Source of the DNA: Secundilactobacillus hailunensis | Lineage (GTDB): Bacteria; Bacillota; Bacilli; Lactobacillales; Lactobacillaceae | DNA: 52,454 bases | Direction of reading: 5' to 3' | NCBI RefSeq assembly: GCF_005405185.1 | Contig: NZ_BJDO01000015.1 | Span: forward strand, 1-52,454 | Translations under genes and position numbers: made by a program | The notes under the pieces: generated by a model | Seen by the model: only the letters and a program-made list of their open reading frames with translations | Database searches by the model: none | Told to the model about the DNA's origin: nothing | Shown: in pieces, positions 1-52,454 of the stretch | How positions within the stretch are numbered: the first letter of the stretch is position 1 | Layout: the number at the start of each line of letters is the position of its first letter

Positions 1-72
1 TTTGCCCAACGCGTTCGCGACCTTTTGTCCCATCCTCAATGTATCAAAAAAGGAGCCAAAATACCGTCGCAT
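1..72 (-). CDS. 5' end of an unidentified gene, divergent from trp
   Basis: The first 24 codons of a minus-strand gene run off the left edge. ATG at 72-70 is preceded by AAGGGAG (complement of 78-84) five bases upstream, which is a good ribosome binding site. The visible peptide begins MRRYFGSFFDTLRMGQKVAN and is not recognised. TATACT (complement of 90-95) could be a -10 box but the spacing to the start is short. The gene would share the 73-130 region with the trp operon as a divergent promoter area. A plus-strand frame is also open here, so this call rests on the start signals only. Confidence 0.45.
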   Translation of the reverse strand, partial: MRRYFGSFFDTLRMGQKVANALGK

Positions 73-129
73 TTTGACTCCCTTATCTTAGTATATTTCA
101 GCAATATAACCGCAAAGGAGATCTTAATC

Positions 130-201
130 ATGACAAACTTCAATCAAACGCGATGGCAAAGCCTGTTAGCAGAAACATCTCAATCGACTGACACTAACTA
201 A
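130..201 (+). CDS. 23-residue ORF before trpD, possible leader peptide or remnant
   Basis: ATG at 130 follows AAAGGAG (113-119), a strong ribosome binding site, and encodes 23 residues with one Trp ([20 protein letters not shown] and three more). It stops 19 bases before trpD. No terminator hairpin or T-box is seen between it and trpD, so a classical attenuation leader is not supported. It could be a translated leader, or the start of a lost gene such as trpE or trpG. The same frame is open to the left edge, which may be chance. Confidence 0.4.
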
Positions 202-220
202 CCTAATTGGAGGAATTACT

Positions 221-1252
221 ATGACCCAAATGACTATTGAAAATGCAATTACAAAAGTAGCAAACCGTACCGACTTAACCTTTGACGAAATGAACGACGT
301 GATGAACGAAATCATGGATGGCAAAGCCAACGACATTCAAATTTCCAGTTTACTCACTGCTTTAACCGTGAAGCACGAAACCGTTCAAGAAATTGCCGGT
401 GCTGCTAATTCTATGAGAGATCACGCTTTAACCTTTAAGGCTGGCGAACCGGTGCTTGAAATCGTTGGTACTGGTGGTGACCACGCCAACTCATTCAACA
501 TTTCAACCACTTCTTCACTAGTTGCCGCAGCGGCTGGTACCCCAGTTGCCAAGCACGGTAACCGAGCTGCTTCATCAAAATCCGGTGCCGCTGATGTCCT
601 TGAAGCCTTAGGCGTTAACATCAACGTCACACCAGAAGCCAGTGAAGACATCTTAAATCAAATTGGTATCTGTTTCTTATTCGCTCAGGAATATCACAAG
701 GCAATGCGCTTCGTTGCACCAGTTCGTAAGGCCCTTGGGATTCGGACCTTGTTCAACGTCCTTGGACCGCTGGCAAACCCAGCTCATGCCGGGATGCAGC
801 TCTTCGGCGTTTACGATGAAGCCTTACTCGAACCAATGGCACACGTACTCCACGCACTAGGCGTTAATAACGCATTAGTCATTCACGGTGACGATTGCCT
901 CGATGAAGCTTCAATCTCAGCACCAACCCATGTGGTTGAAGTTCGCGGCGATAACTTCAAGGCTTACACCATCACGCCAGAACAATTCGGTTTAAAGCGG
1001 GCTCAAAAACAGGATATCGTCGGTGGTACACCAGCAGACAATGCGCAAATCACCCGTGATATCTTAGCCGGTAAGAAAGGTGCTAAACGCGATATCGTCC
1101 TTCTCAACGCTGGCTTAGCGCTCTACACTGCTCATCCAGAGATGACCATCGAGCAAGCCGTTCAAAAGGCTGCTGAAGTGATCGATAACGGTTCAGCACA
1201 AGCTAAATTGGACGAACTCATCGATTTGACGAAAGGAGCACAAGTAGCATGA
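221..1252 (+). CDS. trpD: anthranilate phosphoribosyltransferase
   Basis: Joins anthranilate to PRPP, giving phosphoribosylanthranilate, the second step of tryptophan synthesis. At 343 residues it has the normal family length. The PRPP loop [14 protein letters not shown] is at about residues 83-96, and the [21 protein letters not shown] stretch follows at about 108. ATG at 221 is preceded by TTGGAGGA. It heads a tight operon with trpC, whose start overlaps its stop (ATGA). trpE and trpG, which would supply anthranilate, are not upstream in the window. Cytosolic. Family assignment is secure. Confidence 0.97.
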
Positions 1253-2028
1253 TCTTAGACGACCTTGTGGCAGCAACTAAGCGCCGCATGAAACGTGAAC
1301 AATCAACGATCTCACTAGCAGAAATGCAAGCGAAAGCGGCCGCAACGCCGACGAAAGATCCGCAACTAGTTTATGACCGTTTCAATGCGCCTGGCATTCA
1401 TTTGATCGGTGAAGTCAAAAAAGCATCCCCTTCTAAGGGACTGATTGCCGAAAAATTCCCCTATCTAGAGATTGCTAAGGATTATGATCAGCACGGTGTC
1501 AGCGCCATTTCAGTACTCACCGAACCCGATTATTTCAAGGGTGACATTCACTATCTACAAGATATTGCAGCAGCGGTGAGTGTCCCCGTGTTACGCAAAG
1601 ACTTCGTGGTCGATCCTTACATGCTGTATCAGGCTAAAGCAGCCGGTGCCAGTATCGTCTTATTAATAGTAGCAATCCTCAGTGATCAGCAGCTGGAGGA
1701 TTACTTCAAACTGGCTCACGAGCTTGGCCTGGCAGCCTTAGTTGAGGCCCACGATGAACAAGAATTACAGCGGGCATTAGACGTTGGTGCAAAGTTGATT
1801 GGTGTTAACAATCGTGATCTAAGAACCTTCGATGTTTCACTCAACAACAGCATCAAGTTACGCAAACTGGTGCCAAATAACATCGCCTTTGTCGCTGAAT
1901 CTGGCATTCATACCAGAGACGACGTTAAGGTGATGGAAGCCAACCACATGAATGGTATCTTGATCGGTGAAGCCTTGATGACTGCACCGGATAAAGCTAA
2001 AAAAATTACGCAATTATTAGGAGTGTGA
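1249..2028 (+). CDS. trpC: indole-3-glycerol phosphate synthase
   Basis: Closes the ring of carboxyphenylamino-deoxyribulose phosphate to indole-3-glycerol phosphate. The protein is 259 residues and a single-domain TIM barrel, not fused to TrpF. Visible motifs are [13 protein letters not shown] (about 51-63), the [11 protein letters not shown] loop (about 88-98), [13 protein letters not shown] (about 114-126), [10 protein letters not shown] (about 184-193) and [11 protein letters not shown] near the end. Its ATG overlaps the trpD stop by four bases, which suggests translational coupling. Third in the trpDCFBA order. Confidence 0.97.
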
Positions 2029-2032
2029 TGAC

Positions 2033-2611
2033 ATGACGCAAATCAAAATCTGTGGGTTAATGCGAGAACAAGATACGCAAGCGATTAATGAAGTGCACCC
2101 AGATTTCGCTGGTTTTGTGTTTGCGAAAAGCCGTCGTCAGATTTCACTTGCTACTGCGTTAAAATTTCGTGAACTGATTGATGATGATATTCCAACTGCT
2201 GGGGTCTTCGTCAACGAACCCTTACAAAATATGTTAGACATCTACCACAGCGGTGCCATTCAAATCGTTCAGCTTCACGGCAATGAATCCGAAGAAACGG
2301 TTAAGGCGTTGAAACAGGCGGGTGCAACCGTCTTTCAAGTCTACAAACCCAATGCCAAAATTACCCCAACTGCAGCTGATTACGTGATGCTGGATAGTGG
2401 GAACGGTTCAGGGATCACCCTGGACTGGTCACGGGTGCCACAAGCCCCGCACCCCTTTATCCTTGCCGGCGGGCTCACCCCCGAAAACGTCACGGTCGCG
2501 ATTACCGCTGTTCATCCAGATGTCATCGATGTTTCCAGCGGTGTTGAAACTAACGGTCAAAAAGACGCCGACAAGATTCGCGCCATTGTTGCAACTACAC
2601 ATGCTAACTAA
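2033..2611 (+). CDS. trpF: phosphoribosylanthranilate isomerase
   Basis: Performs the Amadori rearrangement that gives the TrpC substrate. It is 192 residues, slightly short for the family but complete. The N-terminal KICGLMRE carries the catalytic Cys (about residue 7), [14 protein letters not shown] the phosphate region, and [13 protein letters not shown] the catalytic Asp region. [12 protein letters not shown] and [13 protein letters not shown] close the barrel. The start lies four bases after the trpC stop, with AGGAGTG upstream inside the end of trpC. Part of the trp operon. Confidence 0.96.
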
Positions 2612-2628
2612 CGAAAGGAATTTATCAA

Positions 2629-3843
2629 ATGACTGAACTGAACTTAAACCTTAACAAAAACACTACCGGCCGTTACGGCGACTATGGTGGTCAATATATT
2701 CCAGAAACTCTGATGAACGAACTGGATCGCATGACCAAAGCTTATGAACATTACAAGAACGATCCAGAATTCAAGACCGAACTGCACGATCTGTTAGTGG
2801 ACTACGCTAACCGGCCTTCATTACTCTACTATGCTGAACGGATGACCAAAGATCTTGGCGGTGCACAGATTTACTTAAAGCGTGAAGATTTAAACCATAC
2901 TGGTGCCCACAAGATCAATAACGTGATCGGTCAAGCATTGCTGGCTAAGCACATGGGCAAGACCCGTTTGATTGCTGAAACCGGTGCCGGCCAACATGGT
3001 GTGGCTACTGCCACCATTGCTGCTTACTTCGGTATGGAATGTGAAGTCTTCATGGGTAAAAAGGATACTGACCGTCAAAAACTGAACGTTTACCGGATGG
3101 AATTGTTAGGTGCTAAGGTGCACCCCGTTACCAGTGGTTCAATGGTCTTAAAGGATGCCATCAACGCGGCGCTGCAAGACTGGACTAAACGGATCGACGA
3201 CACCTACTATTTGATGGGTTCAGCTACTGGTCCTCACCCATATCCATTAATGGTCCGGGATTTCCAAAGTGTCATTAGTCAAGAAGCTAAGACTCAACTC
3301 AAAGAAAAAACCGGCAAATTACCTGATATGGTGGTCGCTTGTGTGGGTGGCGGTTCAAACGCCATTGGTTCATTCGCCAACTTCATCGACGACCCAAGTG
3401 TTCAGCTGGTAGGCGCTGAAGCTGCTGGTAAAGGGGTTGAAACCGAACTGACTGCCGCCACTGTTGAACGGGGTTCTAACGGAATCTTCCACGGTATGAA
3501 GTCGATGTTCTTACAGAACAAGACCGGTCAGATCAACCCAGTCTATTCCATTTCAGCAGGTCTGGATTATCCAGGTGTCGGTCCAGAACATGCTTACTTG
3601 GCTAAAACTGGTCGTGCGCAATACGTTGGTATCACCGATGATGAAGCCGTTGACGCTTTTGAATACATTGCCAAAATGGAAGGTATCGTCGCCGCCATCG
3701 AAAGCTGTCATGCGGTGGCTTACGTTCGCAAGATTGCGCCAAAGATGCGCAAGGATCAAATTATTGTCTGCACCCTCTCAGGTCGGGGCGACAAAGATGT
3801 AGCATCGATTGCTAAATACAGAGGAGTGGATATTGATGACTAA
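2629..3843 (+). CDS. trpB: tryptophan synthase beta chain
   Basis: PLP enzyme that condenses indole with serine to make tryptophan, working as an alpha2-beta2 complex with TrpA. It is 404 residues and full length. The PLP lysine is in [11 protein letters not shown] (Lys95). The catalytic [12 protein letters not shown], the phosphate-binding loop [11 protein letters not shown] and the C-terminal TLSGRGDKD are all present. It is the TrpB1 type that pairs with TrpA. AAAGGAATT precedes the ATG at 2629. Its 3' end overlaps the trpA start by 8 bases. Confidence 0.98.
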
Positions 3844-4627
3844 ACTAACAGACGCTTTTAAAAACAAGAAGGCTTTCATTCCGTTCATTGCAGCTAATGA
3901 TCCGGACTTTGAAGGTACTGTCAACAACGTGGTCGCACTGGCTAAAGGCGGTGCAGATATTGTTGAAATCGGGATTCCATTTTCAGACCCGATTGCTGAT
4001 GGCCCCGTCATTCAGGCTGCCGATATTCGTGCCTTAAAAGCTGATCCGGATTTACCAATGGACACGATCTTCGACATCGTCAAAGCCATTCGCCAGCAGA
4101 CCGATGTCCCGCTAGTCTTTTTAACCTACTTAAACATCGTCTTCCAATACGGCTACGAAGCCTTCACTGCTCGTTGTGAGGAGTTAGGTATTTATGGTTT
4201 AGTCATTCCTGATATGCCATTGGAAGAACGCGGTGAACTGGAACCAGCTGCTAAAAAACACAACGTTGACTTAATTCCATTAGTCACCCCAGTTTCCGGT
4301 GACCGGATCGAAAAAATCGCTAAAGCAGCTACCGGCTTCATCTACGTGGTTTCTTCATTAGGCGTCACTGGTGAACGCAGTGAATTCGCTAACGACCTTT
4401 CAGAACTGGTTACGCGGATTCGTAAAGTGACCGACGTCCCAACTGCCATTGGTTTTGGGATCCATACCCCAGAGCAAGCCACCGAAATGGCGCAAATCGC
4501 TGATGGTGCCATCGTTGGTAGTGCCTGCGTCAACATTGTCGCCGAATACGGCAAACAGGCACCCACTAAATTATTGGACTACACCAAACAAATGAAAAAA
4601 GCAGTCAATGCCCATCCAGTGAGATAG
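3836..4627 (+). CDS. trpA: tryptophan synthase alpha chain
   Basis: Splits indole-3-glycerol phosphate to indole and glyceraldehyde-3-phosphate and channels indole to TrpB. The chosen ATG at 3836 follows GAGGAG and gives 263 residues starting [20 protein letters not shown], as in the family; an upstream ATG at 3809 lies inside trpB and adds unrelated residues. The catalytic Glu is in [16 protein letters not shown] (Glu44) with the Asp at about 55. The phosphate loop GFGIHTPEQ is present. Last gene of the operon, followed by a clear terminator. Confidence 0.97.
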
Positions 4628-4640
4628 ACAGGCTGCTAAC

Positions 4641-4695
4641 AAAAACAGGTAACACGTCTCCCTTTAGTCGGGAAAGTGATACCTGTTTTTGTTTG
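4641..4695 (+). terminator. trp operon terminator
   Basis: AAAAACAGGTA (4641-4651) pairs with TACCTGTTTTT (4680-4690), followed by GTTTG. The 28-base interior can form an additional short TCCC/GGGA helix. It lies 14 bases after the trpA stop. Confidence 0.9.
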
Positions 4696-5048
4696 ATAAT
4701 TTAAGTGCTTTGACCATTATTGCTAGTCAAACTTCAAAAACCCCAAATTCTAAAACGGGCTTGGGGACTTCTGATACTTGATGAGTTGCATAATTGTCAC
4801 AACATCATAGAATTAAACAGAAATAAAATTTTGATTCATCAATAAAGCAGATAATACTTTTTTTAAGCTGATAATAAGCGATTTTAAACCACTACTAAGC
4901 CAGTTTACGCCCTATCACGCATTCACTAAGCCTTTAAAGAAAAGCCATCATTTTCAAAAAAAGTTGTCAAAATCAAGTCTTTTCTGTTGTATTTGCAAGC
5001 ATATACTGTTATTCTACAGATGATTTTTATTTGGAGGAGGGGAACCTT
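4696..5048. other. AT-rich intergenic region with a small minus-oriented hairpin
   Basis: There is no convincing gene in these 350 bases. CCCCAA (4741-4746) pairs with TTGGGG (4761-4766), and on the minus strand the hairpin is followed by TTTTT, so it looks like a terminator for a minus-strand transcript, although no ORF upstream on that strand is credible. A second small repeat, TTTGAC/GTCAAA, is at 4709-4731. The right half is the promoter region of the MarR gene; TATACT near 5002-5007 may be its -10. Confidence 0.4.
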
Positions 5049-5477
5049 ATGTACACGAAAACAACTTCTAGCTTAATTCATTATATTGCGAGTTTTGAGA
5101 CACAGCACTTGAACCAAAAATTACGTTTATTGGATCTGAATACCGATCAAGCACGCACCATCAACTTTATCGCCAGTCACCCCGATAGCATGCAACGCGA
5201 TGTTGCCCACTATCTGCATCGACAAGAGGCCAGCGTCACCAACTTATTAAAAGGTTTAGTCCGTCGTAACCTAGTCGTCCGCACGATCCCAGTTGAAAAC
5301 GAACGAACCAAGTTACTGTCCCTAACGCAAGCTGGCAACGACCTAGTCAAAAAGATCCAAACAAGCTTCACGCAAATTAATGCAACGCTAGAAGATCCTT
5401 TGTCAGACGCTGACGCTACCAAATTAACCGAATTGCTCTACGTCGTTCAAAAACAACTTGATAAATCTCAAGAATAG
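5049..5477 (+). CDS. MarR-family transcriptional regulator
   Basis: A 142-residue winged-helix protein. The helix-turn-helix covers roughly residues 40-70 (FIASHPDSMQRDVAHYLHRQ then EASVTNLLKGLVRRNLV), followed by a wing with VENERTKLLSLTQAG. The ATG at 5049 is chosen because GGAGGAGGGG sits directly upstream; an in-frame TTG at 5031 overlaps that ribosome site and is unlikely. It is monocistronic, with its own terminator, and converges on the maltose operon. No divergent or downstream target is apparent, so its effector and regulon are unknown. Confidence 0.92.
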   Translation: MYTKTTSSLIHYIASFETQHLNQKLRLLDLNTDQARTINFIASHPDSMQRDVAHYLHRQEASVTNLLKGLVRRNLVVRTIPVENERTKLLSLTQAGNDLVKKIQTSFTQINATLEDPLSDADATKLTELLYVVQKQLDKSQE

Positions 5478-5535
5478 TTCACTGCACTTATTACTGATTA
5501 ATTAACACTCAATATTCGACAAATTTTTAACGTCA

Positions 5536-5580
5536 AAAGGGCTTCATTCCAGCTAAGCACTGGAATGAAGCCCTTTATTC
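5536..5580. terminator. bidirectional terminator between the MarR gene and maltose phosphorylase
   Basis: A perfect 17-bp stem (5536-5552 with 5560-5576) with a 7-base loop CTAAGCA. It is flanked by T-rich sequence on the right and TTTTGACG on the minus side, so it can serve both convergent genes. Confidence 0.9.
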
Positions 5581-5638
5581 TATCCTATTTGATCTGCCAG
5601 ATTAGTTAGGTCTAACATGATCAAATCTATTTCTAACG

Positions 5639-7891
5639 TTAAAGCTGTTTCTTTTCACCATTTAATTCAACTTCAATTGGATCACCTGACAACAGTGTTA
5701 ATTTGGCACCATCACCATCCACGTGAACTTGAATTGAACGGCCGCGGAACAATACCCGGAACTGGTAACTTGTCCACTTCTTTGGTAAGAACGGCTTGAA
5801 GTGCAACTGGTCATCGTGAACCCGCATCCCTGCGAACCCTTGCACGATAGCTAACCAGCTACCAGTCATGGAAGTAATGTGCAGCCCATCGTCGGTATCG
5901 TTGTTGTAGTCGTCTAGATCCAAACGCGCCGTCCGTTCGTACATCTCAACGGCCTTATCTTCATAATGCAGATCAGCGGCTAAGATTGAATGAATGGCAG
6001 CGGACAGACTTGATTCGTGCACCGTCAATGGTTCGTAGAAGTCAAAGTTAGCCTTCTTTTGTGCCGGCGTAAAGTCATCGATAAAGTCCCAGATACCTTG
6101 CAGGACATCACCTTGCTTAATGTAAGGTGACCGCAAAATGTGATCCCATGACCAGTGTTGATTAATTGGTAATTGGTCGGCTGGAATCGATGAAACCGGC
6201 TTGATATCCTTGTCCAAGAACCCATCATGCTGTACAAAGATACCGAGTTTCTTATCTGCTGGCAGATACATCCGGTCGACGATATCTTGCCACTGCTTCT
6301 TTTCAGCATCGGAGACATTAAGTTTTTGAGCAACCTCATCGGAGACTTCGCCCAAAATCTGCAGGGTATAGCGCAGTGTCCACTGTGCCAAATAGTTCGT
6401 GTACCAGTTATTATCAACGTTGTTTTCGTATTCGTCAGGACCAGTAACACCATGGATCATGTACTTTTGGTTACGTTCGCTAAAGTGGACTCGATCAGCC
6501 CAGAAGCGAGAAATCTCGGTCAGAACCTTGCTGCCTTCGTTAAGCACGTAGCTCTTATCGCCGGTATAACGGGTGTAGTTAAAGATAGCAAAGGCAATAT
6601 CGCCATTCCGATGAATTTCTTCAAACGTAATTTCCCATTCGTTATGACATTCGATCCCATCGAAGGTCACCATTGGGAATAAGGCCCCTTTGAGTCCTTG
6701 TTCGCGGGCGTTATGGTAAGCACCGTCCAATTGCTGGTAACGATACATCAGCAAGTTACGGGTGACCTTTGGATCAGTGATTCCCAGATAAACGGGAACC
6801 GCGAAAGCTTCAGTATCCCAGTAAGTCGCACCACCGTACTTTTCACCGGTAAAGCCTTTAGGACCAATGTTTAGACGGCTATCTTCACCGTAGTAGGTTG
6901 AAAATAGCTGGTAGAGATTGAAACGAATCCCCTGCTGTGCGCCGGTATCGCCTTCAATTTCAACATCGGACTTTTCCCAACGATCTGCCCAGATCTGAGC
7001 GTGCTTAGCAAATAGATCATCGTAAGAAATAGCAGTTACGTGCGCACTCAGCTTGTCCATTGCGCTTTCCAGTTCAGCTTGGGTCTGATAATCACGGGAA
7101 GTCAAAACAACAACTCGCTTAACCAATTGCGTGCTGGCTTTAGGAGCCAGATCACCGCTGAATTGGTTAACAACTTCTTCTTTACTGTTATTTTTAACAG
7201 CATCAGCTGGGAAGTCGGCTACGTTGGTCATCTTCATGCCAACTGTGAACCGTGGCGTGCCAAATGGATTTTCCTTCGTAATGGCTACGATTGAACCAGT
7301 ATCAGCTGTTGCGTTAGTTTTCAAGATATCCCAGAAGCGTTCATCATAGTTGGCATCTTCATTTTGCACATCCGCGTCTAAGGCTGACTTAAACGTCACG
7401 TGGACTGATAGGTCGCCTTGGTTAGTCACTGTTAAGCGAATTGCTGACAGTTCTTTTTGTGCGGCACTAATGAACCGTTCAAACTTGAAACCAACCTTTT
7501 GAGCACCCTTGATCACTGTAAATGAACGGGTCAGGCGTGACTGCTTCATATCCAGATCCATCTCAAAGTCAGTGAAGGTATCGGTTGCCAGATCAATGGG
7601 TTCGCCGTTGATCAGCACGTTTAACTTAATGAAGTTGATTGCGTTGATCACCTTGCCAAAGTATTTCGGATAACCATTTTTCCACCAGCCGACCCGGGTC
7701 TTATCTGGGAACCAGACACCGCCAAGGTAGATTCCTTGCAGTGTGTCACCCGAATAATCTTCTTCAAAGAAACCGCGCATCCCCATATTGCCATTACCGA
7801 GACTGGTCATGGATTCTTGAAGCCGTTTGTTCTCCGGTTTTAATTCATGCGTGATAACGTGCCACGGTGTCACTTCAAACGTTCTTTTCAT
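5639..7891 (-). CDS. maltose phosphorylase (GH65)
   Basis: Cleaves maltose with phosphate to beta-glucose-1-phosphate and glucose in the cytosol. The 750 residues span the GH65 beta-sandwich N-domain, the (alpha/alpha)6 catalytic barrel and a C-terminal beta-sheet. The catalytic acid is expected in GVTGPDEYENNVDNN, and the phosphate-binding HESSLSAAIHSI follows. The start MKRTFEVTPW matches the family; two upstream ATGs at 7903 and 7900 lie too close to the AAGGA site. It follows the permease gene on the same strand. No beta-phosphoglucomutase gene is in the window, so that partner must be elsewhere. Kojibiose or trehalose phosphorylase is less likely but not excluded by sequence alone. Confidence 0.93.
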   Translation of the reverse strand: MKRTFEVTPWHVITHELKPENKRLQESMTSLGNGNMGMRGFFEEDYSGDTLQGIYLGGVWFPDKTRVGWWKNGYPKYFGKVINAINFIKLNVLINGEPIDLATDTFTDFEMDLDMKQSRLTRSFTVIKGAQKVGFKFERFISAAQKELSAIRLTVTNQGDLSVHVTFKSALDADVQNEDANYDERFWDILKTNATADTGSIVAITKENPFGTPRFTVGMKMTNVADFPADAVKNNSKEEVVNQFSGDLAPKASTQLVKRVVVLTSRDYQTQAELESAMDKLSAHVTAISYDDLFAKHAQIWADRWEKSDVEIEGDTGAQQGIRFNLYQLFSTYYGEDSRLNIGPKGFTGEKYGGATYWDTEAFAVPVYLGITDPKVTRNLLMYRYQQLDGAYHNAREQGLKGALFPMVTFDGIECHNEWEITFEEIHRNGDIAFAIFNYTRYTGDKSYVLNEGSKVLTEISRFWADRVHFSERNQKYMIHGVTGPDEYENNVDNNWYTNYLAQWTLRYTLQILGEVSDEVAQKLNVSDAEKKQWQDIVDRMYLPADKKLGIFVQHDGFLDKDIKPVSSIPADQLPINQHWSWDHILRSPYIKQGDVLQGIWDFIDDFTPAQKKANFDFYEPLTVHESSLSAAIHSILAADLHYEDKAVEMYERTARLDLDDYNNDTDDGLHITSMTGSWLAIVQGFAGMRVHDDQLHFKPFLPKKWTSYQFRVLFRGRSIQVHVDGDGAKLTLLSGDPIEVELNGEKKQL

Positions 7892-7943
7892 ATTGATCAT
7901 CATTCCTTTTTAGTGTTTGTTCATTGCGGTCAAAGTCGTCTAA

Positions 7944-9314
7944 CTAAGCTTTTCGTGCCCAAACTTCTTTGACAATACCGACTGATAAAGCACCCAGTGC
8001 CAAGAAGATACCTGATAATAGCAGCATTGTTGGCATGTGTGAACCTAACAGTGGGAAGATGGCGAAGCTGGCCAGGGAAGCTACGATTTGTGGTAAGCAA
8101 ATTGAACTGTTGAACAAGCCCAAGTAAGTCCCCATGTTGGCAGAATCGGTAATCGCATTGGTCAAGAAAGTGAATGGGAAAGCGTTCATTGCAGCCCAAG
8201 CACAACCGATCAAAATAAAGGAAATCAGTAAGGTGTACTTATCGTGAATAAAGTAGATGGAACCAAACCCAATGGCACCCATAACCAAACTTGCTGAGTA
8301 GAAAGCCTTGTGATGTGTGTTACCGACCCGTGATAAGACTAAGGCCCAGATAACAGCGGCGATTGATTGTACGGCAGACATCACACCATACCAGTTACCG
8401 GCTGCTTGATAGCCAGCACTAGTTGGGTTAGTGACACCCCAAACGTTAGAAGCAATGGCACCAGTAGAATAAGTCCAGAGGTACTGGAAGCCCATCCAGC
8501 AGAAGAATTGCACAACGGAAACTGTCCAGAAGACTTTAGGAGCTGTCTTCAATGCTTCAAACATACCCTTACGTTTTTCGTTTTTATCAATCCCATGATA
8601 CTTAGCGTAAGTCACTGGATCGTATTCCTTAACGCGGAAAACAGTCAGTAAGCAGCAAAGTAACAGGATAATCGCACCAGCGTAAAATGACCAAACAACG
8701 GAATTTGGAACAGTCCCTTTTTTAGCGGTGTTGGCAATTCCCAATGCAGTCAAAGCAAATGGGAAGATGCTGGCTAATAAGGCACCGGCGTTAGAACTGA
8801 AACTTTGGATCGAATAAGCAAAGCCCTTTTGTTTCTCGTTAACCATGTCACCAACCATCATCTTGAATGGCTGCATCGCAATGTTAGAAGAAACATCCAT
8901 GAACAGTAAGGCAATTGCACCGAACCATAAGGCGGCCAGTGAACCAAAACCAAAGCCAAAACTACCGGCATTTGGCAAGAGGAACATAACGACCATGGCG
9001 ATAACGGCCCCAATCAGCAGATAAGGGATCCGACGGCCAAGTCTTGGGATCCAAGTCCGGTCAGAAAAGTGACCCACTAATGGCTGAACGATCATCCCAG
9101 CCAATGGTGGTAAGATAAAGAACCAGCCTAAATTGTTAGGATCGGCTCCAATGGTCTGGAAGATCCGGCCCATGTTCGTACTTTGCAGTTGAAAGGCCAT
9201 TTGAACGCCTAAGAACCCAAAGTTGATCAAAAATATAGTTGACGACGGTAACGTTGGCAGCAGATCTTTTTTAGGTGTTTCTGCTGTTGGCGTTGAAGCA
9301 GTTGTATCTGACAT
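7944..9314 (-). CDS. MFS sugar permease, probably for maltose
   Basis: A 456-residue, 12-helix transporter of the glycoside-cation symporter/SUC type, with a hydrophilic N-terminus of about 25 residues and the loop GHFSDRTWIPRLGRRIPYLL after helix 2, typical of this group. The start at 9314 follows AAGGAGGATAAAT. It lies directly upstream of the maltose phosphorylase and downstream of a LacI regulator, which supports maltose as substrate by context rather than by a sequence motif. Its promoter carries three operator-like palindromes. Confidence 0.9.
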   Translation of the reverse strand: MSDTTASTPTAETPKKDLLPTLPSSTIFLINFGFLGVQMAFQLQSTNMGRIFQTIGADPNNLGWFFILPPLAGMIVQPLVGHFSDRTWIPRLGRRIPYLLIGAVIAMVVMFLLPNAGSFGFGFGSLAALWFGAIALLFMDVSSNIAMQPFKMMVGDMVNEKQKGFAYSIQSFSSNAGALLASIFPFALTALGIANTAKKGTVPNSVVWSFYAGAIILLLCCLLTVFRVKEYDPVTYAKYHGIDKNEKRKGMFEALKTAPKVFWTVSVVQFFCWMGFQYLWTYSTGAIASNVWGVTNPTSAGYQAAGNWYGVMSAVQSIAAVIWALVLSRVGNTHHKAFYSASLVMGAIGFGSIYFIHDKYTLLISFILIGCAWAAMNAFPFTFLTNAITDSANMGTYLGLFNSSICLPQIVASLASFAIFPLLGSHMPTMLLLSGIFLALGALSVGIVKEVWARKA

Positions 9315-9351
9315 ATTTATCCTCCTTACAGGATTGAACAAAGATTAATAA

Positions 9352-9369
9352 TTGCAAACGCTTTCGCAA
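9352..9369 (-). promoter_or_regulatory. cre-like operator downstream of the permease promoter
   Basis: The near-palindrome TTGCAAACGCTTTCGCAA resembles catabolite-responsive elements bound by CcpA, with the central CG and flanking TGnnA features. It lies between the -10 box and the permease start, where binding would block transcription. A LacI-paralogue site is also possible. Confidence 0.65.
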
Positions 9370-9373
9370 ATAT

Positions 9374-9412
9374 ATTATGCAACCGTTTGCACCATAATGC
9401 AACCGGTTGCAT
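9374..9412 (-). promoter_or_regulatory. maltose operon promoter overlapped by two LacI-type operators
   Basis: On the minus strand TTGCAT (complement of 9397-9402), 17 bases and CATAAT (complement of 9374-9379) form a promoter for the permease and maltose phosphorylase. The perfect palindrome ATGCAACCGGTTGCAT (9397-9412) covers the -35 and the related TGCAACCGTTTGCA (9378-9391) covers the -10. Their centres are 20 bp apart, about two helical turns. These are the natural targets of the adjacent LacI-family regulator. Confidence 0.75.
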
Positions 9413-9456
9413 TGATTTTTTTAAAAAAAGTGTACCAAAACTTAATAGATTTCAGA

Positions 9457-9520
9457 ATTTAACCCCAATTAGACTGCTTTCGGCAAATTTTGTCGAAATT
9501 AGGTTTAATTGGGGTTAAAT
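9457..9520. repeat. 15-bp perfect inverted repeat between lacI and the permease gene
   Basis: ATTTAACCCCAATTA (9457-9471) is the exact reverse complement of 9506-9520. The 34-base interior contains an imperfect palindrome around TTCGGCAAATTTTGTCGAA. It lies about 80 bases past the lacI stop on the minus strand and is not followed by a T-tract, so it is a poor terminator. It could be a regulatory site or a remnant of a small mobile repeat. Confidence 0.6.
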
Positions 9521-9597
9521 GACCGAAATTTGAATTTCAGCACACGCTTAGACTATATTGAAGTATTAAAATGGCCATTTCCTGATGATCATCAGCA

Positions 9598-10557
9598 TTA
9601 CTTTTCAATTGTGAAGGGAATTAATTCCGATCGTTTATCTGCATCAAATAGCACTCGGACCGCTGCTTGACCCATCCGCTCGGGATAGAGTTCTACAAAG
9701 CGAACCTGTTCATCCGCTAAAAAGCCTACCTGATTGCGGTTGAAACTAATCAACGCTGTTTGCGTATTTTGCAGTTCCCACATGGTCTGAGAAATCATAA
9801 CGCCTAAAAGGTCGTCAGTTGTGGCGATGCCATCAATCGTCGCGCGCGTTCGCAAAAATTGCGCTACCGCCTGATTTAAGTGGACTTGATTCAGCCTTGG
9901 CAGCTGCAGTGTTTCCGTTTGCACGTTAGCCATCTTCATTGCTTTTTGGAACCCCAACCGCCGTTGCCGTTCAAATCCCAGTTCTGGCAGCTGCTCGACA
10001 AATAAAGTATGGGTCGCTTTAAAAACGTCAATGAGGTATTCACCGACTCTTTGGCCCGCTAGTCGGTTATCATTATTGACATACTTTTCGGAATCTTCAT
10101 TGGGATCGCCCACTAACACGTAAGTCATCCCCTGTTTTTTCAATAAATCGATTACCGGGTCGTTGTGGATCGAATAGAGTAAAATAAAATTATGAATCAA
10201 CCCCTGGCTGATCAGTGTCTCAACGTTTTGCACCAGTGTCTGACTATTATTAGCAATGGCTACTGACAGCATGGCATTGCGTGCCTGTAATTCTTTGTTG
10301 ATGCCCATTAAGAGGTCAACGAAGAACGGGTTAGCCGACATACTCATATCACCAGGTGGGAAAATAACGCCAACAGCGTTCGAAACACCGGTAGTTAACG
10401 TCTTAGCATTATAGTTAGGTTTATAGCCCATTTTTTCAGCGATTGCTTGAATCTTACTGCGCGTTTTTAAACTAATACTTGAATGATTATTAAGCGCTCG
10501 TGAAGCCGTTGAAACAGATACGCCGGCACGCTTAGCAATATCTCGAATTGTCACCAT
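9598..10557 (-). CDS. LacI-family regulator of the maltose operon
   Basis: A 319-residue DNA-binding repressor. The N-terminal helix-turn-helix TIRDIAKRAGVSVSTASRAL (residues 3-22) and the hinge with GYKPNYNAKTL are typical, followed by a periplasmic-binding-protein-like sugar domain. ATG at 10557 follows GGGAGGAAG; GTG one codon later is an alternative. It sits immediately upstream of the permease and phosphorylase genes on the same strand, and palindromic sites of LacI type occur at their promoter. Maltose or a derivative as inducer is an inference from context. Confidence 0.93.
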   Translation of the reverse strand: MVTIRDIAKRAGVSVSTASRALNNHSSISLKTRSKIQAIAEKMGYKPNYNAKTLTTGVSNAVGVIFPPGDMSMSANPFFVDLLMGINKELQARNAMLSVAIANNSQTLVQNVETLISQGLIHNFILLYSIHNDPVIDLLKKQGMTYVLVGDPNEDSEKYVNNDNRLAGQRVGEYLIDVFKATHTLFVEQLPELGFERQRRLGFQKAMKMANVQTETLQLPRLNQVHLNQAVAQFLRTRATIDGIATTDDLLGVMISQTMWELQNTQTALISFNRNQVGFLADEQVRFVELYPERMGQAAVRVLFDADKRSELIPFTIEK

Positions 10558-10658
10558 GGCGCTCTTCCTCCCTTAATATTCTGATATTATTGTAAGCCAT
10601 CGCTATTTAAAATGATATGTTCCTACCGCAATCTTAATTCCGAAAGAAGGTTTGCCTC

Positions 10659-11321
10659 ATTTCAATCAATATCAATTGGTTATATCAAACCCTGCTCACC
10701 CACATGGGACCCTCTGGCTGGTGGCCAGCAGACGATAAGCGTGACATTATCGTTGGTGCCATCCTAGTTCAAAATACGGCTTGGCAAAATGCCGATGTGG
10801 GCCTGAATAATTTAAAACACCGCACCGGGTTAGACCCCAATACGGTGTTATCGTTATCGCAAACTGAACTAATGAACTTGATTCGTGCCAGTGGTTTTCA
10901 CCGCAATAAGGCTAAGGCCATCCATAACATCTTCCAGTGGTTCAACGACCATCACTGGGATTACGCCGGCATCGCTTCTAGGACACCTCAATCGAACCTA
11001 CGAAAACAACTATTGGCACTGCCCGGCGTGGGTCAAGAAACAGCTGATGTCTACTTAGTCTACATTTTTGATTTACCGGCCTTTATTGCTGATTCCTATA
11101 CGCGGCGCCTATTCAAACACCTCGGCTATCGGCAAACAGATACTTATCAGCACCTAAAGCGACAGATCACGTTGCCTGACAGCTTCACCTTTGAAATGGC
11201 TCAGGATTTTCACGGTCAGTTGGATGAATTTGGCAAGCAGTATCTCCAACGTGAAGATACCTTTGCTGATAGTTTTTTAGCCCATGATCTACTTAAATAT
11301 CAGCAGGCTCAAAAACGCTAA
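10659..11321 (+). CDS. HhH-GPD base-excision glycosylase-like protein, probable ATT start
   Basis: An endonuclease III-like fold protein. Numbered from the first ATG (10704), it has the helix-hairpin-helix LPGVGQETAD (about 106-115) and the catalytic-type Asp in FIADSYTRRL (Asp130). The Lys of endonuclease III (GRKTA) is replaced by Glu, and there are no cysteines, so no 4Fe-4S cluster. The in-frame sequence before the ATG, ISINWLYQTLLTH, looks like the normal N-terminus of this subfamily, but there is no ATG, GTG or TTG before a stop at 10635. ATT at 10659, eight bases after AGAAGG, is the best start; ATG at 10704 would remove about 15 residues. Its substrate is unknown. Confidence 0.85.
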   Translation: MSININWLYQTLLTHMGPSGWWPADDKRDIIVGAILVQNTAWQNADVGLNNLKHRTGLDPNTVLSLSQTELMNLIRASGFHRNKAKAIHNIFQWFNDHHWDYAGIASRTPQSNLRKQLLALPGVGQETADVYLVYIFDLPAFIADSYTRRLFKHLGYRQTDTYQHLKRQITLPDSFTFEMAQDFHGQLDEFGKQYLQREDTFADSFLAHDLLKYQQAQKR

Positions 11322-11660
11322 TAAGCCAGGAAGCCCTTGCGTTAAGGCAATTTGCCGGTTAACAGTCAGGCCGCCATAAATGCCGGCAACTACCACAAAT
11401 CCGGTAAATAGCAGACTGCCTGAAATGACCGCATTGGCAGGTAACGCGAAGCGCATGAACAGCAGGCCGACCCCTACAAAACCGTTATACAGACCAATGT
11501 TAGCCATCGTCGTCTTGGTTTCTGGCTGATGCTGATATTCCGCTGAAAAACCAAACGCGTTGCGAGCAGCAGCCGTCTGAGAACCAAACATTTCCAAACA
11601 CAAGATCAGCAGTGCTTCCACTGCAACGATCACGATCAAAATCGTACTGATTAGTGACAT
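11289..11660 (-). CDS. DUF1304 family membrane protein
   Basis: A 123-residue protein with four predicted membrane helices and the family-like segments ALLILCLEMFG, NAFGF and NIGLYNGF. Function is unknown. AAAGGGGTG precedes ATG at 11660. Its 3' end overlaps the convergent glycosylase-like gene by 33 bases. It starts 12 bases after the secreted-protein gene on the same strand, so the two may be cotranscribed. Confidence 0.85.
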   Translation of the reverse strand: MSLISTILIVIVAVEALLILCLEMFGSQTAAARNAFGFSAEYQHQPETKTTMANIGLYNGFVGVGLLFMRFALPANAVISGSLLFTGFVVVAGIYGGLTVNRQIALTQGLPGLLAFLSLLIFK

Positions 11661-11672
11661 TTTAACACCCCT

Positions 11673-12488
11673 TTAAAATAACTTTGAATCACCAGTTGGT
11701 ATCAGATAGATGCCAAATGACCCATATCCACTTGGCCAATTATGGTAATTTGAGGTATAGCCATGCGGTGTGGCATAGATGCCAATTTGATACCCCTTAT
11801 ACTTGGCCCGTTTTGACGTCGTATAGCCTTGCGCATCCAAAGCAGCACTGACTAGTTTCGTGTAATCCGTTTTACTTGAAGTGCTGGTCCAGTTATAAGG
11901 CGTGAAAATTCCAACGGCCGCCGAATTCTTGTTGAGTTTCGAATAAGTAGCGGTTTTGCTGACACCGGCATTGAGATCATTTTGCGCATCTTTGGAATAA
12001 CTGGTATTCAAAATTGCGCCTGGAAATAGGGCCAGGATATCCGCTTGTAATCTAGCTGCTTCGCGAACCGACTTGATTCCAGCTAAGCCGCTGCCATAGA
12101 ATTTGACGATCGAACTATGGGCAAAAGCATCTTTGGGGTTGTCTCCCTTGGTTAGATATGACCGATAAATTAATCCCCTAGCCTGACCGTTATTATTAGT
12201 CGCCTTATAGTAGTAGCCGGTCTTCTTCCCTAGTTGCAGTTTTACTCGCTTGTAAACGTACCAGGTTGTTCGTGGATAATTTTTTAGATTATGAATCTTT
12301 TTAGTGTGACTGGTATTCCACATATAAACGTTACCGCTCTTTTTTGAGTAGTAGGCCACATCGTTATACGTCTTAGTTGACACGGTTTTCCAAGCCGTGG
12401 CTGTTTTCCCCGCTGCTGGCAAAGTTGTGGTTAAGCCAACGCCCCCAACTACTAATCCCACTGTTAATGCCATTCCTATTTTCCTCAT
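11673..12488 (-). CDS. secreted protein of unknown function
   Basis: A 271-residue protein with an N-terminal signal peptide (MRKIGMALTVGLVVGGVGLT, then a short Ala-rich region, cleavage around residue 28). The mature part is rich in Lys, Tyr, Thr and Ser, as in many lactobacillus cell-surface proteins. The first 70 mature residues have repeated Tyr/Trp/Lys motifs of SH3b or wall-binding flavour (TWYVYKRVKLQLGKKTGYYY). No LPxTG or catalytic motif is recognised. ATG at 12488 follows GGGGGAAATG. Membrane release or wall binding is an inference. Confidence 0.75.
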   Translation of the reverse strand: MRKIGMALTVGLVVGGVGLTTTLPAAGKTATAWKTVSTKTYNDVAYYSKKSGNVYMWNTSHTKKIHNLKNYPRTTWYVYKRVKLQLGKKTGYYYKATNNNGQARGLIYRSYLTKGDNPKDAFAHSSIVKFYGSGLAGIKSVREAARLQADILALFPGAILNTSYSKDAQNDLNAGVSKTATYSKLNKNSAAVGIFTPYNWTSTSSKTDYTKLVSAALDAQGYTTSKRAKYKGYQIGIYATPHGYTSNYHNWPSGYGSFGIYLIPTGDSKLF

Positions 12489-12615
12489 TTGACATTTCCC
12501 CCATTCGGATACTTATCTCAAATGTAGCAGAGGTAAAGGTTGGTCGCAAGGGACACGGCTCATTTTCTTCATAAACGCTGATTCCAAGATTGTTAAGCAT
12601 TTAAACCTGAATAGT

Positions 12616-12653
12616 AAAAATAGGGGTCAGCACATTTGCTGGTCCCTATTTTT
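12616..12653 (-). terminator. metI-metC terminator
   Basis: A 17-bp stem (12616-12632 with 12637-12653) with a CATT loop, two G-U wobbles in the RNA, and AT-rich ends that give T-runs on both strands. It lies just after the metC stop. Confidence 0.88.
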
Positions 12654-12659
12654 GCTATT

Positions 12660-13835
12660 CTAACGCTGTAATTGTGAAGCCTTAATCTGCTCAAACGCCT
12701 GTTTAAAATCGGCTTTCAGATCATCTACATCTTCAACCCCAACTGATAACCGCAGCAAGCCGTCCGTAATCCCGCAAGCATGGCGTTCTTCAGCTGACAT
12801 CTCAGCATGTGACATCTTCGGCGGATAAGAAAGAATCGTTTCCACTGCACCTAGTGATACTGAGAACACTGGAATCTTCAGCTTCTGCACTAATTGGCGC
12901 ACGTTGTCTTCTGAACCAATGTCAAAGGAAAGTACTGCGCCTCCAGAGGTTGCTTGACTGAACTGCAGGTCATGACCGTCAAAATCTTCGAGGCCTGGAT
13001 AGTTCACTTTTTCGACGATGGGCTGTTCTGCTAACCATTTAGCCAGCGACAAGGCGTTGGCGGCCTCCGCTTTTACTCGGATGCTCAACGTCTTGATTCC
13101 CCGTAGTAAGAGCCAGCAGTCACTGATACCAAGGGTTGCCCCCATGGCATTTTGAATAAAATAGACCGCGTCGCCTAACTCTTTGGACTTAGTCACAATG
13201 AGGCCGGCTAAAATGTCTGAATGCCCCGCCAGAAATTTCGTCCCTGAATGGAGCACTAGATCAACACCCAGATCCAAAGGTTTCTGGAAAATTGGCGTCA
13301 TAAACGTGTTATCCGCAAAGACTAACGCGTCATGGGCATGAGCAATTTGGACCACCCGCTTGATATCCGTAACTTTTAGGGTTGGGTTCGAAGGTGTTTC
13401 AATGTAAACGACTTTCGTATTGGGCTTAAACGCCGCTTTTAAAGCTGCCTCATCATTACAGTCCACGAACGTATAATCAATACCATAGTTGGGCAACAGT
13501 TGAGACACTAACCGGAAAGTACCGCCATAGACATCCTTGGTCACGATTACGTGATCGCCCTGATGCAGAGTGAGAAACGCGGTTGAAATAGCTGCCATCC
13601 CAGTGGCAAAGGCAAAGCCACGAGTGCCATGCTCTAAGGCTGCAATACTTTCTTCCAGCACGTCTCGAGTGGGGTTCCCGCTACGGGTATAATCGTACTT
13701 GCCGAAGTGATCCAGACTCGGCTGAACAAAGGTTGATGATAATTGAATCGGTGGGTTAATGGCCCCGGTCTCTGGATCCGGACGGGTGGTCGTTTTAATG
13801 ACTTTAGTGTCATCTGAAAAATCTTTAATACTCAT
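12660..13835 (-). CDS. metC: cystathionine beta-lyase (MetC type)
   Basis: PLP enzyme that splits cystathionine to homocysteine, pyruvate and ammonia. It has 391 residues, the normal length of the Cys/Met-metabolism fold-I family. The PLP lysine is in HSGTKFLAGHSD (Lys200). DYTRSGNPTRDVLE, the aromatic/Asp region ADNTFMTP and LRLSVGVEDVDDL near the C-terminus are family features. It begins 12 bases after metI with GGGAGGAA upstream, so both are one transcript behind a Met T-box. Sequence alone does not separate beta-lyase from gamma-lyase activity; the pairing with metI favours the first. Confidence 0.9.
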   Translation of the reverse strand: MSIKDFSDDTKVIKTTTRPDPETGAINPPIQLSSTFVQPSLDHFGKYDYTRSGNPTRDVLEESIAALEHGTRGFAFATGMAAISTAFLTLHQGDHVIVTKDVYGGTFRLVSQLLPNYGIDYTFVDCNDEAALKAAFKPNTKVVYIETPSNPTLKVTDIKRVVQIAHAHDALVFADNTFMTPIFQKPLDLGVDLVLHSGTKFLAGHSDILAGLIVTKSKELGDAVYFIQNAMGATLGISDCWLLLRGIKTLSIRVKAEAANALSLAKWLAEQPIVEKVNYPGLEDFDGHDLQFSQATSGGAVLSFDIGSEDNVRQLVQKLKIPVFSVSLGAVETILSYPPKMSHAEMSAEERHACGITDGLLRLSVGVEDVDDLKADFKQAFEQIKASQLQR

Positions 13836-13847
13836 TGAAATTCCTCC

Positions 13848-15011
13848 CTACTTGTTTGTCACAGTGGTTGCGTGGCTTGTCACCGTGGTTGCGGCAGCGT
13901 TAATGGCTTGCGTCAGGTCTTGGATCAGATCATCGCTGTTCTCAATACCTACCGACAGCCGTAATAAGTTGCGGGTAATGTGCTTCGCCTGACGTTGTTT
14001 TTCAGTCAGGTCCTTATGGGTCTGAATCGCCGGAATGGTCATCAAACTTTCCACGCCACCAAGACTTTCCGCAAATGAAATGATCTTTAAATGCTGCAGG
14101 ATCGTGTTGACCCAACTTTCATCGTGAACATAAAAGCTGATCATGCCACCGTGACCGGGATAAAGGATCTTATCAACGGCTTTATTTTGCTTCAAGGAAG
14201 CCACGATTGCTTTAGCGTTACGTTCATGTTGCGCCAGTCTTAGCGGCAGTGTTTTGAGACTCCGAAGTAACAGCCAACAATCAAATGGATCAAGCGTCGC
14301 CCCAGTGGTGGTCAGATTATACTGAAGCCAGTCAGCATCCTCTTCATGCTTACAGATCACTGTCCCAGCTAAAATATCGTTGTGGCCGCTCAGATACTTC
14401 GTCGCGCTGTGAACAACCAGGTCGGCACCTTCCTTAAGCGGTTGCTGTAATAGCGGTGTATAGAACGTGTTGTCAGCAATTACTTGTACGTCGTGTTGGT
14501 GGGCCACTTCAGCCGTGTGGTGAATATCGATAATTTTCATCGTTGGATTAGAGGGTGTTTCCAACCAAATTGCCTTAACCGCATCACGTGTGGTTAACTT
14601 GGTCAAACGGTCATAGTCTTGGCCATCCCATAGATGAAACTTCAAGCCATAATGGTCGGTCAGTAGATCAAAGAACCGGAAGGACCCACCATACAGATCA
14701 TCGGATACGACGATTTCGTCACCGGTCTTAAACTGTGAAAAAACCAATTGGATCGCGGCCATCCCGGAAATAAGGGCAAAGGCAGCTACCCCATTTTCCA
14801 ATTTGGCGAGGGTTTGCTGCAGCACATCACGCGTCGGGTTGGTTTCCCGTGAATAATCGTACCCGGTTGACTGGCCTAACCCAGCGTGACGGTACGCCGT
14901 TGAAAAGTATAGCGGTGTCGATACGGCACCGGTTTTAACATCATCCGTCCGGTTACCCGCCTGCGCTAAAATCGTTTCAATATGTTCTGTTTGTTCCGAT
15001 TGTTTTGACAT
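13848..15011 (-). CDS. metI: cystathionine gamma-synthase / O-acetylhomoserine thiolyase (MetI type)
   Basis: PLP enzyme that joins cysteine to an activated homoserine to form cystathionine, the step before MetC. It has 387 residues. The PLP lysine is in [12 protein letters not shown] (Lys205), and [14 protein letters not shown] and [10 protein letters not shown] are present. Order and sequence match the metI-metC pair of Bacillus. The C-terminal end has a short duplicated motif ([14 protein letters not shown]) not needed for the fold. CGGAGGTAAT precedes ATG at 15011. The T-box leader upstream implies induction when methionyl-tRNA is uncharged. Confidence 0.9.
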
Positions 15012-15057
15012 TAGAATTACCTCCGAAAGTCTGGCTATTTAAAATTAATTAAGCAAT

Positions 15058-15345
15058 AAAAAAAGCCTCCGCCCCATGTTACTCGGGACGAAGGATTCGC
15101 GTTACCACCTGAAATTTACTTGAACCTCACAATTCAAGCCTTGATAAGTACAATAATGACACTGTTATACTCCGCAAGATATCGATTGCTGACGGACTGG
15201 GTAGCACGGGTCGTGGTTGACCTACCCCCAATCAGGCTCAGAGATCATCTTCAGTTAACTGGTTTTGACTGCTTCTCATCCACCGCAGCTCGCTTAACAA
15301 AACGTGGTAACTTACTCTTCTCTTCATTGCTTAATTATTAGATTA
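15058..15345 (-). promoter_or_regulatory. T-box riboswitch, Met-type, for metI-metC
   Basis: The leader contains the conserved T-box core AGGTGGTAACGCG (complement of 15098-15110). After it, CCTTCGTCCC and GGGGCGGAGG (with G-U pairs) form the terminator, followed by seven T (complement of 15058-15064). Stem I precedes, and the likely specifier is ATG (complement of 15246-15248) in GAAGATGATC, a methionine codon followed by a purine. This matches a tRNA-Met-sensing antiterminator for methionine synthesis genes. The specifier choice is inferred from position and context. Confidence 0.93.
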
Positions 15346-15351
15346 GTTCTC

Positions 15352-15379
15352 ATTGTACTCTAATGTTAATGAGTGTCAA
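15352..15379 (-). promoter_or_regulatory. metI-metC promoter
   Basis: TTGACA (complement of 15374-15379), 16 bases and TACAAT (complement of 15352-15357), a near-consensus sigma-A promoter located just upstream of the T-box leader. Confidence 0.85.
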
Positions 15380-15630
15380 GTTGAATCACCAATTGTCATA
15401 TGCGTCCCAAGTACCTTCCGGATACACTGGCATTCGTAAATATAGCACTGAACATTGCTAAAGATAATCTAATAACGGCTAGTTCCTCGACCAATTTGTT
15501 CATGGACTTGTCAATCTCATACAAAAATAAAATTATGTAGTATAAATGAGTTTGATTCCAAATTTTCAATAAAACTAATATAATTGCTTTACCATACTTA
15601 GAGATGTACTTTCGTCTATGATAAAATAAC
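15380..15630. other. intergenic stretch without recognised features
   Basis: There is no gene or strong hairpin here. The right end (TATGATAAAAT, 15617-15627) may contribute the promoter of the toxin-like locus that follows. Confidence 0.5.
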
Positions 15631-15654
15631 AGAGTTGCCTACCCGTGTCTATAA

Positions 15655-15741
15655 ATGTTTTCCTCTTTAATTGCCCCACTTGTGGTTGCGCTTATTAGTG
15701 CTTAGTTTGCTGACTGGTTAGACCACAAACACCGCAAGTAA
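15655..15741 (+). pseudogene. decayed Fst/Ldr-like type I toxin
   Basis: The reading frame from ATG 15655 gives MFSSLIAPLVVALISA, then an in-frame TAG (15703-15705), then FADWLDHKHRK and TAA (15739-15741). The hydrophobic segment with the conserved Pro followed by a charged WLD-type tail is the pattern of Fst/Ldr membrane toxins of Gram-positive hosts (about 27 residues in total). The TAG splits the transmembrane segment from the tail, so the toxin is probably inactive. GTTGCCTA (15634-15641) and TAGGCAAC (15748-15755) flank the frame and could form the long-range 5'-3' helix known from such mRNAs. Confidence 0.7.
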
Positions 15742-15782
15742 ACTGATTAGGCAACATCTAACCCACTCGCTATTTTAGTGAT

Positions 15783-15849
15783 AAAAAAGGCCCTCAGCAG
15801 TTTACGCCTGCTGGGGGTCTTGGTGTCTTAAATGTTCCTCTTTAATTGC
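15783..15849 (-). ncRNA. candidate antitoxin RNA (RNA II-like)
   Basis: On the minus strand an extended -10 TGCTATTCT (TATTCT complement of 15856-15861) would start a transcript near 15849, right at the direct repeat, and the hairpin at 15788-15820 with TTTTTT would end it after about 66 nt. This geometry, convergent with the toxin frame and sharing its terminator, matches the antisense RNA II of par loci. The -35 region is weak. Expression is not shown by sequence. Confidence 0.6.
15788..15820. terminator. shared bidirectional terminator of the toxin-like locus
   Basis: AGGCCCTCAGCAG (15788-15800) pairs with CTGCTGGGGGTCT (15808-15820) with two wobble positions and loop TTTACGC. On the minus strand TTTTTT follows directly. 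Confidence 0.85.
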
Positions 15850-15943
15850 ATTTATAGAATAGCACAGGTTAATTAATTTCGCTAGTAATCTCCCTGTTTA
15901 CCATATAATTGAACGACATACATACCTATCATTCATTTCGCAC

Positions 15944-16141
15944 AAAAAAAGACGCCCCATCACTGGAACGCCCATACAGCCACTTAGCCGAAACTAAATG
16001 GGTTCTCAAAAATCCACATTTCCTTTGAACCAAGGCAGCCGCAAATCCGGCGGTGTTACATTGCCTGCTGTGCAAAAAATCACCTAGTTGCTTGCGCAAA
16101 CTACTATTGCTAGTAGCGTGATATTCTCGACTCATCGCATG
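15944..16141 (-). ncRNA. strongly structured RNA of about 197 nt, class unknown
   Basis: A promoter at 16148-16176 and a terminator at 15951-15972 with seven T (complement of 15944-15950) delimit this minus-strand transcript. Helices (plus coordinates): 16118-16122/16079-16083 closing two hairpins, 16111-16116/16101-16106 with loop GCAA and 16096-16099/16088-16091 with loop GCAA; 16062-16066/16033-16037 enclosing 16050-16053/16039-16042; 16027-16031/16001-16005; 15994-16000/15981-15987; and the terminator stem with loop GTGA. Three of the loops are GNRA type. A 68-codon frame on the same strand has no credible ribosome site. It is not a recognisable 6S, tmRNA, RNase P or SRP RNA. Confidence 0.6.
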
Positions 16142-16147
16142 TAAAAC

Positions 16148-16176
16148 ACTATAGCACGGATTCCGGGCAGAAGCAA
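16148..16176 (-). promoter_or_regulatory. promoter of the structured RNA
   Basis: TTGCTT (complement of 16171-16176), 17 bases and TATAGT (complement of 16148-16153). It begins 14 bases after the stop codon of the gene upstream, so the RNA may be independently transcribed rather than only a 3' UTR. Confidence 0.65.
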
Positions 16177-16189
16177 ATTAACACGGGCT

Positions 16190-16690
16190 TTAATCCTTAG
16201 TTTCCGCGTCATCAGCCTCTGATTCTTCAGCTTTCTTTTCCTGATTTTCTTTGATTTGATCTAATTGCTTATCTAACCAAGCCGCAACGGATTTGGCCAT
16301 ATCACCTTGATGACTGACAAAATCATCCGCTGATGCGACCTTATCGATCCGTAAAGAAGAAACGTTAACATCGGGTGATTCAATGATACTGTAGATGCTG
16401 ACTGGCAGGGTATCATCATCTGCCAGCATCTTCTTCATGGCGTTCACATAACGCAGTGGCAGGTTCACAACGCTGGTTTCCAAATGAACTTGAATATCAG
16501 CATCCGTTAAAGTTAACGTTGCTTGCGCTAATTTGTTGTCACTAACCGCCTTAACGATCATTTCAACCATTGGCTCAAGGGCTTTAACCGCACCCGTTTT
16601 TTTGATCTCAGCTAAACTGCTGCCAAAATTTTGTACATCATAGTTTTCAGCTTCAACTTCTTCAATGAAGTCCTTTACTAAACTTTCCAT
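16190..16690 (-). CDS. hypothetical acidic cytosolic protein
   Basis: A 166-residue soluble protein with no signal or membrane segment, and a highly charged C-terminal tail (about residues 143-166, Lys/Glu then Glu/Asp). The middle looks like alternating strands and helices. Family not recognised. GAGGTAACT precedes ATG at 16690. It follows the membrane-protein gene by 12 bases and is probably cotranscribed with it. Confidence 0.75.
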   Translation of the reverse strand: MESLVKDFIEEVEAENYDVQNFGSSLAEIKKTGAVKALEPMVEMIVKAVSDNKLAQATLTLTDADIQVHLETSVVNLPLRYVNAMKKMLADDDTLPVSIYSIIESPDVNVSSLRIDKVASADDFVSHQGDMAKSVAAWLDKQLDQIKENQEKKAEESEADDAETKD

Positions 16691-16702
16691 AGTTACCTCG
16701 AT

Positions 16703-17155
16703 TTACTTGTTTTGTTTGGCCCTTTTCTGCTGCATCTGCTTAATTTCTTCCAGCTTATCCTTATCGCGCTTATCATCAAGCAAGTGCCGATACCGTAATG
16801 CGAGCACCATCCAATAGCCGTTAAAGACAATGACTAAAAGATTCGCAATTGAGACTGCCAGTTTAATACCAAGTACAGCATGACTGGTAAACATCACCGT
16901 TACGATACCATTAAACAGACCAAATGAATAGATGACGATCACCATTGCCAGTAGATAATAACCGGAATTATGACCTAGGGCACCCCAGATCATCGGCAAA
17001 GCATACAACACCAAGGAAATAATAATTGAGCGGATGATTGCACTCATCTGAAGCGGATGCCCCAACGCGACCAACTTTGATGACATCAATAGATTCATCG
17101 CGGAGAAGAGCACCCACGAAACGATGCTCAGGGTCATTAATCTTTGCTTTAACAT
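16703..17155 (-). CDS. hypothetical four-helix membrane protein
   Basis: A 150-residue protein with four hydrophobic segments (about 10-30, 42-62, 70-92 and 100-122) and a basic C-terminal coiled-coil-like tail rich in Lys, Asp and Gln. The start at 17155 is chosen because AAGGAGAACTTT lies directly upstream; the open frame extends 25 residues further without a ribosome site. Family not recognised. First gene of a two-gene unit. Confidence 0.75.
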   Translation of the reverse strand: MLKQRLMTLSIVSWVLFSAMNLLMSSKLVALGHPLQMSAIIRSIIISLVLYALPMIWGALGHNSGYYLLAMVIVIYSFGLFNGIVTVMFTSHAVLGIKLAVSIANLLVIVFNGYWMVLALRYRHLLDDKRDKDKLEEIKQMQQKRAKQNK

Positions 17156-17207
17156 AAAGTTCTCCTTAATCGTTGTTAATAGTTCAAATTGTAGCATAGT
17201 TTTGGCT

Positions 17208-17263
17208 AAAAAATATAGGTTTGCGCCCACTATGTTGCTGTAGACACAAACCTGTATTTTTTT
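17208..17263. terminator. lipoate ligase gene terminator
   Basis: AAAAAATATAGGTTTG (17208-17223) pairs with CAAACCTGTATTTTTT (17247-17262), one wobble, with T-runs on both strands. It serves the minus-strand lipoate ligase gene and may act in both directions. Confidence 0.85.
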
Positions 17264-17285
17264 GATCTTTGATGTTAGGTTGCTG

Positions 17286-17320
17286 AATCGGGCTGCACTA
17301 GGCAGAGACTTGCACCTAAG
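17286..17320 (+). repeat. truncated copy of the TAATCGGGCT hairpin repeat
   Basis: AATCGGGCT, nine bases, then GCAGAGACTTGCACCTAAG resembles the left arm of the element at 33384. The right arm is absent. Its CCTAAG part overlaps and provides the stop codon of the lipoate ligase gene (CTA at 17316-17318). Confidence 0.6.
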
Positions 17321-18326
17321 CTAATAGTTCCACTAACTCATTCTTCTTAATTCCCATGAAGTACTGACTAATATCCACATCAGCCAACGCCTTTTCCAGG
17401 TTTTCACGGTCATAGCGGATACCCTTTAATTGATCAGCTAATTCACTGACATCCTTTGGGCCAAAGAAGTCGCCGAAGAATTTAATATCTGAAATCTTAC
17501 CCTGTTCAACTAAGATCCGGGCATCAATAGTACCGGAATCAAAGTGTTGACGCTTCTTGACCGTAAATTCTGGTGAAGTGCCGTAGACCCAGTCCCAGTT
17601 GTTGTAGTACTGTTCGTAGATCTTGTCGATTTCTTTTTGTTCATCAGGGGTAACCACGTATTCCTTATCCTTGATTTTATCCAAACTATCCACGTGGAAC
17701 AGTTCCTTTAATAACTTATCCCGGAATTCTGGTACCGTAATGTTTTGATATTCAGGCGCCAAGTACGGCTTCAAGTTAGTCACCCGTGAACGCACTGACT
17801 TAATGCCCTTTGAAGCAATCTTATCTTCGGGCACGCTCAGCGCATCCGCAATCACGTTTTGATCCACGTCCAGCATCAACGTCCCATGTGAGAACGTCTT
17901 ACCGTTTTTGGTATACATGGCGTTACCAGAGAATTTCTTGCCGTCAACTAGAATGTCGTTACGACCAGAGACTTCTACTGAAGAAGCCCCCATATCATGT
18001 AACGCATCAACAATCGGCTGTACGAAGGACTTAAAGTCCCCAAACTGTTCTGAGTTGCTGTCTAGTACAAAGCTGAAGCACAGGTTACCAAGGTCTTGGT
18101 AAACCGCACCGCCACCAGATAACCGACGCGTCACCGTGATGTTGTGTTCTTCAACGTATTTTTGATTGATTTCTTCTAGCGTATTTTGGTTGCGACCAAC
18201 AATGATACATGGTTTTTCATAATAGAACAGTACCAGTGGCTCACCAAAATCTTTATTGTTCATTAAATATTGTTCAGTAGCCAAGTTACGGCCGATATCG
18301 TGGGCCGTCATAGAAACATACCGCAT
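17316..18326 (-). CDS. lplA: lipoate-protein ligase, copy 1
   Basis: Activates lipoate with ATP and attaches it to lipoyl domains of dehydrogenase complexes or GcvH. It has 336 residues. The catalytic-domain motifs RRLSGGGAVYQDLGN and GRNDILVDGKKFSGNAMY (with the lysine) are present, followed by a C-terminal accessory domain ending near residue 336. The start at 18326 (MRYVSM) is preceded by AAGGGAAG and aligns with the paralogue; the open frame upstream adds 33 unrelated residues. It stands 111 bases downstream of a close full-length paralogue, a tandem duplication. Confidence 0.92.
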   Translation of the reverse strand: MRYVSMTAHDIGRNLATEQYLMNNKDFGEPLVLFYYEKPCIIVGRNQNTLEEINQKYVEEHNITVTRRLSGGGAVYQDLGNLCFSFVLDSNSEQFGDFKSFVQPIVDALHDMGASSVEVSGRNDILVDGKKFSGNAMYTKNGKTFSHGTLMLDVDQNVIADALSVPEDKIASKGIKSVRSRVTNLKPYLAPEYQNITVPEFRDKLLKELFHVDSLDKIKDKEYVVTPDEQKEIDKIYEQYYNNWDWVYGTSPEFTVKKRQHFDSGTIDARILVEQGKISDIKFFGDFFGPKDVSELADQLKGIRYDRENLEKALADVDISQYFMGIKKNELVELLA

Positions 18327-18436
18327 GTCCAAACTTCCCTTCAGAATATGAAATAGCAATCTTGTAACGATTTTCATTTTACCATAACCATGAAAGGGGT
18401 TACAGCTTGTGCACTTGGAAAACACTCATTTCGCTG

Positions 18437-19447
18437 TTAACCTAAAAATTGCACAAACTCATCCAGGGTAATACCAGCAAAATAATCACCCACGTTGATC
18501 TTAGACAAGGCTTTCCGCAACGATGGCTGATCATAACGGACACCCTGCAGCATCTTCGCCAAATCAACGGCATACTTCTCACCAAAGAAATCACCGAAGA
18601 AGGTCACTTGTTTGATCCGGCCCTTTTCTACTAAAACACGTGCATCGATCGTGCCCGAATCAAAGTGCTGCCGCTTCTTAACCGTAAACTCTGGCGAAGT
18701 CCCGTAGACCCAGTCCCAGTTATTATAGTAATCATCGTAAAGCTTTTTGATCTGAGCTTTATCCTCATCAGTAAGGTGATAAGCTTTATCAGCAACTCGT
18801 GCGAGATCCGTGACGTTATAGACTTTGCGTAAGATCGTGTCCCGAAATTCCGCAATGGTCAGGTTTTGATATTCTGGTTTTAGATAGGGCCGCAGATTCG
18901 TCACCCGTGAACGCACTGATTTGATTCCCTTGGAAGCAATCTTATCCTTCGGTACATTTAAAGCGTGCGAAATCACACTTTGATCGACGTTATACATCAA
19001 TGTCCCGTGAGAAAACATTTTATTATTTTTCACGTACATCGCGTTACCAGAAAATTTCTTGCCGTTAACTAGAATATCGTTCCGGCCAGAAACTTTGATG
19101 GAGGTTGCCCCCATTTCTTTTAAGGCTTCCACAATGGGTTTGGTGAAGGATTTAAAATCCCCAAACCGTTCATCGTCACGATCAACCACGAAGCTGAACG
19201 ACACGTTACCCAGATCGTCATAAACCGCCCCGCCACCGGAAAGTCGCCGGGTGACCTGAATGTTATGCTTAGCCACGTAATCCTGATTGATTTCTTCTAG
19301 GGTATTTTGATTACGCCCCACAATGATGCATGGTTTTTGATAGTAAAACAGTAAAATCGGTTCATCAAAATCTTTATTATTCATTAAGTACTGTTCGGTT
19401 GCTAGATTATACCCAATGTCTTCTGTTTCCATATTGTAATAGTACAT
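18437..19447 (-). CDS. lplA: lipoate-protein ligase, copy 2
   Basis: Same length (336) and clearly similar to copy 1 over the whole sequence, including RRLSGGGAVYDDLGN and GRNDILVNGKKFSGNAMY. GAAGGAGTGG precedes ATG at 19447. TATAAT about 40 bases upstream (complement near 19490-19495) may be its -10. Two intact ligases suggest different targets (for example lipoyl domains versus GcvH) or substrates, but no lipoylated complex is encoded in the window. Confidence 0.92.
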   Translation of the reverse strand: MYYYNMETEDIGYNLATEQYLMNNKDFDEPILLFYYQKPCIIVGRNQNTLEEINQDYVAKHNIQVTRRLSGGGAVYDDLGNVSFSFVVDRDDERFGDFKSFTKPIVEALKEMGATSIKVSGRNDILVNGKKFSGNAMYVKNNKMFSHGTLMYNVDQSVISHALNVPKDKIASKGIKSVRSRVTNLRPYLKPEYQNLTIAEFRDTILRKVYNVTDLARVADKAYHLTDEDKAQIKKLYDDYYNNWDWVYGTSPEFTVKKRQHFDSGTIDARVLVEKGRIKQVTFFGDFFGEKYAVDLAKMLQGVRYDQPSLRKALSKINVGDYFAGITLDEFVQFLG

Positions 19448-19800
19448 GGGCTCGCCACTCCTTCAAGTGTATTTACTCTAAGTCTACCGCATTATAGGCA
19501 AAATGAAACCGCTGCAACTGACTTAAAGCCAATCGCAGCGGTCTCTTAATGACGGCCTTGGTCGCCAATCATTGCTATACTCATATTATCCTGCGAATTA
19601 GCTGACTTCGCAAGGATGTTGCTTGCAAAGTTTCACTTGTGATGTTTAGCACAATAACTTGATGTTTTTCTTAATACTAATTGCTAAATTATGTTAAAAT
19701 AGAATTTGAAGTACTAGTGGTTCGTTTTGTTGGGCAAAACCATGGCGTGCTTACGAAAAGTTTCAACATGTACTGATTATTTTGTAAGGGAGTGGCGTAT
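19448..19800. other. divergent intergenic region with hairpins and the usp leader
   Basis: No protein gene is seen. ACCGCTGC (19508-19515) pairs with GCAGCGGT (19535-19542), and TTTCATTTTG follows on the minus strand, a terminator-like arrangement. ATCCTGCGAA (19588-19597) pairs with TTCGCAAGGAT (19607-19617) with one bulge. A minus promoter TTGCGA-17-GATAAT overlaps the latter and would give a short RNA ending at the first hairpin; this is speculative. On the plus side a leader of about 90 bases with an imperfect AAGTACTAGTGGTT/AACCATGGCGTGCTT hairpin precedes usp. Confidence 0.4.
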
Positions 19801-20271
19801 ATGGACCAGCAATACAAAAACATTCTCGCACCGGTTGATGGATCAAAAGCTACCGACCCAGTGTTGGATAAAGCAATTGAAGTCGCAAAGTTAAATGATA
19901 CTCATCTGGATATTTTAAACGTTTTGGAAGTTAACCAATTCAGTGATACTTACGGTGGTGCCGTCAGTGGCGATGTTATCTACAAGCTTTCAGAAGATGT
20001 GCAGACACGCTTAGCTGAATTAAAGAAAAAGGCGCTGGATGCTGGTGTTAAGTCAGTTGATATTCACGTTCGGTTCGGTAATCCTAAACCGGTTATCGCC
20101 CGTGAATTCCCAGCTGACCATGATACCCAACTCATCATTATTGGCTCAACTGGCTTAACCGCCGTTGAACGTTTGATGATTGGTTCTGTCACCAACTACG
20201 TCAGCCGTTCAGCAATCTGCGATGTTTTGATCGTCAAACCTGCTGAATTAGCGAAGTTAAATAAAAAGTAA
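19801..20271 (+). CDS. universal stress protein (UspA family)
   Basis: A 156-residue cytosolic protein of the UspA fold. It has the N-terminal ILAPVDGS strand and the C-terminal nucleotide-binding pattern GSTGLTAVERLMIGSVTNYVSR, so an ATP-binding type is likely. ATG at 19801 lies nine bases after TAAGGGAG; GTG at 19792 directly abuts that site and is less likely. Monocistronic with its own terminator. Specific role unknown; family members help in stress survival. Confidence 0.92.
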   Translation: MDQQYKNILAPVDGSKATDPVLDKAIEVAKLNDTHLDILNVLEVNQFSDTYGGAVSGDVIYKLSEDVQTRLAELKKKALDAGVKSVDIHVRFGNPKPVIAREFPADHDTQLIIIGSTGLTAVERLMIGSVTNYVSRSAICDVLIVKPAELAKLNKK

Positions 20272-20282
20272 TTTGAAAAATT

Positions 20283-20321
20283 AAAAGCACCCTTGCCCAT
20301 ATCGGGTAAGGGTGCTTTTTT
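20283..20321 (+). terminator. usp terminator
   Basis: AAAAGCACCCTTGCCC (20283-20298) pairs with GGGTAAGGGTGCTTTT (20304-20319), loop ATATC, then TT. The next gene's ribosome site TGGAGG follows at once, so read-through would be coupled to it. Confidence 0.92.
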
Positions 20322-20332
20322 GGAGGTTTATC

Positions 20333-21247
20333 ATGACACAACCCACACAATGGCAGTTCACAGCAGTGCTGCCAAGTGACTTTCAAACTAAATCACTGCG
20401 CCAACTACTCATGGCGGATTGGTACCTGCCCAAACACCTCGTTTTTAGTTTAAAAAAGGGCCAGCGCGTGTTGGTCAATAAGCAGTATCTCCCCGTTAAC
20501 TTTGATGTGCATCCAGGAGACCGAATTAATTTAACGTTTCTACCGACGGACTTTGACCATCCATACTCAAACGTCACGCCAGACAGTGCCGCTACCGTCA
20601 ATATTCTTTACGAGGATGCCAATTTAATGGTCGTCAACAAGACTCAGGGCAGTAAGACCCACCCCAATCAACCTGGCGAAGTTGGCACGACTTTGAATCA
20701 CGTGGCGGCTTACCTTGCGCCTAAAGATCAGCAGCCCTACGTGATTAATCGACTGGATCAGGAAACCAGTGGTGCCTTGCTGATTGCTAAGAATCCCGCT
20801 GTGGTCCCAGTTCTCGTACGTTTAGTGAAGGAAAAATTGATTCACCGCACCTATCTCACCTGGGTTCATGGCCGTTTGAACAGCTCACAAGGACTGATTG
20901 CGATGCCGATTGGTCGTAATCTGGCCGATAAGCGCAAACGCCAGTTAAACGGCGCGCATCCCCAAATGGCGGTGACGCATTACAAGGTCATGGCACATTA
21001 CCGCGCCGCCACTTTAGTCGCAGTCCAGCTGCAAACCGGTCGCACGCATCAGATTCGCGTCCACTTTGCGGGATTGGGACATCCCATCGTTGGCGATCCA
21101 CTGTACGCGCATGATTCACGGCAGCAACGCTTACTGCTGCACAGTTGGCAACTTAAACTGCCACTGCCATTTTCATTTAATCACGTCACGCTAACAGCTG
21201 GCCTGCCAGATACCTTTCGGCGTTTTGAAGAACAATTACAAGTCTAA
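20333..21247 (+). CDS. RluD-family pseudouridine synthase
   Basis: Isomerises specific uridines in RNA to pseudouridine. It has 304 residues, with an S4-like N-terminal region and the catalytic domain with NRLDQETSGALL (Asp142). LQTGRTHQIRVHFAGLGHPI near the C-terminal part is conserved in the RluA/RluD family. ATG at 20333 follows GGAGG; the frame starts earlier inside the usp terminator without a site. The exact RNA target cannot be read from sequence. Confidence 0.92.
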   Translation: MTQPTQWQFTAVLPSDFQTKSLRQLLMADWYLPKHLVFSLKKGQRVLVNKQYLPVNFDVHPGDRINLTFLPTDFDHPYSNVTPDSAATVNILYEDANLMVVNKTQGSKTHPNQPGEVGTTLNHVAAYLAPKDQQPYVINRLDQETSGALLIAKNPAVVPVLVRLVKEKLIHRTYLTWVHGRLNSSQGLIAMPIGRNLADKRKRQLNGAHPQMAVTHYKVMAHYRAATLVAVQLQTGRTHQIRVHFAGLGHPIVGDPLYAHDSRQQRLLLHSWQLKLPLPFSFNHVTLTAGLPDTFRRFEEQLQV

Positions 21248-21250
21248 AGA

Positions 21251-21282
21251 AGCTTCAGCATTTACACGTGTTGAAGTTTTTT
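21251..21282 (+). terminator. terminator of the pseudouridine synthase gene
   Basis: AGCTTCAGCA (21251-21260) pairs with TGTTGAAGTT (21269-21278) with two wobbles, followed by TTTT. Confidence 0.8.
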
Positions 21283-21487
21283 AGGTTAATGGCTGACCAT
21301 CCAATACTATATCATGAAGCTTATAAATAGTTATAGTTTACTGTTAAATGGCGTTTTGGAATATATAAGGTGCTATAGTTATAAAGGTTAAATAGCGAAT
21401 GAAAGCAAAATAGATACTAATATTCAACAATGACTTAGCATCATACAAAATGGTAAAAAGTTTAACAACATCCGCGGAGGTATTCCC

Positions 21488-22195
21488 TTGAAAACAGAAA
21501 TTTTATTAGTAGAAGATGAAGCCGGCCTAGCCGACTCTTTAAAAACCGAATTTGAACTTGAGCTTGAAAACGTGACTGTCATTTGGGCCAAAGATGGTCT
21601 AGAAGCACTGGATAAGTTTCACGACAATCAAGCTAATATTGCGTTGATCGTCCTAGACTGGATGTTACCGTACTTGGATGGTTTCAGCGTCCTGCGTCGA
21701 ATTAGGAAAACCAGCCAAGTTCCGATTATCATGCTGACGGCCCGCGACTACATCGGCGATAAAGTCGCTGGACTAACCGGTGGTGCTGACGACTACGTCA
21801 CTAAACCGTTTGAAATGGAGGAGCTGATTGCCCGCGTTGAAGTCGCCCTCCGTCGCAGCGCACCTGCTGAAAGTACCGCCAAAGTTTACACCGTATCGGG
21901 CTTAACGGTAGACACTGAAAGCAAACGCGTCTCTTACAATGACAAAATCATTCTGCTGACCCAACGCGAGTATGAGCTGCTAGTTGTACTCATTTCGCAT
22001 GAAAACGAACCCTGTTCACGTGAATCGTTATTAGACAGTGTCTGGGGTGTGGATTTTGATGGCCAGCCCAACATTTTAGATGTGTACATTAAAAACCTAC
22101 GCACCAAGATCGACGACGTTCATAGTCAGCCAAAATTGATCCATACCGTTCGGGGAGTTGGCTACATGCTGTCCGATAACGTTCAAGAAAGGTGA
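21488..22195 (+). CDS. OmpR-family response regulator
   Basis: A 235-residue regulator with a receiver domain (phosphoacceptor Asp57 in LIVLDWMLP, Thr84, Lys106 in TKPFEM) and a winged-helix C-terminal DNA-binding domain (about 145-232). It starts with TTG at 21488 after GCGGAGG (21473-21479). An extended -10 TGCTATAGT lies upstream near 21370. It overlaps the ribosome site of the histidine kinase gene and forms a two-gene operon with it. A candidate target is the direct repeat before the dedA gene. Confidence 0.95.
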   Translation: MKTEILLVEDEAGLADSLKTEFELELENVTVIWAKDGLEALDKFHDNQANIALIVLDWMLPYLDGFSVLRRIRKTSQVPIIMLTARDYIGDKVAGLTGGADDYVTKPFEMEELIARVEVALRRSAPAESTAKVYTVSGLTVDTESKRVSYNDKIILLTQREYELLVVLISHENEPCSRESLLDSVWGVDFDGQPNILDVYIKNLRTKIDDVHSQPKLIHTVRGVGYMLSDNVQER

Positions 22196-22200
22196 TCCGC

Positions 22201-23586
22201 ATGAAAAAATGGCGACAGCGTAGTCAATCAAGTGCAGCAATTATGCTCCGTAGTTTAGTGACCATGGTGCTGGTACTCACACTTGCCTTGAGCTTGGTGA
22301 TCATTTTAGCGGTGGGCCATCAACTCCTGACGGAAGTCTCCTTAACGACAAGAAACATCACCAATAGCCTGACTAAAGCCAATATCGATGGTACTGATGA
22401 CTGGCAGAACTGGCGTCGCAATAGCACGCTGAATACCAGTGCCAGTTACGTTTACGTTCACAATCGGCGTGAAGACGCGAAAACTGAATATTACTTTTCA
22501 CCTAACGCCCGTTATCTATTGAAGGTAAAACCGGTCAAAGTCCCCTTGATCCACAACGTTTACTTCCGCCCCGGCTTTGGTTTCCTGTACCACCGCATGG
22601 TGCATACCCGTGGCATTACTTACACTCTTTGGCAGAATATGTACTCCCAACTGGCGGTCTTGTTCCGAGTCATTCAAGTTACTGGGCTTTTACTGATTTT
22701 GACACTGCTGGTCACCCCTTTATACATTCGACGCTTAACCAAACGGCTGACTGGTCCAGTGTCAGGGCTTTCGCAAACTACCAAGGTCATTACCGCCGCT
22801 AAAGAACCGGGTTCTATGAAACTGCCAGTCCCCAAGCAGCCAACCGAGGTCACCGAACTGGCTACCAACTTTAATGAACTGTTGGCGATGTTAGACGAAC
22901 GGCAAGAACAGCAGAAACTCTTCGTGATGAACGCGGCCCATGAGCTACGGACGCCAATTGCGACGATTCGTAGTCATGCCCAGCTGATCGAACGGCATGG
23001 TAAAGAACACCCAGAGATCATCGGCAAATCGGTCCGGTACATTACCGAAGAATCCCGTCAGATGCAGCAGCTGATTGAAGAGCTATTGGCGTTATCGCGA
23101 GCTGATCGGTTGGTACTGGACGTCGCAGAGCTTGATTTAAGTGCCGTGGTCACCAATACCGTTCAAAAAATAACCGGCACGTTCCCACAAACGTTCAAAA
23201 CTGACATAACGCCTAACGTACAGCTTACCGGCAATGAAAATGCCATTGAACAGATCCTCAACAGTATTTTAACAAACGCCTCAAAGTATTCACCTGCTGA
23301 TAGTACGATTGAAATTAACTTGCTTCAAACTAGTAAGGGTACTTCACAGATTTCCGTCAAGGATCAAGGCCGCGGCATCAGCGATGATGACAAACCGCAT
23401 ATTTTTGAACGCTTCTATCGCAGTGCTGACGTTCGCGGCTCCGTTGCGGGAACTGGTTTAGGACTGGCCATCGCTTCACAGCTGACGACCCTTATCGGCG
23501 GTGAACTCACTGTTAGCGATAATCACCCAAGTGGATCGGTCTTTACGTTAGCAATTAACTCTAATGCATCACAAATCAAACGCTAA
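22201..23586 (+). CDS. sensor histidine kinase
   Basis: Partner kinase of the regulator above, 461 residues. TM1 is about 17-39, an extracytoplasmic region about 40-150, TM2 about 152-175 and a HAMP-like segment follows. The phosphorylated His is in AAHELRTPIA (His247), and the ATPase domain shows NAIEQILNSILTNASKYS, KDQGRGIS and GTGLGLAIA. The ATG at 22201 is preceded by AAAGGTG that overlaps the regulator stop. The extracellular domain is not a known sensor type by eye. The neighbouring envelope genes suggest it monitors envelope state. Confidence 0.94.
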   Translation: MKKWRQRSQSSAAIMLRSLVTMVLVLTLALSLVIILAVGHQLLTEVSLTTRNITNSLTKANIDGTDDWQNWRRNSTLNTSASYVYVHNRREDAKTEYYFSPNARYLLKVKPVKVPLIHNVYFRPGFGFLYHRMVHTRGITYTLWQNMYSQLAVLFRVIQVTGLLLILTLLVTPLYIRRLTKRLTGPVSGLSQTTKVITAAKEPGSMKLPVPKQPTEVTELATNFNELLAMLDERQEQQKLFVMNAAHELRTPIATIRSHAQLIERHGKEHPEIIGKSVRYITEESRQMQQLIEELLALSRADRLVLDVAELDLSAVVTNTVQKITGTFPQTFKTDITPNVQLTGNENAIEQILNSILTNASKYSPADSTIEINLLQTSKGTSQISVKDQGRGISDDDKPHIFERFYRSADVRGSVAGTGLGLAIASQLTTLIGGELTVSDNHPSGSVFTLAINSNASQIKR

Positions 23587-23593
23587 TTTAACT

Positions 23594-23630
23594 GAAAAAA
23601 GCCTCTCAAAAAAATTGAGAAGTTTTTTTG
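23594..23630 (+). terminator. two-component operon terminator
   Basis: AAAAAAGCCTCTCAA and TTGAGAAGTTTTTTT pair with one mismatch around an A-rich loop. It lies directly after the kinase stop. Confidence 0.8.
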
Positions 23631-23712
23631 TGGCCTTTTAAGGTGAATTCTGAATTTTCTTCAGATAAGAATCCCTAGTTATCAGCGTTTTAGGTAACGA
23701 TACTGAAAAAAA

Positions 23713-23739
23713 TTGAGTTTTAATTGAGTTTTTATAGAT
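23713..23739 (+). promoter_or_regulatory. 11-bp direct repeat at the dedA-cluster promoter
   Basis: TTGAGTTTTAA (23713-23723) is followed directly by TTGAGTTTTTA (23724-23734). An 11-bp period is usual for OmpR/PhoB-type regulator dimers, and the neighbouring genes encode such a system. TTGAGT and TATAGA nearby could be promoter boxes. Binding is an inference. Confidence 0.45.
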
Positions 23740-23816
23740 TGGTAGCCGGCCATAAAACAGCTATTCTAAATACATTATCAACCGACGAAAGTCTGGATAA
23801 GAAAGGGGACTCATAC

Positions 23817-24452
23817 ATGTCCATTTTAATACTTACCAGCTTAATGCCTCACCTGATCAGTCAATTCGGCAGCCTTGTCTATATTGGCCTATTCGCCCTG
23901 ATTTTTATTGAGACTGGCGTAGTTTTCCTGCCATTTCTTCCTGGCGATTCGATCCTGTTTCTTTGCGGATCACTGGCAGCGATGAGTACTCATTCACTGA
24001 ATATCGGAATCCTAATACTAACACTGGGAATTGCTGCCATCTTGGGCGATTCATTAAACTTTGAAATTGGTAAACATTTTGGCAAGAAATTGTTTCAACA
24101 CAAGCTGCTCAGCCGTCTCATCAAGCCTGAATACTTGGTACGGTCCGAAAGATTCTATCAAAGTCACGGTAAATCAGCGATCTTCCTCGGCAGATTTATC
24201 CCCATTATCCGCACCTTTACGCCCTTCACAGCAGGGATGAGTAAAATGCGTCATCGTGACTTTATTATCTACAACGTTTTAGGGGCCTTATCATGGGTCC
24301 TGATCACCCTAGGCTCTGGCTTCTTACTGGGTAACAACGTCATCGTTAAAGCCCACTTCGAGCTTATCATGCTGGGCGTTGTTGGAATTTCATTGATTCC
24401 AGCCGCGATTTCATTCCTTCGGCATCGTGGAGGTGCAGCCAATGCAAGCTAG
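23817..24452 (+). CDS. DedA-family membrane protein
   Basis: A 211-residue integral membrane protein with the DedA (SNARE-associated) fold. Visible features are a hydrophobic start, FLPGDSILFLCGSLA with the conserved Pro-Gly-Asp, FEIGKHFGKKL, and GRFIPIIRTFTPFTAGMSKM. Family members include undecaprenyl-phosphate flippases. ATG at 23817 follows AAAGGGG; the frame extends upstream without a site. It overlaps the PAP2 gene by 11 bases. Its place beside a PAP2 phosphatase and lipid-linked glycosyl genes fits a role in C55-P recycling, by inference. Confidence 0.9.
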   Translation: MSILILTSLMPHLISQFGSLVYIGLFALIFIETGVVFLPFLPGDSILFLCGSLAAMSTHSLNIGILILTLGIAAILGDSLNFEIGKHFGKKLFQHKLLSRLIKPEYLVRSERFYQSHGKSAIFLGRFIPIIRTFTPFTAGMSKMRHRDFIIYNVLGALSWVLITLGSGFLLGNNVIVKAHFELIMLGVVGISLIPAAISFLRHRGGAANAS

Positions 24453-25098
24453 TCAAAAAAAGGTCATTGGGACTGGACTGCTGGCAGTTTTTGCTTACCT
24501 CGCGTATTGCGTGGTGACCCACGCAGCCTGGCTGCAGCAATTTGATTCATCAGTAGCTACCCTAGTCGCTAAAACCGTCACACCAACCAATTCGATCGTT
24601 CTTAAGGGGATTGCCTTTCTGGGCAGTCCAGCAACCGTGATCGGTATCACCTGCATTCTTTGTCTCTGGCTATGGATTCGACATGGCGCAGTCCTTAGCC
24701 TGTGGGTCGGCGGTCTGCAATTATTTGGTTCCGCCATCACCGAGGTCATTAAGAAACTCGTTGCCCGGCCACGGCCACTGCATCAGCTGATCCCAGATAC
24801 TGGGTTCAGCTTCCCTAGCGGCCATACTTTCTGTACAACGATCTTTGTTTTTACTATCCTAATGCTTGTCCTGCCAGCCATTAAGAAACGTCATTGCCGC
24901 ATCGTGGCCGTTATTGCCGGCATCATCTGGATCGCGTTTGTTGCTATGTCGCGAGTTTATTTCCGCGATCACTTCGCTTCGGACGTGATTGGCAGCGTCT
25001 TACTGGCATCAGGCTACTGGTTACTGGTCACCCCTTATGAAATGCAAATTAAAAAACTCATCGGTAAATTAATACCGGAAAGGATTCAATCCGTATGA
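24442..25098 (+). CDS. PAP2-family lipid phosphatase
   Basis: A 218-residue membrane phosphatase. The three catalytic motifs are visible: KKLVARPRP, then PSGHTF, then SRVYFRDHFASD with the His. Such enzymes dephosphorylate undecaprenyl-diphosphate or phosphatidylglycerophosphate. The ATG at 24442 is chosen because GTGGAGGTG precedes it. It is followed by the GT2 gene with a 4-base overlap. Substrate cannot be fixed; the cluster favours C55-PP. Confidence 0.9.
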   Translation: MQASQKKVIGTGLLAVFAYLAYCVVTHAAWLQQFDSSVATLVAKTVTPTNSIVLKGIAFLGSPATVIGITCILCLWLWIRHGAVLSLWVGGLQLFGSAITEVIKKLVARPRPLHQLIPDTGFSFPSGHTFCTTIFVFTILMLVLPAIKKRHCRIVAVIAGIIWIAFVAMSRVYFRDHFASDVIGSVLLASGYWLLVTPYEMQIKKLIGKLIPERIQSV

Positions 25099-26051
25099 AC
25101 ACACAAAAACTAACCATCGTCATTCCAGCCTATAACGAAGAAGAGATTCTCGTTAACTCCGTGCATCGCTTGATCGATATCGAAGACCAAATTGCTGCTA
25201 AGGAAGCCCAAGGGCTCCAAGGTATCCGAGCTGATATCTTGATCGTCGATGACGGCTCTAAAGATCGCACATGGGAGTTAGTTGAACAGTTACACGAAGA
25301 TAATCCACGAGTCAAGGGAATCCGCTTTTCGCGTAATTTTGGTCACCAATCGGCGTTGATCGCCGGTTTAACAGAAGCTGTTAAGACCGCCAATATGCTG
25401 GTCACCATTGATGCTGACCTTCAAGACGATCCCGAAAAGATTTCCGAAATGGTCGATCTATACGCTGCGGGCGACGATATTGTTTACGGTGTGCGTAATA
25501 ATCGTGATTCGGATTCCTGGTTTAAACGGACCACCGCGCAAGGCTACTACCGGACACTGCATCTATTAGGGGTCGAACTGGTGCCTAACCACGCTGACTT
25601 TCGGCTAATGTCCAAGCGCGCAGTAGAAACGCTCCTTAAATATCATGAACGCAACTTGTTCATCCGTGGGGTTATCCCCAAACTCGGTTTTAAAACCGGT
25701 GAAGTTGACTATAAGCGCACACCGCGCATGGCCGGTGAATCCAAATACCCACTTAAGAAAATGATTGCCTTTGCCTGGGACGGCATCACCAGCCTGACCA
25801 TTGCACCCATTCGATTAATCTTGATTCTCGGTGCTTTCGCCTGTCTGTTGGCAGTGGCAATGGTGATTTACGCGGTCGTTTTAAAGGTTTTAGGAATGAG
25901 TATTCACGGCTGGTCTTCACTGATGGTTTCGCTCTGGTTCATGGGCGGTGTTCAGCTCATTAGTCTAGGGGTCATTGGTGAATACATCGGCAAATTAACG
26001 ACGGAAGTTAAGGACCGTCCTAGATACACGATTGAAACTATTCTAGAGTAG
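25095..26051 (+). CDS. GT2 polyisoprenyl-phosphate glycosyltransferase
   Basis: A 318-residue membrane-associated glycosyltransferase of the DPM1/CsbB/GtrB type. IPAYNEEE (residues 10-17), VDDGSKDRT (51-59) and the metal/nucleotide site DADLQDD (106-112) are present, and two hydrophobic helices close the C-terminus (about 238-262 and 270-300). It would load a sugar onto undecaprenyl phosphate in the inner leaflet. Neighbouring GT-C and GtrA genes make up the other two parts of a three-component system. Confidence 0.93.
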   Translation: MNTQKLTIVIPAYNEEEILVNSVHRLIDIEDQIAAKEAQGLQGIRADILIVDDGSKDRTWELVEQLHEDNPRVKGIRFSRNFGHQSALIAGLTEAVKTANMLVTIDADLQDDPEKISEMVDLYAAGDDIVYGVRNNRDSDSWFKRTTAQGYYRTLHLLGVELVPNHADFRLMSKRAVETLLKYHERNLFIRGVIPKLGFKTGEVDYKRTPRMAGESKYPLKKMIAFAWDGITSLTIAPIRLILILGAFACLLAVAMVIYAVVLKVLGMSIHGWSSLMVSLWFMGGVQLISLGVIGEYIGKLTTEVKDRPRYTIETILE

Positions 26052-26060
26052 GTGAAAATA

Positions 26061-28031
26061 ATGACGCGTAAGGTTTCTCCAACCTTTTTCTCAGTGGTAT
26101 TAATAATCTGCTTAGGAATTGGGTCACTCGGCAATTTAACTGATTACACGGGTATTGCGGTGCTCATCGTTGCCGTTCTCATCTGCGTAAGTTCGCAGTT
26201 ATTTGCCAATCAGATCAACAAAATCAAAATGTCCCACCTGCGGATCGGTATTGGTATCGGCTTACTAGCAATGCTGGTCGGCCAGATCTTTGTTCTAAAA
26301 GTCATGCCGGTGACCGTCTTCCACGATCCCTACCGCGTCCTTTCGCAGGCTGACCAGATGGCAGCCGGGCACATGACTTGGGATATCACTTATTTTTGGC
26401 GTTATGCCAATAACGTCCCGATCGCCTATCTGATGTCACTTTGGCTACGGCTGACCCAGCTATTTGGGTTGACGACTAACTTATCGATACATCTATTAAA
26501 TATCCTCACCCTTGATAGCTTTATCCTATTATTACTATCAACGATCTGGAAAGTTAGTCATCGTAAAAGTCTCTTAATAGCTGCTTTTGCCTTCATGGTG
26601 TTGACGCCATTTGCCTACACCTACTATCTGCAGGTCTTCTATTCCGATTTGACGACTATGCTGGTTTTGCTGATCATCATGCGCTTGATACTGGACTGGC
26701 CTCAGGGCGCAAAGGTTCAGCATATCTTTGCTGGTATTGGACTAGTACTCAGTACGCTGATTGGGGCGCTACTTAAGCCCAACTTAGTCGTTTTACTGCC
26801 AGCTTTAGCCATTGTGGCTTTAATGCTGGTTCGAAAAAAGCAGTTCAAAAAAAGTCGGCTGCTGCTACCAATACTCCTAATTACATTGGGGTTTGGGTTA
26901 AGTCTCCCGACCAGCCACGAAATCAGTCACGTCAGCCACTACACCCCTGAAGCCAAGTACGCGTTTCCAGCTACCCATTGGATGATGATGAGTGTGAACC
27001 CATCTCATTATGGAATGTTTTCAGGTAAAGACGTGATTAAAGATATCAAGCAGCCTAATAAAACTGCCCGAAGTCACTATGATGTCAAACAAATTTCAAA
27101 ACGGGTCAAAACAATGGGCGTCCCTGGTTTACTCAAGCTGTGGGTCGTCAAACTGGGGATTTTACTGAACGTCAGAGGTATTCAGACTTGGTACAATGGC
27201 GGTTTCCGCTCCGCACCATCTTGGTATCAGAATCACGCCCATTTCTTCATGGAAATCACGGTGATTAGCTATGCAGCGGCCACGTTGGCCCTTTGGTTTA
27301 CCCTGATCCGCAGATTACTCATTTGGCGCCCTGATCTTACTGATAGTACACAGGTTACGGCCTTACTGGCAATCGTTACGGCTTTGGGCTACTTTGCTTT
27401 TCACACCCTTCTATGGGAAGTTGAACCGCGTTATGGCCAGGCTGCATTGCCACTGATCTGGCTACTATTAGCAGCTACCCCGGCACCCGTTAAAGATCAG
27501 TCAAAAACAATTGATCGATCACGGCTCTTAGCACCTTTGAGTATAGCGGCCACCTTTTTAGTGGCCTTTGGTTTTGCTGGGATTTTGGGCCATTCACAAT
27601 TGAAAAATAGTGTCGTGGCTGCCCAGCGTAGTCAGCTTTCCCCTCAGTATCACGCTAAGCCAACGATCGTCCATCCGGGCAATAAGATATCCGAACAAGT
27701 GACGTTACACGGTTCAGCAAATTACCTTTCCCTGCAGGTTCATGACCATTCAAAAGTCAGTGCCAGCCTGGAAAATCTAACCACTCATGCCCATTACCAG
27801 TTATCTGCAGCCGGACGTGACTATCGACTACATCACCGCCTGATTGCTGGGCAATATCGCATCACGGTTCAAAATACAACCAGCAAGAATCAGCGCGTTG
27901 ACGTGGTGCAAACCTATCATTATCAATTAGCTGATCACCCACTAAACAATAATGGGCACACTGACCAAACTGCTTCCTTGGTCTTTACCTTCCTGCTGCA
28001 CCATCCAAAAGGAGCTGTCATCAATGGCTAA
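26061..28031 (+). CDS. GT-C-like multispan membrane protein
   Basis: A 656-residue protein with about 11-13 membrane helices and a soluble C-terminal part of about 100 residues (after about residue 530) that has beta-rich sequence. The acidic loop DPYRVLSQADQMAAG after helix 2-3 is of the sort used by GT-C enzymes to handle lipid-linked sugars. It lies between the GT2 and GtrA genes, as in three-component glycosylation loci. The start at 26061 follows TAGGTG. It could be the extracytoplasmic transferase that moves the sugar to a wall polymer. The acceptor is unknown. Confidence 0.8.
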   Translation: MTRKVSPTFFSVVLIICLGIGSLGNLTDYTGIAVLIVAVLICVSSQLFANQINKIKMSHLRIGIGIGLLAMLVGQIFVLKVMPVTVFHDPYRVLSQADQMAAGHMTWDITYFWRYANNVPIAYLMSLWLRLTQLFGLTTNLSIHLLNILTLDSFILLLLSTIWKVSHRKSLLIAAFAFMVLTPFAYTYYLQVFYSDLTTMLVLLIIMRLILDWPQGAKVQHIFAGIGLVLSTLIGALLKPNLVVLLPALAIVALMLVRKKQFKKSRLLLPILLITLGFGLSLPTSHEISHVSHYTPEAKYAFPATHWMMMSVNPSHYGMFSGKDVIKDIKQPNKTARSHYDVKQISKRVKTMGVPGLLKLWVVKLGILLNVRGIQTWYNGGFRSAPSWYQNHAHFFMEITVISYAAATLALWFTLIRRLLIWRPDLTDSTQVTALLAIVTALGYFAFHTLLWEVEPRYGQAALPLIWLLLAATPAPVKDQSKTIDRSRLLAPLSIAATFLVAFGFAGILGHSQLKNSVVAAQRSQLSPQYHAKPTIVHPGNKISEQVTLHGSANYLSLQVHDHSKVSASLENLTTHAHYQLSAAGRDYRLHHRLIAGQYRITVQNTTSKNQRVDVVQTYHYQLADHPLNNNGHTDQTASLVFTFLLHHPKGAVING

Positions 28032-28383
28032 AACTCTCAAAAAGCTATCCGCAAAATACGGTGAAGTTCTCAGATACCTGAGTGTTGGCGGACTAACAAC
28101 GCTAATCAACGTTATCATCTTGTTTAGTCTGACGCAGATCGACATTCCGTGGTTCTTGGCAAACGTGATTGCCTGGTTTTCAAGTATGCTATTTGCGTTT
28201 GTTACCAACAAAAGATTTAGTGCTGGTACGACTGAAACAGCACCTAAAATCATTTTCAAAGAAGGGCTCAGTTTCTTAGCCCTTCGAGGTGCCTCATTAC
28301 TTGTTAATACCGGTGTTTTATTTACTACGGGACTGACACTGCCACACGGATCATATGGTCCTAAGCAAGCCAATATCGCATGA
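28024..28383 (+). CDS. GtrA-family flippase-like protein, C-terminally truncated
   Basis: A 119-residue copy of the next gene. It shares the GEVLRYLSVGGLTTLINV start, the central NKRF and the FLALRGASLLVNT segments, but lacks the final helix and tail: after LTLPHGS it ends in YGPKQANIA. No frame restores the missing part. Its start overlaps the previous stop. RBS AAAGGAG lies upstream. The truncation makes full flippase function doubtful. Confidence 0.75.
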   Translation: MAKTLKKLSAKYGEVLRYLSVGGLTTLINVIILFSLTQIDIPWFLANVIAWFSSMLFAFVTNKRFSAGTTETAPKIIFKEGLSFLALRGASLLVNTGVLFTTGLTLPHGSYGPKQANIA

Positions 28384-28471
28384 TCTAAACATCATCTAAA
28401 AAGCCGGTACTGCTATTCGTCACACTAATCTACTTAACTGTTCTTTACTTTCCCAAAAGGAGTTGTAACAA

Positions 28472-28876
28472 TTGGATAAAACCATCAAAACGCTATACAC
28501 CAAATACGGTGAAGCCTTGCGATACCTCATTGTTGGTGGGCTAACGACTCTAATCAACATTGTGATCTTTTTTAGCCTCACGCACATTACCATCCCCTGG
28601 TTCTGGGCAAACGTTGCCGCCTGGTTCTTAAGTGTGCTATTTGCGTTTATCGCTAATAAGAAAGTTGTTTTTGGTTCAACCGATACCTCACCTCGCGTTG
28701 TTCTCAAAGAAGGAACCAGTTTCTTTGCCCTCCGTGGCGCTTCCTTACTTGCTGATACCGCAATCCTGTTTGTGGGACTGACATTGATGCACGGTTCACC
28801 GATCATCGTTAAGATCGTGGATCAGGTCGTTGTGATCGGGTTAAATTATGTTTTCAGTAAACATATCTTTTCCTAA
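28472..28876 (+). CDS. GtrA-family flippase-like protein
   Basis: A 134-residue, four-helix membrane protein of the GtrA/GtcA family, thought to move undecaprenyl-phosphate-linked sugar across the membrane. It starts with TTG at 28472 after AAAGGAGTTG. It is a tandem copy of the truncated gene before it, intact through the C-terminal VDQVVVIGLNYVFSKHIF. Last gene of the envelope cluster; a terminator follows. Confidence 0.88.
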   Translation: MDKTIKTLYTKYGEALRYLIVGGLTTLINIVIFFSLTHITIPWFWANVAAWFLSVLFAFIANKKVVFGSTDTSPRVVLKEGTSFFALRGASLLADTAILFVGLTLMHGSPIIVKIVDQVVVIGLNYVFSKHIFS

Positions 28877-28904
28877 CAGTCGACCCGTTCAACTTTAGCT
28901 GCAA

Positions 28905-28953
28905 AAAAATAACCGGCATAATCCCAATATCAGGGACTATACCGGTTATTTTT
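28905..28953. terminator. bidirectional terminator between the envelope cluster and ABC exporter
   Basis: AAAAATAACCGG (28905-28916) pairs with CCGGTTATTTTT (28942-28953), with extra inner pairing between CATAATCCC and GGGACTATA. It sits between convergent genes. Confidence 0.9.
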
Positions 28954-28963
28954 GTTTTACGCG

Positions 28964-30742
28964 CTAAGCGCTCGCTGTCACGCTCTCAAATTGATTCTCA
29001 ACGTACTCCCGATACAGCGCGTGATTCTTAACCAGTTCTTTATGGGTCCCGTGGCCACTTACCTGACCATGTTCAATAAAGTAGATCTGCGTTGCATCCA
29101 CAATCGTGCTCAACCGGTGCGCGATAACTAACGTGGTTCGATTATGCATCAATTTATCCAGGGCTTTTTGAACCATCATTTCTGATTCCGAGTCCAGACT
29201 TGCCGTTGCTTCATCCAACATCAAGATCTTTGGATCTCGCAGGAACGCACGGGCAATCGCCAGCCGTTGACGTTGGCCACCAGAAACTTTGACACCTCGT
29301 TCACCGACTTGGGTATCCAAGCCGTCTGGCATTTCTTTAACAAAGTCCTTGGCATACGCCATTCCCAATACATTCCAAAGCTGGTCATCCGCGTAGTCGC
29401 CTTCCAACCCATAGGTCAGGTTGTAGCGAATCGTACCCGCCATGATAGCTGCATCTTGACTAACGAGCCCAATCTGACTGCGCCAGTTAGTCATGTTAAC
29501 GTCTTGAATCTTGGTGTTGCCAATCTTGATTTCACCCTTATCCGGATCATAGAACCGCTCCAGTAAGCCAAAGATCGTTGATTTACCACCACCGGAAGGT
29601 CCCGCAAAGGCAACCACAGTGTTCGGTTTAGCAGTAAAGGAAACGTCCTGCAAAATTGGTTGGTCTTTTTCGTATTCAAAGTCCACGTGTTCAACAGTCA
29701 AAGTTTGACCATCCATGCTCTCATCCTTGCCAGAAGTCTGGTCTTCTTCACCAGCTTGCAGCAATTCTTGAATCCGAGCAGTTGAGCCACTAGTCTTCGC
29801 CATATCATTAAAGAACTGGCTTAATTGAGTAAACGGTCCGATCATTTGAGTCAGATACATCAGAAATGAGATCAGGGTCCCAAAGGTCATCGTCCCTTGA
29901 GAAACTCGGCTGGCACCGTAAATCAGCATCCCAATCATCATGCCCATCATCATCATTTGCATCAATGGACTAGCAATGGAGTCATAAATGGCTTCTTTTA
30001 AACCGATCCGGTAGAGTTTGTCGATCTTTTCATGACCATCTTCGCGTTCAACATCCTCAGCAGTGGATGACTTAACCAACCGAATATCACTAATGATTTC
30101 GCTGGACTGACCGTTGAAGTCAGCTAAGGCATCCTGTCTTGCAATCGCAATTTTGTGTGATTGCTTGATCACTGGCATCATCAGCAGGAGGACTAGTGGG
30201 ACTGCAATGAACATGATCAAAGTCATCTTCCAATCCATCACTAACATCAGTGCCAAAGCACCCACCAACTGTATGATGGAAGTCACCATGTTAGGCACAG
30301 AGTTAGCCAGTAAGTCCTTCACCTGTGATGTATCGTTGATCAGCCGTGATGAAATCTCACCTGAACGCGTTTCATCAAAGTAACCGACTGGTAACCGCAA
30401 GATCTTGTTCCAGAGAAATTGGCGCAGTTTGCTGACAACGTCTTCACCAAAGAACCCGAGAATACTACCAGAGAACGCACTGATCAAGGCACTGCCAATA
30501 AAGGCGGCCACGACCCAAAACATGAGCTGAGTATTCATGGCGTGACCAAGTCCATTGATCAGCGTTTTAGCTAACTGCGGTACCATTAATTGAATTCCGG
30601 TTGCAATCAGTCCGAACAGGAGACCCACTCCTAATTGCCAGAAATGGGGCTTAATTTTGACGGTTAACTTGGCAAAATCTTTGAAATTAAATTTTTGGCG
30701 TTTGAATGGCACACCGCCTGCTTGTGGAGCTTGCCGTTGCAT
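28964..30742 (-). CDS. ABC exporter, multidrug type
   Basis: A 592-residue half-transporter with TMD (about 30-320) and NBD. It shows Walker A GPSGGGKST (381-389), signature VSGGQRQR (about 489), Walker B ILMLDEATAS (about 514) and the H-loop IAHRLS. It resembles BmrA/LmrA. It follows the MarR regulator gene by 36 bases on the same strand, an arrangement common for drug or toxic-compound efflux units. ATG at 30742 follows GAGGTAAG. Confidence 0.93.
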   Translation of the reverse strand: MQRQAPQAGGVPFKRQKFNFKDFAKLTVKIKPHFWQLGVGLLFGLIATGIQLMVPQLAKTLINGLGHAMNTQLMFWVVAAFIGSALISAFSGSILGFFGEDVVSKLRQFLWNKILRLPVGYFDETRSGEISSRLINDTSQVKDLLANSVPNMVTSIIQLVGALALMLVMDWKMTLIMFIAVPLVLLLMMPVIKQSHKIAIARQDALADFNGQSSEIISDIRLVKSSTAEDVEREDGHEKIDKLYRIGLKEAIYDSIASPLMQMMMMGMMIGMLIYGASRVSQGTMTFGTLISFLMYLTQMIGPFTQLSQFFNDMAKTSGSTARIQELLQAGEEDQTSGKDESMDGQTLTVEHVDFEYEKDQPILQDVSFTAKPNTVVAFAGPSGGGKSTIFGLLERFYDPDKGEIKIGNTKIQDVNMTNWRSQIGLVSQDAAIMAGTIRYNLTYGLEGDYADDQLWNVLGMAYAKDFVKEMPDGLDTQVGERGVKVSGGQRQRLAIARAFLRDPKILMLDEATASLDSESEMMVQKALDKLMHNRTTLVIAHRLSTIVDATQIYFIEHGQVSGHGTHKELVKNHALYREYVENQFESVTASA

Positions 30743-30778
30743 ATTTGCACTTACCTCGATCTATTAGTTTATGAATGC

Positions 30779-31549
30779 TTAGTTGTTACGTTCTGGGTTA
30801 AACCCATCATTTTCTGGATCAAAACCATTTGGCCGTGAACCGAACTGGCCGTTTTGTGGGCCTTGGTTACCGAAACCGTTTGAATGAGGATCAAAACCGT
30901 TTTGTGGGCCTTGGTTACCAAATCCCTTTTGTGGTCCCTGGTTACCAAAACCATTCTGGCGTGAACCAAACCCATTTTGTGGGCCCTGGTTAAATCCGTT
31001 CCAGCCACGTCCATGACCACCGCGACCATTGCCCTTAAAGAAACCGTCTGGGATATTATTTAAGAAATCTGGTCGTTCTTCGCCATCATCCCACTTAGTG
31101 AACTTTTCATCCAAGCCACTCGTCAATTTCTCAAGTAATTGGCCTAAAGTTTCCTTTTCTTCATCGCTCAAAGAATCGAAGAGTTCATCAGAAAATTCCG
31201 TCTTGAAGTTGTGAGATGAGGTAATTGTCTCGCGCCCCTTATCAGTCAAAGAAATCAAACTAACACGCTTGTCCTCATCAGAATCATGGCGTTCTACTAA
31301 CCCCTCTGCTTCCATCTTCTTAACCATCACACTAACTGAACTTGGTCGAATATCTAATTCGTCTACGATCTGAGAATTAGTTAAGCGATCCTTCTTGTTC
31401 AAGAGTAACAGCAGACGCATCTGCCCGCGTTGTGGTTGCTTAGCCCAGAACTGTTGGCCCCGCTTTGAAAATGCTGAAAATCCTCGTTGTTGAAATGTCT
31501 GCATCAGTTTGCTGAATTCTTTTAATAAATCTTGTGAGTTGTATGTCAT
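30779..31549 (-). CDS. MarR-family regulator with Gly/Asn/Gln-rich repeat tail
   Basis: The first 165 residues are a normal MarR protein (HTH with LTNSQIVDELDIRPSSVSVM, wing with DSDEDKRVSLISLTDKG). Residues about 173-256 form a low-complexity tail built from NGFGNQGPQ-type units, about five times repeated, rich in Gly, Asn, Gln, Phe and Pro. This extension is far longer than usual for the family. AAAGGAG precedes ATG at 31549. It starts the operon with the ABC exporter; operator-like repeats at its promoter suggest autoregulation. The role of the tail is unknown. Confidence 0.9.
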   Translation of the reverse strand: MTYNSQDLLKEFSKLMQTFQQRGFSAFSKRGQQFWAKQPQRGQMRLLLLLNKKDRLTNSQIVDELDIRPSSVSVMVKKMEAEGLVERHDSDEDKRVSLISLTDKGRETITSSHNFKTEFSDELFDSLSDEEKETLGQLLEKLTSGLDEKFTKWDDGEERPDFLNNIPDGFFKGNGRGGHGRGWNGFNQGPQNGFGSRQNGFGNQGPQKGFGNQGPQNGFDPHSNGFGNQGPQNGQFGSRPNGFDPENDGFNPERNN

Positions 31550-31614
31550 TTTAATGATCTCCTTTAATTTTTAAATCCTTAGTTAGCTTTTAGTTCAACT
31601 AACGAACGAGATAC

Positions 31615-31643
31615 ACTATAAATCATTAGTTAGTTGATGTCAA
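31615..31643 (-). promoter_or_regulatory. promoter and operator of the MarR-ABC operon
   Basis: TTGACA (complement of 31638-31643), 17 bases containing CAACTAACTAATGA, and TATAGT (complement of 31615-31620). GTTAG and CTAAC elements flank and overlap the promoter. The same layout recurs at 32286-32314. Confidence 0.8.
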
Positions 31644-31674
31644 CATAAGCTAACGATTTATTTCAAAAACCTTT

Positions 31675-32232
31675 TTAATTCAACGTAAAGCCTGATAGTA
31701 CCACCTGAATATTAACTCTAACGGGCGGTTTGGCTAAGGCGTCAAATAACTTTCGGCCAATATGACCGGTGGTATGTTCCTGCCGCTTTCGCTTGTTCTG
31801 GTAAAATTCCAGCAGCCAAACAATCTCAGGTTCAGCAACTGAACGACACATTAACCACTGACACGGGTTAACCGGGTCATCTGAATGAAACTGATTCAGC
31901 AAAATCGTGACTAAATCGCCACCGTGATCATACTCAGCTTGTAATCGGGAAACGGTCCCTGGTTGGTCTAAATCCAGATTCCAGACGGTCTCGCGCCCAG
32001 AACGAAAACTAGCCTCAACGGGTGACGTCCCGGTATGAAGTGGTATCTCAATCACTTGCCCGTCAGATTCGCTTTCCACTAATACCCAATCAGTTAATCC
32101 CTGTTGTGGGACCAACCGCTGTAATTGGTCAGCCACTGCTGGTAAGATTGTTTGCGCATCATCATAGTGATCCACAAAACTATCGGGCTGCTGTGCTGGC
32201 ATAACCTTGGTTTGTTCCTTGGTTAATTTCAT
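31675..32232 (-). CDS. hypothetical cytosolic protein coregulated with the MarR-ABC unit
   Basis: A 185-residue soluble protein with no recognised family. It has a run of Asp/Glu/Gln-rich sequence, VVDWVLVESESDGQ-like strands in the middle and a basic segment KRKRQEH. The start at 32232 is chosen so that AAAAGGATGATG serves as ribosome site; ATG at 32241 is an alternative. Its promoter shares the MarR operator design with the MarR-ABC operon. Function unknown. Confidence 0.75.
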   Translation of the reverse strand: MKLTKEQTKVMPAQQPDSFVDHYDDAQTILPAVADQLQRLVPQQGLTDWVLVESESDGQVIEIPLHTGTSPVEASFRSGRETVWNLDLDQPGTVSRLQAEYDHGGDLVTILLNQFHSDDPVNPCQWLMCRSVAEPEIVWLLEFYQNKRKRQEHTTGHIGRKLFDALAKPPVRVNIQVVLSGFTLN

Positions 32233-32285
32233 TTTCATCATCCTTTTAATTAGTTAGTCTGTATTTCTATTAACTAACAGAAAAA

Positions 32286-32314
32286 AGTATAATCAATTAG
32301 TTAGCTGTTGTCAA
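32286..32314 (-). promoter_or_regulatory. promoter and operator of the hypothetical gene
   Basis: TTGACA (complement of 32309-32314), 17 bases with CAGCTAACTAATTGAT, and TATACT (complement of 32286-32291). The upstream GTTAG and spacer CTAAC motifs match the promoter at 31615-31643, so the same repressor probably acts at both. Confidence 0.8.
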
Positions 32315-32404
32315 TATAAACTAACAATTTATTTGTAACGCATCAGTCAATCCACTAGCACCCCCCCATTTTTGCAGTACAATACGGTTAAGGGGGTATT
32401 TCAT

Positions 32405-33073
32405 ATGAAAATCAAAAAAATAATCAGTCTTACGGCAGTAACTTTATTTGCAGCTCTTGGGTTTGGTCTATCAACGCAAGCCAATGCTGCTACCAAAAAG
32501 ACTAACGATTACGCTGTGACGACCCGACAAGTTAAGTCTGGCAAAGTCACACTGCCGGCCAATACTCGGGTGCCTGTCTCGCACAAATCAACTAAGAATC
32601 ACAAGACATATGCTTCGATTGATCTAACGCCAATGAGTTATGGCATTCGCCACGAAACAAATGCAACTTCCATCACGATTCCGTACAGTCATAATTTAAA
32701 AACCTTGAAGAGTAACTATCCAACGCCATTGATTTTGGGAAAAGGATTTAAGTACGACTCTAATACTTGGACCAAGACACCTAAGCTAACTTTCACAGCT
32801 AATAACTACGTTGAATACTTCGCCAAGGGCAATCTCAAGCAGAAACCAACTTCTTCCACTAAGATTACTAAAACGAGCCAAAAGGGTAATGTGACTTACT
32901 ACTATGCCAAGAAAAACATGTTGAAGTTACCTGATAAGCGCATTAGTAAAAAGGGTAACTACCAGTATCGGCTAACCGTTCAAAAGAATAAGGTTGTTCC
33001 AGCTGATTTATCGATCAGTTACTCAATTGGTAACAGTAAAAATTATTTCTACCAACCAACTTTAAAGGCGTAA
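32405..33073 (+). CDS. secreted protein of unknown function
   Basis: A 222-residue protein with a classical signal peptide (residues 1-28, cleavage after ANA). The mature part is rich in Lys, Thr, Ser and Tyr and is predicted beta-rich; no anchor motif or catalytic signature is seen. ATG at 32405 follows AAGGGGG; an ATG at 32372 is upstream of the promoter-like TACAAT. Monocistronic with a terminator. Likely a cell-surface or released protein. Confidence 0.78.
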   Translation: MKIKKIISLTAVTLFAALGFGLSTQANAATKKTNDYAVTTRQVKSGKVTLPANTRVPVSHKSTKNHKTYASIDLTPMSYGIRHETNATSITIPYSHNLKTLKSNYPTPLILGKGFKYDSNTWTKTPKLTFTANNYVEYFAKGNLKQKPTSSTKITKTSQKGNVTYYYAKKNMLKLPDKRISKKGNYQYRLTVQKNKVVPADLSISYSIGNSKNYFYQPTLKA

Positions 33074-33079
33074 TAACAC

Positions 33080-33131
33080 AAAAACAGTTTGATCCACATC
33101 CATAATAGATGTGAGTCAAGCTGCTTTTTCT
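33080..33131 (+). terminator. terminator of the secreted-protein gene
   Basis: AAAAACAG and the following TTGATCCACATC (33080-33100) pair with GATGTGAGTCAAGCTGCTTTT (33108-33128) with small bulges, then T-rich sequence. Confidence 0.88.
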
Positions 33132-33210
33132 TCTATGAATGGGTGACCATTTGCGATAGCAACTAAACTAATTTAGTTGCCTGAGAAACACAAAATAAAT
33201 GCAGTGAAGC

Positions 33211-33350
33211 AAAAACCAGCAGATCGTGGTGAAAAAAGCAGTTAGCTTCCGTACTTTGGAAGGTTACTGCTTTGCGAAGACGGAGGAGATCCGCCCTGAA
33301 CGAAGTGAAGTGCTAGCTCCGGAGCAAGCCACTACGATCTGCTGGTTTTT
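33211..33350. repeat. 140-bp branched inverted repeat element
   Basis: A 21-bp closing stem (33211-33231 with 33330-33350, one wobble) encloses a hairpin (33235-33250 with 33258-33273) and a second region with GGAG/CTCC pairing. The right end GGTTTTT could end transcription. It lies in the gap between convergent genes and does not look coding: an open frame of 64 codons through it is without a ribosome site. Possibly a small non-autonomous mobile element or a structured RNA. Confidence 0.6.
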
Positions 33351-33383
33351 ACGCAACGAAATGAACGCTAAGCAAATTCCTGG

Positions 33384-33501
33384 TCTAATCGGGCTACAGC
33401 AGGCAAGGACTTGCACCTAAGTCAATGCTGGCATAATTCACGTCAAAGCCCAACGTAAATTATGCCAGCATCGTCTTAGGCTCCAGTCCTTAACCGCCTG
33501 C
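33384..33501. repeat. long hairpin of the TAATCGGGCT repeat family
   Basis: CTAATCGGGCT leads to a multi-part hairpin: GCAGGC, AAGGACT, internal TGCA, CCTAAG and ATGCTGGCATAATT on the left (from 33399) pair with AATTATGCCAGCAT, CTTAGG, internal CTCC, AGTCCTT and GCCTGC on the right (to 33501). The layout, including the TGCA/CTCC internal loop, is shared with the copy near 37886. Confidence 0.75.
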
Positions 33502-33520
33502 TTCCACACCTTAATCCCAA

Positions 33521-33554
33521 AAAAGCACCTCGAGAAAAATCCCGAGGTGCTTTT
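33521..33554. terminator. xfp terminator
   Basis: AAAAGCACCTCG (33521-33532) pairs with CGAGGTGCTTTT (33543-33554), loop AGAAAAATCC, with A/T runs on both sides; it serves the minus-strand xfp gene. Confidence 0.9.
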
Positions 33555-33589
33555 CAATGTCATTTAAACAGTTAAATTACTGATTTAAA

Positions 33590-35968
33590 TTACTTAAGTG
33601 GAGTCCACTTCCAGTTAGTTACTTCTGGCATATCAGTACCGTTTTCACGGATGTAAGCAGTATGCTTAGCAACCATGTCATCCATACGTTGTTCGAAGTA
33701 TGCACCCTTTACAGCGTATTCAGGCATGCTGAGTAAGGCATCCTTAGCCAAGTGGTAACGGTCGAGTTCGTTCAAGACACGCATATCAAATGGTGTGGTG
33801 ATATCACCGTTTTCACGGTAACCATGAACACGAAGGTTATGGTTGTGACGATCGAAGAACATATCACGAACTAAGTCTTCATAACCATGGAAGGCAAAGA
33901 TAACAGGCTTGTCAGTGGTGAAGTAACGGTCGAATTCTTCGTCACTCAGGCCACGAGGGTCTTTCTTAGGTGAACGAAGTCTCAACAGGTCAACCACGTT
34001 GATGACACGCATCTTCAATTCAGGGAATTCGTCATGCAGCAATGAAACTGCGGCGAAGACTTCCCAAGTTGGTTCACTACCAGCGGCAGCGAAGACAACG
34101 TCAGGTTCTTGACCCTGATCAGTTGAAGCCCAGTCGATGTAACCTAAACCATTGTGGACAAGGTTAGTAGCTTCATCGATTGAGAACCATTGTGGACGTG
34201 GGTGCTTTGAAGTAACTAACAAGTTGATTGTTTGATAGCTACGGAAAGCAACGTCGGCAACAGCCAGCAAGGTGTTAGCATCACCTGGCAGGTATTCACG
34301 GATGAGTTCTGGTTTCTTCTCATACAAATGAGTTAACATACCTGGGTCTTGGTGAGTGTAACCATTGTGGTCTTGCTGGAAGACAGTTGAAGTATCCACG
34401 AAGTTCAATGATGGATACTGCTTACGCCATGATTGTTCTGAAGCTTTACGCAACCACTTCATGTGTTGAGTCAACATTGAGTCGACAACACGACCAAATG
34501 ATTCGTAAGTTGCGAAGAAGCCATGACGACCAGTTAAGACGTAACCTTCCAACCAGCCTTCAGCTTGGTGTTCGGAAAGTTGTGAGTCAATAACACGGCC
34601 TTGAGGTGCCATGTTTTCGTCGTTAGGCGTCTTAATAGGTTCTTCCCATTGACGCTTACCGGTATCAAGCATTGAGTACAGACGGTTTGATTTAGATTCA
34701 TCAGGACCGAATGCACGGAAGTTGGTAGGGTTTAACTTCATGGTGTCAGCAACCCAGTCAGACCAAACGATCATGTCTTGAGCAGTGATAGCACCTGGAG
34801 TCTTAACTTTAATAGCGTATTTCTTGTAGTCAGGTAATTTCAATGGTTCTGGCTTGATCCCACCATTAGTGATAGGGTTCATAGCCATCCGTTGTTCACC
34901 CTTAGGCGCCATGTCGCGAACTTCTTGCTTGATGGTACCATCAGCATTGAAGAAGTCCTCTGGCTTGTATGACTTCAACCACTTAACTAATTGGTCAGAA
35001 TGTTCCATTGCACCTGCGGCAATTGGTAGTGGAACTTGGTGAGCACGGAATGAACCTTCAACAGGGTTACCATCGAAGTCTTCCTTAGGACCAGTCCAGC
35101 CTTTAGGTGAACGGAAGATGATCATTGGCCAGTTAGGAAGTGAATTGTCATTGTTTTCACGGGCATTCTTTTGAATAGCCTTGATCTTTTCAATGGCTTT
35201 ATCCATAGCCTTAGCCATGTCATCATGAACTGGTTTGTGATCGTCTGGGTTAGCAACTTCGACGAATTCTGGATCCCAGCCCATACCTTTAAAGTAGCTA
35301 GTCAAGTCTTCATCACTCATCCGTGAAAGGATGGTTGGGTTAGAAATCTTGAAGCCGTTCATGTTAATAATTGGTAATACAGCACCATCTTTGATTGGGT
35401 TGATGAATTTGTCTGAGAACCATGATGTAGCTAATGGACCAGTTTCAGATTCACCATCACCAATTTCAACAGCGGCAATTACGTCTGGGTTATCTAAAAT
35501 TGCACCAGTACCGTGTGAAAGTGAGTAACCAAGTTCGCCACCCTCGTGGATTGAACCTGGTGTTTCAGGAGCAGCATGTGAAGCAACGCCACCTGGGAAT
35601 GAGAATTGCTTGAATAATTTCTTAAGACCTACTTTGTCTTGAGAAATGTTTGGGTAGATTTCTGAGTAGCTGCCGTCAAGATATGAGTTGGAAACCATAA
35701 CTTGACCACCATGACCTGAACCTTCGATGTAAAACATGTTCAAATCATACTTCTTAATAACCCGGTTTAAATGGGCATAAATGAAGTTTTGAGAAACAAT
35801 AGTTCCCCAGTGACCAATAGGCTTAATCTTAACATCATCTGAGGTTAAGTCGCGGTCCAATAATGGGTTGTCCCGTAAGAAAAGCTGACCAACAGATAAG
35901 TAGTTGGCTGCACGCCAATACGTGTCAACGCCTTCCAAATATTGTTCGGAATCGTAATCTTCTGCCAT
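33590..35968 (-). CDS. xfp: xylulose-5-phosphate/fructose-6-phosphate phosphoketolase
   Basis: Thiamine diphosphate enzyme that splits xylulose-5-phosphate with phosphate to acetyl phosphate and glyceraldehyde-3-phosphate, central to heterofermentative sugar use. It has 792 residues, the usual length. [23 protein letters not shown] and the ThDP/metal motif GDGESETGP are present. The start at 35968 ([13 protein letters not shown]) follows AAAGGAGTG; the frame continues 64 residues upstream across the promoter. A GntR-type regulator is encoded upstream on the same strand. Confidence 0.97.
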
Positions 35969-36032
35969 TAGAGTAACACTCCTTTGATTGATTAAAGATA
36001 ACTGCACGACGTAATCATTGCAGTTGAAAAAT

Positions 36033-36108
36033 GGTGTGTTAATTACCAGATACAAATTGACCCGATAATTTACACACCTTATGATAGTCTCATTTGCATA
36101 AAAGTCAA
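36033..36108 (-). promoter_or_regulatory. xfp promoter and leader inverted repeat
   Basis: TTGACT (complement of 36103-36108), 16 bases and TATCAT (complement of 36081-36086). Immediately downstream, 36033-36044 and 36067-36078 form a 12-bp inverted repeat (GGTGTGT type) with one mismatch that could be an operator or an mRNA hairpin. The rest of the 318-base gap between xfp and the GntR gene shows nothing else apart from the terminator at 36245. Confidence 0.65.
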
Positions 36109-36244
36109 CCGCTCTGAAAATTGATACGGTCCAATCCTTAGACATAATCAAGTTACTCACGTTCTACCCCTAGCAAGGCTGGTCCCAGCAAGCTTCTACC
36201 CGATCGATTTTACGTTTTCATCCGTTCTGCAGCCATGAAAAATA

Positions 36245-36269
36245 CCACCCGGTTATTGTCATCGGGTGG
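36245..36269 (-). terminator. terminator of the GntR-type gene
   Basis: CCACCCG (36245-36251) pairs with CGGGTGG (36263-36269); on the minus strand TATTTTTC follows. Confidence 0.8.
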
Positions 36270-36286
36270 CATCTTAACGGCGTATT

Positions 36287-37015
36287 CTATTCTTCATCCA
36301 AAGTAACAAAAGTATTGTAATTGAAGTAATCATAGCGCAACCGCATATTAGAAACTTCAAACGGCGTGCCATCATCTAAGAAGAAAATACCTTCCATAAT
36401 AGCTACTGGTTCGTTTGGCTTCAAGGTCAGTAGCTCTTGATCTTCCTCATTTGATGGGGCCACTTTAACCGTCATAAACGACTTGGTAACCACCTTGTTT
36501 TGAACGTCTTCCAAATAGTTAAAGATCGAACCTGACACAACTTTTTGGGAAAGTTCCGGTGCGATCTTTATCGGGATAAACCCTCGTTCAACCATAAAGG
36601 GATGCTCATCAAACAACCGCAGGCGCTTAATCTCATACACAAAATCGCCCTTTTCCAAGAACAGGTCTTGCTGCATTTCTTCATTAGCAGGAACTACTTT
36701 GAAGGACAGCAGCTTAATGCCCTGTGTTTGGCCATCATTCTTAAAACTGTCGGTGATTCCCAAATTTGAGCCTTCATAATGAAAAATCGTTTGATTCTTC
36801 ATGTATAATGGATTAATAAACGTCCCAGAACCACGTTTCTTAAAAATAATCCCTTGATTTGCTAAAACACTAAGTGCTCGCTTGATTGAACTGCGACTGA
36901 CGTTGTATGCTTCACTTAGGCTTCGTTCATCTGGTAGTCGTTTGTTTGGAAACTGATTATCGTGAATTCGTGACTTTAAGTCATGCAGTACTCTTCTGTA
37001 AACTAAATCTGCCAT
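36287..37015 (-). CDS. GntR-family regulator with UTRA domain
   Basis: A 242-residue repressor of the HutC subgroup. The winged-helix part (about 1-70) has LPDERSLSEAYNVSRSSIKR and IIFKKRGSGTFI, and the UTRA ligand-binding domain spans about 90-235 with FMVERGFIP. GAGGGAGATT precedes ATG at 37015. It sits between xfp and ybaK as its own unit with a terminator. Its effector is unknown. Control of xfp is possible by proximity but not shown. Confidence 0.92.
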   Translation of the reverse strand: MADLVYRRVLHDLKSRIHDNQFPNKRLPDERSLSEAYNVSRSSIKRALSVLANQGIIFKKRGSGTFINPLYMKNQTIFHYEGSNLGITDSFKNDGQTQGIKLLSFKVVPANEEMQQDLFLEKGDFVYEIKRLRLFDEHPFMVERGFIPIKIAPELSQKVVSGSIFNYLEDVQNKVVTKSFMTVKVAPSNEEDQELLTLKPNEPVAIMEGIFFLDDGTPFEVSNMRLRYDYFNYNTFVTLDEE

Positions 37016-37175
37016 TCCAATCTCCCTCGCAACCAGCTTTACTGATTTTATAATTGAATCGAGTATAACAGATTTTATAGCTTTAGGATAGATTGAAACG
37101 AACTATTCAGCAAATTGGTCCTTATTAATTATTCATCTGGGCTGTACCAAATTATTTAAGTAAGGAATGATTCTC

Positions 37176-37688
37176 ATGTCAAAAAAGAAAAAATCGAGTA
37201 AATTACATAAAACCTTAGTCGAACAGATCCTCGACAAGGCTAAGATCAGCTATACGCAAATGTCATTTGCCACACACGAAGCCGGTGACGTTCAGCAAAT
37301 GGATATTGATGAAAGTACGATTGATCAGCATACCATCTATAAAACACTGGTTGCTTCCGGTAAAACGACCGGCCCCGTAGTCGGTGTTCTTCCCATAGAT
37401 ACACATTTGGACCTCAAAAAGTTGGCCAAAGCTTCCGGTAACAAAAAGGTCAACATGGTGCCACTAAAGGAACTCGTTAAAACGACGGGTTACGAACATG
37501 GCGCCAATACGCCCATTGGTATCTGGGAAAAGTTAAAGTACCCGATCTACTTCGATAACACCGCTAAAGAACAGGGCGAAATCATTGTCTCTTCCGGACA
37601 GATCGGCCGTTCAGTGAAAGTCAACGCTGAAGCGGTCTGCAAGTTGGTCCACGGTGAGTTTACGGATTTACTGGAGAAAGAAGAATAG
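37176..37688 (+). CDS. ybaK: Cys-tRNA(Pro)/Cys-tRNA(Cys) deacylase YbaK
   Basis: A 170-residue editing enzyme of the YbaK/EbsC family that hydrolyses mischarged Cys-tRNA(Pro). It has the basic N-terminus (SKKKKSSKLHKT), TIYKTLVASGK, and GVLPIDTHLDLKKLAKASG, with GQIGRSVKVNAEAV near the C-terminus. ATG at 37176 is chosen because AAGGA lies nine bases upstream; an ATG at 37167 abuts that site. Followed by a tandem repeat array. Confidence 0.9.
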   Translation: MSKKKKSSKLHKTLVEQILDKAKISYTQMSFATHEAGDVQQMDIDESTIDQHTIYKTLVASGKTTGPVVGVLPIDTHLDLKKLAKASGNKKVNMVPLKELVKTTGYEHGANTPIGIWEKLKYPIYFDNTAKEQGEIIVSSGQIGRSVKVNAEAVCKLVHGEFTDLLEKEE

Positions 37689-37702
37689 TTCTTTTAGATG
37701 GC

Positions 37703-37983
37703 CTAATCGGGCTCAAACGAGCAAAGAGTTGCATATAACTAAGAGGCACCACAAATCCAGGTTCGGGGTCCTCGACTTCTATATAGACTAATCGGGCTCA
37801 AACGAGCAAAGAGTTGCATATAAGTAAAGAGCACCACAAATCCAAGTTCGGGGTGCTTTGCTTTTACATAGCCTAATCGGGCTCAAACGAGCAAAGAGTT
37901 GCATATAACTAAGAGGCACCACAAATCCAGGTTCGGGATTTATGGTGCCTCTTAGTTATACTCCACTCTTTAAACGCTCGTTT
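37703..37983. repeat. tandem array of three TAATCGGGCT hairpin repeats, period about 85 bp
   Basis: CTAATCGGGCTCAAACGAGC recurs at about 37703, 37789 and 37873. The first two copies keep only the left arm plus a short hairpin. The third forms a full hairpin: AAACGAGC (37886-37893) with GCTCGTTT (37976-37983), then AAAGAGT/ACTCTTT around TGCA/CTCC, then TATAACTAAGAGGCACC and its complement. It lies between convergent ybaK and HD-hydrolase genes and may end their transcripts. It does not look like CRISPR, since spacers are not unique. Confidence 0.8.
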
Positions 37984-37990
37984 TCGCACC

Positions 37991-38659
37991 TTACTTTAAT
38001 CCATTCCACTCCGCCTTAAAATCTTCCAAGAACGTCGTCATCGTCTTCTGACGTTCCTTGGCGATTCTTTTGGCTACCGGAGTGTTCATCCTATCAGGCA
38101 GTTTGAGCAGTTTTTCGTAGAAATGATTAATGATAGTTTCATTATCTAAATTACGGTATTCCGCTTTGGTCATACTAGTACGGGGCTTAATTTTAGGATC
38201 ATAGATTTTTTCGCTATGATGGCCGCCGTAGTAAATCGCTCTGGTAATCCCAATAGCGCCAATCGCATCCAATCGATCCGCATCCTGCACGATTTGGCCC
38301 TCTAATGGTAACGGGTGCTGATCATCCGTTAGTGATTTACTAAATGACATATTGTTAATAATAAACATGATCATCTGCACCTGATCTGGACCGAATTCAA
38401 CCGAACTCAAGAATTTCTCAACGCCCCGTTGCGCCGTTAAGACGTCCGAAACCAATTTGTCATCAATCACATCATGTAAATAAGCCGAACTGAGGGTGAT
38501 CAAATAATCTGCTGAGGGTTCTTCTGCCATCAGCATTTTCGCATTGGTCACTACCCGATTAATGTGGTCGATTCCATGCCCTGTCGCATCACCCGCCAAT
38601 TTTTGCGAGGTATATTTTTTTATTGCAGCTAATTGCTCAGTTGCTTCCAAGTCGCTCAC
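37991..38659 (-). CDS. HD-domain metal-dependent phosphohydrolase
   Basis: A 222-residue protein with the HD superfamily pattern: GHGIDH (27-32), AYLHDVID (59-66, HD at 62-63) and VQDADRLDAIGAIG further on. Similar lactobacillus and Bacillus proteins are nucleotide or dinucleotide hydrolases, but the substrate is not readable from the sequence. The start is GTG at 38659 with only a weak GAGAAAG upstream. It converges on the hairpin array. Confidence 0.88.
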   Translation of the reverse strand: MSDLEATEQLAAIKKYTSQKLAGDATGHGIDHINRVVTNAKMLMAEEPSADYLITLSSAYLHDVIDDKLVSDVLTAQRGVEKFLSSVEFGPDQVQMIMFIINNMSFSKSLTDDQHPLPLEGQIVQDADRLDAIGAIGITRAIYYGGHHSEKIYDPKIKPRTSMTKAEYRNLDNETIINHFYEKLLKLPDRMNTPVAKRIAKERQKTMTTFLEDFKAEWNGLK

Positions 38660-38824
38660 CTAAACTTTCTCAATAATAGAAAATATAATACTTTATTTTT
38701 ATTAAAATTAAGTTAGAAAATATGCCGGCTAAAAATTTTGCAGAACGTCTCTTTTGTATTTTATGGTGGTCATTATGCTATCAAATCATCTGTCAATGGC
38801 TGGCGGCTGGTTTTAGATAATCAC

Positions 38825-38853
38825 TTGCGTCACCCGCGTAAACATGCTAAATT
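38825..38853 (+). promoter_or_regulatory. aroD promoter
   Basis: TTGCGT (38825-38830), 17 bases and TAAATT (38848-38853), upstream of the aroD start. Confidence 0.6.
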
Positions 38854-38893
38854 CAGATGAGAAATAGATTAATCAAAGGAGGCCCAACGTTTC

Positions 38894-39646
38894 ATGACAC
38901 CAGTATCCTTTAAAGGACTTTCGCTTGGCAGCGGAATCCCTAAAATTTGCGTTCCCATTACGGGCGCTGATTCAAACACGGTCATTGGCCAAGCCGGTGA
39001 AGCCGTTTCATCAGCTGCTGACCTTGCTGAATGGCGGCTCGATTACTTTAACGATCTAGAAGATACCGCAAGCATTATTTCAACCGCCAACCGTTTGATC
39101 GAGATCCTTGGTGATCTCCCATTGATCATCACCCTGCGCGACCGTGCTGAGGGCGGTAAACGTCAAATTGCCGACGCGGACTATCTCAATCTCTACACGC
39201 AGCTCGTGGCCCGTACTGAAGTCACCGCTATCGATGTCGAATGGCAACGAGACCCCACCATTACGGCACAGTTGATCACCCTGACTCGCGCTCACCAAGT
39301 CCGTACGATCATCAGCCACCATGAATTTGAACACACCCCAACTAAAGCTGTGATGGTGGACCAGCTCACTAAAATGGCCCAATTAAATGGTGATGTGGTC
39401 AAACTAGCCGTCATGCCTGCCAGTAACGAGGACGTTTTAAACCTGATGGTGTCCACCCACGAAGCCAGCCAGCAGTTTTCACAGCCCATTATCACCATGG
39501 CAATGGGCTCACTGGGTGCAGTTACCCGGGTCGCTGGCCAGACCTTTAACAGCGTGATGACCTTTGCGACCACTTCGAACTTATCAGCTCCGGGACAGTT
39601 AACTGTGGATCAGACTCGCCAGATCTTGAAAATCATTGCACAATGA
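38894..39646 (+). CDS. aroD: type I 3-dehydroquinate dehydratase
   Basis: Third step of the shikimate pathway; forms an imine through a lysine. It has 250 residues. Visible sites are EWRLDYF (46-52), the catalytic His in IISHHEFEHTP (142-143) and Lys170 in DVVKLAVMP. ATG at 38894 follows AAAGGAGG. It is alone here, not with other shikimate genes, though it feeds the aromatic branch used by the trp operon at the other end of the window. Confidence 0.95.
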   Translation: MTPVSFKGLSLGSGIPKICVPITGADSNTVIGQAGEAVSSAADLAEWRLDYFNDLEDTASIISTANRLIEILGDLPLIITLRDRAEGGKRQIADADYLNLYTQLVARTEVTAIDVEWQRDPTITAQLITLTRAHQVRTIISHHEFEHTPTKAVMVDQLTKMAQLNGDVVKLAVMPASNEDVLNLMVSTHEASQQFSQPIITMAMGSLGAVTRVAGQTFNSVMTFATTSNLSAPGQLTVDQTRQILKIIAQ

Positions 39647-39747
39647 AATTCAATTTAGTAGAAGCTAGACTACCTTTACTGGTAAATTATCCAAGAGTGA
39701 GTGATTAACGTTATAGGACTTGGTAAATAAGAATTTTATCAAAATTA

Positions 39748-39806
39748 TTGAAACAGCTTACATTATCTGCTATATTATTAGGTGAAAGATACGTAAAACG
39801 TTTTAC
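39748..39806 (+). promoter_or_regulatory. rbsK promoter and LacI-type operator
   Basis: TTGAAA (39748-39753), 17 bases and TATATT (39771-39776). The 14-bp perfect palindrome GTAAAACGTTTTAC (39793-39806) begins 16 bases after the -10 box, so a LacI/RbsR-type repressor there would block elongation. No such regulator gene lies nearby. Confidence 0.75.
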
Positions 39807-39854
39807 TTAACTTAATCATAGAGAAATTCACAATTTGAAATGAGGTTTATTGAA

Positions 39855-40787
39855 ATGACTAATCGCGTAACTGTAATTGGTAGTTTAAACGTCGATACTA
39901 TTCTGGAAATCCCCCGTTTACCTAAACCTGGCGAAACCCTTGCCATGGGTGATCAATCCTTTGCCGGTGGCGGTAAGGGTTCCAACCAAGGAATCGCTGC
40001 GGGACGTGCCGGTGCTGACACCCACTTTATTGGTAAGATCGGTGACGACGCCAACGGTAAGTTTATGGTCAAATCCATGACTGACTCCGGCATTAACGTT
40101 GATCAGGTAACTGTCACTAAAGAAGCTAAAACTGGTCAAGCGTTCATCTTACTAGATAAGAACGGTCAAAATTCAATCTTAGTTTATGGCGGTGCCAACC
40201 AGGTCCTCTCCACCAAAGACGTTGATAACGCCAAGGATATTATTGCTAATAGCGACTTTATCATTACCCAGTTTGAAACACCACTGACAGTTGCTGAAGC
40301 AGCCTTCAAGGTTGCCAAGGACAACAACGTGGTCACCATTTTGAACCCGGCACCCGCCCAGGAAGCGATTCCAGCCAGTTTACTTGCGGTTAGCGACCTC
40401 GTTGTGCCAAACGAAACTGAATGCCAGACGTTAACTGGTGTTGAGATCACCGACGAAGCTTCCATGATCAAGGGAGCTGAAAAACTCCACGCAATGGGTG
40501 CTAAGGGTGTCATTATAACCGTTGGCAGTAAGGGCGCCTTCTACCACACAGCAGATGGCAACTACGGTTTTGTTGATGCCTTCAAGGTTAAAGCCGTAGA
40601 TACCACTGCTGCCGGTGATACCTTTATCGGTGCCTTGAGTTCTCAGCTAAAACCTGACTTTAGCAATCTAGCAGAAGCCATCCGTTTTGCTAACCGTGCC
40701 TCATCCATCACTGTTCAGCGGATGGGCGCCCACCCTTCAATTCCAACCTTAGCGGAAATTGAAGCGGCGGAAAAAGCCAACAAATAA
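39855..40787 (+). CDS. rbsK: ribokinase
   Basis: Phosphorylates ribose to ribose-5-phosphate. It has 310 residues, PfkB family. GGGKGSNQ (38-45), NPAPAQ (164-169), PNETE (185-189) and the catalytic TTAAGDTFIGAL with Asp255 are visible. The ATG at 39855 follows GAGG; an ATG at 39840 lies before it. Ribose transporter genes and RbsR are not in the window. The operator upstream implies sugar-inducible expression. Confidence 0.93.
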   Translation: MTNRVTVIGSLNVDTILEIPRLPKPGETLAMGDQSFAGGGKGSNQGIAAGRAGADTHFIGKIGDDANGKFMVKSMTDSGINVDQVTVTKEAKTGQAFILLDKNGQNSILVYGGANQVLSTKDVDNAKDIIANSDFIITQFETPLTVAEAAFKVAKDNNVVTILNPAPAQEAIPASLLAVSDLVVPNETECQTLTGVEITDEASMIKGAEKLHAMGAKGVIITVGSKGAFYHTADGNYGFVDAFKVKAVDTTAAGDTFIGALSSQLKPDFSNLAEAIRFANRASSITVQRMGAHPSIPTLAEIEAAEKANK

Positions 40788-40816
40788 CCGTTTAATTTTG
40801 TAATTTTGCTCTAAAC

Positions 40817-40865
40817 GTTCCTGAATTATCGGAGAATTTCTTTGATAATTCGGGAACTTTTTTTG
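40817..40865 (+). terminator. rbsK terminator
   Basis: GTTCCTGAATTATC (40817-40830) pairs with GATAATTCGGGAAC (40844-40857), then TTTTTTTT. Confidence 0.92.
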
Positions 40866-41045
40866 TTCTGCTAGTAGCTTTCTGAAGTTCTCATCCCCCT
40901 AAAATAGCAACTCAAGCAGCCTTTTATAATTTATTTTTGGAATTAATTTATAATTAATTATAGAATATTATTGATTATACTATTGGAATTATCTATAATT
41001 GCCATTGTTAGGGCTTTCAAAGTAATTTATAAAGGAGGGGATTCA

Positions 41046-42035
41046 ATGAACCTAATTGCACTCGTTGGCACTAACACCCAAGCTTCTTACAGTAGCAAAT
41101 TATTATCCTACCTTCAGGCGCACTTTTCTGACAACGCAACGATAATGGTTTGCGAAATAAGTGGTTTACCACTTTTCTCAGCAGAAGAAAGTGAGACGCC
41201 AGCTAAAATCCATGGATTAGCAAATCTAATAACGGCTTCTGATGGCGTGGTTATTGCGACACCAGAATTTAATCAGGCTGTTCCAGCGGCGTTAAATTCT
41301 TCATTGGCTTGGTTGTCTTGGCAAATTCATCCGTTACGGCATAAACCCGTAATGCTCATCGGTGTCTCGTCGGATCAGACCAATACTGACAGCGCACTGA
41401 CTAATCTCAGAAACATTTTAACATCACCGAACATTGATGCCAGTGTTTTTAACCAATTCACCCTGAAAAACGTACAGGAATTATTAGCCGAAAATAAGCT
41501 AACGAATTCTGGCACGTTGCCGCAATTGGAAACTCAATTGACGCGTTTTATTACCGCAATTACTAATGGATCTACCCAAATTGATTCTACTTCTGGCGCT
41601 TCTAAACATACTGACGCCACTGCTGGGGCTTCACAGAAGCCTACCGAAACGCCTGATTACTCATCGGATTTAGACCAGCCAGCCACCGATTCTACTTCTG
41701 GGGCTTCTAAACATACCGATGCGACTGCTGGAGCTTCGCAGAAACCTGCTGAAGTACCTGACTACTCATCGGACTTAGATCAGCCAGCCACCGATTCTAC
41801 TTCTGGGGCTTCTGAACATACTGATGCGACTGCTGGAGCTTCACAGAAACCTACTGATATGCCTGACTACTCATCGGATTTAGACCAGCCAACAACTGAT
41901 TCTACTTCTGGGGCTTCTGAACATACTGATGCGACTGCTGGAGCTTCACAGAAACCTACTGATGTACCTGACTACTCATCGGATTTAGATCGATCTGAAC
42001 AGACAGATGCCACAACCGGCGCTTCTGCAAAATAA
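41046..42035 (+). CDS. NADPH-dependent FMN reductase with C-terminal 35-residue repeats
   Basis: Residues 1-175 are a flavodoxin-like reductase (MNLIALVGTNTQASYSSKLL start, FMN site ATPEFNQAVPAALNSSLAWLS, VMLIGVSS strand). Residues about 180-325 carry four copies of a 35-residue unit with DSTSGAS and PDYSSDLDQP, then a partial fifth. The acidic, Ser/Thr/Gly-rich tail is unusual for this family. AAAGGAGGGG precedes ATG at 41046. It is followed 25 bases later by the PAS protein gene. The repeats may be a linker or a variable-length region. Confidence 0.9.
   Translation: MNLIALVGTNTQASYSSKLLSYLQAHFSDNATIMVCEISGLPLFSAEESETPAKIHGLANLITASDGVVIATPEFNQAVPAALNSSLAWLSWQIHPLRHKPVMLIGVSSDQTNTDSALTNLRNILTSPNIDASVFNQFTLKNVQELLAENKLTNSGTLPQLETQLTRFITAITNGSTQIDSTSGASKHTDATAGASQKPTETPDYSSDLDQPATDSTSGASKHTDATAGASQKPAEVPDYSSDLDQPATDSTSGASEHTDATAGASQKPTDMPDYSSDLDQPTTDSTSGASEHTDATAGASQKPTDVPDYSSDLDRSEQTDATTGASAK
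41583..42002 (+). repeat. coding tandem repeat, period 105 bp, four copies
   Basis: The 105-bp unit starts at 41583, 41688, 41793 and 41898, in frame with the reductase gene. Copies 3 and 4 are nearly identical, so recent expansion or slippage is likely. Confidence 0.95.
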
Positions 42036-42060
42036 TCATATAATCAAGGAGGATTTAATA

Positions 42061-42531
42061 ATGAATGATGAAAAAGTAACTCTAGACAAAAATAATGTGC
42101 TTCATTTCCGTACTGGTGAAATTCCGATGGAGGCATTACGGGTTTTACTCAATACGCTACCTTTTGAAGTTGATTTCGTTGATGCTACGGATCACTTCAA
42201 ATGGTTCTCGGATGATGGCAACCGAATTTTCCAACGAACACCCGATCAAGTTGGCAGAGAAGTGCTTAAATGTCATCCTGCAAAGGCCAGCGATAAGGTT
42301 TCTCAGATTCTTAAGGAATTTCACGCTGGTACCCGTGATCAATTTGAATTCTGGTTACCACTGAAGGGGCATCTGATCTACATTTCCTACTACGCTTTAC
42401 GTGATGAAGAAGGGAAATATCTCGGCTGCTTCGAATTCACCGGTAATATCGACCACTTACAATCACTTAAGGGAACAAAAATTTTGGAAAATAGCCGCGA
42501 CATCACAATTCAACACAATGATCAGCAGTAA
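42061..42531 (+). CDS. PAS-domain protein
   Basis: A 156-residue protein with one PAS-like fold of the DUF438-associated type: FEVDFVDATDHFKWFSDDGNRIF, VGREVLKCHPAKASDKV and the closing EEGKYLGCFEFTGNIDHLQSL. No effector domain is attached. CAAGGAGG precedes ATG at 42061, 25 bases after the reductase gene. It may sense redox state or bind a cofactor and act with the reductase; this is inferred from the pairing. Confidence 0.88.
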   Translation: MNDEKVTLDKNNVLHFRTGEIPMEALRVLLNTLPFEVDFVDATDHFKWFSDDGNRIFQRTPDQVGREVLKCHPAKASDKVSQILKEFHAGTRDQFEFWLPLKGHLIYISYYALRDEEGKYLGCFEFTGNIDHLQSLKGTKILENSRDITIQHNDQQ

Positions 42532-42574
42532 CCAAAAAACTCACCCAGCAGAATGCTAGGCGAGTTTTTTTGGT
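42531..42574. terminator. terminator after the PAS gene
   Basis: ACCAAAAAACTC (42531-42542) and the complementary GAGTTTTTTTGGT form a long A/T-flanked hairpin that serves both convergent genes. Confidence 0.88.
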
Positions 42575-42597
42575 ATCTCTGAAGTTAAATATCTAAA

Positions 42598-42963
42598 CTA
42601 AGCGACTGGTTCAACTGGCAGGTGCATACCCTTCCAGCCTTCTAGGGCACATGATAATTCATATGCTTTGAAGCCATTTGAAAGAAGGATCAGCAATGCG
42701 GCTTTGCCTAAAGTCGTGCCGGCAGTCCAATCATAAACAACGTAGGTCTTAGACTTGTCCAACTCATTGAGATGATCAGAAAGGTCCTTGGCAGCGATAG
42801 CAACCGCACCCTTGATCTGATCCTTTTTAATTTGTGCAGGCGCATTTCTAACGTCTAAAACAACGTATTTAGAATCTGGTTTCTGCATTTCTGGCAAAAC
42901 CTCGTCGTGCCCGATGTATAGACTCATATAAGTTTTTAAAAAGTTGATTTTCTCGGTATCCAT
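42598..42963 (-). CDS. rhodanese-like protein without the catalytic Cys
   Basis: A 121-residue single rhodanese domain (VVLDVRNAPAQ, GAVAIAAKDL). The active-site loop reads VYDWTAGTTLGKAA, so the usual Cys is missing and sulfur transfer of the normal type is unlikely. The only Cys lies in ELSCALEGW. It starts two bases after the MarR gene ends, clearly coupled to it. It may act as a binding or regulatory module. Confidence 0.9.
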   Translation of the reverse strand: MDTEKINFLKTYMSLYIGHDEVLPEMQKPDSKYVVLDVRNAPAQIKKDQIKGAVAIAAKDLSDHLNELDKSKTYVVYDWTAGTTLGKAALLILLSNGFKAYELSCALEGWKGMHLPVEPVA

Positions 42964-42965
42964 GA

Positions 42966-43493
42966 TTAGTTCTCCATTTCGTTTTTAAGTGTCTGTGTAC
43001 CCTGATTGATCTTTGCCAATAACTGAGAAAATGTCGTTAATTCGGCTGATGTTAAATGACCAAATAAGGTTTGAACCGCATCAAAATTATGCGGCAGAAA
43101 CGATAATAACACCCGTTCGCCTTCAGTGGTCAAACTGATGAGAGTTGCCCGTTTATCAGTTGGTGAAGCCTGCTTTTTGACTCGTCCCTGGGTGACTAGC
43201 CCCCGTAATAACTTGCTGACGGTAGCACGAGTCGTCCCTAATTTATCAGCCAGCTGTAATGGTAACAGCTGCTGATTGGGGGCCTCATAGAGAAACATCA
43301 AAATAACGAATCGCGATTCCGTTAATTGATATTTCGTTAATACCGCATCATATTGACGCTGCATCTCACGATAAGACCACTGAAAATTCAAGAATTGTAA
43401 AACAGTATCGACGTCAATATCCGAGTGAACCTCACCGATGCTTAACGCTAAACGAGCCGCATCTGGTCGATCGTTGAAATTACCTTTTTCCAT
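42966..43493 (-). CDS. MarR-family transcriptional regulator
   Basis: A 175-residue winged-helix protein, with LPLQLADKLGTTRATVSKLLRGL as HTH and KQASPTDKRATLISLTTEG as wing; the first 30 residues are an N-terminal extension. It opens an operon with the rhodanese-like gene. The palindrome TTAGCCGGCTAA downstream of its promoter is a good operator candidate for autoregulation. A thiol, sulfur or oxidative signal would fit the partner, by inference. Confidence 0.92.
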   Translation of the reverse strand: MEKGNFNDRPDAARLALSIGEVHSDIDVDTVLQFLNFQWSYREMQRQYDAVLTKYQLTESRFVILMFLYEAPNQQLLPLQLADKLGTTRATVSKLLRGLVTQGRVKKQASPTDKRATLISLTTEGERVLLSFLPHNFDAVQTLFGHLTSAELTTFSQLLAKINQGTQTLKNEMEN

Positions 43494-43517
43494 TTAGTTC
43501 AGACCTTTATAATTTGA

Positions 43518-43568
43518 TTAGCCGGCTAACTATATTGAATAGTATACTGACTTTTGAGTAGATGTCAA
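43518..43568 (-). promoter_or_regulatory. MarR-rhodanese promoter and operator
   Basis: TTGACA (complement of 43563-43568), 16 bases and TATACT (complement of 43541-43546). The perfect palindrome TTAGCCGGCTAA (43518-43529) lies just downstream. Confidence 0.8.
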
Positions 43569-43592
43569 ATATTAATTATTACATGGTATCAA

Positions 43593-43630
43593 AAAACGTG
43601 AACCGCTTTTGAACTGCCGGCCCACGTTTT
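43593..43630 (-). terminator. terminator of the large membrane protein gene
   Basis: AAAACGTG (43593-43600) pairs with CACGTTTT (43623-43630), followed on the minus strand by TTGATACC; only a moderate T-run. Confidence 0.7.
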
Positions 43631-43655
43631 AATATTCTAGAAACTCGTTACAGCT

Positions 43656-45503
43656 TTATTTTTGCGTCTTGATCGACTGATTTTGATAAGTATCCAGCCC
43701 AACGCTCGCCGTTGCTAACTGGTTCTTATCCGTTGCTGTCGCCTTAAAGCTGACCTTATCGCCTGGTTGAATAAACTGGAAAATCGGTTCAAACGACTTA
43801 GCCGACGTATCCATCCGGTAAACGTGGCTATCACCCTTCAAGATAAACAAGATCTGCTTATCATCTGGTTTAACCACCCGTTCAACGGTTCCAGAAATTG
43901 TCTTGCCAGTCACTTTCGGCTCAACGGTCGTCCCCGTCTTGGCTCCGACCCGTTGCTGGAAGATTTCTAGCGTACTCTGGGCATCGTCACCAACGGCATA
44001 CGTGCCACTTTGGTTATTACCATCCGCCAGCAAGTACACAAACTTCATAAAGGAATTATTATCCCGGTCAAGCATGGAAACGACCCAGGTTGGATGACCA
44101 TTGATCCTGTAAAGTAACGGCAGAGTTCCTTTATAGTTTTGTGGGTTAATATCTTGCTGAGCGTAAGAAATCGCCCGTTCTGGTGTCATAACGTTGCCGT
44201 GCTCACGGTAATAATGAAGTGTGTTGGTTCGGGCATCCACGAAGGCGTACCCCAAAATAGAGCTTTGGTGACTATTAACACTGGTCATCCCAGTGAAGTA
44301 GTAGATTCGACCCTTGTAGGCGTAAGGCGTTAATGTCTTGCCACCTTCAGTTCCGGCTTGTGTCGGTTTCATTACATCATTATGACCACCAAAGCTGGTC
44401 GCATTCCAAAAACCGTGACGATAACGACCAAACATTGACACTTCTTTTTGAACTAGTTCTGGTGTGGCTGCCACATCCACAAACTTCGGTACTTTATTTG
44501 GTGAATAAACGTGAACCTTACCGCTGACCGTGTTTAAAACGGCCACTTTGTAGTGCTTGAAATCATAGTTGCGGTTAAAGTACGAAATTGGTTTAGCCAA
44601 TGTGCGGACGTAATACGGTGTCCCGTTGTTATCCACTTCCAGCTGCGAAGTATCGCCGACCATGGTGTACCCCATGCTATAAGCATTGATTCGCCGGTCA
44701 GCGTCGCGGTTAAAGTAAGCACTTGGCGTGTAGCGCATCGGCTTGGCCACGAACTTCGGATCAGCATTCTTATCCGTTGCGTTAGTCATGAAGTAACCAG
44801 GAACCTTTTGGTAGTGAATATACCGCCAAAAGCCGCCAGAAAATTCAACGGGCGCAACGTAAACCATTTTGCCGTTGTACATCTGAACCCGCATATGATT
44901 TAAATCATAGACGTTAGAATTCTTAAAACTGTTCAGCGAGTTGTTCATGTCCGTAGAAACGGTCTGCGGTGCATTGACCACTGGTGTCTCGGCACTATTC
45001 TTAATCACTGGCATCGGTGCACCATCCGTTGAATTATTCAGATCCGTTTTAATGGAACTGACCGCTGGCTTAGGGTTCATCGAAGTGATCACTGAGGCTG
45101 TCCCGCTGAGTACCATCAAAATCACAATGGCTAAGACAGCGGCCCCAACTAAGCGGCCTAACCAGCCGATGGTGATGCCAAAATTACGCATCAGACGGCT
45201 AAAAAAGTTATCCTCGTTGACCGACCGTTCCTTCACGGCATCGGGATTGAACACAAAGCGCCGCAGTACCACTACCACGACAAATCCCATAATCAGCCAC
45301 ATCAGCCAGCCATCGATCAGTGACGGATACGCCAAATCTGGCAGGTTGAAGTAGGTATTGATGTAGCTAACGATAAATAACGCAACGATGGCGATGATGC
45401 CCCAAGACCGCCAGCGCCGGTTACTGATCCACAAGAACCAAATAAACGGGATCAATAACCCTGATAACTTAACAAGTGTAATCAAGGCAAAATAACTGAG
45501 CAT
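43656..45503 (-). CDS. large membrane protein with extracytoplasmic domain
   Basis: A 615-residue protein with four N-terminal membrane helices (about 5-20, 27-45, 62-82 and 112-132) and a soluble region of about 480 residues that starts with a Ser/Thr/Asn-rich linker. The soluble part has repeated YFNRD and YVRTLAKPISYFN-type elements. No enzyme motif is recognised. The start at 45503 (MLSYFALIT) follows GAAAGAGGAC; the frame extends 27 residues upstream without a site. Possibly an envelope sensor or scaffold. Confidence 0.78.
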   Translation of the reverse strand: MLSYFALITLVKLSGLLIPFIWFLWISNRRWRSWGIIAIVALFIVSYINTYFNLPDLAYPSLIDGWLMWLIMGFVVVVVLRRFVFNPDAVKERSVNEDNFFSRLMRNFGITIGWLGRLVGAAVLAIVILMVLSGTASVITSMNPKPAVSSIKTDLNNSTDGAPMPVIKNSAETPVVNAPQTVSTDMNNSLNSFKNSNVYDLNHMRVQMYNGKMVYVAPVEFSGGFWRYIHYQKVPGYFMTNATDKNADPKFVAKPMRYTPSAYFNRDADRRINAYSMGYTMVGDTSQLEVDNNGTPYYVRTLAKPISYFNRNYDFKHYKVAVLNTVSGKVHVYSPNKVPKFVDVAATPELVQKEVSMFGRYRHGFWNATSFGGHNDVMKPTQAGTEGGKTLTPYAYKGRIYYFTGMTSVNSHQSSILGYAFVDARTNTLHYYREHGNVMTPERAISYAQQDINPQNYKGTLPLLYRINGHPTWVVSMLDRDNNSFMKFVYLLADGNNQSGTYAVGDDAQSTLEIFQQRVGAKTGTTVEPKVTGKTISGTVERVVKPDDKQILFILKGDSHVYRMDTSAKSFEPIFQFIQPGDKVSFKATATDKNQLATASVGLDTYQNQSIKTQK

Positions 45504-45595
45504 GTCTAGTCCTCTTTCCTGATTTTTACAGAATTTGTTATCTGTAGTATACCAAATTGTAGCGCTTACAGTATGAGAGTTCACTTTCAGAACCT

Positions 45596-45637
45596 AAAAA
45601 GCAGCTAGTTTTCTGACCAAACAGAAAACTAGCTGCT
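45596..45637 (-). terminator. terminator of the small hypothetical gene
   Basis: A perfect 16-bp stem (45600-45615 with 45622-45637), loop ACCAAA, followed on the minus strand by TTTTT. Confidence 0.93.
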
Positions 45638-45654
45638 GATTAATCGTCCATTTA

Positions 45655-45972
45655 TTAAGAAACACTTGCTGCAAACGTGTCGATCAGCCGGGCAGTTTCT
45701 TGCACCACTGCGACAACGTTGATATCATCCACTGCTAAACTGCCGTTTGCCAGCAGTTTTTCAGCTTTAGCCTTATCCGTTAATTCGATATGATATTTTT
45801 CTAACAGCGTCGTTAATATATAGTCGGCACTGCTCTCACGTGCTTCTTGCACTTTAAAGTCTTCAGCATGCCCAGATTCATTTACCCAGAGCGTAAATGT
45901 CTGTAAGTTGCGACAAACATGAGAAATGAAATTCTTATCTTCAGGCGTTAGCAAGTAGATACTATCGTTCAC
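45655..45972 (-). CDS. hypothetical protein
   Basis: A 105-residue soluble protein, mostly helical, with no recognised family. The start is GTG at 45972 after GGTGG. It has its own strong terminator. Nothing in the neighbours suggests a role. Confidence 0.7.
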   Translation of the reverse strand: MNDSIYLLTPEDKNFISHVCRNLQTFTLWVNESGHAEDFKVQEARESSADYILTTLLEKYHIELTDKAKAEKLLANGSLAVDDINVVAVVQETARLIDTFAASVS

Positions 45973-46168
45973 TTTGTACCACCACTCTCAATTTAAATTC
46001 ATGATTCTCTCATTTTTCCTTAAGTCTAACACAAGTATATAAAGATGAAAAGGAAAGGAGTGAAATCGCTTACTTTGTTGATGTATCATGCTATTATTGA
46101 ATTAATTGATAGCTGTCACTAAATTCAACCCTGATTGTTAACAAAAACTAAAGAAAGGGGGCTTACTC

Positions 46169-46822
46169 ATGTACCGTGTACTCATTGCTGATAGCCAGCC
46201 GATCTATCGTACCGGTTTAAAAACCATTATTAATGCCCAACCGCACTTTAAAGTAATTGCGGAAACCAGTAATGCAACGGATACTTACGTGAAAGTCACT
46301 GAGGGTGACATCGACATCGTTGTCATGGCCATCTCCATGCCTCCTGGTGAATGCGGTGTTACCGTGACCCATCGGATTCACGACAACTATCCTAACACCA
46401 AAGTCCTTATTAATACCAGTCACGAAGAACACCACTACATCGATGACAGCCTGCACTATGGCGCAGCCGGCTACGTTTTAAAAACTTCACCCGCATCAGA
46501 ATTTAGCGCTGCTTTAACGACAGTGGTTCAAAACCGTATTTTTGTTGATCAAAATATTATTCTGACCCCTGCAGACTTTAAACAGATCGATTCGACTCAA
46601 GCTGATGAACAGCTTTACTACTACAACGCACTGTCTAGTCGCGAACGTGAAGTATTGCCGTTAATGGTCTTAAGCTGTCCTAATAAGGAGATTGCCAGCC
46701 GACTCTTCATTACGACTAAAACGGTGGAAGCTCATAAATCTAGTATCATGCGCAAACTAGATTATCCATCTCATGCCAAATTGGTTAAGTACGCCGTGAA
46801 AAATGGCTTAGTGGACTTTTAG
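46169..46822 (+). CDS. LuxR/NarL-type response regulator with Ala in place of the phosphoacceptor Asp
   Basis: A 217-residue regulator with a receiver domain (1-120) and a LuxR-type HTH (about 150-215, LSSREREVLPLMV then KEIASRLFITTKTVEAHKSS). In the receiver, Asp8 and Lys105 are present, but the acceptor position reads VVMAISMPP with Ala54, so phosphorylation by a kinase is unlikely. AAAGGGGG precedes ATG at 46169. No kinase gene is adjacent. It may be controlled by ligand or dimerisation, as in other pseudo-receivers. Confidence 0.92.
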   Translation: MYRVLIADSQPIYRTGLKTIINAQPHFKVIAETSNATDTYVKVTEGDIDIVVMAISMPPGECGVTVTHRIHDNYPNTKVLINTSHEEHHYIDDSLHYGAAGYVLKTSPASEFSAALTTVVQNRIFVDQNIILTPADFKQIDSTQADEQLYYYNALSSREREVLPLMVLSCPNKEIASRLFITTKTVEAHKSSIMRKLDYPSHAKLVKYAVKNGLVDF

Positions 46823-46833
46823 AACATCACGAA

Positions 46834-46896
46834 AGCTATCACTCATTTACACAACTCCTTGTCAGGTGCCCTGTGAATGAACGATAGCTCTTTTTG
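46834..46896. terminator. terminator between the convergent regulator genes
   Basis: AGCTATC (46834-46840) and CTCATTTACACA pair with TGTGAATGA and GATAGCT (46883-46889), then CTCTTTTTG. Confidence 0.85.
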
Positions 46897-46897
46897 A

Positions 46898-47782
46898 TTA
46901 TGCCTCGCGTAGCTGCCCCTTTTCTAATTGCCGTTTCAACGCGGCTAGTTTAACTTCCACCACTTCATTTTGATTGATCTTAGCAAAGGCCAGCGTTTCG
47001 CTCATCAGCCCCTGTACTTTTTGAGCCGGTTGATGCAGCGCAATGGCACACTGCGTCGCTAAGAATTTTAAGTCGGGTAAATAAAGGGTGACGTGCTGGT
47101 TGGAACACAATCCCACACCAACTTTGATCAAGCGTTTACTATCAGCGTAATGATTGCGGGTCATCTCAAACTCGGCGGTGTAATACACCATCATAAGCAC
47201 CCGTAAGTAATATTGTTCATCTTGCTGTTCTGCTGGTAATTGGTTCAGATAATCATTCACTTTGTCAAAGTAAAATTGTGCGCGCTGTAATTGGTGGTTA
47301 CGGACATACATCTCGCCCATACCGAGAAAACCAAGGGGGGTGAAGACCGTTTTTTGATTGACATCCAAAGCGTTAAAAATCAACGATAAATCGTAACTGA
47401 TATCAAGCACATTTCCATTAGTTAACGCCGTCATTAAGCCCCTTAAATAATAGAACTGCATTCGGGTCATCACTGACTCGATCTGATCTGGATCGATCGC
47501 GCTTAATCTTTGAAAAGCTTGACAGTAATCCTCCATCATTAAACACTTTTCAATCTCATCAAGCTGAATGTTGACCTGACTGACCATATCCGCCTCTGGC
47601 TGATATAGTGTTTCAATCGTCATGCCAAGACGGGCACAAAGCTGCGTCAGGATCGTAAGCGATGGCACGTGACTATTATTCTCAAATCTACTGAGTGTCG
47701 CTTGGGTACAGATTCCCCGACATAGCTTACGTTGAGACATTTTTAAGGCTTTACGCCGCTGAATAAAATCGGTCACGTTCAT
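46898..47782 (-). CDS. XRE/Rgg-like transcriptional regulator
   Basis: A 294-residue protein with an N-terminal HTH (SQRKLCRGICTQATLSRFEN, about 15-34) and a helical repeat C-terminal domain as in Rgg/PlcR-type peptide-sensing regulators. No obvious pheromone gene is found next to it, although 405 bases of the divergent gap were read for one. It converges on the LuxR-type gene and is divergent from preT, which it might control. Confidence 0.88.
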   Translation of the reverse strand: MNVTDFIQRRKALKMSQRKLCRGICTQATLSRFENNSHVPSLTILTQLCARLGMTIETLYQPEADMVSQVNIQLDEIEKCLMMEDYCQAFQRLSAIDPDQIESVMTRMQFYYLRGLMTALTNGNVLDISYDLSLIFNALDVNQKTVFTPLGFLGMGEMYVRNHQLQRAQFYFDKVNDYLNQLPAEQQDEQYYLRVLMMVYYTAEFEMTRNHYADSKRLIKVGVGLCSNQHVTLYLPDLKFLATQCAIALHQPAQKVQGLMSETLAFAKINQNEVVEVKLAALKRQLEKGQLREA

Positions 47783-48187
47783 CTATCTTCATCTCCGTTT
47801 GCTACTCTTAGTTACCACTATTATACCTGCACCCTGTAGTTGCCACTATTAGGAATCACCCTAGTTCGTTCATATTTTCAATCAAAATATACTATTCAAA
47901 AATGATATGACTTTTTTTCATCATATTGCATTTCAAAATACCTATATTGATCAAAGCCTGCTATTTCAGCCTTTATACTTAAATATCCGGTGATTTATAT
48001 ATTTTTTTATATCAAATCTGATACAAAATATTCTTGAACTGACATCATTTAGTCCCGTTTCCCAGCTTGTTTTGAAAGCGCTTTTGCTATTTTATGGAAC
48101 GCCATGCTATCCTACAATCATCAGATATGTGAAATAAGGCACAATTGCTTTTCACTATTAACTCTCAATGAAATGGGGCCAATTACC
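47783..48187 (+). promoter_or_regulatory. divergent intergenic region with cre box before preT
   Basis: No gene is seen; the left 250 bases are AT-rich. TGAAAGCGCTTTTG (48073-48086) fits the CcpA cre consensus and overlaps the likely preT -35 (TTGCTA, 48085-48090, spaced 18 bases from TATCCT), which suggests catabolite repression of preT-preA. Confidence 0.7.
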
Positions 48188-49423
48188 ATGACTAAAAAGT
48201 ACGAAACAGAAGCGCCAGGTTATACGATGACCACGGTAATGGAAGAAGCAGCCCGCTGTCTGCTCTGCCACGATGCACCGTGTTCAGCAGCTTGTCCAGC
48301 CCATACCGATCCAGCTAAATTTATTCGCAGTGTTCGTTTCCGCAACGTCAAAGGCGCTGCCGAAACGATCCGCGAAAATAACGCGTTAGGTGCCATTTGT
48401 GCCCGGGTTTGTCCAACTGAAAAGTACTGTGAGCTGGCTTGCTCACGCAGCGGTATTGACGTCCCAATCGACATTGGTGGTATTCAGCGTTATGTCACTG
48501 ATTTCGAACAAGCTGATGATATGCACATCCTGCATAAGGGTGACAGTAACGGCATGCACATTGCTATTATCGGCAGTGGTCCCGCTGGTCTACAAGCCGC
48601 AACCACCCTGCTTGAAAAGGGCTATAGTGTTGATATTTACGAAAAGAACGCCAAAGCTGGTGGCTATTTGACCTATGGCATTCCTGAATACCGTTTACCA
48701 AGTAATATCGTCGACTACGAAATCAAACGGATCACCGACATGGGCGCCAATATTCATTTCAACACGATTATCGGTAAAGACATGACCATGGATCAGCTCA
48801 AAGCTGAAAATGACGCCGTAATCGTTGCCATTGGTGCTAGTGAAGCCAAAATGCTGCCCATGTTTGAAAACAACGATGCCGTTGAAACCGCTGTCTCTTT
48901 CTTAGCGCGAACCAAGCAGGCTAAGGGCAATATCGATTTACCTGATAACGCGTTAGTTATCGGTGGTGGTGACGTTGCGATGGACGTGGTCACGACCTTG
49001 AAAAAATTAGGTGTTGAACACGTTACCGACGCCGTTTATGAACAGTTCGACGAATTCCGGGCTTCTAAAAAGGAGCTGGCCGGTGCTGAACGCGAAGGAG
49101 TCACCATTATTGACGGCTACGTTCCTGAAAGCGTCAACGGTCACACTGTCACCCTCAAGCACCGTCACATTAACAGTGAAATGACCATTGAAGCCGACAC
49201 GATTATTTTAGCGATTGGCCAAGAAACCAACGCTAAGAACCTGGGCATCAAGCTAGAACACGGCGAAGCCCCATCAGCAGGTTATAAGACGCACGATCCA
49301 AAAGTCTTCATTACGGGTGACATTGCCCAAGGCGATAAAACCGTTGTTTACGCCGTTCAAAAAGGCAAAGAAGTCGCTGGTGAAATCGATAGTATTTTAG
49401 GAGGTAATCGCGATGATCAATAA
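48188..49423 (+). CDS. preT: NAD-dependent dihydropyrimidine dehydrogenase, PreT-like subunit
   Basis: A 411-residue FAD and 4Fe-4S subunit that passes electrons from NAD(P)H to PreA. The N-terminal cysteines C24, C27, C32, C36 ([13 protein letters not shown]) and the next group [15 protein letters not shown] bind clusters; [13 protein letters not shown] is the FAD site and [10 protein letters not shown] the pyridine nucleotide site. The start at 48188 ([10 protein letters not shown]) is chosen by family similarity; an upstream ATG at 48173 and others are possible. It overlaps preA by 11 bases. The relation to the small subunit of glutamate synthase is noted but the partner settles the call. 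Confidence 0.9.
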
Positions 49424-50678
49424 GGATATATCAATCGATTTTTTGGGTGTTCACTTTGAAAACCCCTTCTGCCTATCCTCTTCACCGGTAGGCAACTGTT
49501 ACGAAATGTGTGCTAAGGCTTTTGATGAAGGCTGGGGCGGCATTGTTTTCAAGACGATTGGACCCGAAGATTTCGAAGTCGATGAAGTTTCACCACGTTT
49601 TGATGAACTGACTAAGGAAGCCACCCCCTTCGTTGCCTTTAAAAATATGGAACAAATTGCCGAACATCCTTTGAAACAAAATTTGGCTGATTTAAAGAAA
49701 CTCAAGGAAAACTATCCCGACAAAGTGGTCATTGCTTCCATCATGGGTCCCACTGAAAAGGACTGGGAGGAACTCGCTCGGCTGGTAACTGAAGCCGGTG
49801 CCGAAATGATTGAAATGAACCTGTCGTGTCCGCAAATGACGTCCCACGCCATGGGCTCTGACGTTGGCTCAAACCCACCATTGGTCAAAAAATACTGTGA
49901 AGCCGTTAAACGCGGATCAGACTTACCAATGATGGCCAAGATGACACCTAACATTACCGATATGGTACCAGCAGCCAAAGCCGCTTTAGCTGGCGGTGCC
50001 GATGGAATTGCGACGATCAACACCGTGAAATCAATTGCTAACGTGGATCTAGAAAGGAAAACTGCTTTACCAATCGTTAACGGTAAATCATCCGTTTCCG
50101 GTCTTTCAGGTAAAGCCGTTAAACCCATTGCCCTGCGATTCATTCAACAATTACGGGTAGCTTCCGGTTTGGAGCAATTACCAATTTCTGGTATTGGTGG
50201 TATCGAAACTTGGGAAGATGCCGTTGAATTTATCTTAATGGGCTCGACTACCCTGCAAGTAACCACTGCGGTGATGCAATATGGTTACCGAATCGTAGAA
50301 GACATGAAGAACGGCCTGATGCACTACATGGAAGAACAAGGGGTTAAGCATCTGTCTGACCTCGTTGGTCTGGCCAACAAGAACATCGTTCCAGCTGAAG
50401 ACTTGGACCGAAATTACAAGATGTATCCCGAAATTGACTGGGATAAATGTATCGGCTGCGGCCGTTGCTTTATCAGCTGTTACGATGGTGCGCACCAAGC
50501 TATCTCTTGGGATGAAAAAACACGGCGCCCATCGATCGATACAAGTAAATGCGTTGGCTGTCATCTATGTGCCTTAGTTTGTCCGGTTCATGCCATTCAT
50601 CCCGGTAAAATCGTGATGAAAGAAGGCCGTGAAGGCGATCCGTCGAAAATTGATGTCGTTTCACAACGTCTTTACTAG
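49413..50678 (+). CDS. preA: dihydropyrimidine dehydrogenase, PreA-like subunit
   Basis: A 421-residue FMN TIM-barrel subunit that reduces uracil or thymine. SSSPVGN near the start, EMNLSCPQM in the middle and [23 protein letters not shown] give the dihydroorotate-dehydrogenase-like core; the C-terminus carries two 4Fe-4S motifs, [11 protein letters not shown] and [11 protein letters not shown]. It is translated with preT. The downstream hydantoinase and ureidopropionase genes of full reductive pyrimidine breakdown are not in the window. Confidence 0.92.
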
Positions 50679-50711
50679 AATCAGTCCTTAGAAACCTGTA
50701 TAATCAAAAGC

Positions 50712-50755
50712 TCAGTCACTGAAACGACATCATGTTCCAGTGGCTGACTTTTGTT
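50712..50755 (+). terminator. hairpin between preA and the DUF1097 gene
   Basis: TCAGTCACTG (50712-50721) pairs with CAGTGGCTGA (50738-50747), then CTTTTG. A moderate terminator that may allow partial read-through. Confidence 0.75.
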
Positions 50756-50770
50756 AAAGGAGTGAAAATC

Positions 50771-51307
50771 ATGAAGATTGGTAAAGATGTCTGGATCTCA
50801 TCCATTGGTGTTGGCCTGACAACCCTTATTTTTTGCTTGATTGCTGGTGTATTTAACCTTTGGATGAGTGGCGCTGCTTTCATTGCCGCCTCTTATTTCT
50901 TTGGTGCTGGTGCGCCAATGGATAAGGTCTTAAATATCTCAATTAGTTTTCTGCTGGGAATCGCCTTAGGCTGTTTTTGTCACTGGCTATTAGCCCTGCC
51001 TCACTTAGGCGGTTTAGTAATAAGTTCTGTTATTTTAGGCTTTTTAACCTTTCTCGTGTTATTTTTACAGGGAACCATTATGAAATTTGCGGAGGTCCCA
51101 GCCTGGCTACTGGCTTGGGGGACAACGATGCTGATTATCACCAACATCACGATCAAGAGCTGGCCAGTATTTCTGATTCAATTAATTGCCGCGATGTACC
51201 TTGGGGTTTACTTAATCATTATTGGGTCAAACTATTTTTCAAAATGGATGTACCGGCTGTTTCCGGATCAAGAGTCCAAGAAAACAGACGAATCTGAAAA
51301 AGACTAA
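50771..51307 (+). CDS. DUF1097-family membrane protein
   Basis: A 178-residue protein with five to six membrane helices and a charged C-terminus. It resembles the DUF1097 family of unknown function. AAAGGAGTG precedes ATG at 50771; the frame before it covers the preceding hairpin. Its place after preA hints at transport or membrane support for pyrimidine use, but only by proximity. Confidence 0.8.
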   Translation: MKIGKDVWISSIGVGLTTLIFCLIAGVFNLWMSGAAFIAASYFFGAGAPMDKVLNISISFLLGIALGCFCHWLLALPHLGGLVISSVILGFLTFLVLFLQGTIMKFAEVPAWLLAWGTTMLIITNITIKSWPVFLIQLIAAMYLGVYLIIIGSNYFSKWMYRLFPDQESKKTDESEKD

Positions 51308-51329
51308 CTAGCCTTCAGAGATAACTAGG

Positions 51330-51373
51330 ATAGCGCCACGGTTTCTTATCTTGAAACCCGTGGCGCTATTTTG
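51330..51373. terminator. terminator between the DUF1097 and GDPD genes
   Basis: ATAGCGCCACGGTTTC (51330-51345) pairs with GAAACCCGTGGCGCTAT (51353-51369) with one bulged C, then TTTTGG. It serves both convergent genes. Confidence 0.92.
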
Positions 51374-51386
51374 GTTATTCGGGTTT

Positions 51387-52082
51387 TTACAGTGAACCAA
51401 CGAGCATCTGTTCTCGCATCACCATGGCTTTCTCAAAATCATCCGTAAAGATGCCATCGACATCTTGCGAGAAAAGCTTGAGCATCCGTTTTTCATTATT
51501 GACCGTCCAAATACGCTCGATCAGCCCTTCATTATTCTGAGCTCGCCGTAAGTGCAATCCATTTAAATGTTCTTTCATCAAAAATTGAAGCGGTTCGCGA
51601 ATCGCGTGTCCTGCTAAGTAACAATAATTTTGGCTGTCATCTAATTGCTGACAAATCTTCAAACTAGCTAAATTAAATGATGAGTAAATCACAGGATGTC
51701 GCAAATAGGCTTGACTCACTTGCTTTAAAACGATTTCTTCGATCCCTCTATAATGAATTTTATCGGTTTTAAACTCAAGGTTTAAGATCACATCAGCGTT
51801 TCTTACCAATTCTAACAAGTCATACAACGTTGGAATCGATTCGCCGTTACTTAGTTTAAACAGCACTAACTGTTCGTAATCATAGTCGCAAATTCTGCCC
51901 TTACCATTCGTAGTCCGGTTGATTTTTTCATCATGCATAATGACGGGCAACCGATCACGAGTTAAATGTACATCGAACTCTAGTCCCTCAACGTTATGCT
52001 CAATAGCATACCGAAACCCCTGCATTGAATTTTCCGGAAATTTTGCTGGAATACCACGGTGACCAAATATCAAAGTTGACAT
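51387..52082 (-). CDS. glycerophosphodiester phosphodiesterase
   Basis: A 231-residue GDPD/UgpQ-type enzyme that releases glycerol-3-phosphate from glycerophosphodiesters. GHRG (7-10), FPENSMQGF (14-22), EFDVHLTRD (35-43) and IMHDEKINRTTNGKG (48-62) are visible, and EFKTDK further on. No signal peptide, so it is cytosolic. GGAGGGC precedes ATG at 52082. Lipoteichoic acid or phospholipid turnover are likely sources of substrate. Confidence 0.93.
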   Translation of the reverse strand: MSTLIFGHRGIPAKFPENSMQGFRYAIEHNVEGLEFDVHLTRDRLPVIMHDEKINRTTNGKGRICDYDYEQLVLFKLSNGESIPTLYDLLELVRNADVILNLEFKTDKIHYRGIEEIVLKQVSQAYLRHPVIYSSFNLASLKICQQLDDSQNYCYLAGHAIREPLQFLMKEHLNGLHLRRAQNNEGLIERIWTVNNEKRMLKLFSQDVDGIFTDDFEKAMVMREQMLVGSL

Positions 52083-52229
52083 CTCTTATGCCCTCCTATT
52101 TGTAGTGGTTCACTCGACTACAAGCTAAGTGTACAGAACGTTTCTAGCGTTTCTGCATGGTTTGCGTATTGAATGTGTAAAGGTTTGAGAAGAACTTTGG
52201 AGCTCTGCTTTTACCTTGCCGAAACGCGC

Positions 52230-52304
52230 AAAAAAAGACAGCTCCCGGCCATATAAGAAGAATACCCCACGCAGTCAAAACTGGGCTCGTCACTCTTACA
52301 TAGT
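52230..52304 (-). ncRNA. candidate small structured RNA
   Basis: A minus-strand -10 TATAGT (complement of 52311-52316) and seven T (complement of 52230-52236) bracket about 75 bases. CTTACTATGTAAG is a 5-bp hairpin, CAGTTTTGACTG a 4-bp hairpin, and GACGAGCCC with GGGAGCTGTC (complement of 52283-52291 and 52237-52246) closes with two single-base bulges. The -35 is weak (TTGTGT, 15-base spacing). No peptide is credible here. Confidence 0.35.
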
Positions 52305-52335
52305 AAGCACACTATAACCGGACGTATTGAAACAC

Positions 52336-52371
52336 AAAACGGACTTCCTCATATTTGAGTTAGTCCGTTTT
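52336..52371 (-). terminator. terminator of the partial gene at the right edge
   Basis: AAAACGGACT (52336-52345) pairs with AGTCCGTTTT (52362-52371). A T-run lies on both sides. Confidence 0.85.
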
Positions 52372-52377
52372 TGTATT

Positions 52378-52454
52378 TCATTCAGTTACTAATTGCTGAT
52401 CAGGTTCATAATTCCACGGTAAACAAGCCTCCAATTGCGCTTCTTTTGGGAAAG
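52378..52454 (-). CDS. C-terminal end of a possible IS66-type transposase
   Basis: The last 24 codons of a minus-strand gene enter from the right edge and end with TGA at 52378-52380. The peptide reads FPKEAQLEACLPWNYEPDQQ and LVTE. A closing LPW motif after a Pro/Leu-rich stretch is typical of IS66 TnpC C-termini, but only 24 residues are visible. It has its own terminator downstream. Confidence 0.4.
   Translation of the reverse strand, partial: FPKEAQLEACLPWNYEPDQQLVTE

Follow-up and report, generated by a model that had tools for sequence, protein, structure and literature searches.

A Lactobacillales small RNA family with two elements complementary to the peptidyl transferase center of 23S rRNA

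The RNA gene and its architecture

The window, i.e. the whole stretch of 52,454 nucleotides that was analysed, carries a gene for a structured RNA, and all features reported here sit on its minus strand. The first-pass annotation named no strand for this RNA; its features are real and the length of about 197 nt holds, but all of them belong to the minus strand. The minus strand folds at -65.6 kcal/mol (z -2.57, with 2 of 200 shuffles equally low), and the fold of the plus strand is no better than its shuffles (z -0.21). The elements are listed below with the evidence for each in brackets.

16171-16176, minus strand: -35 element TTGCTT (coordinates and family upstream profile)
16148-16153, minus strand: -10 element TATAGT (coordinates and family upstream profile)
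15944-16140, minus strand: the RNA, about 197 nt, with predicted start at A16140 and end in the T-run 15950-15944 (RF02840 match, terminator, A at -1)
16127-16140, minus strand: single-stranded, conserved 5' end AUGCGAUGAGUCGA, which complements 23S helix 90 (pairing and survey)
16079-16122, minus strand: P1 three-way junction (Rfam model, folds, covariation)
16117-16100, minus strand: hairpin P1a, within the P1 junction
16099-16088, minus strand: hairpin P1b, within the P1 junction
15976-16071, minus strand: 3' domain, closed by helix Pc 16071-16067/15980-15976 (folds, covariation)
16033-16066, minus strand: P2 hairpin with a CGGAUU-type loop (Rfam model, covariation)
16001-16031, minus strand: P3 hairpin (folds, covariation)
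16013-16019, minus strand: P3 loop AUGUGGA, complementary to the 23S helix 89 loop UCCACAU (pairing and covariation)
15981-16000, minus strand: P4 hairpin (folds, covariation)
15944-15973, minus strand: intrinsic terminator with loop GTGA and seven T (sequence and terminator scan)

Positions 16139-16009 match the Rfam family RF02840 (Ref68/Lacto-3) with 83.6 bits against a cut-off of 44 (E 2.6e-16). The match is complete, covering positions 1-124 of the 124 in the model, and it is the sole family match at gathering scores in the whole window. The earlier view of the RNA as undescribed, which by its own terms was to fall with a match to a known Rfam family, is thereby refuted. On the other hand, the RNA was described there as multi-branched, equipped with a promoter and terminator of its own and unlike 6S RNA, and this was borne out by the Rfam match, the fold energy, the upstream profile and the covariation described below. 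Like 6S RNA it is bacterial and structured and has its own signals for start and end of transcription, but it is branched and not a rod, and the Rfam scan of the window at gathering thresholds, where only Ref68 scored, gave no 6S match.

The promoter TTGCTT-17-TATAGT proposed earlier is present in the sequence, with 17 bases between the two elements (16176-16148), and agrees with the upstream profile of the family; a consensus promoter scan, however, found no site there, the promoter being too weak for such a scan. In the family profile (137 distinct upstream sequences) T is favored at -36, the -10 region is TA-rich, and A occupies -1 in 91% of the sequences. Given these preferences, transcription probably starts at the predicted A16140. 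The terminator hairpin with its GTGA loop and seven T was confirmed at 15973-15950, where it ends the RNA.

The region was also correctly judged to hold no credible protein. An open reading frame of 68 aa (16135-15929) was rejected as coding: its ATG lies inside the conserved 5' motif, and this start is lost in the 21 of 133 genomes that have C at motif position 6. In one streptococcal locus (L074) the same frame, followed by eye, ends after 15 codons. A leaderless AUG-CGA-UGA minigene was likewise discarded, since the A at -1 is not universal and is missing in several streptococci.

The three-way junction seen earlier (16118-16122/16079-16083) corresponds to P1 of the Rfam model. A second junction, which had gone unmentioned, was obtained by folding single members of the family with only the 5' motif held unpaired: helix Pc (16071-16067/15980-15976) encloses P2, P3 and P4. 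The Ref68 model ends at 16009, and Pc, the outer helix of P3 and P4 lie outside it. Fold tests were made with 62 representatives clustered at 85%, counting minimum-energy folds alone. In 39 of the 62 the helix enclosed exactly three branches, P3 being the second, and in 48 there was a junction of at least three branches including P3, the junction being missing from the minimum-energy folds of 14 native representatives. Chimeras made of halves from different members gave 12 of 600 and 33 of 600 by the same two measures, and shuffled halves 0 of 300 and 8 of 300. Left out of the fold tests were sequences with no recognised terminator (11 of 166, two of them chance matches), sequences of more than 228 bases and identical sequences; chance pattern matches in Pseudomonas (L112), Phycisphaerales (L121) and Lentibacillus (L126) were removed before counting.

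The covariance analysis of relatives that had been proposed for this RNA revealed compensatory, double-sided changes. In an alignment from the genus of the window (A1; 11 sequences, 10 distinct), 99.0% of the cells pair and 13 of 48 pairs have changed on both sides, as compared with 31-46% pairing in slid controls; by one of five measures, the number of further pair types, there was no excess (20 against 22.5 in shuffles). Among 52 distinct sequences, 94.6% of the cells pair and 47 of 48 pairs show double-sided changes (slid controls 35-50%), in an alignment that was made by the model and hence is biased towards the structure. In these alignments the 3' domain beyond the Ref68 model covaries.

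The two GCAA loops of the first-pass annotation are both present (16110-16107 and 16095-16092, minus strand), but the family does not conserve them: elsewhere TTCG, TTTT or other loops are found. The suggestion that GNRA loops dock into receptors is therefore unsupported. The conserved parts of the family are instead the 5' single strand and the P3 loop, both of which are complementary to 23S rRNA.

Distribution and the two Rfam entries

Genomes were sampled at three levels: Ref68 matched 262 of 301 from the family of the window, 223 of 395 from the order and 8 of 299 from the class, all eight belonging to the window's own order; there is one copy per genome among the matches listed. The RNA is also present in G088, a genome of the same genus as the window, and on Secundilactobacillus kimchicus NZ_AZCX01000014.1, and it is conserved across seven families. 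Among 14 control genomes only Lactococcus lactis was matched by Ref68, below the cut-off, and there the asd model scored above its own cut-off.

The flanking genes vary between groups of genera, as expected for an RNA acting in trans. Two adjacent similar frames in the window (17316-18425 and 18437-19447, minus strand) resemble lipoate-protein ligases by eye, and a relative of these frames lies upstream of the RNA in 20 of 84 loci compared. On the same strand, a T-box leader at 15081-15336 (83.6 bits, below the Rfam gathering cut-off of 93) precedes a gene at 15011-13848 that by eye encodes a cystathionine-type lyase or synthase. In one streptococcal locus (L077) a tRNA gene (1659-1731) lies directly upstream of the marS-type gene.

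At three streptococcal loci that were scanned, the places indicated by Ref68 proved to be RF01732 (asd/MarS), with 114-123 bits against a cut-off of 84; the streptococcal Ref68 matches themselves fell below the Ref68 cut-off. Conversely, the window RNA scored 25.7 bits with RF01732 (cut-off 84; E 0.0028 in a 231-base search). The architecture is nevertheless common to the two, as asd/MarS (SSRC21, SR914400 of S. pyogenes) shares with the window RNA the 5' motif, the 3' domain in which a closing helix surrounds three hairpins, and the terminator, and differs in that P1 is a single hairpin in the streptococcal RNAs and a three-way junction here. The Ref68 model, for its part, matches the window RNA over its full length but lacks the closing helix, the outer P3 helix and P4, all of which covary. 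MarS is reported as an mRNA regulator that activates mga, in contrast to the Ref68 entry, for which the Rfam line states no function; neither the RF02840 nor the RF01732 line names a clan.

The streptococcal names were traced through the literature and the DNA. SSRC21 is equated with SR914400 by its authors (PMC3675131), sRNASpy490957c is listed as SR914400 in PMC3542284, and PMC5613026 gives sRNASpy490957c as the former name of marS. Locus L230, an RF01732 locus, is the SSRC21 deletion site of S. pyogenes: of five primers given in PMC3675131, four are identical to it and the fifth matches with three mismatches at the expected side. SSRC21 is therefore the asd/MarS RNA.

Two covariance models served to connect the groups, R1 from the genus of the window and R2 from the 53 sources found by R1. 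R1 detected 53 of 86 sources at E up to 1 and 48 at 0.01 or less, each over the full model and one of them streptococcal (L080, E 0.0004). R2 matched 56 of 56 chosen loci, streptococci included, and 57 of 57, sets that partly consist of its own training rows (L080 is in the training alignment A2). It further matched 79 of 79 fresh loci pointed to by Ref68 and 19 of 19 more, as well as 15 of 28 genomes missed by Ref68 and 11 of 12 others. The 14 of these 40 genomes in which R2 gave no match are 13 of the 28 missed by Ref68 and G301, which Ref68 matched at E 3.9e-5. In six non-streptococcal genomes (G040, G306, G009, G048, G079 and G106) R2 and the asd model pointed to the same place, the asd score being below its cut-off. 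RF02840 and RF01732 are one small-RNA family of Lactobacillales that Rfam holds in two unlinked parts.

Complementarity to helices 90 and 89 of 23S rRNA

The 5' end TGCGATGAGTCGA, which was kept single-stranded in the folds, hardly varies within the family. When the window genome was searched for the complement of this motif, four sites with one mismatch came up besides the motif itself; one of the four lies in 23S rRNA, where the mismatch is a G-U pair. Including the start base A, AUGCGAUGAGUCGA pairs with the 23S rRNA of the window genome at 14 of 14 positions (13 Watson-Crick, one G-U) with -23.1 kcal/mol; 1 of 1000 letter-shuffled motifs equaled this on the same 2.1 kb of 23S, and the shuffled mean was -13.9. 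An antisense action of the motif on many mRNAs was considered and rejected, since its antisense sites are not enriched in the window genome (28 with at most two mismatches, against 52 for the reversed control).

The site corresponds to 2505-2518 of the 2903-base gene in the E. coli 23S record, or 2506-2519 in standard E. coli numbering. In the finished subunit this stretch (site A) is base-paired, as the 5' strand of helix 90. The P3 loop AUGUGGA, in turn, is complementary to 23S UCCACAU in the loop that caps helix 89, at about 2473-2479 by the standard numbering; this second site begins 33 bases upstream of the helix 90 site, in a stretch that folds as a hairpin. Both sites lie in the peptidyl transferase center and run colinear with, and antiparallel to, the RNA. 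A third pairing, of the P2 loop CCGGAUU with 23S GAUCCGG, was discarded: the loop differs between genera and the 23S side is constant, with the one form TCCGGYGGT in 50 of 60 genomes (in the other 10 the loose pattern struck other text).

The helix 89 site is variable, being GAGUCCACAUCG or GAGUUCACAUCG in these genomes, and this variation is followed by the P3 loop. The pattern was first noticed in 58 of 80 genomes, after which fresh genomes were sampled (60 of 79 with a 23S match, 43 of these 60 among the matches listed); the other 17 of the 60 were taken up again together with further genomes (33 of 36 with a 23S match). In all 133 genomes for which both sequences were available, with the P3-loop base read from model alignments A4-A6, the combination of P3-loop base and 23S base was G-C in 91 and A-U in 41, with no other combination. 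The one exception to the 132 matches is G009, which has lost P3: its RNA (L251, 1502-1608) is a degenerate member with the 5' motif kept and the hairpin gone, in a host whose 23S is of the UUCACA form. In the genus of G009 a simple scan of three further loci (L252-L254) found no UGUG loop.

On a 23S tree of 60 genomes, built with the sites masked, both letters change seven times by parsimony, and they do so together; the letters agree in 59 of 59 classifiable genomes. One switch lies inside a single genus (g22; G022 against G090, G222, G140 and G283), and the g22 and g23/g26 switches are nested in clades with support of 0.94 to 1.00, the other switches resting partly on weak nodes in a tree where several deep nodes are weak. 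Among 449 variable 23S columns, the one opposite the P3 base is alone in following the P3 letter perfectly; the next reaches 0.81, where the commoner letter alone gives 38 of 59, or 0.64. Conversely, no other of the 99 variable RNA columns (57 sequences) follows the 23S letter as perfectly as the P3 letter does, the next reaching 0.956. Shared ancestry, which these related genomes have, or drift in base composition would alter many columns. The complementarity has been kept by compensatory changes, and the energy gap between matched and unmatched P3 loops is modest.

The 5' motif shows a corresponding tendency. Position 6 and its 23S partner are C-G in 19, C-A in 2, U-A in 95 and U-G in 17 of the 133 genomes (Fisher p 2.8e-11, uncorrected for kinship among the genomes). 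Position 10 is mostly U, forming a G-U wobble where C would pair better. With wobble allowed, all 13 motif positions pair in 123 of 133 genomes. At least one position is unpaired in the other 10, namely both of g26, five of f5 (G10 opposite G), two with U13, and G537, in which the motif row is shifted by an insertion. In the g26 members (L081 and L235) the 5' motif is altered, so that two or three of its positions do not pair with helix 90 of the same genome, and their P3 loop still matches helix 89.

Possible roles of the RNA

From this covariation we consider a trans pairing of the RNA with 23S rRNA very probable. A full-text search of the open-access literature gave two papers, neither of which deals with such a pairing by its abstract, though it may have been reported elsewhere, and nothing relevant came up under the names Ref68 or Lacto-3; '23S' is absent from the main text of PMC5613026 and of PMC3675131. 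Three things appear to be new: that the 3' domain is conserved in RNAs of the Ref68 type, that these form one family with asd/MarS, and the comparative evidence, which we regard as strong, for pairing with the peptidyl transferase center.

The overall reading that we favor, and hold to be likely, is that one Lactobacillales family pairs in trans with two sites of the peptidyl transferase center, most likely during late maturation of the subunit. The unstructured 5' end AUGCGAUGAGUCGA would pair with the 5' side of helix 90 and the loop of P3 (UGUGGA or UGUGAA) would kiss the apical loop of helix 89 (UCCACA or UUCACA), so that the two antisense elements clamp both helices of immature 23S. The RNA may hold helices 89 and 90 apart, or check or mark them, thereby preventing misfolding, and would be displaced once the catalytic center folds. 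We infer an action on unfinished 23S because the site A strand forms helix 90 in the finished subunit, and pairing should therefore need immature or unfolded 23S. Taken for itself, a role in 50S maturation, while the catalytic center matures, seems to us about evenly balanced between being right and wrong.

A different outcome of the same pairing would be a ribosome inhibitor or hibernation RNA, which binds the exposed peptidyl transferase center of free 50S and lowers translation under stress. It would account equally for the 23S pairing data, and the higher tolerance of oxidative stress reported for the marS deletion speaks for it; it is unlikely, however, as helix 90 is already paired once the subunit is finished. 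The S. pyogenes RNA is reported to be highly stable after rifampicin (PMC2765633, PMC5613026), which speaks for a hibernation RNA as well, and to be dramatically reduced in late stationary phase (PMC3675131), which speaks against hibernation; stability together with this drop fits ribosome production better.

It is also rather improbable that the RNA is an ordinary trans-acting mRNA regulator, as MarS is on mga, with the rRNA complementarity as a by-product. MarS binds the mga 5' UTR in a gel shift, and a change of CC88-89, which lie in the P3 loop, abolishes the binding (PMC5613026); deletion of SSRC21, the same RNA, is reported to alter 142 transcripts. However, the heptamer UGUGAAC (82-88) that matches 23S ends with C88, and the CC88-89 mutant should therefore also weaken the rRNA pairing. 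A single mRNA such as mga, from a virulence regulator gene of S. pyogenes, does not account for an RNA conserved in seven families, the window genome shows no enrichment of antisense sites for the 5' motif, and the 23S match in 132 of 133 genomes with its unique column would be unexpected. Regulation of mRNAs may be an additional role, and need not exclude rRNA pairing.

There is little to recommend the converse arrangement, in which 23S rRNA is a sponge that buffers the small RNA and the pairing controls the availability of the RNA and not the ribosome: the pairing data and an rRNA that is far more abundant than any small RNA would suit it, but it does not need exact pairing at two sites kept through about seven co-changes, and site A should be hidden in finished ribosomes. 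A guide for rRNA modification, like box C/D or H/ACA RNA, would explain bipartite antisense pairing adjoining modified nucleotides of the center, but no box motifs were noticed and we know of no guide-dependent rRNA modification enzyme in bacteria, so that this is the least credible reading.

The most far-reaching form of the maturation reading is that Lactobacillales have a trans-acting RNA whose dedicated task is to assemble or proofread the peptidyl transferase center, a bacterial counterpart of the nucleolar assembly RNAs; we put this forward tentatively, as slightly more doubtful than maturation as such. The likeness to U3, U14 and snR30 of eukaryotes and archaea is that of a trans-acting RNA with antisense elements against rRNA; the window RNA differs in being bacterial, in its target and in that box motifs were not noticed, and it is not a member of these groups. 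The marS deletion is reported to grow normally in rich medium (1.09 against 1.11; PMC5613026); no general ribosome defect is thus known, which counts against an important role in assembly.

With the union of RF02840 and RF01732, two catalogue entries become one RNA family of a bacterial order, and the best-conserved parts of this family would target the catalytic heart of the ribosome. To our knowledge, it would be the first case in bacteria of an RNA acting in trans on the peptidyl transferase center by base pairing. If the reading is true, the phenotypes of marS deletion would be recast as possible side effects of ribosome biology.
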